Shown here piece after piece: positions 1-64,000 of a DNA stretch of 64,000 bases. Every line of letters starts with the position of its first letter. Within the stretch, counting starts at the first letter, position 1. Origin of the DNA: Heterostelium album PN500. Its lineage: Eukaryota > Evosea > Eumycetozoa > Acytosteliales > Acytosteliaceae. Below the pieces are notes generated by a model, which was not told where the DNA came from, made no database searches, and worked only from the letters and a program-made list of their open reading frames with translations. The DNA lies in NCBI RefSeq assembly GCF_000004825.1, contig NW_008805074.1, positions 868,001 to 932,000 on the forward strand. Reading direction: 5' to 3'. The position numbers and the translations under genes were made by a program.

Positions 1-367
1 CAAATAAACAAACTATCACATTTCTTAATTAATTTATTTGAGAATATTAAAAATAATTAAATGTGAGGGTTATTCCAACACGTGTCACCCCTCTTCATTT
101 GCGGCATTTCTCTTGATGGTTATTTTTGAAAAACGAAAATATAAAAAAAAAAAAAAAAAAAAGTTATCGCAAAGATAACAAAAGAGATTGCTTGTATAAC
201 TTCAAAGAAATTGCAGATATTATATTTGTGTGTGTTTTGAATCTAAAATTAAATTATATTAGATTGTTTTTGTTTTTGTGTCTTGTTGTTTGTTTGTGTG
301 TTTGTTTATTTTGAAATTGGATGGTGATCTTTTGGTATAATTGTTTCTTTTTAAAGGTTTAAGCTGT
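1..367. other. 3' flank of beta-tubulin, no gene
   Basis: AT-rich DNA downstream of the tubulin stop codon. It holds a 20-base A run near 144-163 and a G/T-rich stretch at about 225-305. The short plus-strand reading frame across the A run is low-complexity lysine coding and does not look like a gene. Probably 3' UTR and intergenic sequence. Confidence 0.6.
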
Positions 368-2051
368 TTAGTTCTCTTCAGCTTCCTCAACCAACTCTTC
401 ATTTCCGTTCTCCATTTCGTCATCGTTGGAGACGTCGTTGTATTGTTGGTATTCGTATACGAGATCGTTCATGTTGCTCTCGGCTTCAGTGAACTCCAAC
501 TCTTCCATACCTTCGAGGGTGTACCAGTGAAGGAAAGCTCTACGCTTGAACATAGCAGTGAAATGGGTGGAAATACGCTTGAAGAGATCTTGGATGGCAG
601 TTGAGTTACCGATAAAGGTGACTGACATTGGCAAACCACTTGGTGGGATATCACAAATAGATGATTTAATATTGTTTGGAATCCATTCAACAAAGAATGA
701 TGAGTTTTTAGATTGGATGGCAAGCCTTTAAAGTAATAATAATAATAATAAAGTAATAAGATTGAATTAGTATACTATTTAAATATAGTTAATTTTAAAA
801 TTATTGATAAATTCAATTTCAACTTACATTTGCTCATCGACTTCTTTGGTGTGACACTTTCCTCTGAATACAGCGGAGGCAGTCAAGTATTTACCGTTAC
901 GTGGGTCAGAAGCAGCCATCATATTCTTGGCCTCGAACATTTGTGCAGTCAAATCGGTGACAGAGATACGTTGGTATCCAGAGTTAACGCTGTTAAGAAG
1001 TGGAGCGAAACCAACCAAGAAGAAATGAAGACGTGGGAATGGAATTAAATTTACAGCAAGCTTTCTCAAATCACTGTTAAGCTAATTAATATGTGAAAAA
1101 AAAAAAAAAAAAGTTAAGTATATATATATAAAAAAATAAACATATATTTTTATATACTACTACTTACTTGACCTGGGAAACGGAGACAACAAGTGATACC
1201 ACTCATTACTGAAGAAATAAGATGATTCAAATCACCGTAGGTTGGGTTGGTAAGCTTCAATGTACGGAAGCAAATTTCATGTAAAGCTTCATTGTCGATA
1301 CACATGACCTCGTCGGCATTCTCGACCAATTGATGGACAGAGAGAGTAGCGTTATATGGTTCAGTGACAGAGAGTGATACCTTTGGTGATGGAACAACAG
1401 AGAAGGTACACATCATACGATCTGGGTAGTCTTCACGGATACGGGAGATCAAGAGGGTACCCATACCAGAACCAGTACCACCACCAATGGAGTGAGTAAC
1501 TTGGAAACCTTGCAAGCAGTCACATGACTCGGCTTCACGACGGACAACATCAAGAACGGAATCGACCAACTCGACACCCTCAGTATAATGACCCTTAGCC
1601 CAATTGTTACCTATTTGTAGTTAAGAAGAATAGAAATAAAAAGATAAAGAATATAAAGAAGAAGAAGAAGTTATTATTTTTGTTAGTAAAGTTATATTTA
1701 ATAATAAATATAGTTATTTATAGATTATTATGATGATAATTTACCAGCACCGGATTGACCGTTGATGAAATTGTCTGGACGGAACAATGAACCGTTGGTT
1801 GAGGCACGAATTGAATCCATGGTACCTGGCTCCAAATCGACCAAGACAGCACGTGGAACGTACTTCTTGTCTCTGGCTTCGTTATAGTATACATTGATTC
1901 TCTCTAATTGCAACTTTGAGAGGTGGGCATCATTGGTTGCCTTGTGGGTACCGTCTGGCTGAATACCGTGCTCTTGAGAGATGACTTCCCAGAATTTATT
2001 ACCAACTTGGTTACCACATTGACCAACTTGAATATGAACGATTTCTCTCAT
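368..2051 (-). CDS. tubB: beta-tubulin, four exons
   Basis: Beta subunit of the tubulin heterodimer that polymerises into microtubules; binds and hydrolyses GTP. Exons read 2051-1745, 1610-1168, 1081-828 and 725-368, all with GT..AG introns and matching phase, giving 453 residues (usual length about 445-455). The protein starts [15 protein letters not shown], typical of beta-tubulin; the exon 2 product has the GGGTGSGMG nucleotide-binding signature, and the last exon encodes the FVEWIPNN region and an acidic tail ending EEAEEN. Each exon joins in frame to a continuous family match, so the start is secure. The gene symbol follows the D. discoideum name and is inferred from the family only. Confidence 0.97.
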
Positions 2052-2777
2052 TTTTTATATGATTATTTTAATTATATGTGAAAAAAAAAAAAAAGTTTTT
2101 GTAAAAAATGTTGTGTTGATTGCTTTTGATTTATAGATATATCTATTCTTTTTCCAATGAAAGATACTGAATTGACTAAATAAATATAAAATAATAATAA
2201 TAACAATAAAAAAAAAACTATCAAATTTTTATTTTGCAAAAAGGTGAAGTGTGAATCTATTTTTTTTATGAAAAAAGAAAATTAAAAAAAATTATTCATC
2301 AAAAATAATCTTTTTGCTATTTTTTTTTTTTGTCATTTTTTTTTACATGATCGTGGCGCCAAAAAAAAAAAATATTGAAAAAAAAAAAAAAACCAAAACT
2401 ATTCAAAAAAATTATCATAATGAAATTCATCATTCAAATTAATTGTAATAAATATTTGAATGATAGTTATATATCAATATAAATCTAATTTTTGAATATT
2501 ATTTATAAATATATTTTTTTATTGATAATCTATCTTTGGTTTTTCTTTTTTGCAAATAATTGTATTACCAAAAATTCATTTATAGATATTTATTTGTGAT
2601 CAAAATTTTTTTTGGTCATACAATTATTTTTCTTAAAAATCAGAGGACTGTTGATCCCTGCAATTTATTTATCTCTTTTTGTCGTTTGAAAAAAAGAATT
2701 TTTACACTTTTCAATCAGAACTCGGAGAATTTGGATATTTGTTGGTATTGATTGAAAAGAATGAAATCAAAGATTGT
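2052..2777. promoter_or_regulatory. Upstream region of beta-tubulin
   Basis: 726 bp between the tubulin start codon and the small plus-strand candidate gene. It contains A-runs and T-runs (for example A-rich tracts just before the tubulin ATG, near 2079-2094) and a lone GGCGCC palindrome near 2355. This is where the tubulin promoter must lie, but no defined element can be named. Confidence 0.4.
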
Positions 2778-3035
2778 AGAGTAGAATGTTGTATGAAAGA
2801 TTGGTAATGACTGTTGCGTTTTTATTTTGGTTTATTATTTATTTGGTGCACAGAGTACCAAAGTAGCTACAGTTATGAGACTGAAAAAAGTCAAAATGTC
2901 AATGCATTCTACTTCAATGGTGAAGAGATCATCACATTGGGCGTGAACTTGCCATTCGACGTCATCACCTTACTATTTGGAGCATCATGTGTACCAGCTG
3001 GTCAAGGTCTTTTCGCATGTACACTTCAATCATAA
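2778..3035 (+). CDS. Small hypothetical protein, structure uncertain
   Basis: From about 2855 to the TAA at 3033-3035 the plus strand reads about 60 codons with balanced composition, unlike the flanking AT-rich DNA (pieces YQSSYSYETEK, LPFDVITLLFGASC, VPAGQGLFACTLQS). No ATG heads this frame directly. A workable model starts at an ATG near 2788 (MLYERL), splices at a GTAATG donor and re-enters at TAC CAA after GCACAGAG, giving a 60-70 residue protein. The intron would be only about 50 bp and the acceptor is not unique. The C-terminal part is moderately hydrophobic with two cysteines. Not recognised. It lies head-to-head with tubulin. Confidence 0.35.
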
Positions 3036-3315
3036 CTCTTAAAAGGATAGATGTAATAATTTCAAATCATAATTAATAAAGAAAGATAATATAATAAAAT
3101 ATATTTTTTAAATGTTTTTTTTTATTTATTTATTTTTTTTATAAATTGTTTTGTTGATTCTGATTTGGTGGTAGGAAATAAGTGTTTGTGTAGAAAAAAG
3201 GTTTTCATTAAATATAATTAATATATTGAAGTTATATATTAAAACGATAGTTATCATTGTTTTTATATAAAATTCATATTTTAATTGTTTTAATTGTAAT
3301 AGTACAAAAAAAGAT

Positions 3316-3423
3316 ATGCGAAATGATACACCAAAATCATTGAGACGTATTGATTTTTATAATGGTTGTAAATTCCAGAATGGATTTTGGGGTGATGATT
3401 TTAAGGAGTTCGATTGGTTTTGA
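3316..3423 (+). CDS. Candidate 35-codon ORF or terminal exon
   Basis: ATG at 3316 to TGA at 3421-3423 reads 35 residues rich in aromatic and charged residues (RIDFYNGCKFQNGFW, then GDDFKEFDWF), which is unusual for random AT-rich DNA. An intron-acceptor-like TTGTAATAG lies just upstream (ends 3302), so this may be the last exon of a short gene whose first exon I could not place. No family recognised. Confidence 0.25.
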   Translation: MRNDTPKSLRRIDFYNGCKFQNGFWGDDFKEFDWF

Positions 3424-3840
3424 CATTAGTTTGTATTGGCATTGGTTCCGACTAATTTTTACCAAATAGAAAAATTTTGAAAAAAAGTTGAATGATGTGG
3501 CGAAGTGAAGTGATAATTAAATACTATATCAATATACTACAGTGTTGTTATTATTATTATTTGGTTATTTTTTATGTTATTATTATTTTGAACTAATAAA
3601 CAAATAATTAATTAATTAATTGTGTAAAAGTTCTATGTGAAATGATAATATAATATATAGAAAAAGTATATATATGTGTCCCTTATATATTATATATTGA
3701 CTACTAGTTAGCGTATTGTTGTTGTTGTTGTTTGTATTATGAAAAAATTATATATATTATAAACAAAATTACAGATATCCATATAAATAAATATATAAAT
3801 AATAAAATTATGTGTTGGAAATTAAATTAATCTAAATTAA
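3424..3840. other. Intergenic, no gene seen
   Basis: AT-rich DNA between the small ORF and the 3' end of the cudA-like gene, with simple TTG and TA repeats near 3655-3735. No reading frame or RNA signal supported. Confidence 0.5.
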
Positions 3841-5488
3841 TTATCTTGTGGATACTGCAGTTTGTTTTGGGGGACTTAGTATCATTGATGAGTATTTGTT
3901 TTTTGGGGACAGTGGGTGTTGGATGATCTCTGGCTCTCCGTCGACTGGGACGTGTTCACGTTGTTTGATCTCGGCAGCCCACAGCAGACTGGCCATGTCG
4001 TCCTGAGGGAAACGAATCTCATTGCTGGTCATCTCCCTGGAGAATGGGAATGATGCGCCACGCGATTGCAGTGACATCATTGGTGCTGAAGCTGGAAGAC
4101 GTCCTCTTCTTGGTGCCATTGTTGGCGATGCCTCTGGCGAAGACGACGAGTTCTCACTGGCAGAGTTCATGACACCGTGTTGAGCGACTGCCGATGCGCT
4201 CGAATAGTTGTGACGGATCTGTGGATTCTTACGAGTCTTGACGACGATGGCAAATGGCTGTGAAACAGAGAGAACGACGGAATTGTTGTAGGAGTTCGAG
4301 GGACGAGCAACGGCAATAAAAGTGAGTGACCACTCCTTACCCCATGTACCCTTGGTCATTTTCAAACCTTGGAAAACAGCCATACCCTGACCGTTGAATG
4401 CCTCTGAGAAGTTCTCAACCGAGTCGATTTGGAGTTTTCCTTTGTGATCGGTAACGATTCCAAGTGCAACGATGTTTGAGATCTGGAGATTTTGACCGGC
4501 CATCTGGCTGGCAACCTTGAGATCCAACTTGACTTTGAATGGAGTGTCGAGACGACGATTCTTCCATACGACTTTGGACGATGGCTGTTGGCAAACTTGG
4601 ATACAACTTGGACGCGATGCACTTGGGTTCTTTTGGACGTATTCCAACATCTTTTCGCGGATGATCATCAATTGTTTGGGTGATGGAGCGATACCACCGA
4701 CGGCAGCAGCAACTGCAGATTTTTGATTTAATAATTGTTGTTGTTGTGCTTGTGCTTGTGGATGTCCAGCCATCTTCATTGAGGGTAGTGCATCATTTGC
4801 TGAGGCACGACGACCGTGCAACATACGCGAGTGATGGCTTTCTTCGTCGATCTGTAAGTTATTCTCGTCTCCACTTCCACCGAATTCGTCGGCACCGTCC
4901 TCTGGTGATTGGCTATCGAAACTATCTGGGCAACTATTTTCTTCATCGTATTCAACGCCCTCTGATTGCTCGTCATCCGACTTTGAGTCTGCACCGTTCA
5001 TATCTTCATTACACAAAAGACGTGAAACTTTCATTCTCTTGTTATTTCTATAATCATAGATATCATCTTCATTTACCAATCTCTTTTTATCTTCATTATT
5101 CTTTTCAATTAAATCGGAGATTGATGAAGTAGAATATGATAATCTTGTTTTTCTTTCTTCTGCCATATCCGGGCTAAACATAAAAAAATAATAAAGTTAA
5201 TTAATAATTAATTGTTTTTAAATGTATTATTATTTACCTTAAACCAACAATACTTTTAAAAGTATTAATTTTATCAGAACTCTTTGAAATAATTTCGAAC
5301 CATTGCAACAAAATATCTAAACCTTTGTCCATTCCGGATATATGACTTTTCAAAATAAATTTCTCCAAGAGTGGTTGTAGTCTTGTCCAAGATGATACAT
5401 TAATATTGGAATCCATCATTTGGTGTTGTTGTTGATGATGTTGTTGTTGTTGTGGTTGGTGTTGCTTTGACATTGGGGAATCACACAT
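3841..5488 (-). CDS. cudA: CudA-like transcription factor, two exons
   Basis: Likely homologue of Dictyostelium CudA, a nuclear DNA-binding regulator of culmination and prespore gene expression whose core resembles a STAT DNA-binding domain. Exons 5488-5238 and 5173-3841 join at an AG|C serine codon, giving 527 residues. The N-terminus has a short Q/H tract then a conserved [20 protein letters not shown] block. A basic, then acidic, low-complexity stretch (about 95-215) leads to the core (about 260-410) with [31 protein letters not shown] and [14 protein letters not shown]. The C-terminal third is serine/proline rich. The family call is from remembered homology and fairly firm; whether it is cudA itself or a paralogue is not decided. 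Its upstream side faces an 8-kb desert. Confidence 0.8.
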
Positions 5489-8400
5489 TTATATAATTTA
5501 ATAAATAATTTTCAAAAATGTGATATATATCTTTTTTTTTTTTTACAAGTAAAACAATAATTTTTTTAAAGAATTATTATTTATCTAATATTATTTGTTC
5601 AATGTTAGTAAATATTATTTGTAAGGTTTGGATATTATTATATATTTTTTGAAAAGCTAACCGACATACGTTATAAAATAATGTTACTGAACTTATTGAT
5701 ACAAATGTAGATTTTTCAAGTTGTATAAGAATTTAGTATTTTGGAAATACAATCCTAAATTAATTGGAATTAAATTAAAATGGTAATGTTAGTATTTATT
5801 TTTTCGAAAAAATATTAGTAATTGTTACAAACAAAAAATGTTTGTTATTGTTGGTGGTATGACTAATTTATATTTATTGGATGGATCTATAAAATAAAAT
5901 CCAAAATACAAAAATATTTATAAATAGAGCGGTGAGTGAAAATAGAAAGTGATGTTGTTGTTTGAAGATGTTGTTGAGTGATGATGTAATATTACATTCA
6001 ATTATTTGTATGTTTTTTGATGAACACCTGACTTGAAAAAAGTTCTTTAAAAAATGGGAAATGAAAAAGAATCAACAAAATGTCATTGACAGATGTGGAT
6101 AAATTAAATAGTTTTTTTTTTTTTAATTTTAGGCTGAAATCGACGAGAACAATTTAAAATTGTATGTTAGTGCAGCGCGAGTTGTCCAATCGTTTTGGAA
6201 GTTGGAGTTGAAATATATATTATTTTGATTTTTTTTAATTTTTTTTGATTTTTTTGGTTTGAGCAACAATTTTTGTTAAATTTGATATCGATGGTAAGGC
6301 TCTTACCATGTTAACAAAATTAAAAATAAAATATCTTTTGGAAAATAGTTTTTTCTTTTAAATGATAAAATAAACAGAAAATCAATTGAATTGCAACAAC
6401 AATCCAACGAACAATTGAAAATTGTCAGTGCAACAGCAATGAGCAAAAAAAAAACAACAACAACAAAAACAACAGTTCACTCAAAGTTGAACACATTAGC
6501 ATTGATGAAGGTAAGGTGGTGTTTTTTTTGATGTGTGAACTCTTGCAAGTACTTAACAGCATCATTTGTGTTTGTGCCAGTTGAATTTTGATTCACTTTA
6601 GTATTTTATGGTGTGCACATATGAACTTTTAATTGAAATTGGAAGGTCGGTGGTGCTTGTTTTTAGTGGTGGTGGTGGAATCAGATGACATGAAGAAAAG
6701 GCAGACTAGATCACCATTGTTTGAGTTGTGGTGCCTGGTTGCAGAGGGGGTGATAAATTATCCATATATAAAATAAAATAAAAAACAAAAACAAAAACAA
6801 CGTCAATTGTCAGTTAACACAAACAAAAAGGGGAAGAATCACCCACACACAGGAATTTTGCAAAAACTCCAAAAAAAACTTGAAAAACTTCGATGTTTGG
6901 GTGTTTGTGGGTGTTGTTTGCAAGTGAAAATCTCATTTTTCAAAAAAATGAGAAGTTGTCAGAAAAATGCCAAATACTTGATGATGAGGGTTCAACGACC
7001 ATAGATCTGACGAATACTAATTTTGGACCATATGGTTGAATATTAAATCGATTTCGTCTTTAGAATGTGACTGACCAGTCTGGTATTGATTCGATACCAA
7101 AATAATCATGTTTGGTGATGATATGATTATATATATTTGTAATTGATGTTGTAATTGAAAAGAAAAAAAAAAAAATAATGGTTGGAATAAAAAAGAACAG
7201 TTCAGTTCATTCGTTTATAATTTTATAAATCATAATCAAACAAACGACTTCAATGAAATTTGAACAAATGAATGGCGATGATGTTTGTTTGTTTTTTCTA
7301 TTTTTACTTACTTTAAACTAAGCGAACTAGTTCTTATTCAACTTTATAATTTCAAGATAAAGGTTTTTTACTGCTGCTGCTAACAAGTGAAGTGGATCTG
7401 GAATTTCTATGGTCGAGACTCACTTATGCTATTTATTGGATTGTGTAGTTGATTTTGTATTCTGTTATTTGACTATAAATATAAATATATGTTACAAGTT
7501 TAGATTTTTTTTTTAGGGAATTTTAAAGTTAGAATTTTCTATAGTTTGTGAAGTTAAATAAAAGGTAGAATAATATGTTGTTGGTTTGTTTTTGATATTG
7601 AAAATATGAAAAGATAGTTTATTCATTCGGTCGTTGGCACACTAAAAAACATTATATATACAATAATTAACACAAACTACTAGAATGAAAATATTCTGGA
7701 CCAAATGTAGATGGATATGGTTGTGGAGGCAATGCCTAATGAATTAGAATTGTAATTATCAGATGTGTGTGGATAAAAGCTTGAGATTGAGGTTTAATTA
7801 ATTCAATTGAGCTGTTATTCATTATAATATTTTCTAATTTTCTATTCCTTCAATATTGTATTTTATTTCTTTAATACTGTGTGGATAGATGTTTGAAGGA
7901 ATAATGAAATTGTGAAGTTGAAAGTGAAGCTTAACACCTTTGAACACAAACGTTCCAATTATTTTTAGTGTATTAATAAAACAAAAACCAATCATCCAAC
8001 CAAATTAACAAAACAAATAAAAATATAACAATACTTTAATTGAATTGATTTTATGTGATATTTGTGGTGGTGGTGTTGTTATTAATACACTGATAACATA
8101 ATATCATTCCAATTACTATATTTCACAATTGTGAGATAGATTAGAAAAACAAAACAGAATTGATTGTTAACTAAAATAAAGTCAGTTATCATCTGGTGTT
8201 TTGTCATCAAATCTCGGTATGTTTGTTCAAGTTGCATTTCTGTTGGAAAAACTGGGGGGATTTATAATTAACTTTAAAGTGTACATCTTCAAAAAAATCA
8301 AAAATGTTGGATCATCAAATATGATATTAAAACAAGAATTACCAATCAATAATTAACAAATTTATACAACACATCACAACAACTACTAAACCACTAGAGT

Positions 8401-11400
8401 TATCACCACTACCACACATCCAACATCAAACAATTGAATTCAAATATTATAATATGTTATAGCAATTGCAATAACATTAACATCACTCCTTTTATAAAAA
8501 CAAACAAACAAACAAACAACCAAACACACTTGGAATTGAAAATAATAAATATTTTTTGGAAAATTGGAAATAAAATATATCTTGACTAACCAGTCATATT
8601 ATTATTCTTATTACTAATGATATAAGAATTATTTAACACTTGTGGTAAATGAAATTATTTTTCTTGTGTGTGTGTGTTGTGTTAAGTTTATGTGTGGTAA
8701 AGATAATAATATTTCTATTGACATCCTGAACCGACAAACTCCATTTATTTTCATCATCTACTACACATATAAATGAGAAATTGAACCACAACAACAACAA
8801 TCCTGAAAATAAAAAAACAGAGAAAAGATTATACCCACAACCAATCAGACAAAAAGATATTTTTGGTAATAAGAGATGTGGGTGTATGAAGATACAAGTT
8901 TGTTGTTGTTTTTTGGATGAACAGTTTCTCAAATTATATAATCACTGACTTTGTATGTTGATTAAAATAAAATAAATCTCCATATTGATTATGACGATGT
9001 TCTAAGTAGTCTTATTTGTACATTATATATTGAAATGGCTGTTTGAAGAGAAGATCAATTATATTCTGTATTCCAATAGCACTCGAATGTGTAAGTTAAA
9101 CAAGGAAATAAAACAAAACATTTGAACTTGATACTTTTTGTAGTTTCACACAATTTCAAAAATGGTTTTGTTAGATCTTTAACATCACAAAATAACAAGA
9201 GTCGTCTGATTATTTTTTAAAGTTTTTTTAACACACTAAAAAAAAAACATTGTGGGTAGATACATTTTTCTTTTTATTTATGAGGATGCGATGATGTAAT
9301 CAATAAAAGGATGGTTTGGGTTGATAGTTTAAAAAAATAATAATCAGATATTTGTAAAAAAAAATGAAATAAATTGTTTGTTTTTTTGATTTATCCATCC
9401 ACAGCAAAAAGTTTATTCTACATATATGTATAAATGAAATTGAATGATTGAAATATCACAATGACTGATGATATGAAGACTACTAATCAAAATGAAAACA
9501 ATAAATAATTGTAAAATAAGTCTTATCAAAAATGGAAACAAACAAAAATAAATATTAAAAGAATTGAAGTGATTGATTCTACTACTACTTTTGTAGAGAT
9601 GAATTACATACAATATTCATATCTAAAAATTAAAAAAATTATGTGATAATCAATGATTGAATGTAAATGCAATTTATTGTATTATAGAGATGTATTATGT
9701 TGTTCAAATATTTGAAAGTTATTGATCCAGAGAGGTTATCGAAAATTTAATGGTTATTAAAAAAGATCTTTTGTTATTATAATTATATTATTATTTATCT
9801 ATCTAATTCTATCTATTGATTGATTGATTATGGTGATTTACACTAAAAAAAAAAAAAAAGACGAGTGAAGAGAGGTGATGGATTTCCAAAGTTGATTGAG
9901 ATTTCGCATAAAACTAAAATTTGTTTTTTTTAATTTTAATTTTTTTTTTTTGAATATCTGGGTGAACACACCAACGATTGTTCACACAAAATTTAAAAAA
10001 AATAAAAATATAAAAAAAAACAACGTCTCTCCGATGTCACAAAATCATGAGAAAAAGGGTAATAATGATTTTTTGAGACATTTTTTTAAGTTTTTTTTTT
10101 GTAACCACCCAGGTACACAAATCTGGGTTTCGCAAAATACACAAAATGAATTTAAATTTTGGAGGTAATTTAACAAACATATTATTTGTATTGAAATAAT
10201 TTTTAAAGAGGTGATAGGTTTTTATAATTTTTTTTGATATACATACCAAGTTATTAAATAGTCTAAAGTTGGTTGATTAAATATAATGTTGGTTTTGATT
10301 GTTGATTGTGGATGAATTAAATAATTTTATAATACAACTAAATCTTATTAAAAACTTATTATAGTTGTTAAAAAGATTAGGTTTTAAGGTTTAGAATAAT
10401 AATATTATTATTTTTTATAAATGATACATGAATGTTTGATGTTGGAATTAACAATTACTATTCTTTTGGACGGAGCAAATTTTGTATTTGACAATAGTAG
10501 TACAAGTTTGGGAAGTTGGAAGGAAGAAGAAAAGAGAAAATAAAATAGATATTTTCTAAATTAATAGAATTGGAAATGATTGATGTTTGTCAAACAATAG
10601 TAATATACTGGAAATGACTGATCAAATTGAGTTGATGTGATTACAAATTCTTATTTAAATTACCATTCTGGGTTTATTTATATAAATGTTTTAATTGATT
10701 TAAAAACTTTAATAATAATATCTTTTGGTTGTCTCATGATGAAATAATTGTAGTAGTGTGAGAGTGGGGTGTGTTTATTTGGTATTATAATTGATCAAAC
10801 ATTAATAAAAAAAAATTATGTAAAAGCGTTTTGTTTGATGGGTATTAAGTATGTGCGAGCGTGGTGAGTGGTTTGTGGTATAGATGTGGTAATAATAACA
10901 ATAATAATTGGAGGAATAATAAAATCATTTCTATTTAAACAATTGTAGCAAAGTAAGATATAATTTCTTGATACATCGATATGTATTTTCGTCTGTTTGC
11001 CTTTGTTGCAGAATTTGGTAGAATGGATTATCAACAACAATTGAGATTATAAAACAAATGATATTATTAATTTGATTATATTTAGATAGAATGAGGAGGT
11101 GCCATTACTGATGTGAAATCAATATTAACCAAATCTATTCATTTCCTACTCTAAATCAAAAGGGTGAATTGAATTGTTTGTTGTTGATGGTTGACATTTA
11201 TATATATACATATATGTATATATGTTGAAGAGAATATAGCATTTCGATTGATATCAGAACTCACTCACAGTAATCAACATGTGTTCAAATGAGGTACATA
11301 ATATAAATTTAGATGATAAATTTTGTTTTGGTTTGTGGTGTGTGTGGGTAGTCAATAACCCGGGTGGCTATTTGATTATTGAACGTCAGTCGATTTAAAA

Positions 11401-13825
11401 GAATTTCAACATTCCACTCTCGCCGTCGAAAGGGGAAACGCATCATCAAAAAACTACTATATGATGTATGATATTTATTACCCTTTCAGTGCATTACTTG
11501 ATGTTATTTATTAATTATGTTGTTGATAATTAGTCATCAATTTTGAAATCATTCAACTTTTGCAGATTGGGTAATGTTTTTTTTTAATTATTTCTTTCAT
11601 GTTGTTTAAACAATATGGTTTTGTGTGTGTGTGTGATGTTGATGATGATCATTTCTATCCATATTTCCATGTCTTTCAATGGTGGTGTTGTTGTTATTGT
11701 TGTTTAATGATTAATAACAATGTCTATCCGGACTTGACATGTTTCATGGTGTTAATGGATTATGTGGATGTTTCCTCAGCCCCCAAACGTCCAGGAGATA
11801 TCTTATTTATTTAGTTATACTGAGAGTAATTATATTGGTTTTTTTTTTTAATTCTGACGTTTAGAGACGACCATCAACTTACTTGCTTCAGCACTGAGAT
11901 CAATTTATTGGGATTTGTGTTTATGAGTTATAAATCAGACCTGTCTTTGTTAATAAACACAAACCCCATCACCAAGATTCAATAACACAACCACAAACCA
12001 CAAACCACACTAGAAAGATGATGTAGCGGAAGGGGTATGTGTTTGTGTGTTGTTGAAGTGTAATAGTTATAATGAAATTTTTATATGTATGTCAGACTTT
12101 ATGAATGATATTATAATATGGTCAACTTTTAATTATATAAAAGTGTTATTAATCCATTTAAATTGTTTAAATTTGGTTAGAGAATTATAATTATTTTTGA
12201 GATTGAAAATAACAATTATATAATACATTATACATATAAGTATAAAATTATTTAATAATTTAGGAGTAAGTTTGTGGTGTGTGATTGTTGATTAGTGAAT
12301 TACCACTTTATAATGATTGATTGTTTTGTGCTTAACATATCAGTTCAACTATAAAAGATTATTACCTTGAATGGAAAATTTGACAAAGAATATGGAAATA
12401 GTGACGATGATTTCAATATCACACCTCACTACTACTAATTTTACATCTTCTTATTTGTCTTTTCTGTATTAATGTTGTTGAATTTTATTGCTTTTATGTT
12501 AAATTTTAACTTTTATCCATCAATTTGACAACAATCATCATTAATTCAACAACAACAACAACAACAACTGCATTATAAGATTAACCTAAAAAATGATTGA
12601 TACTTAATAATGTCATTATAATAATAACAGTGTAAATTAAAAGTGGTAATTATTAATGTTGTTGTTGTTGAATTTGGTCACATCATAATTATAATGGATT
12701 TGATTAAAGTTGGCAGGTGATGTTAAATATATGTACATTAGAGTGATGTTGTTGATGATGAAATACTTACAGAGCACACGCTACAATCTCTTAATAACAA
12801 ACTCATACAACTTGTTTGTAAGTTGTACACTGCCAATAACAATAACATTAATTAACCAAGGTGTTAACTTACAAATGTGTAATTTGTCAACCTAGAGAAA
12901 TGTAATTGGTGCACATAGTATACAATTATCCAACTTTAACCATTAGATTATTATGGTTAGGTCAACCCACCTCTGTGTATCCGCAAACAATGGGTCAGTC
13001 ATTAATAACAATAATTAGATAATTAATTATTATTATTAGTGATTTCAATCACTTGGCTTATTCTTATTACTCTGTTGATTGTGTGTGTGATCATATTTAC
13101 CAAACAAAGCCAACAGCGTTGACATTCTCCTCTAATGTATCTTAACATCTCTAGTTATAATCTATAATGATAAATCAAATTACCAAATCAAAAACAAGAT
13201 GAGGTTGTTTGATTTTTATATCTACCACATCTACTTTCAACTACTACCGCGCTACTACTAGTACTTCATTCATCATATAATCTATCTATTTAACTGGCTT
13301 TGATATGAAATTGAAAAAATATATATGTATGATGTTTGTGTTGTGAATATATAATGAAAACAGTGAACTAATTGATTGATCGATTTCAAAATTAATTAAA
13401 AGATTAAATTATTTGAATTATTTTATTGCAATATTATGCAATTTATTGGTTTTTTTCTACAAAAACAAATTACAAACTGTTAATTGATTGTCAATAGAAA
13501 TAAATTACCCTCACAAATATAATTATATTTTAAAACTCTTTTTATGATACATCTTAAAAAGAGTAAACCAGAACGATTTAATCTGGTTCATCTTTTTGTA
13601 CAACCAAATAAATTGAAAAATTCAAAGTGTTTGTGTATTGATTATTTACACTGTTGATTATGACCACCAAAATTATTATTATTTATATGTTAACAAGGAA
13701 TAATTTATTTTTTGATTTTATTATATACTATTTTGGTTTTATTCTTTTTTTTTTTCTTTCTTTCTTTCTTTTTAATAAAAAAAAAAAGCGTATTGCGGCG
13801 ATATGTTATTTTTTCTATTAGCTGT
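5489..13825. other. 8.3-kb gene desert upstream of cudA-like gene
   Basis: No convincing coding exon, tRNA or snRNA was found on either strand. The few open frames are short, of biased composition and lack family matches. The DNA is AT-rich with many CAA/TTG-type short runs, and has several G/T-rich boxes (see 6840-6916). It separates the 5' end of the cudA-like gene from the 3' end of the porin gene. It may hold distributed regulatory DNA or unrecognised non-coding transcripts; this is inference. Confidence 0.5.
6840..6916. promoter_or_regulatory. Pair of G-box-like sites upstream of cudA-like gene
   Basis: On the plus strand 6896-6916 reads TTTGGGTGTTTGTGGGTGTT and onward. About 45 bp away, 6840-6850 reads CACCCACACAC, the same kind of G/T-rich box on the other strand. 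Such boxes resemble sites of the dictyostelid G-box binding factor GBF, which drives post-aggregative genes. They lie about 1.4 kb upstream of the cudA-like start. Binding is inferred from resemblance only. Confidence 0.35.
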
Positions 13826-15281
13826 TTAGAAGTTGAGGACGAGGTTGAAACCAAAGTTGTGCTTTCCTTCGGCTGAGAGATCCTTACCGTTGATGTTGAA
13901 GGCAACAGAAAGCTTGGTGTTGTTGTTGACTGGGACGGTGTAACCGAGACCGATTCTACCTTGACCGTTGACCTTTGCCTTGATGAATGACTTGGAGTCA
14001 ACATAGTATTGGGAACCAATGGTGAATTGTGGGTTCTTCTCTGGTGATTGCAAATCGACGGCGAGATCGGCGGCGATGGCCAACTTGGCGTTGACACGGT
14101 CGTAGGCAGAGAAGACCAAGGATTGACCCTTGTTCTTTGGTGAGACGGCCAAGAGGAGACCTTCACGCTTGTATAAGAAAGTGGCTTCCAATCCCTCGAG
14201 CTCTTGCTTCTCTCCGTTGACGTTGGCTTGGAGACCCAAAGCAAAGTTGGAGAAACCAAAGACGGCAGAGGTGAGGATCTTCTTGTTGGAACGGAGGATG
14301 GCAGTCAAAGCCAAGTTGTCCTTCTTGTATTGGAATTCGGATTGAACCAACTTTGAGGTATCAGCCTGTGATAATATATTTGATTGAGTATTGTTATAGT
14401 TATTGTTGTTGTTGTTGTTATATTTTTTTGTTTTTGGTTTAATTTTAGAATTAGAAAATGTAAGTTTACTGCTTAGGGCACCTGATTTATGTGAAAATGT
14501 AATCTGTTGTTTTTCAACACTTACAGTCAAGACAGCCTTCAAACCTGGAGCGAGGTTTTCAAAGGTAACTTCACCCTTACCGAACTTGGAGTTGTCTCCA
14601 GTTACACTGATCTTAGCATTCTTGAAACGGCTGTCCAAGTTCAACTTTGGGTTGACAGAGGTGGTGATTGAACCATCGGTCTTACGGCTGACAGTACCAA
14701 CAATTGACTAAATAGTATATAAATAACAAGAAATACCAATTAATAAACAAAAAAAAAAGTTTTGTTTATAAACGCAGAGAATTGAAAACACATACGATTG
14801 GGTAACCAGACAAGTTTTCGGTGATTTCGATTTGTTGGGTCTCTGGGTAGTCCTTCTTGATCAAATCTAATAATATTTTAAAATAACGAAATATTAATAT
14901 CAAAAAGAAAAAAAAACGTTAGATTTCTTTTTTTTTTTTTTTTTTTTGATTAAGTTAACTTCATATTCTGTCGTCATATTGGTTGATTGCTATTATTTTT
15001 TTAATCTGTCCAAAAAAAATATTACCAATTTTTTTTTTTGTCATTGTTTTTTTTTTTTTGGAAATTTCTCTTCACTCTTTGTGTGATTAAAGCCATGTGA
15101 TCAAGTAACATACTATGTTACCTCCATTTGATATTGTTATTTTATCTGTTTGATTGTGTTTTTTTTTTTATCTGTTTGATTGACTTGTCCATGACAACAG
15201 AATATGAAGAGCAATATTATCATTTGATAACTTACCAGATGGGACTTTGACTAAATCAGCGTAGATTCCTGGGTTTGACAT
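13826..15281 (-). CDS. porA: Mitochondrial porin (VDAC), four exons
   Basis: Voltage-dependent anion channel of the outer mitochondrial membrane, a beta-barrel passing metabolites such as ATP/ADP. Exons 15281-15236, 14866-14796, 14707-14525 and 14365-13826 give 279 residues, normal for the family (about 275-285). The protein starts MSNPGIYADLVKVPSD, has the DLIKKDYP segment and ends in beta strands with GLGYTVPVNNNTKLSVAF, matching the C-terminal VDAC signature region. The third intron (14524-14366, 159 bp) has no stop in the reading frame and a length divisible by three, so a continuous ORF crosses it. Consensus GTAAGT..CACAG and an N-run inside mark it as an intron. Gene symbol taken from the D. 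discoideum porin. Confidence 0.93.
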
Positions 15282-16194
15282 TGTGTATTAAATATGTATA
15301 TATAAGTCTGAAATATAATAATAATATAAAAGAATAAGATTTAAATATTAGTTTATTTTGTTTTAAATTGATTAATTAAAAAAATTTAAATTATTAAATT
15401 ATTTAAAGATAGAAATATTAAAAGTTTGTTGAGGATCGAAATAGAATAGAATCAAAAGATAGTGAAAGTGTAGGCCTACAAACAAATAAAGATATAAAAA
15501 AAAAATAGAAAGCAAGTGTGATATTATTACAACTGTGTGAAAGAATATATAAAAATGAAAAAAAATCAAATCTTAAAAAAAATAATATTTACAATGATGG
15601 TGATTGATGATGATGTGTAGTGTATATTATTTTATATATAAATATAATATAAAAAGATTCCTTACAGATAGTTAAATAACCTTGAAGTACAAATAAAGGG
15701 GTTGAGTTTCAAAGTAAAACGCGGGTGTTGGCTAGTGAGACAGGCTCTCTGTTCACCAAAAAAAAATTAAAAAAAAAAAAAAAAAACAAAAATAATATTA
15801 AAAAATAAATTTTAATTTCAAAAAATTTCTTTTTTTTATATCTGTCATCAAAAAACAAAAAAAAAATCTACCCAAATCCCAAGCACAACAAAAATTTATG
15901 TGTTTTTTTGTTAATCAAGCCGATCAATGACCTTTAAAAATTACTTTATGATTTTTGAAAACAAAAACAACAAAGAACGATTAATTTTTTTATTGTAATT
16001 TTTATTCTTAATTAATTTCAAACCTGGTATTTTTTTGAAATTGTCATTGAATGAACTAAAGTGTTAATTAACTTTGCCGACACGAAATTTAATGATCGAA
16101 AAGGAAAGAAAAGAAATCAAGGACAAAAAAACTTTTTTGTAATGAAATAAATATTTACTTTTTGTTATCGTGACATATCTGATCTTATCTTATC
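15282..16194. promoter_or_regulatory. Upstream region of porin gene
   Basis: 913 bp between the porin start and the 3' end of the acetyltransferase gene. AT-rich with A-runs near 15766-15788, a somewhat GC-richer island at 15715-15755, and a TCTTA/ATCTT tandem repeat at about 16180-16200 that runs into the acetyltransferase stop codon. No gene found; promoter elements cannot be named. Confidence 0.4.
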
Positions 16195-18619
16195 TTATCT
16201 TCTTAATCTTAGTAGATATGCATTTTTAGATCTACCAGATTCATTTGAATAGAATTTATCGTAGAATCCAGCGATGTGTTCCTCTATTTTGAAACCAAAC
16301 TTTTGGTAGAGTATCATTGCAGTGTTGTTGGTAGATACGTGTAGTGTAATGTCACGACCAACCATTGTTTGTGTCAAGTGATACAACATAAACGATGCAA
16401 TTCCATTGCCATTCCAGCCAGGTCTCACTGCCAAATACATAATATATCCATCGGGATTCATCATGCCACATCCAATAACCATATTTCTATACATTGCAAC
16501 CACTGTAAAGTCAGGATATTCTAATATTTCATTTACTGAAAAAAAAAAAGAAATAATATTAGTAAAAATGAATTAGAAATGAATTAGGTTGGTATTTCCA
16601 ATTGGAAATACAAACAATCTATTCCAGGCCAAAACTCTTCACATAGGAACCATTGAGTTTTATCCACCAAGTCTGGTGTCAGGTAACGGTAGTCTATCGG
16701 GTAGAATTCGGTTGCCAGCGGTGAGTACTCGACCATACCGTTGGCAATAAAGAATTGATAGAGTTCACGCAGCAGGGACACACATCGCGGTACAGTCTCA
16801 TAGTCACGTCTTATGAATGATTTCAACTCTCTAGTTGTATGCGGACTGATATAAGGTTTAATAAGCTGCTCTAAATCACGTTTAGGACAAAGTATCTTTT
16901 CCTTAAGTAATTGAAATGGTTTGATTATATTTTGTTGTTGCAGTTGTAGTTGTTGTTGTTTTTGTTTTAACAATTGTGTATTATTATTATTATTATTTAC
17001 ATTAGTCCAATGATAATGTTTCTTTAAATCATTATCTTTTTCAGAAGAGTCTTGACTATTATTATTACTAGTTATTGTTGTTATTGTTGTTGTTATTGAT
17101 GTTGCAGATGAGTCAGTTGATTTAGGTTGTGGTGGTGGTGGTGGAGGTATTGGTATCATTGGTTTCTTATCGTTTAATAAATATTCGGCATGTACAATCA
17201 TGGAGTGAATACCGTCATCGTTATAGACGGTGGTGTCTTTGAGTTCACGTCGCCACTTTTCGAGTTGTTGTTGGCGTTCCAACTCTTGTTGTCGTTCCAA
17301 TTGTTGTTTTCTTTCTAGTTCTTGTTGCTGTTTCTCGAGTAGCTGTTGTTGGTGCTGCTGTTGCTGTGTGGAGAACACCTGCAGTGGATGTGCCAACTCA
17401 TTGACCTTCTCATCGATGACGCCATTCAGATTCTCCAGAGAGTGCAACGGTTTCTTTGAAAAGACAGCGGGAATCTCTTCCTTGGTAAAGTAAATCGATA
17501 CTTTTTGATCCTTCTTTTTCATGTGTGATGCATATTGCTGTACTTTTATATCCAAATCGAATGTTTCAAGATTAAGACTTCTCTTATACTATAGTAGTTA
17601 CAGATGAGATGATCATAACATATGTTGATTAGTTAAGAATAATAATAATAATAGTAAAGTTATTAAAATATAAACATACCTCACGAAGTAGAAATTTTCT
17701 TTTAATTCTTTTTACATCTGTTGAAAGTTTAGTATCAGGTACATTCTTGAATGCATTTGCAATGAAATCTTCTTCTGCAATGGTTAGAGGACCAACTAAT
17801 CTTTTCTTCTTTATTACTTTTTTCTGTTTTAAATATATTTAAAGAAGAGTTTGTTACTATAATTTGATTCCAACTATTGATAACGTTTGTTAGTTAGTTA
17901 CATACTTCTTCTATTTCTTGTGATGGTGGAGGTGGTCTTTTTAATGAATCTGCTGTCGGTGCATATGTTGTAGTCGTTGTAGAAGTTGTAGGTACCGTTG
18001 GTTTTGAAATAGAGGTTGTATTTATATTAGATGGTTGCCTTATATTAGTTGTTGTTGTTGGTATTGTGGATGATGGTATGTTTGTTTTCGATGGTGTTGT
18101 TGTTGTTGTCGATACTTTTGATATTGAAGCAGAAGGTACTGTTGGTGTTGTTGTTGTTGTTGTCATTGTTCTTGACAATGATGAAATCGGTACTGATGAT
18201 GTTGATGATGTCGATGTAGGTATAGCTGTAAATGTAGTTTTTGATATCGGAACTGGTGGTTGTATCGGAGTCGGGGTTGGGTTTGTAGTTGTAGTCATAG
18301 TCGTAGTTGTTGTCGAAGCAACAGCAGCTTCATTCTTTGTTAATTTACTATATGGTAAAAATATCTTGGTTTTTGTCGTCGCTGTTGTTGAAGATGTAGA
18401 TGTAGATGTTGGGGAAGCATTACTCAATGCTGGTGTAGTTGTGTTTGATACTATTGTGTTTGTTGTATGTCCATTTGTATTATTTGATGTTGATGAAGAT
18501 GTTACAGTGGTAGCATGATTGTTATTATTAGATGTATTTACAGTGGGTGTTGTTGATTGATTTGATATTGTTGAAGGTATTATATTTATATTTGAATTTT
18601 TATTTATATTTGTATTCAT
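16195..18619 (-). CDS. KAT14/CSRP2BP-type GNAT acetyltransferase, four exons
   Basis: Homologue of KAT14 (ATAC2, CSRP2BP), a GNAT-fold histone acetyltransferase of the animal ATAC complex. Exons 18619-17906, 17823-17680, 17588-16616 and 16535-16195 give 723 residues. The N-terminal 240 are threonine/serine/asparagine rich. A basic RLVGPLTIAEEDFI block follows, then a glutamine-rich charged coiled-coil-like stretch and a proline run. The conserved end has FYPIDYRYLTPDLVDKTQWF, WPGIDLNEILEYPDF and the acetyl-CoA region RPGWNGNGIASFMLYHL, then GRDITLHVSTNNTAMILYQK and GFKIEEH. The third donor was chosen because GATT|GT restores the family sequence WPGIDL, whereas reading on meets a stop. Nuclear location is inferred. 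Confidence 0.88.
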
Positions 18620-18997
18620 TCATTTATATCGCAAAATGAAAGTTCATTCGTTTTCAAATCAAACTAATTTAAACTTGAAAAATGATTTTTTTTTTTTTTG
18701 GGAATTGTTTAAAATTATTATTATTTAATATATTAAGAGAATATAAAAAATAAGATAATATTTAATTATTATCTAAAAATAATTGTATCTTTTCACAAAA
18801 ATATCATTGTCATCCAACTTAAAGTTGAAATTTTCCAAGTATTTTTGTTGGACAATTTACTTTTTTCTTTTTTTTAATAGCTCTTTAAGACATTTAATAA
18901 CTTAAATTAAAATATAAAGAATTAATATTATTTTATGAGAGATTCGGTATATCTTGTTTTATTTGTTTTAAAAAAGTATTGATAAATCAATCGATTT
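18620..18997. other. Intergenic between acetyltransferase and Dock genes
   Basis: 378 bp of AT-rich DNA upstream of the acetyltransferase start and downstream of the Dock-family stop. Contains T runs near 18687-18698; no gene or RNA seen. Confidence 0.5.
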
Positions 18998-21900
18998 CTA
19001 TATATCAAGTTCAGATTTCATCTTTTCAAATTGAACTAAAAAAAAAAAAAAAAAAGTAAATAGTTAGTATTATTGTTTTTGTTTGTTTTTCTCAAAATAT
19101 ATTAATTTCTTTTTTTTTTCAGAAACTTACTTTCAAGTTGTTCTTGTAATCCACCCATCTCTTGTGAGCAAACTTTGGAGTGAATCGATAGACAACGCTT
19201 TAAGATTTGAACTTGTGAGGTGAGCGAAGTTTTCAATTTCTCAACGGAATCCAGTTTGTCTTTGTTCTCCTCGAGATACTGTTTCGAGAAGAATACCTGT
19301 TTGTACATGTTGACACCACCGTTGACCGCTGCATCGATAACACCTTTCAAAACCATAGTGAATGGACTGATATTTGATTCATTGCCATGTTCGTGTTTGT
19401 TGCACATCTCCATCAACTCGCTGTTCTTTCCACTCACGGTATTGACGGCATTATCAATCGGACTCAAATTGATCTCGTAACGACGAACAATCTCCGAACG
19501 TCTATGAATCGTTGGGAAAGTATCTTGAATGACGAAATGATAGTTGGTAATCCAAAGATCACCAAATTCATTATTACCGCTGCTGCTGCTTGTCGATCCA
19601 TCTGCAGCTTGTTGTTTCGATTTCTTGAATGGCTTGGAATAGATAAATGTGTTGATATTATTGTGTTGTCTGTATTTCTGTACTTGAATTGGCATTGATT
19701 TGCCAGTGCCAGTGGTGGCGGCGGTGTTGGTTGCAATGGTGTTGGGTTGTTTCGGTTCGGACGGTGCCGGTTTGACGGCGTAGATCTGAAGATACTGTCC
19801 TGAGCTACCGGTTATCTCTGGTGGCGGTGTCTCTGTGTAGGTGAGAAGTGTTGCATTGGGGAATTTGGCGTTGATTCTCTGCACAAAGTCACTCATACGC
19901 TCGAGCTCGAATCCCTTGTAGATAAACTCTTTTCCTTGGATGGCTTGGTCGAATCCACGACCGAAATAGCCAACCTTGAAGTACTCTGAGAAGAAACGTT
20001 CGACACCGATCACCTTTCGATAGAATGTCGATTGTTGCTGTAGGATATCGGCCAGCTTCTGATAGTCAAACAACACCTCTTCGTACTGAACAATCAGTTG
20101 TTTCATCAGAGTGATGGCACGCTCCCATGCCTTACCCTTATCGAGATATTCGATTGCCAACTTGAAGAGACGCTCCTTACGTTCACGTTGAGTTTGTGCA
20201 CGGAATCCATCGACAAAGCTCAACTCTTCCATTGGTGAGTCTGACCAGTGTAAAAGATCGGCGTGTAACATCAATGTGTTACCGGCTTCAGTGTAGTTGT
20301 TATTGGAAAGATGTTGATTACACAGTAGATGTACATATTTAATGTATGTATCTTGTCTATCGGTTTGTTTGAGATATGCCATCAACTGCATAGCAGCAAT
20401 AGTTCTATCGTCTTCAAACTCTGGACGATCCGGTAGAGTTCTAAGAGCAAACAACAACTCCAAAAACATTGTCATATCCTTAATGAATATCTTACCAGGT
20501 TCTTTAATTAAACTATCTAAATTCATCTTTTCTTCCAAACTTTTAATTTAAAATGTTATTTAGTTAGTTAGTTAGTTATATTTTATACATCATTACAATA
20601 AATTTTAATAATTACTTTGTTGAGAAATAAATTCTGAATTTCTCATCCAAGATATCCGCAGCTTCAGTGTTGGTAATTTGATCCAAAGTATTAATAGTTT
20701 CAGTTTCAACTTTTTTAAATGATTTATATTCTTTGTATTCACATCTTAACAATTGATAGTATAGATTGATACCAAGTTGTTTAAGATTTGGTTGATTAAT
20801 CTAAAAATTATTAATTTAAAAAAATAAAAAATTAATGATTAATTTAAAACTCATGATTATCAAAACATTCTTTGATGTTTGCTATACTTACCAACATTAA
20901 CTCTAAGAATGGACCAATAACAGTTGGTAATAATTTGATTTGATGTTTCTCAAGTGATTCCCACATTCTTTGAATGGTAACAATTAAATCATTTCTCATA
21001 TCACCATATCTTGATTTGATAGTCTTTTGTTTGGCTTCACTAAAGTGTTCAAGTGCTAATCCTTTCAACTTGAAATAAGTATTTGATAATGTAAAGAATA
21101 TTGACCATAAATCTAAATCCAATTGTCCCCTAAAAATTAACAAATAATATATTAGATGAGAATTGATTATAATATTATTAAATATTATTATTATTATTAT
21201 TTACCATGTTTGTGCACTATTTAACTTTTTCAATAGATATTTACTGACTTGGATGATAACTTTTTTAACAGTTGAATATTGGAACATGGTAAGGGTTAAC
21301 CAGTTATCGGGATAGGTGTTGGATGTTGAGAGAAGTGAGTTTAGTACGTAGAGTAGATCGTATAACATTGTCCAACAGGTGTCGGGTGTAGACGATATGT
21401 AGCGATCGAATTGTATTGGTTCAACGAGGTAGAGAATACTGTAGAGATTGTGAACCATGTCCAACTTTGAGATATCGTTTTGTGTACACGATTTAATCGA
21501 TTGTAGAATGACCGGTAGCAAATCTATCAACTCCCAAACCAGTGCCGGATCTTTCAATTTGATTTGAATGGTATCGATGAGTACCGCTATGATCTCTGCT
21601 TGCTTCTTGACGTCGTCCAACGAGTTCGATTGGCAAACCATGTGTTGTTTGAGATGCTGCTTCACCGTCTCCATGAGGAGTGTTCGCGACGACGATTGCA
21701 AGAAGAGGTCACCTTCCGCCAGCTTGTGGATGACGTTCATCTTCTCCATGTTCAACAGCTTCAGTGTCTCGTCGAATCGCACCGAGTCGATGAATCGACG
21801 TGCAATCTCTGAACGCTCCTCAATGGAAAACAGCTGTCCGAGATCAGAGAACATCGATGAGAAGATACGAAGAGCAATCGTTTGTGCACCGATGTATTCT

Positions 21901-24683
21901 CGCTCGGTTCGTCGCATGAGTGTACTCAGTGCCGAGAAGACACTGGTCAAATCCTCTTTGAAAGCGGTGTTCAGTGCACTCGAGTGTGTACGATCGTGAT
22001 TGAGTTTCGAGGTGACAATGAATTTGAGAATGTATTCCATTGATTTGAGTGAAGACATCAGTGTTTTGAAATTGGTGTTCAAAAGAGTTCGCTTCAAACT
22101 ACCGATCAACAGACTGTGTGCGACGCTCGAGCTGAAATGCTTCTCTATGTATCTGTCCAAGACAGGACGGAAGTTTGTATATCTCGATGTCTTTTCATCT
22201 ACCAACAAACCGATGATCCAAGTGATAACATTGAACACCAAATCCGGATCATTCACCTTCTTTGCCTCGAGAATAGCAAACAGCGCATTGAATGTCTCTT
22301 GCATAAACTTTATAATTTCAATTTGATCTACAAAAGTAAATCTATTTAAAACATCACCTAAATCTCCTGTATATTGATCCCATTTCAAAAGTGTCAATAA
22401 TGATACTAAAAAAAAATATAATAAGTTAGTATGTATTTGTTTAGTTTTGTTATGTTTTGTAATTTACTTACAATTTTGAGTACACATGGTTGAGCATAGT
22501 AATATCTTTATCTTTGTGAATTCACCTTTACGAATTGCAGCTTTGTTACTTGGATCTTTGAGTGAAGGTAAGAACTCTTCGATTGTCTTGGTTGTTTTAT
22601 AGGTACAGAGTGAATGTGTTTTGTTACCGATGACAGTTCCGTCGGGATTCGTAAGTTTGAGGTATGACATTGCAAATGGTACTTTCTCTTTGGTTTCAGA
22701 GGTAGTGCAATGTCTAATGGCGAATACAAGATAGACTTGTTCCAATATCGATAGTGGTACATTTACACGAACTGTTTCCGACCAGTGTGGTTGATTTGAA
22801 TGATAGAATACAACTGATTTATATTCAGAGCGATGCTTATCACCGTTGAATAGACAATCTTTAACGAGATCACCATTCTCGAGACGCGCTTGAACAATGA
22901 TCTCAACGTTCTTTGCACTGGTCTTACGATCTTGTGAATACTCACCAGACTCGATGGTGAAGAACAAATCGTTACGTTGATCGCCCGGGTAGATTACCTC
23001 TGGGAAACCAAGCTTGTTCGTCACCGATACCTCTTCGAGTACGGGATTCTCTTTGATGACTTGTTTAAGCTCACCTGGCAACAGTGTCATTCCAACGCAT
23101 ATACCCTTGGCTTTGGGAACCTGTTGAAGATTGCCTGGATTCTTTATAATCATTTCGTGCAGTAGTGCAAACGTTGACTCTTGATTCGATGTGTAAATGG
23201 GAATGGTGTGTTCCATCTCCTTGCCGACGGTGATGGCATCCTCAATACGCAGAACCGAGCAACCAAACGGACGACGATATAACAACGGACCGGCTTTCTT
23301 ACTGGATTCAGTCAACATCTTTCCCTTACGAATCAATCTACACACCAGGTACAAATCCATCTGTAGTTCCTTCTTGGAGATATCGATAAAGAGCGTAGAG
23401 AGCTTACCGATCTTATCGATGTCGTGTGGCATTCCCTGTGCTGTCAGACCTACTTGATACTCCTCAGTGATGAACTTTCCTTCGGTTTTATTGTAGATTG
23501 AGAAGAACAGTTCGGTTTGTTCACCAACGGAACACATGAATATCTTCAAATCCAAGAAGATGTGGTTTGGCATGTGAGTGCTAGCGGTGGTGGCTGCTGC
23601 AGCGGCAGCGGCAATCGATGAAGTAACATTGGAGCCGGATTCTGATGTCTCACGTCTCAACACCATCATTGAACGTCTCATTGGATTCGCACGAATGTTA
23701 GCAGCTTTCTTCATCAACATCAAATTATTTGCACCACTACCACTTCCAAATTGCGCTGCCAACTGCGGTGACATCTCTCCAGACTGACCCAACTTGGCAT
23801 CCATCTTTCCACCTGAAGTGGTATCCGATTTCGAATTGTTACCCGATGAAAATGTCTGATTAATACTTCTCTGTATATAATTTGATGTCTTTGATGTATC
23901 CAATTCTTGATGCTAAAAATTCATTGAATTTAGAAATAAACAAAATAGTTTAGAAAATTGCCATATATTATTTTAAATTGATATTACCATTCTATAAAGT
24001 TGAATTATTCCAGTATTATTTTCGTGTGCAGGTTCACCACTTGGTGTTCTAACGATCATGTCCAATCCCATCAATCTACGACCCTCTTCAATCTTTGAAA
24101 TGACTTTACCCTTGAGCATCTCACGCACCTCTAGTGTGATTGATGTAGAGAGAATCTTTGAGTGCCAATCGAGTAGCAGTGATAGACGATCTTTCATGAT
24201 CTTGTACTCTGATATTCTTCGTTCTTTAAAGTAGGTGAGCAGTAACATTCCCCATTCACGAATGACTTGGGTGAGTTCGTTGGTGACCACATCGAAATCG
24301 TGCTGAGTGTTTCTCACCACTACATAGCTCGCAGGGAATATACCACGTTGCTGAGTGCCATCGATAACACTAACCACAACACCTCTATACCATTCACTTG
24401 ATTTCTCCTCTATCTTTATTGAATCTCCAACTCTTAAAGCAACTTGGTTCTCTCCTGATGGTGAATATGAATAGATTGCTAAATAATAAAACAAGTTATT
24501 TAAAAAAAAAAATATAAAAATTTTAGTATAAGTTTATATGTATTTATATGTGTGGGTGTGTGTATATATGTTTTGTTTTTTTAAAGGTCGGAATGATTGT
24601 TATCTAATTATAAACATACCAGTAGCAACTGTATCATGTACAGGTTTCCATGTACTAACTGAATTTATAAAAAGTCTAGACAT
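18998..24683 (-). CDS. Dock180-family Rac guanine nucleotide exchange factor
   Basis: DOCK proteins activate Rac-type small GTPases through a DHR-2 domain and bind phosphoinositides through DHR-1, controlling actin and motility. Eight exons: 24683-24620, 24478-23988, 23912-22472, 22405-21205, 21129-20892, 20800-20616, 20539-19131 and 19035-18998, 1688 residues in all, with consistent phase. An SH3 domain lies at about 20-85 (AIYSYSPSG, EWYRGVVVSV, RGIFPASYV), a DHR-1/C2-like region at roughly 290-560 (FGCSVLRIED, NELFF-like FFTIESGEYSQDRK), and DHR-2 at about 1200-1640 (NNNYTEAGNTLMLHADLLHW, RKVIGVERFFSEYFKVGYFG). The SH3-DHR1-DHR2 order fits the Dock A/B class and the D. discoideum docA-docD genes; I cannot tell which. 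The short last exon codes EIQFEKMKSELDI. Confidence 0.92.
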
Positions 24684-25162
24684 TTGTGAAATCTGTAACT
24701 GTATCTATATCTTTGTTGATAAAATCTCAAAAACTGAGATAAAACTCAATCTAAAACCAATGTGTAAGATAAAGTATGATTATTTAAATTACTATCTAAA
24801 ACAAGAATAGATTATTAACTCGATCTTTTGATTTTATCTTTTTAATTTATAAACTAGTTATTTGTTGTTTTTTGATTTCTTTTTATTGATTACAAGTTTG
24901 GTCTGGTCTGAAAAAAAAAAAAATCTTTCCCATCATAATTTGATTTGGATATTTTTTAAAAAATTTTAGTAGCTTTGCAAAAAAATTCATTTTTATAATA
25001 AAATTTGCAAAAATGTTTGTTTTTTTTTGATGAAAATAACGATCTTCAAATTTAAAATTGTTGGGGTTCTATCCATCAAACACCCACTCTAGATATCTAA
25101 ATTTTTTGATATGATTTTTTTATTTTTTTGTAAAATTATAAATAAAATGTTAAATATTAATA
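24684..25162. promoter_or_regulatory. Region between Dock and beta-galactosidase genes
   Basis: 479 bp of AT-rich sequence upstream of the Dock start and downstream of the beta-galactosidase stop (same strand, tandem). It has T/A runs and no coding or RNA signal; it should hold the Dock promoter. Confidence 0.4.
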
Positions 25163-27578
25163 TTAATTAAATATATAATATGAAATTGCAATGATTGCAC
25201 AATAAACATAGATAAGTGTAATGTGAGTGTACATAGAGCGTGCATCGTTCATTGATGATTCTCCGTCGATTGGCATACCATTTTGAAAGTTTGGATCACC
25301 CTTTCTGTTTTTGTACTGATAGGCCGATTCTTTCTCTTCCAACTTGATCGATTTCGGATTGCCTCCAACCTCTTCAAAGATCACCAGCAGATTGGCACCC
25401 TCTATCAGCCAGTCTTGTGGAAGATGATAGTTGATCTGACTGGGTTCACCGCAATTGGTGCTACACAGCTGGTCGGTATATCCACCCTGGTAGGAGCAAC
25501 CGTTGCATCCCCAGCCTTTGGTGATCCAGTATCGCGCGACATGCTTACCGTTAAGCCAGATCATACCTTTGTTCATCCCGCTCATATTCAAAGAGTAGTG
25601 TTTGTTTGGCGATAGTTCATGGAGGAAATTGATTTTGTACCAAGTCAGAGGTTGTTGTACACCGCTGAATGACGACCAATCCACTTTGAATATGTTGTTT
25701 GGATTGTAAATTGCCAGGCGTTCTCCGTTTACGTAGGGTTTCATTGACCATCCATTGTTGGTAATGTCTGTTCCACCGACCCAAATATTTCCAAGTAGAC
25801 CACCTGTCACCTTCTCCATATCGACAGTGTAGTGTTGTACTCCGAGTTTACTGTTTAGAATCTGTAGTTTATGCCAACCAAGTGGAATATCCGATTTGAT
25901 ATTGAAAGGATTGGCAGACCAAATGGTGGATTGATACTTTCCATCGATGTAGGCATGTAAGACATCGGAAACATTAGTGGTGAAAACCTCTGCACCTCGC
26001 ACTTGCAAATTGATCTCAGTGACATACCATAGATAATCGGTTTTATCGTGTGTCAATGAAAGTTGTTCCAATGGTTTACTACTCCATGTGGAATCGGTCA
26101 TATCGATCTCCTCTACCCACTGCGAGATATAGGCATTGTTGAATGAATTGACCGGTGAGAATCTCTTGCTGGTCATCGCTAGTTTAGATACTTCAGGAGT
26201 GGCAGCACTATCAAATACAGTATGGTTGTTGTAGAGAAGGTGAACCGACCATGGTTTAATTATATGATTTTGTCCATTCCAAACTATGTCATTCAGAGCA
26301 CTCTCATGATTATTGATCAAGAACGAGAGTGATTCACCACCAAAGGTGTAGTGATAGATACTCGATGATCCACCTAGATACTCGGACCGCGGTATCTCTG
26401 GAGCGTTCAAAAAGATATGTGAATATTTCTGGAGTAGATTGTTGAATTTTGCGGCGTGACTGTATTTCGGTTCACTTGGATTTCCATATTCGTCGAGTGC
26501 AGCGTCATAGTCGTAGCTGTTGACAACCATAGGTGACGATGTACGTCCAAAGTTGGTTCCACCATGCCACATGTAGTAGTTCATCAACGATCCTCCTCTC
26601 GCAAACCAATTTCCAACGGCATACAAAACATCCTCCACTGGACGATGAGGAGTCGATTGTTTCCATTGTTGGAACCAACCTGGCCAATTCTCAGTGAAGA
26701 ACGCCGGTTGGTTTGGATATCTCGCCCAATGTCCTTCGATCCAATCATGACAATAGAATCCATTACATGTATTGATAACAGAGTCTATATCATCTTGTTG
26801 ACACATAATCCATGGAACACCGACATTCAGTGACTGTGCCAATCTGGCCGACCACTGAGCATACTTGGTTCCACTCTCACCATAACGCTCCTGTACCCAA
26901 CCATATTCATTCTCTACCTGTGACATAATGATTGGACCGCCGTTTGCAGCGAAATGTCTCTCGAGATACTTGGTAATGAATCGCATCCAACTCTCCATTT
27001 CTTTCATGAACGGTTCGTTGTAGTCTCTCATTCGGATACCTGGGATTTCCTTGAGCCAAAACGGGAATCCTCCATAGTTCCACTCTGCACACACCTGGTA
27101 AAAGGTAATAAATATTGTTTTGTAAATAATTATTGTTTTTTTTTCAATTTGCAATTGCATTGTTATCTCTTACATAAGGTCCAATACGTAGATTAACGTA
27201 CAATCCCAAGTCTTTGCAGATATCCAAGAAATGCGATATATCTGCATTTCCTTCGAAATTGAAGACACCTTTCTGCGGTTCGTGAACATCCCAAAAAACA
27301 TAGGTATCAATCAAGTTGATACCAGCAGCCTTTGTTTGCTGCAATATCGGTCTCCACATCGAGGGTGTACTTCTTGGATAATGAACCGATCCACTTATCA
27401 GCAATACACGTTGTCCATCGATAATTAACGATCGTTTATCATAAGTTATTTTATGTGGTATTCCACCTACAAATCCTACAACCAACCACATAAAAACAAT
27501 TAAAAATAATATTCTAAATTTATCAACATTTCTTCCAAATTCTGATTGGAGTATTGTTGTTTTTCTATCTTGATACAT
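25163..27578 (-). CDS. Plant-type beta-galactosidase (GH35), two exons
   Basis: Glycoside hydrolase family 35 enzyme that removes terminal beta-linked galactose. Exons 27578-27174 and 27094-25163 join as GPY|VCAEWNYGGFPFWL, giving 778 residues. A hydrophobic segment near the start (ILFLIVFMWLVVGFVGG) is a signal or signal-anchor. The catalytic half has RSLIIDGQRVLLISGSVHYP, the acid/base glutamate in SQVENEYG (about E198) and the nucleophile in FFTENWPGW (about E270). A beta-sandwich half follows, with WYKINFL and a cysteine-rich WGCNGCSYQGGYTDQLCSTNCGEP-like segment typical of plant enzymes. A last hydrophobic stretch (ITLIYVYCAIIAISYYIF) suggests a GPI or membrane anchor. Secretory or cell-surface location is inferred. 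Confidence 0.93.
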
Positions 27579-28133
27579 TTTAATATTATATCTATTTCAT
27601 TTATTTATTCTGAGTTGATTTTTATTTTTAAATTTCATTCTAAGATTGATAATAACTAAATAAAGAAATGTATATAATTTAAAATATTGTGAGTTTTTAT
27701 ATAAATATTTTATATATGTAATATTATATTTACCATTAAAGATAAAATTTTATTATTAAAAAAATAAATAAAAACTCTTTTTAAAAAGGAAAATAATAAT
27801 AAAAAAAATAAATATCAAAGATTGTAAAAAAAAAAGTATCTATTTATTTCATGTAAGTTCAGTATTTGTTTCTTTTACTAAAGATATCTGTATTTTACAT
27901 TTTTTTTTCATTCAATTTTCTATTTTTGAATGGAATTTTTAATTATTTGTGTAATTTATGTGTGTGTTGGGGTTTTTTTTATACGTATTAATTATTGGTT
28001 AATAAGTATATACTTATTTTATCTAATTTTATTATTAAATAAATCTATTTTTTTATAATTAATTGATAATATGTATCTAAATATAATTAATAATATAAAC
28101 ATTTTATTTATTTTGATTCAACAAGATGATTGA
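27579..28133. promoter_or_regulatory. Upstream region of beta-galactosidase gene
   Basis: 555 bp of very AT-rich sequence between the beta-galactosidase start and the ORC5 stop. Contains A runs near 27826-27836 and a GTGTGTTGGGGTTTTTTTT box near 27960. No coding exon or RNA gene seen. Confidence 0.4.
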
Positions 28134-29650
28134 TCAAGCATTTGTAAATTCAGCAGAATTCAAATATAAATCGATATCGAAATTAATCGATAGACAAACT
28201 AGTTTGATATTCTGATAAGGCACGTTACAACGAAGTCTAATAGATTCCAATGTTCCACTCTCATCAAAGAGTCTTAATGATACCAATGATGCAATCTGCG
28301 AGAACAAAATCGAATTATATCTAGTTGTATTCAGTTGTGGAAATATAGAGAACATAATAGCAATTAATCTTTGTATTTCAAATAGTTTTGGTCCGGTTTT
28401 CTATATAACACATACATAATAAGATATTAGTTTAAAATGTATCTTTTTAAATTATTATTATTATTATTATTATTTAAATTTACCTTTTCTTTTAATTTGG
28501 ATCTCTTTTAACGTTTTCCTTTGTATAGAGTAGTTTATCTTTGGTCTTTGAGAAAGTACTTGCAAGGAAACCAGTGATAAGTAGACATTTTGTATTGAAT
28601 GAAAAACCTAGTTCTTTCATTGAGATATCATGTTGTATCGCTAGTTGTGTAGCATCTACAATGTCGTTTTGTGTTTGTTTATAGATATTATTGATGATTG
28701 AGGTGATTGTCGGTTGTATACTATTATACAGCTGTATATTATCGTCTCTCTCTACACCATACTCCAGAGGTTCGATATACTTTGGATAGAGAATCTTTAA
28801 GATATGTAAGAGATGTGCTAGATCTCTTATCTGTTGATAAAGAGTCTCCAGAGCAATCTCTGTCAACCTATTATATAATACTAAATCTATATTCCTTTCA
28901 TTCTTACTAAGATATTTAATAATAGTTGAAAGTTCATCTAAAGATAACAAACAAATTTGTTTAGTTTAATAATATTTGAATGAATGCTATTAAACATGTA
29001 TCTATTTATATATAATATTTACCTTGTGTATATTGTGGAAAATGAATGGTTAAAGGTGATCTTGAACCAGGTATCAATTGTATGGGTATAACCTTTTCAA
29101 TTGGAAGTTCACTGATGAGAATGACCGATATTCTATGCTGTGAATACTCTTGTATCTTTAGGAGCATTTGAAGTATCGAACGTTCTAGACAGTCTGCACA
29201 ATCAATGATTATATATATAATAGGTAGTTGCTTTTGTTTATCATTGTTATCTTCTTGTATGTTATTATTCTGACTCTGTTGTTGTTGTTGTTGTTGTTGT
29301 TGTTTTAAAGTATATCTAAGTTTCTCTACTAGATGATCGCATAGTTCAACTAAAGTAGGACAATTACTCTGAGTGATATTGAATCTTAATGAATTTTGTT
29401 TATATCTATAATGTAAACTAATTAAATCTGCTTCTAATAGATGATTACTACTATTATCATTATTGTTGTTAACATTATTAATAGGTATTGTTAGATTTGA
29501 TAATAGATTTTGAAATAGAGTTGTTTTGTCATAGTTTGTCTTTGCATCGATTTGACTGTACACTGCATTATGATCGGTTAGTACTTGAAGTAAAGTACTT
29601 AGTTTACCACTATGAGAAGGTCCCCAAACATATAATGATCCTACATATTT
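28134..29650 (-). CDS. orc5: Origin recognition complex subunit 5, 5' end missing
   Basis: ORC5 is an AAA+-type subunit of the complex that marks DNA replication origins. Visible exons: 29650-29023, 28937-28513 and 28400-28134 (440 codons with stop). Seen: SLYVWGPSHSGKLS (P-loop region), IIYIIIDCADCLERS (Walker B-like), LTIHFPQYTQDELS, LGFSFNTKCLLITGFLAS, RLIAIMFSIFPQLNTTR, SQIASLVSLRLF and VPYQNIKLVCLSINFD, following human ORC5 in order. The first visible exon follows a TATAG acceptor, and the roughly 30 N-terminal residues expected before it are not found within the next few kb. The P-loop ends GKL rather than GKT/S. At the second intron the good GTAAAT donor lies after an in-frame TAA, so I used an upstream GTTAAA donor. 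The gene may be 5'-disrupted. Confidence 0.82.
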
Positions 29651-29928
29651 CTATATTGAAAACCATTCAACAACACTACAAATTAGTAAATTATTTAAAA
29701 AAAAAGAGTTATAATATTAATAATGATAAAAGATAAATACAATTAAAAATAATCTATTTAATTGATGAAATTGTAACTTTCTAACTTCTAAATGCATTAA
29801 ATAAATAATGAATCAAGCTTAAGTGTCGACAAAATTTGTTTGTTTTGCAAAAGAAGTCTTATCAAGTTTGAAAATAGCAATGATGGTTAATTTTTATTTC
29901 GAAAGCTTTTCATTGATTAATTAATTAG
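29651..29928. repeat. Upstream edge of segmental duplication, no exon
   Basis: 278 bp between ORC5 and the first family fragment. From about 29707 it starts the duplicated unit: the stretch with AATCTATTTAATTGATGAAA and TTTCTAACTTCTAAATGCA recurs at about 32295-32390. No ORC5 first exon could be read here on the minus strand. Confidence 0.55.
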
Positions 29929-30186
29929 TTATCTATTTTTTTTTAAATGATTATCTATTCTTTCTATTATTGGTCTTATTGTATCTATTTGTTTGTCTAT
30001 TTCACCGATGACTACGATCTTTTTGTAGATACTATGATTTATGAATATCGATGGCAATACAAGTGGTAAAAGTGAAATGTTTAGAAAAGGAATTGCCATC
30101 AAACCAATTGATATAGCGGCCAACGGTATTATTTTTATTAGATTGATATAAAAGAAATCATAAATATAATAACAAATAATAAACAA
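29929..30186 (-). pseudogene. C-terminal fragment of the membrane-protein family
   Basis: A minus-strand frame of about 85 codons with no ATG at its head lies 4 bp after the stop of the intact family gene. Its product is a hydrophobic run (IIPLAAISIGLMAIPFLN) followed by VVIGEIDKQIDTIRPIIERI and DNHLKKNR. This lines up with the C-terminus of the neighbour (IKFIGDIDKLIKVIDELI). It looks like a truncated tandem copy. It might still be expressed as a readthrough or small protein, but nothing supports that. Confidence 0.6.
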
Positions 30187-30190
30187 ATTC

Positions 30191-31043
30191 TTAATAACTG
30201 GATTTTATTAGTTCATCAATAACTTTGATTAATTTGTCAATATCACCAATAAATTTGATTTTGTGAGCTATAAGCACTCCATTTTGGGTTGTCCCCATTA
30301 TAAATACCAATGGTGTACCCCAAATACTATATGCTGAGAGTGCAACACTTGCAACTCCCAAAACAACCAAAGATTTAATGGTAATGATAGACCTTTGCTT
30401 CATTTGTAACAATCTTAGACGTATGGTATGCAATCTATTAATGGTGTTTGAGAGCCTCAAGATTAATCTATCACGCTCGATATCTGTACTTGGAATTTGA
30501 AGATACTCTTTAATGTACTCTTCTGTTCTATTTTGTAACTCTTTCACTTCTTCTTGATAACCATTCAACTCTTTATCCTCCGTTTTTTGGTCCTGCGACA
30601 ATTTATATACAACTAAAATATTGGCTACAACTACCAGAGTTGAAATAGACATCATAATAGTCTTTTTGGTTTGGAGGTAGGTTCCTAAAATCTCTGCAAC
30701 TGTCATGCCATCTTGAAGAGTTATTTCCTTTGGGGCGAACTTTCTAATAATGTCTACAATCTTGTCCAATGTTGACTTTTCTGGATTCTCTGCATCATCT
30801 TCTAAAGTCTTTTGTAAATGGGGATCATCATCGAAAATAAATTGATGTTCTTGAATTACATCAAGTAATTTATCTATATTAATTTTAGTAGAGTCTTTTT
30901 CTTTTTTGTAAAATGAATTTACATCTATTTTGCTAATTTGTTCAAGGAAACTAAAGATATTTTCAAAGCCTTTATATATATATATAAATTTTATTAATTT
31001 TAAAATATTATCAAAAGTTATTTCTAATATACTTACTATTCAT
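30191..31043 (-). CDS. Unrecognised two-segment membrane protein
   Basis: Exon 1 is only seven bases (31043-31037, ATG AAT A), exon 2 runs 30969-30191; together 261 residues. The N-terminal half is charged (SFENIFSFLEQISKID, then DKLLDVIQEHQ). A hydrophobic segment near 115-135 (TIMMSISTLVVVANILVVYK) is followed by a coiled-coil-like stretch (YQEEVKELQNRTEEYIKEYL). A second hydrophobic stretch near 200-225 (IKSLVVLGVASVALSAY) precedes the charged tail. The model is supported by the parallel ATG-intron arrangement in the broken copy at 33552. No known family recognised; probably a dictyostelid-specific membrane-associated protein. Function unknown. Confidence 0.7.
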
Positions 31044-31231
31044 TGTAATATTTTGGTTGTGTTTGCTTATTTTTGATTATAATCATTATTTTGTTTGTTT
31101 TTCATTTTTGTGTGGGTAAAAAAAAATAAACTTTTTTTCGCGAAAAGCTCCATACGTTTTCTTTTTTTTTAACATAAACATAACATATGTTATATTTACC
31201 TTATCACATAAATATATTGATAATATTATAC

Positions 31232-31680
31232 AAATGAGCTTACAAGTTGAACCTAGTAAACATACTTCTGAAAGAATTGAAGATCTTATGAAATTGATTA
31301 AAGAAATCATATCCCGTCTTGGAACAGAATGTCCCGATTGCTCTCGGTGAGACGAATAGAATATGCCAAGGTTGCAATAGGAAGCAAACATCCAATTACC
31401 TGAAATGATTCAAAACCAAATGAATTTGCATACTTTTGTATGCTAAGTTGCATGTCAGGTTACTTCAAATCGAAGAGAGATCAATGGATGGTTTGGGGTG
31501 ATACTCATTCTATGGTAGAACAGAGACAACCAGATATCGATTTATCTTCACCAACGATAGATGTTCCTAAAGGAGGAGGTAAAAAACAAACAAGAAAAGC
31601 TGTAGATGAAGTAGAGGAAGAAGAAAATGAAGCCGCTAAAGGAAAGAGAGTATACAATAAAAAAAGGTAAAAAACAATGA
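31232..31680 (+). pseudogene. Unrecognised gene remnant with zinc-ribbon-like cysteines
   Basis: The plus strand between the two duplicated units has coding-like pieces in different frames. First comes an ATG-headed stretch reading MSLQVEPSKHTSERIEDL and ending ECPDC. Just after it, in another frame, is RICQGCNRKQTSNYLK, and then a longer frame from about 31405 reading PNEFAYFCMLSCMSGYF, WMVWGDTHSM, and a lysine/glutamate-rich end. The two CxxC pairs look like a zinc ribbon, as found in some transposases and other nucleic-acid-binding proteins. The reading is broken at least once. Origin (host gene or mobile element) is not known. Confidence 0.4.
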
Positions 31681-31786
31681 TTCAAATGTTTTATATACAT
31701 ATATATGTGTCTAATTTAATATATTTTAATAAAATCAGATAGTAATTACTATGAAGCTTTCATAAGAAAACATTCTTGAACTGTGG

Positions 31787-31846
31787 AAGCTGCACAACTT
31801 TCTACATAACTAACTGCACAACGGAGTTATGTAGAAATGACAGCTT
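31787..31846. repeat. Nested inverted repeat (long hairpin)
   Basis: TTTCTACATAACT at 31799-31811 and its perfect complement AGTTATGTAGAAA at 31825-31837 form a 13-bp stem with a 13-base loop. An outer AAGCTG (31787-31792) pairs with CAGCTT (31841-31846). The word CTGCACAAC occurs in both the left flank and the loop. It lies between two unrecognised gene pieces; it could be an RNA hairpin or a mobile-element end. Confidence 0.7.
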
Positions 31847-31948
31847 TTTTATTAAGGTGTCGCCACAACCTCCTTGAGTTATGAAGTAATCTCACGATAA
31901 TTTTATATTAAAAGTACATTTACACTCAGACAATACTTTAACAAAGTA

Positions 31949-32224
31949 TTGGATCAATTATCGGACTATTGCACGGGTTATTTTCAAGACATTGTGGATC
32001 ATAATGAGTTGGAAGAAGGAAGTGTGACCATGCAATTTAAAGGACAAAACACCCAAGTTCATTTGGTAGTTGATGGATCCAAGCAAGAAATACAGACACC
32101 AAAATCAAAGGAAGAACAAGAACGAACTGATTCTGGAAAGAAATCAACGTATTCCTTAACACGTTTGGTTTTTTGTAATCCATATGGGAAGCCAGTTTTG
32201 TTTTGGTTACAGGACACCCTCTAA
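31949..32224 (+). CDS. Unrecognised ORF, probably part of the remnant
   Basis: The frame is open from about 31907 (TLRQYFNKVLDQLSDYC) and runs to the TAA at 32222-32224; there is no ATG at its head. Pieces: GYFQDIVDHNELEEG, VTMQFKGQNTQVHLVVDGSK, SLTRLVFCNPYGKPVLFW. Composition is clearly protein-like compared with the flanks. No family recognised. It may be a 3' exon of the gene remnant at 31232-31680 or a separate broken gene. Confidence 0.35.
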   Translation: MDQLSDYCTGYFQDIVDHNELEEGSVTMQFKGQNTQVHLVVDGSKQEIQTPKSKEEQERTDSGKKSTYSLTRLVFCNPYGKPVLFWLQDTL

Positions 32225-32294
32225 ATTTTACAAATCGAATCATTGTTTAAAATTTGTTTTTAAAGTTAGTTAGTTAAGTGAGTAGAAGTTTATA

Positions 32295-33556
32295 GTTATA
32301 ATATTAATGATTAAAGATAAATACAAATAAAAATAATCTATTTAATTGATGAAATTGGAATTTCTAACTTCTAAATGCACTAAATTAAATAACACCTTGA
32401 TATATTTGTCCAATTTCCAAACAAAAACAATTTCAAGTTTTATCAGGTTGGATGTTGGAATTGTAATTCCAAGGTATCAATCAACCGACTAATTAACACA
32501 AATTATTTTTAGCTCAACAAAACTAAATAAACAATTCATTATATTTTATACTCCTCACTCAACACATAATTTAATACTTATAACATCATTAATAATACTA
32601 CTAGGTCTTTATTACCACAAATTAACGAAGTTTCTAACATTGGGAAAACAATTCTAAAGTTTATTTTTATCTTTCAAGAAAAATGACTTTCCAAAGTCTT
32701 TTACTTGAAATGGTTATCTATATTTCTTTAAATGATTATCTATTCTATCTATTATTGGCTTTATTCTATCAATTTGTTTCTTTCTTTAAGATAACTGGTT
32801 GTGATTTTGAATAAATGACTCGATTTTATTATTCAACTCCACAACAACCTTGACAAGGTTCTCGATATCACCAATAAATATGATTTTATGAGCTATGAGC
32901 ACACCATGATTGGATATCGTTAATGCGATTGATGTAGCTACCACTGGTACACTCACACCACCCAAAAATATAGTGAATGCCGCACTTGCAACTCCCAAAA
33001 CAACCAAAGGTATAATTGAGATGATAGAGGTTAGTTTCATTTGTAACAATTTTAGATGTATGGTATGCAATCTATTATTGGTTATTGTGAATTGATTTTA
33101 AGATTAAACTATCCCTCTTATATGTACTTGGAGTCTCAAGATACTTTTCAAAATACTCTTCTGCTTTACTTTGTAATTGTTTCACTTCTTCTTGAAAACC
33201 ATTAAATTCATTGTCCTTCATTTTTTTGATCCTGCCACAATTTATATAGAACAACAATATTGGTCACAGCCACCAAAGCTGAAATAGAAATCATAATATT
33301 TTGTTTGGTTTCGCGGTAGGCTTCTAAAATCTCTGCAATTGTCATACCATCTTTAAGAGTTACTTTTGGAGCGTAAGTTTTTAATAAAGTTTATTATTTT
33401 GTCCAAGTTTGATTTCTTTATATTTTGAATATTGAATCTATATCTATGTTGCTAATTTGTTGAACGAATCTAAAAATTTTTTCAAAGTCTGACATATGTT
33501 TAACTTTTTATTTTAAATAATAAAGTTATTTTTAAAGATACTTACTGCTCATGGTA
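32295..33556. repeat. Segmental duplication, unit B
   Basis: Direct partner of the unit at about 29707-31060. It starts with the same AATCTATTTAATTGATGAAA stretch and keeps a short tail copy (stop at 32714-32716; product ends RIDNHLKKYR). It then has a broken copy of the family gene up to the ATG at 33552. It lacks part of the N-terminal coding region present in unit A. Confidence 0.7.
32786..33552 (-). pseudogene. Broken copy of the duplicated membrane-protein gene
   Basis: Same order as the intact gene at 30191-31043: a seven-base first exon (ATG AGC A, 33552-33546) and GTAAGT donor, then FEKIFRFVQQISNIDID, FNGFQEEVKQLQSKAEEYFE, and a tail with IIPLVVLGVASAAF, GVLIAHKIIFIGDI. The pieces lie in different frames: a stop falls after the N-terminal stretch (near 33420), a region corresponding to DKLLDVIQEHQ is missing, and another frame change lies near 33070-33110. 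A decayed host gene. Confidence 0.7.
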
Positions 33557-33781
33557 TTCACTTTCTTAATAATAAAGATTAATGTATTCCAAATCCGAAT
33601 AAATACCAAAAATTTATTGTGAGAAAAGTTAAAATTTCAACTTAATTATCTGATTTAAAAAAAAAACTTTAAATTTTAAATTTTCACTTTTTGATTATTA
33701 TAATAGTAAAAGCATTATACAGGTTGTACAATTAAAAAAAGAATGTGTTTATTATAAATTATTATGTATTATTTATACCAA
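33557..33781. other. Spacer, no gene
   Basis: 225 bp of AT-rich sequence between unit B and the PP2C-like gene's stop codon. Nothing coding on the minus strand, so it does not supply the missing ORC5 first exon. Confidence 0.5.
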
Positions 33782-36155
33782 TTATATTGATTGTTTACCA
33801 ACTCTAAATGCTACACAAGTTGAATGATCCATCTTACCTGGATATAACTTCAAATCATCGGGTAGTGGTTTATTTGGTGAGTTGACCATAAACTCTCTAC
33901 TGGATCGTGTTGTCTCTACACAATGTTCAATGAGTTTCTCTACGATAGTCTTTGGTGTAAGTGTCCATTCTTCTTGTTGAACGTGATGATGTGGTTGCTG
34001 TTGTTGTAATAGTTGTTGTTGTTGATGATGTTGAATAGCTGCAGCGTTGAGTAATCTCTTCTTGAGGAACTCTTGCATATATTTAGATTTACATTCTTGA
34101 ATCTTCTCTGTTTCCATGTCGGACCAGTGGTCGTAAGGCAGTTGACACTCACGCGGTGTAACACCAATCGTTTGAGGATCGAGGTTATCATGGACACCGT
34201 CCGACACCAAGATGATAATATCATTCTCTTGACACGGTAGGAAATGCAGACAGAGGTTACGCAGATCGGGATGTCCATTTGCGACGTATGGACCGAGACG
34301 ACCACCCGGATCCTTTGGGTCATCTACATTACCACGATTGTTCTTGGTGATATCTGTGAATTTCTTGTTGGCATGGTTATAATGGAATACTTTACAGTCA
34401 CCAACACTTGCACAAATGAATCCCCATTTCGTTGAAAGTGTGTCTCTATTATTTGATCTTGTTGGAGCTGATCTTGATAATAAATTATTATTATTATTAT
34501 TGTTGTTGTTGTTGTTGCTGATTGTTGGTAATGTATTTGATAGATTTTCAGATGGTATAAGTGGAGATGGTGGTGTTGATGACAATGGTGAAGATGGTAG
34601 TGATGATGGTAACTTTGAGAGTGTTGGTGATGGTGGATTAGATGTTGCCGATGGTGTAGGTGGTGTTGAAGTTGATGGTATCTGATTGTTTGTTGGATTT
34701 GAATTGTTGTTGTTGTTGGTGTTGTTGTTAAAGTCGTTGTTTCCAATGAGCTCAACCATTACTCCACCCAAGAGAGTAGTTGTTCCGGCATCCCAAATAT
34801 CGGTTTTCTCTTCAATGATTTTGTTGTGAGCATAGTTGAATGCCGAGAGTATGTGATTTCCAGCATCCTGAACGGTCTGAATCTCAGAGGACAACGCTTT
34901 GCTAATAAAGTCAACGAACGAGGTCGATGCTTTGAGTGCAGCTTCGGCGGGACGAGTTCCCCAGTTGCAACCGTCGGCAATCGCAGCGATCACACGGTTA
35001 CTCTGCATCTGGATGCAAAAGTGGTCACAAATAGGATCACCGTCACGCTTTGGATGTCCCGGTAGATGAGGGTAGGTAGAGACGGTCTTGGCAAAGAAAT
35101 TGTTGTTGAAGCAAGCGTGAACCGATGACTCGAGCTGGTCGGACGACGGACCGTTGATGGTGAAGATAAAGGAATCGTTCTTTGGCTCGGCAATGAGGAA
35201 CTTTGGGAATTTATTATCTACACTTCCAATGACCACAGGTGCCAAGTCGATTCCCTTTAGCAGACTGACGGAACTGGTTCCACGTTGCAATGAAATAGGC
35301 TCATCTAATCCAAAACCATTTGGATAGGGTACTGATTGAATGTTTGGTGAAATTACAGAGGTTGTTGTTGTTGATGATGATGTTGGTGCTAATGATGATG
35401 ATGTTTGTGTTGAAGTTGCTGTTGAAGTTGTTAATAAAGATGAATTGGTTGTTGTAGTGGCAGTAGTTAAAGAAGCAGCAGCAACAGAAGCATTGTTTGT
35501 TAGATAGTTTTCAGCTGTTGATGTATTGGTTAAAACTACAGAAGGATTTACTTGTTTCATTAACAATTTAATATGATTTGATTGTTGGTTTACAATTTTC
35601 AAGAGATCCACCAAGCCTATTTCAATTTTCTCCGAGACTACCAATGCTTCGTCGACTTGTTGTTCATTATCAATACCATTACTACCACTATTATTACTGC
35701 TACTACTACTGATATCATTTGGATTATTTAGAATATTGAGTACCTGATTGTAACCTGGATGTACTGGACTATGTTCACTTGACAAACTAATAAGATTCAG
35801 TGTGTGATCCAACAATTTCAAACCCAGCGATATATTAGGTGAAACATTGATATTCTTTTCTTTTAATAATCTTTGATAAACTTTGGTTGCATTTTCAATT
35901 GATTTATGTAATCTTTATTGATTTAATTAAAAATAAATAAATAAATTAATATTAAAAAATAATTTAATTTAAAATATATATTAATAGTTACTTTGAAATT
36001 GAATCATCAGATGTTATATCTTGTTGATCTTGTGATGATTGATTGTTAATATTTGTTTGACTATTATTATTATTATCTGTTGATTTAATATTGTACAAGT
36101 CGGGATCTTCATCGTCAGCCGAATAAGATCTCATATGACGAAAAGATGACTCCAT
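33782..36155 (-). CDS. PP2C-like domain protein, two exons
   Basis: Protein with a PP2C/SpoIIE-like metal-dependent phosphatase fold. Exons 36155-35992 and 35912-33782 give 764 residues. The N-terminal 55 residues are charged and N/Q rich. A helical stretch follows (LHKSIENATKVYQRLLKE), which may be MIT-like (weak). After N/S/T-rich linkers the phosphatase part shows HPKRDGDPICDHFCIQ, IAAIADGCNWG, WDAGTTTLLGGV, FICASVGDCKVFHY, IIILVSDGVHDNLD and KMDHSTCVAFRVG. These correspond to the DG, GDS-like, SDG..DN and D..S/T motifs of PP2C. Two long insertions (N/P/S-rich and Q/H-rich) interrupt the domain. The D in GDC and DG motifs are present, so activity is possible but unproven. Similar proteins exist in D. 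discoideum. Confidence 0.85.
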
Positions 36156-36559
36156 ATTTGATCAAACTATAGCATAGGATCTTATATCATAGGATGTAAA
36201 TGATGAAATCAAATTAATGTAAAAATTTTTAATAAAAAACATTCACCATCACTTGAGTTATTTTTAATCATTTTTAATTAATTGTTTTTTTTTTGTTTTT
36301 TATTTTTAATTTTGAAAAAAAACAATTTAAATTTTTTTGTTTTTGAATTTAAAAACCCATGATCAATGATACACACGATCGCAATCTATCTTTGGGAATT
36401 TTGATCAAAAAAAAAAAAAATATGATCTGTATTAGTTAGCATGTTTGTTTTACAGGCAAAAGTCTTTTATAATTATTATAAACTAAACAAAGCAGAATGA
36501 ACAAAATAGTGTAAATCTATATATTTTTATCTTTTTATTATAATGATGTTTGGTGTTGA
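36156..36559. other. Upstream of PP2C-like gene and 3' flank of U2
   Basis: 404 bp holding the PP2C-like gene's promoter side and the 3' flank of the first U2 gene. A/T runs dominate. From about 36518 the sequence matches the flank of the second U2 copy. Confidence 0.45.
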
Positions 36560-36778
36560 GGTGTACCTTTGATACTCTGAATAAACTGCAATACAGAGCA
36601 AATACATCTATGAGAAATATATAGGATTTACCAAATATAATTCTGATCTCATAGCCTCGAGATAAATTAGATTAATCAAAGAATGCCATTTCCACTTGGG
36701 TTGGCAGAAAGAGATTAAGCTTTCTAGAACAGATACTACACTTGATCAAAGCAATTTAATGCAATTTGAAGAAGTGAT
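36560..36778 (-). ncRNA. U2 spliceosomal snRNA, copy 1
   Basis: Minus-strand RNA of about 219 nt. Its 5' end reads ATCACTTCTTCAAATTGC, followed by GATCAAGTGTAGTATCTG (36730-36750), the near-invariant U2 segment containing the GUAGUA branch-site-recognition sequence. Further on come an Sm-site-like ATATTTGG (36631-36638), a terminal hairpin CTCTG..CAGAG with TTGCAGTTTATT in the loop (stem-loop IV type), and the 3' end GGTACACC. U2 pairs with the intron branch site in the spliceosome. The 3' end is set by analogy with other U2 RNAs and may be off by several bases. Confidence 0.92.
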
Positions 36779-36800
36779 TTTAAACTCTCTATCTGCACTT

Positions 36801-36838
36801 TTATTTAAATCGAAATTCTATTACAATTGATTATGGAT
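36801..36838 (-). promoter_or_regulatory. U2 copy 1 promoter: TATA and DUSE-like elements
   Basis: Reading the minus strand, ATTTAAATAA (36801-36810) lies about 25-30 bases before the U2 start, and ATCCATAA (36831-36838) lies about 55-60 bases before it. The second resembles the dictyostelid upstream element DUSE ([A/T]CCCA[C/T]AA) with one mismatch. Both are at the same distance in copy 2. Confidence 0.6.
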
Positions 36839-36926
36839 ATCTTTATTCTATACTTTTCATCTATTCAAACAATGATTTATTTGTAATCATTCGATTATTA
36901 TTTTTAAAATGTCGTCAATCAAAAAA

Positions 36927-37274
36927 AAAGTTTATTATTGTTAGAAGAAATCTACCAGAAAAAACCTAAATTAAATAATATTTTTTGGCTACCTACAATC
37001 GCTCTACCTTTGACTTGAAATTTCGATCCAAGAATCTTTTATCTCCAATATATATAGATTTAGAAACATCTTCTTTTTCTATTCAAAAAATATCTATGAT
37101 TTTATTCTTATAATATAAATTAATTCTTATAGATTATCTTTTATCATGTTTAATTATTTTAATGTATTATCAATAGAATCAAAAAATATATGAAATCATA
37201 AATATTCATTCTTTTCTATTTTATTTATTTACAGAGTAATTATTTTTCTTGGTCGATCCAACATTGTTAAATTT
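36927..37274. other. Spacer between U2 copy 1 and E2 gene
   Basis: 348 bp. Mostly AT-rich, with one less AT-rich patch at about 36990-37035 (GGCTACC, CGCTCTACC). I could not match it to a known small RNA. Contains the 3' flank of the E2-like gene. Confidence 0.4.
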
Positions 37275-38960
37275 TTATTCTAATGAATGAAGAGTCTTTA
37301 ACTCTGCAAGTGTAAATCCAGCATGTGTTTTATTCCACTGTCTTGCACTATTCCAATATTCGGTTGGATTATCACGATAGAGACCGGCTTTGACAGCATC
37401 CAATGGATCCATTGGATTTGGATCGGTCAACAACGCACAAATCGATAACATGATTCTATGAATGGTGAGTGCTGGCGAGAAACTATCCTTTAAGATGTCC
37501 AAACAGATCATACCGTCGGAAGAGATATTGCAATGGAATACCTTGGTTTCGAATCTGACTTTGGGTGGTTTGAATGGATAGTCCTCTGGGAAGACGACAC
37601 TCAACATGTAGAGACCATCGTAGGCTGTTCCAGCCGGACCCTTCATGATGATCTTCCAAATCTTGATATTCGACTCCGACATGAAAATATAGAACGATGG
37701 TTGTGTTGAGTTTTCGATTTCCTTTTGGAAATTGGTGTACTCTGCAATGATACGCTTGTTGGCACTCGATGATTTGGCCTTGGCAGCGGTCTCCTCTTTC
37801 AACGCTCCACCTACACACTTGCCACTGGAGGCAACAGCACTCTCTACTTTACGCTCAACAGTAGTTACAGTGGTCGGAGTGATTCCAAGGAATGCTTCAC
37901 GTGTGGCAATGTCAATGGAGAATGGTTTAAAGTCACTTCTTGAACTTAGATTGATGAGTGCCTCTCGCTCAAAGAGTTCAACACCGGCCTGTGAAGAATC
38001 AATGATGAAACACGATCCTCCTGTTGCTTTGGTAAAGGTTCCCAGTGCTTCTTTATCGGCACCATTTCCACATGGAATGGCATCCAAAACGATATTGTGT
38101 TCTTTCAAATAGGTGAAAACCTTGTATGGATCGGAACCACTGTTGTCTTGACCGTCGGTCAGTGCAAAAACTCTGCAATTTAGATCGTCGGACAACAAGA
38201 TATCGGCTGGATGTTTGTTTTTGTAGCTGACAATGGTTTCCGCTGCCAACTTGATCGCTTCGTAGAGACGTGTCTTGGCTTGATTGGCATCGACATCTCC
38301 CAACTCGGTTGAGAAGGAATCAAAGTTTCTTGTAGGTTGGAAGGTGAGATCGATGCGCTCACCAAAACAAACGAGACCAACACATGCAGGAATCTCTTGT
38401 TGCACGTATTTATCAATGAATGTCTGGAAGAGTGCTTGTGCCACTTCGATTCTTGTCATTTCCAATTCACCCGGCACCTTTGAACCAGCATAAGCAGCAG
38501 CTTTCATCGAACCACTCACATCCAAAACAATGATATCGATCTGTTTGATCTTTTCTGAGAATACCGATACTGTTGGTTTAATTGGAATGAATGGTTCTGT
38601 GTTGTTGTTGTTGTTGTTGCTATCGGTAATATCACCAATAGATAATCTTCTTGTTGAATTGACAATGTTGGTAATCGAAGATGTGTTGTTATCTGTTGGT
38701 GTGGTGGTTGTAGTTGCTGCTGCTGCCGATGTAATTTGTTTAAGAATTAATTCTACATTATCATTAATACCCAAATCCTCCAATGTATCTTCTTTAAATA
38801 ATTCAGAGCTATCATTTAACAATTGTAATTGATCGGCAGGAATAGAGGTGATGGCTGCTCTCTTTATGATTTCCTCGAGCAACTCATGAACTTTCTGTGT
38901 TTTCTTGAATGGAAGTGCAATTTTTTTATTTTGAAAGATGATATTAATTGTTATTGCCAT
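37275..38960 (-). CDS. Ubl-vWA-UBC fusion, E2-like protein
   Basis: Single-exon gene, 561 residues, with three parts. Residues 1-76 are ubiquitin-like (INIIFQNKKIALPFKKTQKV, EDLGINDNVELILKQ). Residues 138-335 are a von Willebrand A domain with an intact MIDAS start DVSGSM (D147) and VFALTDGQDNSG. Residues about 405-550 are a ubiquitin-conjugating domain with GPAGTAYDGLYMLSVVFPED, YPFKPPKVRF, catalytic cysteine in GMICLDILKDSFSPALTI (about C486) and DPNPMDPLD. The usual HPN motif reads HCN (about 476-478); the catalytic-loop asparagine is kept, the proline is not. As an E2 it would carry ubiquitin from E1; the vWA domain suggests protein binding. A-T/N-rich linkers separate the domains. Activity is inferred. 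Confidence 0.92.
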   Translation of the reverse strand: MAITINIIFQNKKIALPFKKTQKVHELLEEIIKRAAITSIPADQLQLLNDSSELFKEDTLEDLGINDNVELILKQITSAAAATTTTTPTDNNTSSITNIVNSTRRLSIGDITDSNNNNNNTEPFIPIKPTVSVFSEKIKQIDIIVLDVSGSMKAAAYAGSKVPGELEMTRIEVAQALFQTFIDKYVQQEIPACVGLVCFGERIDLTFQPTRNFDSFSTELGDVDANQAKTRLYEAIKLAAETIVSYKNKHPADILLSDDLNCRVFALTDGQDNSGSDPYKVFTYLKEHNIVLDAIPCGNGADKEALGTFTKATGGSCFIIDSSQAGVELFEREALINLSSRSDFKPFSIDIATREAFLGITPTTVTTVERKVESAVASSGKCVGGALKEETAAKAKSSSANKRIIAEYTNFQKEIENSTQPSFYIFMSESNIKIWKIIMKGPAGTAYDGLYMLSVVFPEDYPFKPPKVRFETKVFHCNISSDGMICLDILKDSFSPALTIHRIMLSICALLTDPNPMDPLDAVKAGLYRDNPTEYWNSARQWNKTHAGFTLAELKTLHSLE

Positions 38961-40300
38961 TGTTATATAATAATAGTATATTAAAAAAAATAAAAATAAA
39001 GTAATTGATAAATATTTATTTACAATGAAACTGTAATAAAAGATATGATTTAAATAATAAAAGTATGTTGATTGACTTTATCATCATGATTCTCTATTTA
39101 TATTCTCAGATTTATCTTATTTTAAATTAATTCATCGAAAATGTTTGGATCTTTTGTTTGTTGATGTGCTTGATTCATCAAATCACTCTAGTGAATATTT
39201 GTGACTCAGTGGGGTTCATTTTTTTTCACACCATTTTCCATTTTTTTTTAAAAAACCAAATGCTGATCATTACAGTTTGGAAATTTTTAATAAAAAATGT
39301 GCTAAATTTTTTTCAATTATAGTGGTTGTGGCTGTTTTTCACAATATTCTACATTTAAAATCATATAAAGATAAAAGTTATTATCTGTATACATTAAAGA
39401 TCAAATAAAGTTAAAACTTAAATCTTTACAATATTTATTAACTTTGTTTTTAATGTATTTAAATACACCGTGTATACATATTATTTGTATATTATTCGTC
39501 CATTCTAAAATATAAATGGATATGTTAACATATTCAAAACAAACATTTTATTTCTTTTTTTGGACAATATATTAGATTAATGTATTTTCCAATTTTATTC
39601 CTATTTTGGATAGATGCTGTGGCACAATGAAATATACACCATTATCTAGATATTCATCCAGATATAGATAAATTGAGAACTGCAATAGAATAGAAAAAAT
39701 AAGAAATCAAATTCTGAAAATCACAAAACAAGTAAAATTGATCTATATTAATTTTCAACACGCTGAATACTCTATTACTATAAGGAGTTTAAATATTGTA
39801 TCTCATACAACTTGAAAAAATATAGATTTTTCGATTTATTAATCTTATACTTAATTAGGTTTTAATATGTAAATTAATATCAATGGATATGTCATATGTT
39901 GTCTCACTGTGATAATGTATTAAAGTTAAATAAAGAATAAAGAATGAATTATAATATTTAATATCTTTTGTACTTTACAAAATTTTAGTTTAAAAATGAG
40001 TATATAATAAGTTATAATATTTATCTTTATTTAAAGTTGAATTAAAGTAAAATTTGAATAACTTTTTTAAGTATTGATATGTAGCTCATATATAAAGAAT
40101 GACTTTCCCTTAATTAATTAGCAAACTTACGTATTTAATTTGGTATTAATTTAATAAAATTGTCTTTTGATTGCGTAATATTTAACAAAGAATAACATAA
40201 TAAACAGTATTAAATACCTCAGTGAATGTACATACCTATATCTATTGTATGCCTGCCTAGAGTATCATAATTAAAACGTATTGATAAATCGGTAATTGAT
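38961..40300. other. Intergenic, no gene seen
   Basis: 1.3 kb of strongly AT-rich sequence upstream of the E2-like gene, with no coding frame, tRNA or snRNA I could support. A weak imperfect inverted repeat (TTATCTAGATAT..AGATATAGATAA) lies near 39638-39670. Confidence 0.5.
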
Positions 40301-40306
40301 AAAAAA

Positions 40307-40353
40307 ACATATATTAAGAATTGGAACGATGAGCAAATTTTTTTTTTTTTTTA
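40307..40353 (+). pseudogene. U6 snRNA-like scrap
   Basis: ACATATATTAAGAATTGGAA then CGAT at 40307-40330 closely follows the U6 snRNA segment ACAUAUACUAAAAUUGGAAC GAU. The match then stops: the ACAGAGA box and the rest of U6 are absent. GAGCAAATT and a run of about 16 T (from 40338) follow. Best read as a truncated or internally deleted U6 copy; chance similarity cannot be excluded. Confidence 0.35.
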
Positions 40354-40424
40354 AAATTATTTTAATAAATAGGTAGATGATCAGTCTATTTATTTATTAA
40401 TTATCAACTCAAATAATTTAACGT

Positions 40425-40508
40425 CTATTCAGAGTTAGTGTAAGAACTTCTTTTTATGTTTATTAAATATAAATTGATCATACCTATTCAGAGTTAGTGT
40501 AAGAACTT
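40425..40508. repeat. Exact 25-bp direct repeat, 59-bp spacing
   Basis: The same 25 bases, beginning CTATTCAGAGTTAGTG, occur at 40425-40449 and 40484-40508. The 34 bases between are AT-rich. It lies just left of the structured region. It could be a target-site-like or recombination footprint; nothing decides this. Confidence 0.75.
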
Positions 40509-40560
40509 GAATGGTACAATTGATCGAATTGAACAGTCGTTGAGTTTTTAAAAATGAAAG

Positions 40561-40700
40561 TGGTAATATCGTTACATTATCCTTGTACTACCATTACTGA
40601 TAGTCAAGGTGTAGAGCTTGATATTACCCTACAGTTCGTGTTTTTTATTTATTTATTGTTGGAGCAGTTCAGCCACAGGCCGGCTGAGATGGCCATCATT
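40561..40700 (+). ncRNA. Candidate structured RNA, unit 1
   Basis: GGTAATATC (40562-40570) pairs perfectly with GATATTACC (40620-40628). Inside, CCTTG-t-ACT pairs with AGT CAAGG, forming a nested hairpin. AGTTCGTG and a T-run follow (40633-40646), then a second hairpin TCAGCC/GGCTGA whose loop is ACAGGCC, then ATGGCCA. The same order recurs in unit 2, with different stem bases but pairing kept. Strand is chosen from AGTTCGTG followed by T, which resembles a Pol III end. No known RNA family recognised. Confidence 0.4.
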
Positions 40701-40880
40701 TTGAGAAAGGGATGATGTTCCCATTGATTTGGTTTGGCAGACTGAGTATTTAAGCCACTTAGAATTCTAAGCGGGTACGTGTGTAAACCACTCGGTGTTC
40801 ACCTATGATAAGCCTGCTAGTTACTGTCGGTGTCAACTTCATGGGGTCCAAGATAGTATTGAATACTAGATTATTTTTTT
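40700..40880. other. GC-richer linker with palindromes
   Basis: Between the two RNA-like units the DNA is less AT-rich. It has CATCAT..ATGATG as a small hairpin (about 40695-40716), the perfect 14-bp palindrome CTTAGAATTCTAAG (40758-40771) and a 27-base T run (from about 40873). No ORF is supported. Confidence 0.5.
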
Positions 40881-40900
40881 TTTTTTTTTTTTTTTTTTTG

Positions 40901-41020
40901 CAAAAAAGATTTGTTGACTCATGATCAGTCAACAAATTGCAGGTATTGATATTAACCTGCTAGTTCGTGTTTTATGTTATATTTACATTCTCACATAGGC
41001 CGTGAGAAATATAGCCAATA
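40901..41020 (+). ncRNA. Candidate structured RNA, unit 2
   Basis: ATTTGTTGACT (40909-40919) pairs with AGTCAACAAAT (40927-40937) over a 7-base loop, followed directly by GCAGGT (40939-40944) pairing with ACCTGC (40955-40960). Then come TAGTTCGTGTTTT and a hairpin TCTCAC/GTGAGA with loop ATAGGCC, then ATAGCCA. This parallels unit 1 about 330 bp upstream; the second-hairpin stems differ between units while the loop is kept. Could be a tandem small-RNA gene or part of a repeat element. Confidence 0.4.
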
Positions 41021-41129
41021 AAATGTTATTATTATTATTATTATTATTATTTTAATTATTATTATTATTATTATTATTGTTATAAATTATTAATTAATAA
41101 GTTGAGTAGTATTAGGATAGAATAGATCT

Positions 41130-41350
41130 AACAGTAGTTGCGTGTTGATGAACAACAGTATAAAGTGGTGGCACTTAGTTGGAAGGATTAAGATTCCAAT
41201 CAGATTTAAATTTACGCGTTAATGCAGAGCAATCGACAGTGACTCCTTGGGAGATTGAATTAGCGATCGTGAAGTTAAGCTTGTGGTAATTGGCAGAATA
41301 CTATATTAGTACGTGGCGCGCTCAAAAGCTAAAAAAAAAAAAAAAAATCT
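41130..41350. other. RNA-gene-like stretch with A run
   Basis: A less AT-rich 200-bp block between the structured units and the tRNA. It holds GCGATCGTGAAGTTAAGC (41263-41280) and TTAGTACGTGG (41306-41316), which recall two conserved parts of 5S rRNA (GAAGNTAAGC and TTAGTACTTGG), but the spacing is about 11 bases too long and the rest does not match. A 17-base A run follows at about 41331-41347. It might be a Pol III-derived retroposed sequence; unproven. Confidence 0.3.
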
Positions 41351-41388
41351 GAAAATCGCATGCGGACTAAATTCTTTTTAAAATGATA

Positions 41389-41478
41389 TGGAGAAGGAGA
41401 GGATCGAACTCTCGACCTTAGCATTGCTATGTATACTGTTATATAAGTACTACACTCTACCGACTGAGTTACGTCTCC
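41389..41478 (-). tRNA. tRNA-Ile(UAU) with intron
   Basis: Minus strand. Acceptor GGAGACG pairs with CTTCTCC (one mismatch) and the discriminator is A. D arm ACTC AGTCGGTA GAGT. Anticodon stem TAGTA/TGCTA with CTTATA before a roughly 17-base intron, giving anticodon UAU. T arm GAGAG TTCGATC CTCTC. The anticodon region resembles intron-bearing tRNA-Ile(UAU) genes of animals. A TTTT stretch just downstream can serve as Pol III terminator. The gene reads the rare AUA codon. Confidence 0.9.
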
Positions 41479-42073
41479 ACTTGTTATTTTTGATGTTGAA
41501 TTCAATTTTTACCGTATCCCATCGGTGTCGACTATTTCACAAACTAAGAATGTCATAATCTTGTCCTGATCAATAAAGTCAAGAATCCAATTTTCAAATT
41601 GGAGCATATGCCAAATATGTCAACGATCAAAGATCTTCTGTAAATAATAACGAAATCATGAATTTTCAACAATTTCAAAATGAAAATTTAATTTCTATTA
41701 CATTCTAGAATTTTTGTTATTATTTGTTATTTTTTATCTTTTTATTAATTTTAGGTAATCAACTTTCTTTTTACAAAAAGATTAACTGGGTTGTTAAATT
41801 CGACCAGACAATTTAAAAAAAAAAAATGAATAGATTATTCGAATTTTTTTAATAGCGTGTCGCGTGGGTGTTTTTGGGTACCATGATTTAAATGATGGAA
41901 AAAAAATCACATCAAGCTTGGAAAAAAAAATATCCATGTATAATAAGATCTTTCAATAAAACGTAAGTGTCAAAAAAGAAATTGATAACAGTTTTTTGGT
42001 AACCAAACAATTTTTAATTTTCTTTTTTTTTTTTTTCATATCAATCGTTTTCATCAAACAAATAAATACAAAA
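41479..42073. promoter_or_regulatory. Upstream of the FNIII/EGF surface gene
   Basis: 595 bp between the tRNA 5' end and the next start codon. Contains the G/T-rich box CGTGGGTGTTTTTGGG at 41863-41878, about 200 bp before the ATG, which resembles a G-box bound by dictyostelid GBF. The rest is AT-rich with no gene. Confidence 0.4.
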
Positions 42074-45000
42074 ATGGAGAAATATAAATATTTAATATTT
42101 TTATTATTTTTTAATTTTTTTAAAGTAAATAATGGTATGAAAATTGTTTAAATTATTAAATTAATATATTAATAAATTATTATTATAGCTGTTACAGTTA
42201 CAGGTTTTAGTAGTTGGACTGCTTTGACAAATTCTATCATGGTTATTATCAATGTGTCTCCAGTAAACACTGGTTTTTAAACATACTTTGTAAATGGAAC
42301 CAAAGTCACTAGCGGTCTTTCTGGTTCATGTGACTCTGTAAATAATTGTCTAATAGGTGGACTCACACCTGGTGAAACCTATATCTTGGGTGCATGTGCT
42401 GAACCTACATACCAAAGTTCTTGTACCATTCAAAAATCAACTCCTCCAATAACTCTTTATCAGAATATTATATATAATACCAAGAATCTCTTTGATATTA
42501 CTTCAACCGGCATGACATTATCATGGACCTATTTATATGGTATTCCTGCACCTGCACCAACTTTTACAATACAAGCTAATACAACCAATTTGTCAGTTAA
42601 ACAATCACCAACCACCTACACAATCACCAATTTACTACCATCTACAGTCTATAAAATTAATCTCATTATGTACAATGATGATGATACTGTTCCAACTTCC
42701 TGGATCGTTGAAACCTATGCTGCCTCGTCAACCGATAATATCAATTCACAGCTATCAGCAAGAACAACCAAATCACAAACTATTTTCTCAGAGTTGATAG
42801 GTGGTATCGTTGGTGACTCTACTTATTACACTGTTTCAGATTTGACATTAAATCCTGTACCAGGTTGTGATAATACAGTTAATCAACAATGTACAATTAC
42901 TGGACTTTTACCAAACACCACCTACTCTTATAATATTAAAGCAGTCAAAGGTACTGAAACATTTCAGAAACAATACGACTATACAACATATCCAGCAATT
43001 ATCACACCAACTTTGGATTTATTAAATAAATCTTTAGAGAGTCTCTCTGTTGAATATGAAACACTCTATGGAGTTCCAGATCAAACAGTGTATACAGTTC
43101 AAGTAAATGGTGATAATGTGGTAGGATGTGTAGCAACAAAAAACAATAGATGTGATATCCCAAATTTAACAATGAGTCATACTTATCTAGTTAAAGTTAT
43201 TGCAGAGAATGATGGGGATTCACTTTTCCAAGAGAAATCCTTCACCACTTTATCAATCTATTATATCGATATGTCGCTTTCCAATAGAACAACTAAATCA
43301 CTGAATGTATCCTTTTCAACTAGCAATGGTCCAAGCAATTCATTATTCACAGTGGTTTTAGACGGAGCTAATGTAACTTCTTGTACAAATATCCTAGCTG
43401 GTAGTTGTTTAATTCAAAATTTGAATTCTCAAACAACCTACGAGGTTCAAGTCATTTCAAATATAGTGGATAGTTTTGTACAAGTTATTAAAAACTATAC
43501 AACATTGGAATCAGTCTCTTCACCAACTATTCAAGTTAAACAATTATCAAACCAAAAATTGGATATACAATATTCTTCACAATTTGGATATGGACCATCA
43601 ATTTATCAAGTCACTGTAAATGGAACAGTACTCTCTCAATGTATTTCGGAATCTGATCAATGTCAATATCCTTATAGTTTTGATCAAACCATTTATGATA
43701 TTATAGTTAAAGTAACCAATGATGGTACTGAAAAATCATCTACATTATTATTTAAAATATTTAATAGTAAGTTAAAATAATCTAATTTATTTATTATTAT
43801 TATTAATCATTTTTTCTAAACTCTTATATAGTACCAACCCCAGTTAATATAAATAGTACTTCTTTATTATCTTCAATTTCAATTGTTTGGAATGAAAGCC
43901 AAGAAGGATTCCCAAATTCAACAACCTATTCTGCTTCTCTTGCCAATAGTAATGGTGATTTTTATTTTGTTTTCTGTGATAATGTTACTACTTTATTAAA
44001 GTGTAACTTTACAATGCTCACACCAAATACAAATTATTCAATAAGAGTATCAGTTTATAATTCATTTTTCGATCCAATCAATACAACTATTCAAGCATCA
44101 ACTTTAATTGGTAAAGTAAAAAAAAAAACAATTATTTTAAACGTATATTTTATTAATTCAATTTTTTATTATTTTTTAGATACTATTAATTATTGTAAAA
44201 TTGATTCAAAATTAGAGGATTGTAATGGAAATGGAAATTGTATAAATGGTCAATGTCAATGTAAAACTGGATGGACAGGTCAATTTTGTGAAACCAATAA
44301 TCCCACAAACAATAATCCTGATATTACACCGAATCCAGGAAATCCAGGTATCATTGTAGTTGATAAGGGAATTGAATATAGTTTTGCAATCACTCAAATC
44401 TTGGAATCAGATGATATGAATAATATAGTTAAAACTCTAAATACATCAGCACTGAAATGGACTCTCCAAACAAACTCTGATAGAAATATTAGTAATTCAA
44501 TCAATGGAATGGTTTTAGAGAAATCATGGCAATACACAACTGAAAACAACACCTATTTTAAATCAATCAACATTATATTCTATCAATATCTATCGATTCC
44601 ATCGGTAACACAGAACGATTATTATCAATATGAATATTCAGGACAATCTTATGCAATCAAGTTGGGAGCTTTCAAATATACTTTTAATGTAACCGAATGG
44701 CAGTTTGCTTCGCAATTGAATACAATTCAACTAGAGAGTACAGTTACATCACCTAAAGGTGGATCATGTGATGACGGCGAGACAAAACTATCAACTACAC
44801 AATCATCTGATAATCAAATGATAATCATAAGCGATAACAATGGTAATTCAGTATTTGGTAGATTGTCAAACAAAGTAATATTAGATGATATTCCTCGTTT
44901 AATAACACATAGAGCCTGGCAGAGCGAGGTTGGTAGTAAAGACACAATCACCATAGTTTCTATAATTCCATACTTTTCAGAAACTCTTTACTTTGATCCA

Positions 45001-45201
45001 GATTTTGAATCATTAATTTCAGTAGATGGACCTGCCGAGTGTTCTAGTGACAATAAATGGAAAATCATTGTAGGTGTGGTGGTTGGTGGATTCGCTTTTA
45101 TTTCAATAATAGCAGCAACTGTTTATTTCATACATAGAAAAAGAAAGTTTTTAAAACAAACTAAAACAATGGAAAAGAAATTACAAAAATTAAAATCATA
45201 A
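42074..45201 (+). pseudogene. EGF/FNIII-type cell-surface protein, one in-frame stop
   Basis: Four exons (42074-42134, 42189-43766, 43832-44110, 44180-45201) read as a 980-codon frame. N-terminal signal peptide YLIFLLFFNFFKVNN; repeated beta-sandwich modules of fibronectin III-like type (recurring YTITNLLPSTVYKI, YEVQVI and C-x(5-6)-C pairs). One EGF-like repeat (CNGNGNCINGQCQCKTGWTG) and a membrane-proximal domain precede a transmembrane segment (IIVGVVVGGFAFISIIAATV) and a short basic tail. The layout resembles dictyostelid ComC-like surface proteins. Codon 51 is TAA (42278-42280), while the frame is otherwise intact for 929 codons, so this is a very young pseudogene, a polymorphism or a sequence error. 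If functional, it is a type I surface receptor or adhesion protein. Confidence 0.75.
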
Positions 45202-45531
45202 AATAAGAATATAATTATTTTTTTAATTAATTAAAAAAAAATTGGTGATTTAGATAAATATTTGTGTTTTGATAAAATTTGTAGAACAAATTTTTGGTTC
45301 TTGTTTTTTGGAATTTATTAAAGGTTGTAAAAATGATGACGAAATAATATGATTTTGGGGAAAAAAAAGATATTTTAATATTTTTCTTTAATAAAACCGA
45401 GGGTTCGTTAATGGAAGAAAATCTTTTGCAGATAGAAGGATTCTTTAAAATGTTTAAGATATATCATGATTAAATATAATTTAGTTTAGTTTGTTTATTT
45501 ATAATTATTTTTTTATACACATAGATATAAA
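45202..45531. promoter_or_regulatory. Spacer between two surface-protein genes
   Basis: 330 bp, AT-rich, including the promoter of the following gene. No separate feature seen. Confidence 0.4.
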
Positions 45532-47064
45532 ATGAAATTTATATATTTAATTTATATATTATTTGTTGTTTTTGGAATTTGTAAATCATCACAACTATAT
45601 GTTGACTCTGGTATTAAAGCTAATACAATGCCTTGTGGTGATACACCTCAAAATGCATGTTTAGATATCGTTACTGCCCTCTCTGTATATACAAATGCCA
45701 ATTCAACTGATGCTCTGACTTTACTTTTGGCTAGTGGTACTTATAGCGGTGTCAATAATACAGATATATCTTTGGTGAATATAACATTGACAATCACAAG
45801 TGCCAACACCAATAGTATCGCTACTATCGATATGAAAGGAGAGGCTGGATTCATTATTATTGGCGATACAGTAAATGCAACCAATGTCAATTTGACCGTC
45901 AGTTATCTGTCCCTTGCCAACGGTCTGGGAGGTGTTGTTAACATCAATGTAACCAATGTAAATGTTAATGTAGTCCTGGATAACGTTGCTGCCACCAATA
46001 ATCACAACTATAACGGTGGTGTTTTCAATGTGTTAACTGGTGGAGACGCTCGTTTCTCTGTTAGTGTTGCTATTTCCAATTCCGTGCTAAACAATAACAC
46101 TGCTACCAATTCCGGTGCCGTCTACTACACCCAATCCTATGGTTCTCTGACAGTCACCAACAGTGTTATGAATAATAATATCGCTCTTTCTACTGGTATC
46201 CTCTACTTGATTTTCTCTGACATTTCCATCAACAATCTAACAATGTCTGGAAACAAGGCCAACTCAACTCTGTTTGCTCTTGCCAACGCATTGGATACAG
46301 CCAATATCAATTCACTGACCTATACCAATAACAAACTTTCTTCAAATGGAGGTTCCCATATCAAAGTACTCGATACTGATATCGTTATTACCAACTCGGT
46401 GTTTAGTGATAACAACGGTGGTTCCGTCATTCAGCTAAAGCTTTCAGACATTAACGATGATACCTTGACTATCAACAATTGTAGTTTCACTCAAAATTCC
46501 AGTCCAACTATTGGTGTACTCTACTTGGATAACAATGCCAATTTAAATATGACCAACTCTGTCTTTACAAATAACTTTGCCAATGGATCTGGTGGTTCGA
46601 TCTATGAAAAACTTGCAAACTTTGCTCGTGTTACCAACACAATATTCAATAACAGTAACATTGGTATTGGTGAATTCGGTAGTACAGTTTATAGCTATTA
46701 CACTGACGATATATACACCAACGTTACTTTCATAACCAAATCAACAGTTAGCACACCATTCTATTGCCATCGTTCGAGAATGACTTTTAATAATATCACT
46801 ACCAACTCGAAATCCTTGCTGTCGTGTGCCAATGAAGAGCTTTGTATCATCAGTGGTAACGAGGATATTAAATGTTCAGGTAAAGATTCACCCTCATCAG
46901 AGGCTAGCAGTGAGAATGAACCAAAAAAGAAAGATGGATTAACCAATGGTCAAATAGCTGGAATCGTCATTGGTGTTATTTTAGGTGTTGCTTTTGTTAT
47001 ACTGATTATTTACATTCTTTACAAGAGACATCACAATCGTCACAAGTATACAAGTTATCATTAA
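45532..47064 (+). CDS. Beta-helix cell-surface protein, type I membrane
   Basis: Single exon, 510 residues. Signal peptide FIYLIYILFVVFGICKSSQL; then about 400 residues of short repeats rich in N, T, S and V (TNSVMNNNIALSTG, TNSVFTNNFANGSGGS, NNCSFTQNSSP) typical of a right-handed parallel beta-helix, as in polymorphic-outer-membrane-like proteins of dictyostelids. A charged linker (SSENEPKKKDG) leads to a transmembrane segment (AGIVIGVILGVAFVILIIYILY) and a histidine/arginine-rich tail. Many N-x-S/T sites suggest glycosylation. Coding sequence is GC-richer than its neighbours. Probably surface-exposed and possibly adhesive or sugar-binding; function unproven. Confidence 0.85.
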   Translation: MKFIYLIYILFVVFGICKSSQLYVDSGIKANTMPCGDTPQNACLDIVTALSVYTNANSTDALTLLLASGTYSGVNNTDISLVNITLTITSANTNSIATIDMKGEAGFIIIGDTVNATNVNLTVSYLSLANGLGGVVNINVTNVNVNVVLDNVAATNNHNYNGGVFNVLTGGDARFSVSVAISNSVLNNNTATNSGAVYYTQSYGSLTVTNSVMNNNIALSTGILYLIFSDISINNLTMSGNKANSTLFALANALDTANINSLTYTNNKLSSNGGSHIKVLDTDIVITNSVFSDNNGGSVIQLKLSDINDDTLTINNCSFTQNSSPTIGVLYLDNNANLNMTNSVFTNNFANGSGGSIYEKLANFARVTNTIFNNSNIGIGEFGSTVYSYYTDDIYTNVTFITKSTVSTPFYCHRSRMTFNNITTNSKSLLSCANEELCIISGNEDIKCSGKDSPSSEASSENEPKKKDGLTNGQIAGIVIGVILGVAFVILIIYILYKRHHNRHKYTSYH

Positions 47065-47425
47065 AAAAATCATTTAAAATAAATAAATCGTTATCAAATA
47101 TCGTAAAAAAAAAGGTTATTTATATTTTTTGTTTGTTGAATTAAATTGACATACCGGTAGATATAGTTACCTCTCATGATAGCACTATAGAAGTAATAGC
47201 AATAACTATAACTAAAACAAATATGTATGATATATCGAGTTAATCAGAGTGCACAGAAAAATAAACTTTGAATATAAATAAATATTTGTATGTTAATTGA
47301 TCGATTAAACTAATGAACAAATTAAAAAAATGGTAAATGAATATGCGAAATTAAAATTAATCCTACAAATAGTGTAAATAATAAAATTATATATTTTTAT
47401 CTTTTATTTTGATGTTTGGTGTTGA
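47065..47425. other. Spacer and 3' flank of U2 copy 2
   Basis: 361 bp of AT-rich sequence after the beta-helix gene. The repeat shared with the first U2 locus begins near 47386. Confidence 0.45.
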
Positions 47426-47644
47426 GGTGTACCTTTGATACTCTGAATAAACTGCAATACAGAGCAAATACATCTATGAGAAATATATAGGATTTACCAA
47501 ATATAATTCTGATCTCATAGCCTCTAGATAAATTAGATTAATCAAAGAATGCCATTTCCACTTGGGTTGGCAGAAAGAGATTAAGCTTTCTAGAACAGAT
47601 ACTACACTTGATCAAAGCAATTTAATGCAATTTGAAGAAGTGAT
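47426..47644 (-). ncRNA. U2 spliceosomal snRNA, copy 2
   Basis: Same 219-nt RNA as copy 1, including ATCACTTCTTC at the 5' end, GATCAAGTGTAGTATCTG, the Sm-site-like ATATTTGG and 3' GGTACACC. Within the RNA I see one difference: ATCTAGAGG here against ATCTCGAGG in copy 1, which removes the closing C-G pair of a small hairpin. Both copies keep all functional motifs, so both could be active. Confidence 0.92.
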
Positions 47645-47666
47645 TTTAAACTCTCTATCTGCACTT

Positions 47667-47704
47667 TTATTTAAATCGAAATTCTATTACAACTGATTAT
47701 GGAT
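47667..47704 (-). promoter_or_regulatory. U2 copy 2 promoter: TATA and DUSE-like elements
   Basis: ATTTAAATAA on the minus strand (47667-47676) and ATCCATAA (47697-47704), at the same distances from the RNA start as in copy 1. The DUSE-like element has one mismatch to the dictyostelid consensus. One base just next to it differs between copies. Confidence 0.6.
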
Positions 47705-48157
47705 ATCTTTATTCTATACTTTTCATCTATTCAAACAATGATTTATTTGTAATCATTCGATTATTATTTTTAAAATGTCTTCAATCAAAAAAAAAAATCT
47801 TGAATTCCAATATATTTGGATTTATTTTTTTTATTTAATTTTACACTTTTTTATTAATTTACAAATTTTTTTTTAATAATTTTAATTTATTGTTGATTAC
47901 CTATAATTTTATAAATTTTAAACCTATAAAAATAAAGATAGATTTAATATTTATTTATTTTAAAAATTAATCTAAAATTTTAATTGATTGGTTTAATTTT
48001 TAAATAGTTTATTGTTTTCACCCATTCCCATTAAATTACACCCCACATTTAATTTGATTTGATATCCTATTATGAAATGGTTAAAACATGACTCAATAAC
48101 AATCTTTTATAGATAACTATATAATTTATTACTTCAATTATTTGTTTATTTATATAA
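47705..48157. promoter_or_regulatory. Upstream of aldo-keto reductase gene
   Basis: 453 bp, AT-rich, shared by the U2 copy 2 upstream side and the aldo-keto reductase promoter (divergent genes). A short patch near 48017-48045 (CACCCATTCCCATTAAATTA) is richer in C. No gene. Confidence 0.4.
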
Positions 48158-49151
48158 ATGGAATATAGAACTTTAGGAAAAACAGGTTTAAAAGTATCTC
48201 TTTTAAGTTATGGTGGATCACCTCTTGGAGGAATCTATGGTCATAATGATGAGAAAAAGGCAATAGAATCTGTGCATTGTAAATATTATGAAATGTTCTA
48301 AAATTAAAAGAAACATTTTAATTAATATTATTTTTATAGATGCTATTAAAAATGGTATCAATTTCATTGATACATCACCATATTATGGCAAAACATTATC
48401 GGAATCTGTTCTGGGTAGGGCTTTGGCAGGTATTCCAAGAGATAAGTTTATTATGGGAACAAAAGTGGGTCGTTACGATACGAACGATTTCAACTTTTCC
48501 TATGATAGAATCATTGAATCTGTAAAAGAGAGTCTCGATCGTTTGAATCTAGAGTATCTAGATATCGTTCAGTGTCACGACATTGAATTTGGTGACCTTC
48601 ACCAAGTCATCAATGAATCTATTCCAGCACTACTAAAGTTGAAATCCGATGGTCTAGTTCGACATATCGGAGTTACTGGATATCCGCTGAAAGCATTGAA
48701 AACAGTGGCCGAGTCTCATCCTTCGTTGGATGTTGTTTTGTCCTACTGCCACTTTTGTCTCAACGACTCATCGCTCGACGATATCATTCCAACGCTTAAA
48801 TCTCAAAACATCGGCATTATCAATGCTTCGTTCTTGAATATGGGTATGCTAACGGAGCGCGGTCCACCCGAATGGCATCCGGCACCAACACAACTACGTG
48901 AACTAGCAGCGAAAGCATCGCAACTATGCAAAAGTCGAGGATCAGACATCTCCAAGCTAGCTCTCCAATATACATTTTCACATCCAGACATTGCCACTAA
49001 CCTCGTCGGAATGCCATGCATCGAGAACATCGATGACAATCTCAAAACAATGAGAGAACCAATCGATAAACAGCTACTCTCCGAAGTATTAGATATTTTC
49101 AAACCAATGAAAAACTATCAATGGAAATCCGGTAAACCTGAAAATAACTAA
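48158..49151 (+). CDS. Aldo-keto reductase, L-galactose dehydrogenase-like
   Basis: NAD(P)H-dependent oxidoreductase of the aldo-keto reductase superfamily. Exons 48158-48278 and 48340-49151 join in a tyrosine codon, giving 310 residues. The start MEYRTLGKTGLKVSLLSYGG and GGIYG are typical. The catalytic region has FIDTSPYYGKTLSESVLGRA (Asp and Tyr) and MGTKVGRYD (Lys); SLDRLNLEYLDIVQCHDIEF holds the His. NLVGMPCIENIDDNL is the cofactor-binding end. It most resembles plant-type L-galactose dehydrogenase (L-galactose to L-galactono-lactone, ascorbate route); the substrate in this organism is inferred. Confidence 0.9.
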
Positions 49152-49253
49152 CAAAAAAAAATAACAATTAACAAATAACCAAATGATCTATTTTGTTTCT
49201 ATTTATTTCCAATAATAAAATATTATTTATATATCTCTGTTTTCTGTTTTTTT

Positions 49254-50471
49254 TTAACCAACACATTTAGATGGATTGTTTGGATATTTCGTTTGACAGA
49301 ATGTCATTAATCTCTTGATTCCCTGAATGAATTTTCTTTGTGTTTCATCGTTCAACACATGTGCCACTTGACTGGAAGAGATCTTTTCTCTCGAGGAACG
49401 ATCGTGAATACCAACCATCGTTACACCCATCGGCCACGGTGCGTTACCAATTGACATCTCCATATACTGACTGTTGGCTTTAGAGTATTCACGCTCCTTG
49501 CAAAACTCGACAATCTTGTAGATATGCTGCAGCAGATCGTCCGGCAGTGATTTCGATTTCAATTGAGCAAACAGTGGTTTAATATGTATGTTGCATTGTG
49601 CGTAGATCGCCTTTGCCTTGTTACCTTGTGGTGTTCGCACCTCTTCCTCTGGTCGTGCATCCAAATGCTCTTTCCACTCCTTCAGTAGCTTCCAAAGGAA
49701 GTAATAGATATTGCCATACTTTGATTTCTTTGATTCCTCTTTTAGTTCCTCTTCCGACTCCTCTGGTTCTTTACTCTTCTTTCGCTGTGAGTCGGCATCG
49801 CCACTGACACCACCAGACTTTTGCTCACTATTAATCTGCTTCAATAGATTCTGGAATTCATTATCACCCTGAGTATATTCAATAGGTTCATTCTCCTCCA
49901 ACAATCTTAATCTTTCCGCTCTCATATAATCGGTTTCACCGAAATAAGTTATAGGTTGTCCTCTTTCTCTTAGTTTTCTAACAACTTGTTCTTTTGGTAA
50001 AAAGGGTATCTAAAGTCAAAAGGTTTGTTTGTTAGAATCAATATAATATTCAGAGTAGTATTCTTTTGTATACAATTGATATCAAAACTTACAGGTTCAT
50101 TATTTACATTATTATTATTATCATCACTATTATTATTATTATTATTTTGATTTACATTATTATTGTTTTCTTCGTTTTTATCTGTATTATTAACTTTTAA
50201 TTTCTCTTCTTTTTCTTTTTCTAATTTTAACTATTTAATCATTTAAATAAATTCAAGAATCATGATTAGTATAAATTAGATGATAAGATATTTAATGTTA
50301 TAAATAAATAAAACATACTTTTTCTTCTTCTTTTTTCTTTAAATTCTCTTTTTCGATTTCACCTCTTGTTTTATATTTTTTTGTTTGAGAACCATTCTCA
50401 CCAGATGACAATGCCAAAGATTGTGCTTCTTTTCTCTTTTTCTCTAATTGTTCTTTTAGTTTATTACTCAT
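49254..50471 (-). CDS. prpf18: Pre-mRNA splicing factor PRP18, three exons
   Basis: PRP18 acts in the second step of pre-mRNA splicing, with the U5/Slu7 group. Exons 50471-50319, 50230-50093 and 50009-49254 give 348 residues (human about 342). A charged N-terminus, an N-rich linker, then the PRP4-like/Sfm motif region IPFLPKEQVVRKLRERGQPI, FGETDYMRAERLRLLEENEP. The C-terminal helical domain has IGNAPWPMGVTMVGIHDRSS, SQVAHVLNDETQRKFIQGIK and YPNNPSKCVG. All introns are in phase 0. The tail is convergent with the aldo-keto reductase gene, 102 bp away. Confidence 0.96.
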
Positions 50472-50796
50472 TATTATTATTACTATTGAAATGTCAGTTC
50501 ATGATTGTACAACCAAACAAATTAATAATAACATTAACCAACAATATTCATATTATGAAAAATTCAAAAATAAAAAAAAAATAAAAAAATTTTAAAAAAT
50601 AGAACTAAAAAAAATGATAATATGTAAAATGATGATGAAGACGCGATCGATAGATGGTCCAACCATCTTATGACAAATCAAATAATGAACCACATATGAT
50701 TATGTTGTTGTTGTTGTTGTTGATGTAGATTGTATTTTCTGTTTTGTTTTTTTTTTTTTTTTACAAAGTATTTAAAGAATATTTTCTATGTATAAT
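50472..50796. other. Spacer between PRP18 and NTF2 genes
   Basis: 325 bp, AT-rich, with A runs near 50570-50590, a TTG repeat near 50704-50722 and a T run near 50748-50762. Promoter of PRP18 and 3' flank of NTF2. Confidence 0.4.
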
Positions 50797-51551
50797 TTAT
50801 TCGAGATTCAAACGAAGGAACTCATTCATCAAGTTGAAAGCTCCTGCATTGTTGACCAAGTGGAAAATATGTGTGAACTTCATTGGGTTACCACCATCAA
50901 TCTATATGGATGTTATTAAGTAATTTCAATTGTAAAACACTCTTGTTAGTTGTTTGTGATCACCTGGATATGATATTCTCTGTCAATATTATAATAATAC
51001 TCACTGAAAGATCACCAGTAGCCATAATCATAAGACCGTTTGAAGTTGGTTGATAATCGAGAGTATTTAATCTACGTTTTACATTTTGGAATGGTAATGA
51101 CTAAATAATAAAGTTAAACAACATGTTATTAATAACTTTTCATTCACACTAAACACTTATATATATAAAGATTGATTCAATTCCATTTAATATAACTATA
51201 ACATACACTAACATGATTGATAATATTATCTTTTCCTTGAATGGCTTTTCCTTCCCATGTCAATACTGATTGTGGAGTCTATATATTCGTAAAATAAGAT
51301 GGTTTAGTATGAGTACGTTATTTTTAAAGGTTTTTCTCTATCTCTTTTGCTCTTCATTATGTCTGTCTGTCTCTCCTCTCTCTTTTTATTTTTGTGTTGC
51401 GACACTTCTTCTTGCTCGATGTCATTTGTTTTTCTTTTTTTTTCTTTTTCCTCTCTTTACTCACATATAATGGAGCCAAAGCTTTACGATCAGCATCAAA
51501 GGTATTGTAGTAGTGTTCAAGGAACTGACGTGAAATCTGATCTGCTGACAT
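50797..51551 (-). CDS. ntf2: Nuclear transport factor 2, four exons
   Basis: NTF2 carries Ran-GDP into the nucleus and binds FxFG nucleoporins. Exons 51551-51465, 51278-51207, 51100-51005 and 50901-50797 give 119 residues (family about 125). Seen: QFLEHYYNTFDADRKALAPLY, TPQSVLTWEGKAIQGKDNI, VSSLPFQNVKRRLNTLDYQP, GLMIMATGDLS, and the end IDGGNPMKFTHIFHLV...LNDIFRL-like NEFLRLNLE. The exons are small and were missed by long-ORF reading; all junctions are in phase 0, the second donor being GTATGT after VS. Confidence 0.93.
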
Positions 51552-52081
51552 CTTTCTTTCTCTCTCTCTTTTCTTTTACGATAGATGATTGATTAATTTG
51601 TAACAAAACTATTTTGATGAAACCAAAAATAAAAAATTAAATAAAAAAAATTTAAAATGAAATTTTGAAAAAATATTATAAAAAATTAAAAATTTTTTTG
51701 TTTGTATGTTCACTTTGTATTTTTAAACAAATAATTGCATATGTATCATTTGAATTATTATTAGTCTTATTTCAATCCTTAAACTTTAGATTAAATTTCG
51801 AACGAAACCCAATAAAATAAAATTATTATAACTTTTGTGTTTTCATTTAGTTTTATTTTTATTTTTCATACCAATCCAATGTATATGACTTGAATTAATT
51901 CAATTTATATGTGCAAATATAATAATAAACTTATAAATGAGCATTTCCAAGTAAATTTTTATAAAATTGAAAAAAATAATTTGTTTGTCCAAATTTTGTT
52001 TGACAAAGGTTTTACCTAAACTTAAAGATACAAATGTGAAACCAGCATTCTAATTTGAATTGTTAATTACAAAATAAAAGA
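51552..52081. promoter_or_regulatory. Divergent promoter region, NTF2 and exonuclease fusion
   Basis: 530 bp of AT-rich DNA between two divergent genes. No gene found; shared promoter space. Confidence 0.45.
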
Positions 52082-54327
52082 ATGGATGATGATCTATTAG
52101 ATTTTGCATCACAGATATTTGAACACCCAACATCTTCAAATGTAGCAAATGCAACCAACTTAAATGTCACTGATAAAAATCAAGTTTTACCACCACCAAA
52201 CACATCATCATCAGTAACAGCAGCATCATCATCACCAAGTTATGTTTCACCTATGTTAGCACAACAGATAGTATCACAATCGATTAGTGTCAAAAGTGCA
52301 AGTGTGGGTGTCAGTAGTGGTATTAGTTTATCTCAACAGCAACAACAACCACAACAACAGCAACAAGATAATGATAGAGATATTAGTAGTAGTATAAATG
52401 TAGATGATATCGATGAAAATGAAAATGAAATTAGTCAAATATTATTAGATAGTTATGTACTTGACTATGGTGATGATGACGATTATGATGTGGAAATGGA
52501 TGATCAAAGTAATAATAATAATAATAATAATAGTAGCAATAATAATATTTTAGATCTGAATATAAATAATAAACGTAGTAATTCAACAGCAACATCACCT
52601 TTAAATGATTCATCTTTAAAGAGATTAAGAAAGAGTACATCTTCAATCGATAATGCTACGACACCAATGAAATCAATACTATCATCTGTCAATACACAAG
52701 AAGATGAAAACAATACACAACAAGATAGTTTAAATCCTTTCGAGTATAATGCAACAACAACTGCGACAACAAATCAAAACACAGTATCTGAACCAAAGAG
52801 AAAGAATTTACCGACATGGATGAAAATGAAATCAAACAGTAACATTGGAAATATCGATAATACCAATGATATTATGACGAAACACTCTGCAAAATCAAAG
52901 AGTAAGAATGAACATCTAGATAGATTGAATGCTCTGGCTTCCTCTACGACGACAGCTGACGGTAATAGTGGTGCAGCAGCTGGGTGGTTACAATCGATGC
53001 GCGGATTCGATGAGTTGGAACAACCGGTTTTAAATGGCAGAGTTGTCTGCTTTGATTTGGAAACCTCTGGTTTCGGTCCGGATGACTCGATCATTGAGAT
53101 TGGTGCGGTCGAGTTGATCAATGGATGTCGCACTGGCCTCACATTCCAGAGCTATGCCAAGCCGAAAACTCAGATACACCCGGCAGCCGAACAAATTCAC
53201 CAACTCTCCAACTTTCTACTTCAGGATGCACCGCCAATCGAGTTTGTACTCTCCAGTTTCATGGACTTTGTAGGTGATTCCATTCTGGTGGCTCACAATC
53301 TTGCTTTCGACCGTCGTATGCTCATACAGGAACTCGTTAGGAGCAAAACACCATTCGATATCAATCACAAATGTTTCTGTACAATGCGTTACTTTAGAAA
53401 GATGTATAAAGATTCAAATTATAGTTTAGATTCAATTAGGTATGTTTTTATTTATATTATCAAAATGTTAACTTGACAACTCAACTTTAACATTTTATTA
53501 AAAACAGTCAACAGTTGAAAATCAATAAACTTTTATTGAGAAGAACACATGGTGCATTGGTAGACAGTGAAATATTGGCAATTGTATATAAACATTTACT
53601 TAGTTTACCATCAAACTATGCTGATTTGAAGATATTCAACAGATTAGATAAACTTCAAGGTTTAAATTCAACAACAAATACAAATAATACAAATTCAAAT
53701 ATAAATACAACTTCAGCAAATATAGCTGCTACACCTTCTAAAAATCAATCAGAAAACAATAGCAATAACAATAATAATAGTAATAGTAATAATAGTATTA
53801 ATGATAGTCCACTTAAAATAGTTAATTCTTCACCATCTATAAAAACAACTTCAACCTCAACGACAATAACAACAACATCACCATCAAAAAATAATTTTAG
53901 TAATATCGATATTACAATGTATCATGGTAATAATGATGGATGTATATTGAATCATTTGGATCATTTGGTATTGACTACAAGAGATATTGATAGATGCACA
54001 GAGTTTTATTGTGATGTGCTTGGATTGAAAAAGGAGGTGTTTGGTGAAGGAAGAGTTTGTCTGAAATACGGCAAACAAAAGATCAACTTACATCACTATC
54101 AGAATGTATTCAAACCACACGCAGATATACCGACACCAGGTTCACTCGACCTTTGCTTCATATCAACAGTTCCACTCCGTGAAGTATTGAAACGTATGTT
54201 TGAAAAACAAATCGATATCGAAGAAGGACCAATCCCAAGAACCGGTGCCAACGGTAAAATACTTTCAATCTACATTAGAGATCCCGACCAAAATTTAATT
54301 GAAATTTCAGAATACATAAAAGAATAG
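52082..54327 (+). CDS. DEDDh exonuclease fused to GLOD5-type glyoxalase domain
   Basis: Two exons (52082-53439, 53508-54327) read as one 725-residue protein. The N-terminal 300 residues are low-complexity (S, N, Q, D). The exonuclease of DnaQ/Pol III epsilon type spans about 318-490: VVCFDLETSGFGP (D325, E327), SIIEIGAVEL, IHPAAEQIHQLSN, SILVAHNLAFDRRML (third D) and RRTHGALVDSEILA (H and last D), so all DEDDh residues are present. An N/S/T-rich linker (about 505-600) leads to a vicinal-oxygen-chelate domain (about 600-725): NHLDHLVLTTRDIDRC, FYCDVLGLKKEVFG, PGSLDLCFIS, EEGPIPRTGANGKILSIYIR, DPDQNLIEISEY, a close match to GLOD5. No stop or obvious promoter divides them. A separate GLOD5 transcript from an internal start is possible. 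Confidence 0.88.
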
Positions 54328-54848
54328 TAATATTACCGACCCAAAATAATAAAGTGGTACTAATTTGTTGGTTAATATATATATTTCAATTTTTATTTAA
54401 ATATTAGATTTATTTAAAGATATATTGAAATAACTTTATGATAAAACTAAACTTTTTTTTTTTTTTACTTTTAAACCCTTTATTTTTTTGATCAAAAATC
54501 AATCACCACATTACCCCCTCCACTAAATTTGGCTTTAATTAATCACCAACCAACCTTTTAAGAAATAAACAAATGTAGCTAGTTGTTAATCTAATTCTGA
54601 TGATCTAACAATCAATCCTGTCTATCATTTTGATTTAATTTTAAACTCTTTTTTGTTGTTTTTGTTTTTTTAAATTGATCATCTTTCCAATCAAACACCT
54701 TTACCTACTTACTTAACTTATTAATCTAATCTAAACAAATTTATTTAATTTATATATATTTGAATATACATATCTTTTCCTATAAGTTTTGTAACAACAG
54801 ATAAATAATTATTATTATTATTTTTGCATTCAAGAAAAAAAAACAAAA
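54328..54848. other. Intergenic, promoter of GNAT-like gene
   Basis: 521 bp, AT-rich, with a T run at about 54450-54463 and pyrimidine-rich patches (54500-54560). No coding or RNA signal. Confidence 0.4.
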
Positions 54849-55961
54849 ATGAATCCAAATAGAAGTGTATCACATAAAGAAGCTATGAGTAAATTAAAAT
54901 TTAGAGAATATGATGAGCTAGTTGATGATCAAATGTTATTGTCTATTCCTCGTATTCCACCAACAGTTATTACTCACGGACTAATCGCAGTTAGTCATCC
55001 GATTACTTTTACGGTGCGTCCATCTCTGACACCCAATCATCATATTATTATCACCGATGGTGAAGAGGACCGACTTGTAGGTGTCTATGCCTACACTATT
55101 AGAGAGATGCGTGTTCTAAATGGCACGAGAATGGCACACTACGCATTCGATTGCAATGTTATGCCCGACCAGCGAAACAACGGACTGTCATTGTTGATCA
55201 TTGACTACATGCTCTCCCAGCCCATGAAGAAAGAAGGTGCAATCGTGTATGCGTCGTCCCTAAAGACACGGGCCAACGTGGTCATTAGAAAGTCTGGAAA
55301 CTTGGGTGCGCGACACTACTGCGACCTCTACCAACACGCGTGGCATTGTGATTTCCCTGTGAAACTCGACCATATTCCAAAGGATGTGGAGATCAAGATT
55401 TGGGAGGAGAAAGACGTCGATGTTATCAAGGCGCAGTGGGACGCCTACTATGGACCGTGGTCATTCACGCCGATCGATTTCAACGAGATACTTCGTTTCA
55501 ATAGAAAATACTATATGACCACTTACAATGCGCAGCTACGAAGAAAGGGAACGAACCAAGTATCGACAGCATCGATCAGCATCTGGAATCAAGATTTAAT
55601 ATTCACTCTGATGACCTCGAAAGGCATAGAGAGTCATCGTCAGATATTCTCGTGTTACTCTACAGGCGAGGACGGTGACTATCTCTTTAAATACCTATTG
55701 CACTTTGTACACAACGAGCAGTTCAAACAAGGTGTGCGCTTCCTCTTCATTGGACTCTCAGAGTTGGATCCCATCAAGAAACATTTCCCACTGTTCAACT
55801 CTATACAATCATTGATATTCTCATTCCTTATCCTGACAAAGGATGAAGAGGATTGGGATAACTTAATGAAAGTAAAAGATATCAAACCGGTATACAATGA
55901 TCCAAGAGATTATGGTGTATTAATGTTACATAGAGATTATACTGCTAACGCAAATCTTTAA
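54849..55961 (+). CDS. GNAT/HLS1-like N-acetyltransferase
   Basis: Single exon, 370 residues. The first domain (about 20-180) looks like a GNAT acetyltransferase of the plant HOOKLESS1-like group: DEEDRLVGVYAYTIR-like GEEDRLVGVYAYTIREMRV, HYAFDCNVMPDQRNNGLSLL (acetyl-CoA loop region, with RNNG in place of RxxG), IVYASSLKTRANVVIRKSGN. The second half (EEKDVDVIKAQWDAYYGPW, FRFLFIGLSE-like VRFLFIGLSELDP) resembles the C-terminal part of the same group. Substrate unknown; assignment by pattern and moderately sure. Codon use is more GC-rich than the flanks, like other housekeeping genes here. Confidence 0.7.
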   Translation: MNPNRSVSHKEAMSKLKFREYDELVDDQMLLSIPRIPPTVITHGLIAVSHPITFTVRPSLTPNHHIIITDGEEDRLVGVYAYTIREMRVLNGTRMAHYAFDCNVMPDQRNNGLSLLIIDYMLSQPMKKEGAIVYASSLKTRANVVIRKSGNLGARHYCDLYQHAWHCDFPVKLDHIPKDVEIKIWEEKDVDVIKAQWDAYYGPWSFTPIDFNEILRFNRKYYMTTYNAQLRRKGTNQVSTASISIWNQDLIFTLMTSKGIESHRQIFSCYSTGEDGDYLFKYLLHFVHNEQFKQGVRFLFIGLSELDPIKKHFPLFNSIQSLIFSFLILTKDEEDWDNLMKVKDIKPVYNDPRDYGVLMLHRDYTANANL

Positions 55962-56300
55962 AAAAGAAAAGAAAAAAAAACCAATCAATAACTAATATAA
56001 TATATAACTTTACCACCATCATAATAATTAGATAATAATTTAAATAAATAGAAACTTGTACTTTACTTTATAATTATGATAATAACGCTTAATTATCATA
56101 AAAAAATAAATAAATAAAAAGATGTAAAATTTTTATTTTTAGAACATTCTTTATAATAATGTAAAATAATTGATGTTGTTTTTTGATGTTCATCATTGAG
56201 ATTACTTTTTTTACAAAAAGGTAATGTATGATCAACGAACGAAGAATATTTTACATTCCAGTAATAAAATATTCTAAAGAAATAGTAGAAATTAAAATCA
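55962..56300. other. 3' flank, no gene
   Basis: 339 bp of AT-rich DNA after the GNAT-like gene. No supported feature. Confidence 0.45.
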
Positions 56301-57240
56301 TTCAATCACTATGATATTATTTTTAGCAAACAATAGTCGTTCAGACGATACTTGTTTTCTATCAGGAATCATTAATCTTTTTTTAGAAATTATCATATGT
56401 GATCCAAGGAGGTATTTTCTTTTTCATCAATTCGAAATTATTTATGCTCGCAGTGCAAAGGGCATATGCGAGTGAACATGAAAAATCCAAATCAGGTGAG
56501 AGACCCTTCATTTAAACTGTTTTTTTTTTTATTGTAAAATCTAAAACGGTTAAAAAAAAAGATCTTTAAATGATGAACTGTTTGTGGTCGTATGTTCGAA
56601 CAAAAAGGATTTTTTGCTTCATTTGGTATTTGAATCATGTCAAAGAGAGAGGTGGTGTAGTCCTTACCAATAAAAACTAAGGAAACCTGTTTCACCAATC
56701 ACAGAGATAAACATTAATGTTTACCAAATTCTTTTATTTTTCATACCTTCCTAAGGATTATTTTGTGAATATATTTAATAGGTAGATCATGTGCAACCAT
56801 TGCTCAAAGCCTTGTATCTCGAGAATCAATCATCGAATCATTACCAATGTTCATGATTTTAATTACTAATAACTATCTATCAAGTAATAATATTAAAGAG
56901 ATTGAAAGAAGAATTAAGAAAGATTTGAAAAATCTCTATCTATCAAGAAATAACTTAAAGGGGGGCAGGTGATTCTTTGATCAGCGCTCATTATTTTATT
57001 TTATTTAGTGAACTTTTAATTTGGTAATCTGTTAGTGTGTGTGTTGGTGTAAAAGTCATGATTGGTTACAAAGTCAATATCTATTGTATCCATCGATGAA
57101 AAAGGTTATCAAACAACAAAATATATCAGAGCACGAAATCTAGAAACTATGAAAAAAGTAAAACCAATGAGAATTGTTCACTTTGGATTGTGGAGATTCA
57201 ATCATAGCGGTCGACAATTCCAATTTTAGAGCACACAATC
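56301..57240 (+). pseudogene. Gene-like scraps, possibly a decayed gene
   Basis: Several short stretches look coding but do not form one gene. At about 56440-56500, MLAVQRAYASEHEKSKSG ends at a GTGAGA donor. After a TTTAATAG acceptor (56780), RSCATIAQSLVSRESIIESL and IKEIERRIKKDLKNLYLSRN run to about 56970. After TTACAAAG (57076), SISIVSIDEKGYQTTKYIRA and RIVHFGLWRFNHSGRQFQF end at TAG near 57229. The joins are in conflicting phase. On the minus strand, 56492-56698 also reads FIGKDYTTSLFDMIQIPNEA. No family recognised; probably a gene remnant, perhaps with real small exons. Confidence 0.3.
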
Positions 57241-58288
57241 AATCAATTTCCACTTTGTGTTGAGTGATCTATTAAAATTTTTAATAGATGTACTGTGGTT
57301 TTATAGAAACTTTATTTTCGCACACTTTGAAAATTAAAAAAAAAGAAAAGAAATTTTAGTTATTTAAAAGAAATTCATAAAATTGGTGAAAAACTAATAA
57401 AACACATTAGACAACTGACTGATGTTGGGGTGTAGGCATGTGAGTTGCAGCTACCAAAAAAAAAAAAACCATTGTATTTCATTATATCAATAGATGATTG
57501 GAGGGGTATGTATAGTCATGATCAATGATTTAACAAATCGTTACCTATAATTGTTGTACATGCAAATATTATTAATTACATAGTAGGTGTGTAATTCATT
57601 TTAGATCAGAATGTTATCGAATTCTTGATGTGCTGACCCACAAAGAGTCAAGCTGTCACCCAATATATCAAACAGATTTTAATCACCTTTCTTAAGTCAA
57701 TTTATTTTGTTTTTAAAAAAAAATTGTTGTTACCATCATAGAGAATTCAACAACAACAACCACATACGATCAATCAGAGGGGTAGTTAGTGGTGATTGGG
57801 GATATAGAATGTGTGTGTGTTTGATTTTTCAGTTATTGCTTTGATGCAAAAAAATGAACAATACAATTACAAAACAAGATGAAATGAATGCAACAACAAC
57901 TGGCAACACACACAGATCAGAATAGAATGGTGGTAAGTTGAATGATTGTGCTGCATTTACTGATTCAGTGATCAGCCAAGAGAGAATCACCATCTTCATC
58001 AGAAATTATAAATATTAAGGATCACAACAGGTTTGTTTTCAAATCATTTCTATATAATACATCTCCAAAGGTATAAAACTCTCCAACTATTGTGATAGTA
58101 TAATATCTTTGTTTTTGTTGTACTATTACTACTACTACATAACATTATTTGTTGTATTATTTCTATTTGTATTATTACAAACACTATTACTATTACTATT
58201 ACTACTTATTCTGACTATTCTTCACTGTCCGACAGAAGATACTATTTCTTTATAATAATAATCCAAAAACATATAAACAAAAAACAAT
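57241..58288. promoter_or_regulatory. Upstream of six-exon surface gene
   Basis: About 1 kb of AT-rich sequence before the surface-protein start. It contains CAACAACAAC-type runs (57748-57760), a GTGATTGGGGATATAG patch (57792-57807) and CTACTATTACTACTAC-like trinucleotide runs (58120-58205). No gene; promoter elements cannot be named. Confidence 0.4.
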
Positions 58289-60660
58289 ATGAATATTCGA
58301 TCAACTTTAATATTACTATGTATTTTTACTAGTGTTGTTTACTCTGGTCAACAATTCACTTGGTTAAATAACAACTTTAATTATTTCGATACTACCAATT
58401 GGAATCCCATTGGTAGTCCATCGTCAGCCGATGACATTTCCATTTCCAAAAACGACTCCTATGTAATAATTAATAATAGCTCCACTGTTACCAACTTCAT
58501 TATGAACAGTCCAAAGAATGCCACTATGGTCTTTGTCCAACAAGCCTCCCTCAAGGCGCAATACGCTCAAGTCCAAGGTGGATCCACCCTGTTTGTTGAA
58601 ACCAGCTCACAAACTACCCCTGCCCTCCAAGTTTCCGTCCAAACCAATTTGCTCTCCAACCTCTATTTTAAATCTGGATTTGTAAATGCTTCAAATCTTG
58701 GATTTGTAAATGCAACCGTTCAATTTGGTAAATATTAATAATATTAATTTAACTTATTATAATTGACTCATTACTAATTAGAAACTTTAAATTAAAAGGT
58801 AATGGTGTTCAAAAATTGGCAACTAATTTTGCCTCCCTCTATAATACAGCAATGACTCAAAACTCTGGTGCCAGTACTAACTTTGCTGCAGCTGCAAGAT
58901 TTACATTATCATCTTTAACATCAAATAATGCTATTTTCAATTCAAATGTAAAATATTTATTTTATATTATTTTGTTTTAGCATATACTTACTTACCTTTT
59001 TTTATTATTTTAGAATGCTGGGGTTATTTCAACAATGCACTCTTCCAACCTTACATTTATAGGATCTACTTTTACAGCTAATAACTATTTCCTTCTCGAA
59101 ACAGTAAAGATGGTTGTAAAACAATCGAATTTCTATATCACCAAGCTTAATTTAGTCCAAGATGCAAGTTTCTCTGCTGAAAACTCACTGATTTCCTTTG
59201 ATCAGTATTTCACTACTATCAGTACCGCTCCAGTTAAATTAAAGAACTTTTGTATCCTCCAAAGCACTGCTGCCACCTCGCAAATGGTTGCCTCATACAA
59301 CTCGATTCTCTACTTTGAGAACACCATTTTCGATATGAAGGGTCAGTTCATTCTAAGAGACAATGCTCAACTTATTTTTGCCGATTTGATTCTTCCCATC
59401 AGACCATTGACCATCAAGCTCTTTGGTAATGCCAAGATCAAGTATCAATCAACATGGTTTGGTGGTGGTCTATCATTCATGAAGCAAGCATCAAATTTAG
59501 ATGTTACACCAGAAACAACAACAACCACTTCAACTCCAACACCAACACCAACTCCAACCTCAACACAATCTACTCAACCAAACACTCAAAGTAATATTAC
59601 CGTACCAACCACCATTTCAACTTTAAGTTTTGAATTAAATGTAAGTAATATTTAAAAAAAAACAAACTATTGAATGTTCATTAAATATTCTAATCAAAAC
59701 TTTATTTCAATAGGATAACTCTGTTCTTGAAGTAACAAACAATATTTTAAATAATATAAATATTATTAATAATGGTGAAGGTACCATTTTATTTGTAAGT
59801 ATACTTAATTTTTTTATTTATTAAATAGTAAAAATACTAATTATTAATTTTTTTAAAAATAGAATAACAATGTTACTCTTTCAAATGTTACAATCGAAGG
59901 ATCAGCTATTGCTTCAGGCTCATTGGAATTAAATAAGACTACTATCAATGGTAATGTTATTAACAGTGGCAACCTATTTGGAAGCGGTACTATCAATGGT
60001 GGTCTTACAAATACTGGTAACATTGGTTCGGCTTTCGATGTTAATCAAATCGTTATTCAAGGTGCATTCTCTTCCTCTTCCGCAAGTACCATTGGCATTT
60101 TAATTAATTCTCCAACTAGTTATTCTCAAAGTAAGTTATATAATTATAGATCTATTAATAATAATAATAATCATAAATAATAGATATTAAATTATAAATC
60201 TTTCTTTTTTTAAAAAATAAAAGTTAATATTACTGGTAGCTTCAATTTCCTTGGAACTGTAAATGTTAGAATCAATCAAGATGCTTTGATTCCAAATCAA
60301 GTCTACAAGATTATCAACTACCCAGGTCAATCATCGTATTCCTTTAACAATGTAACCGTTGTCTTTACCAACTCACCCTCCAGTACAACCGAGCCACTCT
60401 CATATAGTTTGATTAGCAACGCTGACAACTCATTGTCATTAAAGATAAACGAAAGAGAGACCACACAATCAAAGTCATCCAATAACAACAACTTGGCCAT
60501 CATCCTAACGGTATCAGGTGCTGCTTTCCTTTCGATTTTGGTTGCCACTGCTTTCTTTATCTACAAGAAGAGATCATCAACACTCAACATCGACATCGAC
60601 CAATCCAATCAACACAAAGTTGATAACATCGAAATGGTATCAGTTGAAGTTAATAACTAA
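58289..60660 (+). CDS. Cell-surface type I membrane protein, six exons
   Basis: Exons 58289-58727, 58799-58947, 59014-59640, 59714-59794, 59863-60130 and 60224-60660 give 666 residues with consistent phase. Signal peptide STLILLCIFTSVVYSG; then a long N/T/S-rich ectodomain with repeat-like beta segments (NSGNLFGSGTINGGLTNTGN, TNLLSNLYFKSGFVNASNLG). A TPTPTPTP-type threonine/proline stalk lies near 370-395. The end has a transmembrane segment (LAIILTVSGAAFLSILVATA) and a cytoplasmic tail of about 40 residues. Likely a beta-helix surface glycoprotein of dictyostelid type, like the gene at 45532. Function unknown; many N-glycosylation sites. Confidence 0.82.
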
Positions 60661-60794
60661 ACTATATAAAATAGCAACACTTTGCCTACCGAGCTTGAAA
60701 ATAATAAATAGAGTCTATTTATAAATATCTTTTTTGATTATATAAAATACAATTTTTTAATCTTTATTTTTAATTTAATTGAATATACATATAT

Positions 60795-61088
60795 TTACAA
60801 CTTATCAATTCTGATTGGGATAACAGGTGTTAACCATGGTCTCAGTACATTTATTGCTTCCTGATCACTTAGATTGGCAACTATATCTTTAGATAAATGG
60901 TATTTCTCTCTGTATACAATGTGTTCTTTGTCCTTTCTAAACTCATTGTCTGAGAATGCATTTCTCAAATAACGAACTCTTTTTTCTAACCATTGTCTTG
61001 CATTTTCATCACTGATCTTGGAAACTGCCAAAGTAAATTCGATCCACTCTTCTGTGATTTCTTTTGTTGATTTAACTGTTAAAACCAT
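60795..61088 (-). CDS. Small hypothetical protein, 97 residues
   Basis: A single-exon, ATG-started frame of protein-like composition: MVLTVKSTKEITEEWIEFTL, ENARQWLEKRVRYLRNAFS, EHIVYREKYHLSKDIVANLS, RPWLTPVIPIRIDKL. Charged and predicted helical, with no signal or membrane segment. It is convergent with the surface gene 134 bp away and just downstream of the next minus-strand gene. I could not match it to a family; a small mitochondrial or cytosolic subunit is possible but unsupported. Confidence 0.65.
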   Translation of the reverse strand: MVLTVKSTKEITEEWIEFTLAVSKISDENARQWLEKRVRYLRNAFSDNEFRKDKEHIVYREKYHLSKDIVANLSDQEAINVLRPWLTPVIPIRIDKL

Positions 61089-61407
61089 TTCTATCTATCT
61101 GTATCTTGTTTTTCAACAATAAATCATTGTGAACAATAAAATAAAAAGATATGCTAAAAAAAGCTAGTTTGGTTGCGTGTTAGAGCCACAACTGATCAAC
61201 CACACATTGAAACAAAAAAAACAAAAGAATTCTAAAATTTTTTCTCAATATTAATAAATAATAAAATATTTTTATTTTAAATTATGTTTATAATATCATT
61301 AAAACTATTGTCTTTGTTATTGTTTATTTTTATTTTCTTGATTTTTCTTACAATGTAATAACATGCAAGGCACATGTTAATTTTAAAATTAACCAATTAC
61401 TTGATTA
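61089..61407. other. Spacer, no gene
   Basis: 319 bp of AT-rich DNA. It includes the promoter of the 97-residue gene and the 3' flank of the next one. Confidence 0.45.
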
Positions 61408-62877
61408 TTAAAATACCAACATGACAGAACCTTCAAAACCATAACTCCATGTTGACCAACGAGCTTGTGGTGGAATTGAGTTGGTTTTCTTTTTAGTTTC
61501 ATTAGTGTTGTTGTTGTCGCTGTTGTTGTTGTTGTTGTTGTTATTATTGTTGTTATCGTCGATGTTATTGGTTTCAACTTTGACGTATTGAGCATGAAGT
61601 GAATGATTGCCATCAAATAGATACTTTGGAATTTGGCAGAATGCAACTGTCTTGGATCTCTCTCCTGGTGGAATGCTTCCTTGGTTTATAATGTGTTTGA
61701 TCATCAAACTCTCTACTTCCACAACATAGAGAGTGAGCTCGTTGGTTGATCCCCACTTGAGACGATCTGCTGTGATCATTGAATTGATCATATCTTCGTT
61801 TGGCACCAAGTGTTCGCAAAAAACATTGTGTGTGATCGATTTTATTTTCGGATACGAGAGGTCTTTGGTGTTGGCAATGAACGGAATTGGAACGGTTATA
61901 TCGGTACGAATGGTGTCTGTTAGAACCTGGTTGGTGTCATTCACCAATCTAAAGTTGATCAGTACGCCTGTTTTGAAATTGAGCTTGTCCAGACTGTAGA
62001 GTTTGATACGCATTTCGACTATTCCACTTTCGTCAACACCGACAGACTGGTCTTCTAATCGGAGCATTGAAGGATTGGTAGGACGTGCCACTACCACCAA
62101 ATAATTTGGGTGTACATCACCAGTGATATGGAGTTTAAAAGTAGCTACTGACCGATTAATAATGGAGGTCGGTGCTTGCACAATACTCAACGTCATTGGT
62201 AGACCAGAGCCTGGAAAAACCTTCCTCAAAGCGGCGCTGATGGCTTTGCTCTTCTTTGATTTACTCTTGGCTTGGTCCTTGGCACCTTGGACACGTTGCA
62301 TTGGCACAGGTTTTCTATTAACTCTACGATCTACTTTCTTTGTTGGTGGGACTCTTGGTGTGGTAGTGGTGTTGCCCGGTGTGTTGATGGTGTTGGCTGG
62401 TGCTTCTAGTGGTGGTTCTGGTTGTTGTCCTGGAGTTGAGTTAAACTGAGGATCGGCATTAAAATCGGAGCCAACATTGAATCCAGAAAGAACATCGACA
62501 GCACCAAAGATAGGTTCTTGTAGATTCGACAAGATGGTGGGATCTGGTGCCACTGGAAGAGTCAGTCTTTGTTGGTAGCGCGACTGTATGAATTGCGAAG
62601 GTGGAGAAGTAGGAAAAGAGGGAGAAAGAGAGGACTTGTCGAGAGGACCAATGTCCTGTCTTATCTCAACGTTACGCAGCAATTCAAGTTGAGTGCTTGT
62701 CTCGTTAACCAATCTAGGTACAGAACGGTTCTCAACTATACCTTCAGCAGAGTTGTTGGGCACTTTGTAACCAATTTGAGTGATTTGTTGGTTGACATGA
62801 TTCTGTTGATGTTCACACAGGTATCCCAGGGGTGATGTACGAATGTGGTTATCGTAGTACTTGGTGTTGTGTAACAT
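61408..62877 (-). CDS. Unrecognised 489-residue protein
   Basis: Single exon with an ATG start at 62877. The N-terminal 150 residues are hydrophilic (P, S, Q). A basic stretch at about 178-222 (KKVDRRVNRKPVPMQRVQG, KDQAKSKSKKSKAISAALRK) looks like a nuclear-localisation or nucleic-acid-binding patch. Residues about 225-350 are probably a beta-sandwich (MTLSIVQAPTSIINRSVATF, VDESGIVEMRIKLYSLDKL, INFRLVNDTNQVL). An N-run near 450 separates the tail QARWSTWSYGFEGSVMLVF. No known family recognised; perhaps a dictyostelid-specific regulator. Confidence 0.8.
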   Translation of the reverse strand: MLHNTKYYDNHIRTSPLGYLCEHQQNHVNQQITQIGYKVPNNSAEGIVENRSVPRLVNETSTQLELLRNVEIRQDIGPLDKSSLSPSFPTSPPSQFIQSRYQQRLTLPVAPDPTILSNLQEPIFGAVDVLSGFNVGSDFNADPQFNSTPGQQPEPPLEAPANTINTPGNTTTTPRVPPTKKVDRRVNRKPVPMQRVQGAKDQAKSKSKKSKAISAALRKVFPGSGLPMTLSIVQAPTSIINRSVATFKLHITGDVHPNYLVVVARPTNPSMLRLEDQSVGVDESGIVEMRIKLYSLDKLNFKTGVLINFRLVNDTNQVLTDTIRTDITVPIPFIANTKDLSYPKIKSITHNVFCEHLVPNEDMINSMITADRLKWGSTNELTLYVVEVESLMIKHIINQGSIPPGERSKTVAFCQIPKYLFDGNHSLHAQYVKVETNNIDDNNNNNNNNNNNSDNNNTNETKKKTNSIPPQARWSTWSYGFEGSVMLVF

Positions 62878-63337
62878 GATGACTTGATTTCCTAAATCTA
62901 TATAAATATATCTCTTGTATAAACAAGTTTTACTGAAATGATCAATATATTAATTTTTTTGATTTTAATTGTTTTTGTTCCAAAATTATTAATTAATTTG
63001 TGATGTTTAATTTGCGATAAAACTAATTTTTGGATTTTGGTGGGTTTCAAATCACTGCTGCAAAAATTTTGTACACTGGTTTAAGTGTTACCAAACACCG
63101 TTTTGAGAAATGCGAAAAATAAAAGAATGTGTTAAAAAGTAACAAATTTTGATGTTGATCAATGGTGATGATATGTTGGTGATTTTACATAAATTTGATA
63201 TAATTAAAATTAAATGAAAAAAATGATTATTTATAATTCATATTTATTTATTTTTATATAATTTTTTTTTTTGGATGGACTATTTGTTTTCAAATGGGTT
63301 TTGATTATTATTTTTTTATATAACTTTCTTTTTTGTT
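62878..63337. promoter_or_regulatory. Spacer before OST48
   Basis: 460 bp, AT-rich, holding the promoter of the 489-residue gene and the 3' flank of OST48. No gene. Confidence 0.45.
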
Positions 63338-64000
63338 TTAAAGAACTCTCTTTGGATCTTGATGTAATAAGAATACAATACTGAAAATAAAGACACCTAC
63401 GAGCATTGAGAATGAGGCAGCATAATATGGGTATGCAGATGGGATGAAACGTTCATAAGAGTCGTGACGGAATGGACGGATTGGATGACGGATGATGCTC
63501 TCCAACTTGGAATAACCTGGTCTTCTGACGGTTGATTCAAAAGTGTAGACACCATAGACGTCTGGGAGCTTCAAATCGGCAGAGTAAACTCCATTTTTGT
63601 CTCCCTTGATGAAAGTTCTAATGTATGGATCCAACATGATGATTTCCAATTCCAATTGGTCTACGTATGGAACCCATTTACCACCAGTGAACTCTTCGAC
63701 CTTAATTGAGTATGTCTTTGTTTTTAGATTATGTAAAAATTAGTATTTGTTTTTGTTTGTTTCTTTTTTTACAGGTAAATACATACAATATCATCCTTTA
63801 CGGTGAATAAAGTTGGGTTGGTGTCGTTACCCTTTGAAATTTGAAGGTTGGAAGTACGGAGAATACCACGCTCTTGGAAAGTCCATGATACCAAGTTTTC
63901 GACAAACTTTTGGTTTCCAGATGGTTGGTTACCGTTGACCTTGGCGTTGAAGAAGTTGTCACTGAAGAGTTCGAGTGAACCAGAGAAGGTTACACGTGCG
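63338..64000 (-). CDS. ddost: Oligosaccharyltransferase 48-kDa subunit, 3' part
   Basis: OST48/DDOST is a membrane subunit of the ER oligosaccharyltransferase that N-glycosylates nascent proteins. Two exons are visible: 64000-63787 (open to the right edge) and 63715-63338. They encode [37 protein letters not shown], then [53 protein letters not shown] and a transmembrane segment [12 protein letters not shown]. The end QDPKRVL is the short cytosolic tail. Matches the C-terminal half of the family; the 5' part lies beyond the window. Confidence 0.95.

Follow-up and report, generated by a model that had tools for sequence, protein, structure and literature searches.

A SINE and an L1-like LINE with related 3′ ends of similar predicted fold, downstream of tRNA genes in Heterostelium album

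Two paralogous units, at positions 40561-40700 (unit 1) and 40901-41020 (unit 2) of the window, the whole 64,000-nucleotide stretch of Heterostelium album PN500 DNA analysed here, are probably the minus-strand 3′ ends of a SINE/LINE pair, in which a structured 3′ tail would be read by the enzyme of the LINE. The two units are homologous, the elements they belong to end in poly(A) and are bordered by target-site duplications, and they lie downstream of tRNA genes on the same strand. In the window one element is nested in the other, and their 3′ ends have a predicted fold in which compensatory changes preserve the pairing.

Two repeat families in the host genome

A preliminary description, made from the sequence alone, had placed the two units at these positions, and both are present there, each with the common AGTTCGTG plus T-run, the hairpin with an AGGCC loop and the GATATTA element attributed to them. 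The units are homologous and have many copies in the genome. When the host genome (32.9 Mb in 39 contigs) was searched with window positions 40541-41040, at least 66 matches were obtained, with 40 of the 136 candidates scored, and these belong to one or the other of two repeat families, family A for unit 1 and family B for unit 2. As the T-run stands at the left end of the copies in both families, the minus strand is the sense strand, on which the T-runs read as poly(A) tails.

Copies of family B run upstream, on the minus strand, into a reading frame. In the longest LINE copy read (L050), which is interrupted, APE (PF03372, 3.7e-07) and RT (PF00078, 2.5e-20) domains were found in separate open pieces, and the best PDB match of the RT was human L1 ORF2p (E 4e-14). 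A CXXC...H...C pattern, a candidate for the C-terminal zinc finger of TRE3-like LINEs, was seen by eye in the translations; Pfam reported only RVT_1 for that piece. No intact copy was present among the loci read. A genome search with the RT piece of L050 yielded 80 matches, 66 of them at 80% identity or more and often several per copy, and 8 at 37-42% identity that represent other LINE families, seven of these 8 in open frames of 1107-1133 aa. Unit 2 is the 3′ end of a 5′-truncated L1-like, TRE3-like non-LTR retrotransposon. Truncated copies are often scrambled (L036, L045, L054 and others), with distant pieces of the element adjoining each other at sites downstream of tRNA genes. In a second LINE family (L091, L116) the 3′ end contains GATGGTAAATCCATC, and the ORF2 frame, of ~1109 aa, is open in several copies; at L116 a tRNA gene precedes the 3′ end of this family, which stands ~80 nt downstream.

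Unit 1 belongs to a SINE, a short non-coding retroposon with duplications and a 3′ A-tail, which occupies at least 41 places in the genome (from hand-merged searches in which fragments of 38 bases were counted). A full copy measures ~417 nt plus the A-tail and comprises an apparently tRNA-like head, a body and, at the 3′ end, sequence related to the LINE 3′ UTR. The copies at L012 and L013 show 100% identity across all 417 nt, and the duplications flanking them are different, TGATCTACC and TTTTTTTGTGATTT; this identity indicates that the family was recently active. Duplications were scored as the longest string common to the two flanks, in copies with an A-tail and with the 3′ end in hand, and reached at least 8 bp in 8/23 of these copies, compared with 6/506 mismatched flank pairs used as a control. 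Among full-length copies they did so in 6/7 (L012 and L013 as above, L015 TCAAAAAAGT, L016 AGGTGAACAA, L017 CAATAACG and L018 TGTATATAATA), the exception being L020 with 6 bp. L022 (TCACTGCTT) was excluded from the control because its aligned 3′ end was shorter. Most other truncated SINE copies had a flank match of just 3-7 bp, which is not above chance.

The SINE head contains an A box at position 13 and a B box at position 59, 46 bases apart. Comparisons of the head with tRNAs of the genome scored 38, 36, 36, 31 and 31, values that 0-1 of 500 shuffles reached (0 of 500 for the best score of 38); the two comparisons scoring 36 concern one tRNA sequence. Over 16 tRNAs, 0-3 of 500 shuffles were as high for 7, and more than 10% of shuffles were as high for 6. 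Rfam returned no tRNA match in the head of the one SINE copy searched, even at E<=1; the one match in that copy, to a riboswitch (15 bits, E 0.76), was taken as chance. Because of its tRNA-like A and B boxes, the SINE itself may be a Pol III transcript. The head also holds TTTTT at positions 72-76, a possible Pol III terminator.

A nested insertion beside a tRNA gene

All features of the arrangement in the window lie on the minus strand. The presumed insertion target is a tRNA gene with an intron-like insertion at 41389..41478 (Rfam RF00005, 52.5 bits), which was absent from the output of ARAGORN run with bacterial settings. About 25 nt downstream of this gene is a GC-rich near-palindrome, CCGCATGCG (41357..41365), of a kind also present at most tRNA genes sampled, and 65 bp downstream of the gene the SINE starts with a 5′ piece at 41296..41323 (element positions 102-129, 96% by blastn). 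The body and 3′ end of the SINE, at 40576..40873 (element positions 117-413), are 99% identical to the L012 copy; its own poly(A) has been lost. Between the two SINE pieces stands a 5′-truncated LINE at 40900..41295, made up of the end of ORF2, an (AAT)n tract and the structured 3′ UTR and 98% identical to the L050 LINE, with its poly(A) tail visible as the plus-strand T-run at 40874..40899. As read in the sequence, the LINE is bracketed by 13-base target-site duplications, TAATATAGTATTC at 41296..41308 and TAATCTAGTATTC at 40861..40873, with 12/13 bases equal. These near-identical flanks show that the LINE jumped into the SINE downstream of the tRNA gene, and the LINE-SINE arrangement in the window is a nested insertion.

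The same succession was seen at L009, L010 and L011 as well as in the window: the poly(A)-bearing 3′ end of a LINE adjoins, or nearly adjoins, a SINE that is truncated at 117-136. At those three loci it could have arisen by nested insertion or by template switching. Elsewhere in the window, Rfam identified two minus-strand U2 snRNA genes, at 36556-36775 and 47422-47641, ~11 kb apart.

A predicted folded 3′ module common to LINE and SINE

The LINE and the SINE have a common sense-strand core of 84 positions, consisting of hairpin H1 (loop GGCCTGT), AACACGAACT and hairpin H2 (loop TAATATCAA), which is followed by a third hairpin, H3, of mostly different sequence between the families and then by poly(A). 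When one LINE copy and one SINE copy were folded on the sense strand, three hairpins were predicted in each, in the same order, with z-scores of -4.37 and -4.09 respectively (0/200 shuffles each). On the antisense strand the SINE gave a z-score of -0.53, and the LINE, which also folds well in that direction, -3.84.

In the window, fold and alignment together place the LINE hairpins H1 at 40988..41008, with the loop GGCCTAT in this copy in place of the usual sense loop GGCCTGT, and H2 (GCAGGT/ACCTGC, loop TAATATCAAT) at 40939..40960, and the SINE hairpins H1 (TCAGCC/GGCTGA, sense loop GGCCTGT) at 40669..40687 and H2 (sense GTAGGG/CTCTAC, loop TAATATCAAG) at 40611..40632. Fold prediction adds an H3 to each unit that the preliminary description had missed, 11 bp at 40909..40937 in the LINE and 12 bp with one bulge at 40581..40609 in the SINE.

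The stem difference first noted between the two units, TCAGCC/GGCTGA vs TCTCAC/GTGAGA, distinguishes the families as a whole and is not a peculiarity of two single copies, and the structure with its compensatory changes does look selected. Of the loop given as A(C/T)AGGCC, the conservation stands, with the sense form GGCCTGT in 24/30 distinct LINE and 16/22 distinct SINE sequences at hand, and the C/T difference proves to be a change of the window copy. The second loop, TAATATCAA, is present in 30/30 distinct LINE and 18/22 distinct SINE sequences at hand. A 5′ hairpin likewise exists; in its conserved form on the plus strand, unit 1 has GTAGAG/CCCTAC and unit 2 has GCAGGT/ACCTGC, with two further double changes between the units. 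The stretch GGTAATATC (40564-40572), a potential pairing partner of GATATTACC, is not part of the element.

A gapped exact search with the core pattern ACACGAACTN{4,12}TAATATCAA, which would overlook any family whose core has mutated, gave at least 80 exact genomic matches and 0 for a reversed-pattern control. The matches listed comprise, by length and hand count, 57 of LINE type and 23 of SINE type, and they show two 5′ stem types plus five single-copy variants, with no third type. A covariance model of the shared 3′ module was also built.

Covariation was measured on an alignment of 8 LINE and 8 SINE rows, picked for diversity. Across 14 pairs, 93.8% of cells were paired, vs 29.5-56.7% in six slid versions, and the covariation score of 0.410 and two other measures exceeded all 500 shuffles. 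The number of double-change pairs (6 vs a shuffle mean of 5.2) was equalled or exceeded in 175/500 shuffles, and the number of further pair types in 500/500. Alignment A2 allows 64 comparisons of a LINE row with a SINE row, of which 22 were tested; in these, 4-6 of the 14 pairs differ on both sides and still pair, the number being five in 18/22. Random placement of equally many stem changes gave pairing as good with P 0 to 0.009; for bases drawn at random in the same columns, P was 0.0009 to 0.053. Differing columns between LINE and SINE rows made up 12-13/28 of stem vs 1-2/15 of hairpin-loop columns, an excess that is not clear either against hairpin-loop columns (Fisher P 0.015-0.086) or against all unpaired columns (Fisher P 0.010-0.135). 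As all of the compensatory changes fall on the one LINE-SINE divergence, they are evidence for pairing and do not form a covariation series. Within families no independent compensatory events were found; the copies seem to decay neutrally, which leaves within-family covariation uninformative.

Position beside tRNA genes

The flanks of 47 distinct element loci, longer versions included, were scanned for tRNA genes at the Rfam gathering score; the scan excludes L060, L063-L065, L067-L091, L094, L095 and L099, some of which overlap the 47. A tRNA was found in 31 of the 47 loci, and in 30/31 tRNA-bearing loci a LINE or SINE was found downstream of the tRNA and oriented like it, whereas on that strand none precedes the tRNA in the sequence scanned. 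The exception is L066, where the LINE is opposite in orientation to the tRNA. The first element pieces lie 34-278 bp from the tRNA 3′ end, and 34-135 bp from it in 28/30. In the 39 loci with equal flanks (mostly 500 bases on each side), 18 hold a tRNA (11/20 + 7/19), in every case upstream of the element and in the element's orientation. These positions are the pattern of TRE3, which is described as inserting 40-150 bp downstream of tRNA genes in the same orientation (PMC5911963).

A GC-rich palindrome (CCGCATGCGG, CCGCCTGCGG, TGCGCGCA and similar) was observed downstream of tRNA genes in L010-L120 and in the window. With a pattern that was defined after inspection of the first tRNA set, it was found 17-42 nt downstream of 27/31 tRNAs of element-bearing loci and 21-36 nt downstream of 16/20 other tRNAs, chosen away from the LINE/SINE matches then known, two of which (L109, L116) had LINE sequence nearby after all. 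Several of the misses hold a near-match such as CCGGATGCGG. As controls, the pattern occurred at 0/51 within 75 nt upstream of tRNAs and in 3.1% of random 75-mers from the loci. The palindrome may be a transcription or targeting element. For D. discoideum the literature describes instead an ex B box, which follows the internal B box at a distance of ~100 bp downstream (PMC5911963), and a palindrome of this kind was not found in the portions available of PMC13063481 and PMC5391098.

Proposed recognition of the 3′ tail

In the SINE/LINE pairing that we favour, the ORF2 protein of the LINE would bind the folded 3′ tail, mainly through the conserved loops and the linker, and would then begin target-primed reverse transcription at the poly(A), thereby mobilising the LINE's own RNA and, in trans, that of the SINE. 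Stem sequences would be free to drift while pairing holds. In the zebrafish LINE ZfL2, loop identity is reported to matter most, and stem swaps are tolerated and disrupted stems are not (PMC4176376); loops that are kept and stems that drift but stay paired are the expected trace of such loop-based recognition. A poly(A) end is compatible with structural recognition because silkworm SART1 needs its 3′ UTR and yet ends in poly(A) (PMC3747384). That this SINE, with its tRNA-like head, reaches tRNA genes by imitating, through fold and loop and not through the sequence of the stems, the three-hairpin tail of a tRNA-targeting LINE, which would make it the first dictyostelid SINE shown with its partner, is a proposal that we hold with evenly balanced confidence.

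Two alternatives deserve weight, each of them unlikely. The LINE could recognise poly(A) alone, as mammalian L1 is thought to do (PMC3747384), with the SINE having taken over the 3′ end of a LINE and the hairpins being inherited baggage; both elements do end in poly(A), and the covariation is entirely on one branch. But conserved loops on stems that have changed on both sides (P mostly <=0.006 under either null), together with an H3 that differs between the families in most of its sequence, are hard to account for unless the fold is under selection, which leaves this reading improbable. No more probable is a different partner for the SINE, namely another LINE with SINE-type stems that is extinct, unseen or the second tRNA-associated family. 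The stems of the SINE do differ from those of the LINE, further families exist, as the 8 RT matches at 37-42% identity indicate, and the family of L091/L116 has the L116 copy close downstream of a tRNA gene. Against such a partner, no third stem type appeared among the 80 core matches listed, although a mutated core would escape that search, and the core was absent, by eye, from the 3′ ends read of two other LINE families.

Far less probable still is the proposal of the preliminary description, a new stand-alone, Pol III-like family of structured RNA genes transcribed from the plus strand, which could draw on the structure, the many copies and the lack of an Rfam match at gathering score in 40561-41020, where no known family had been recognised before either, but is contradicted by the minus-strand poly(A), the target-site duplications, the 5′ truncations and, for unit 2, the LINE ORF2 upstream, to which the weak folding of the SINE plus strand can be added. 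With units that are retroposon 3′ ends, joined in the case of unit 2 to LINE coding sequence, the reading as a non-coding RNA family is largely refuted by a condition that the preliminary description itself had named, a match to protein-coding or known repeat sequence. Equally remote is the idea that the host has co-opted the SINE module, for instance to provide tRNA read-through transcripts with a regulatory tail, which would suit the same-orientation position downstream of tRNA genes but not copies that vary in age, truncation and position and resemble ordinary insertions.

Comparison with known systems

Under the pairing of this SINE with the LINE beside it, the SINE sits, like its presumed partner, at "safe" tRNA-adjacent sites in a compact genome, and it does so in a group that is open to assays of LINE targeting. 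The literature searched yielded no comparable SINE from a dictyostelid, and none of the publications retrieved for Polysphondylium and SINE concerned, by title or abstract, a SINE of that genus. RepeatMasker copy numbers under "SINEs" are given as 88 for D. discoideum and 57 for D. purpureum (PMC4683709). As far as our searches show, this SINE, its three-hairpin module and its tRNA-adjacent position are new within that literature.

Neither UnaL2 nor ZfL2 is known to target tRNA genes. Both are stringent LINEs, UnaL2 with an eel SINE as partner, for which a 3′-tail stem-loop is reported as required, and both belong to the L2 clade, unlike the L1-like LINE described here; UnaL2 ends in TGTAA repeats (PMC3747384).

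Among the closest known systems are the TRE3-like non-LTR retrotransposons of dictyostelids, members of the L1 clade whose APE and RT domains and same-orientation insertion downstream of tRNA genes are also found in this LINE. TRE3-like sequences have been reported for P. pallidum (PMC5006619), where the word SINE does not occur and where the text available gives the published elements neither a structured 3′ UTR nor a SINE partner. In D. discoideum, TRE5-A.2 is described as non-autonomous and as depending on a LINE that targets tRNA genes for its mobilisation in trans (PMC5633606); it is a LINE variant without ORF2 and not a tRNA-headed SINE, and TRE5 elements lie upstream of tRNA genes, whereas the elements here lie downstream.

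Finally, the L1-clade pairs of plants and algae, likened here by description, likewise consist of an L1-clade LINE and a SINE with a common 3′ end. In monocots the L1/SINE pairs have a common 3′ hairpin with a conserved loop and compensatory stem changes, and in Chlamydomonas SINEX-3_CR and L1-1_CR have a common 3′ end and both carry poly(A) (PMC3747384), so that, according to this source, an L1-clade pair with a compensatory hairpin and a pair with a common poly(A) tail were already known. The same paper argues for a model in which recognition by structure is an old trait of the L1 clade. That model would gain support from an L1-like LINE that occurs outside green plants and whose 3′ fold is kept by a SINE. 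Unlike the plant and algal pairs, the pair described here has two conserved-loop hairpins and a third hairpin, both of its partners lie downstream of tRNA genes, and it is apparently amoebozoan.
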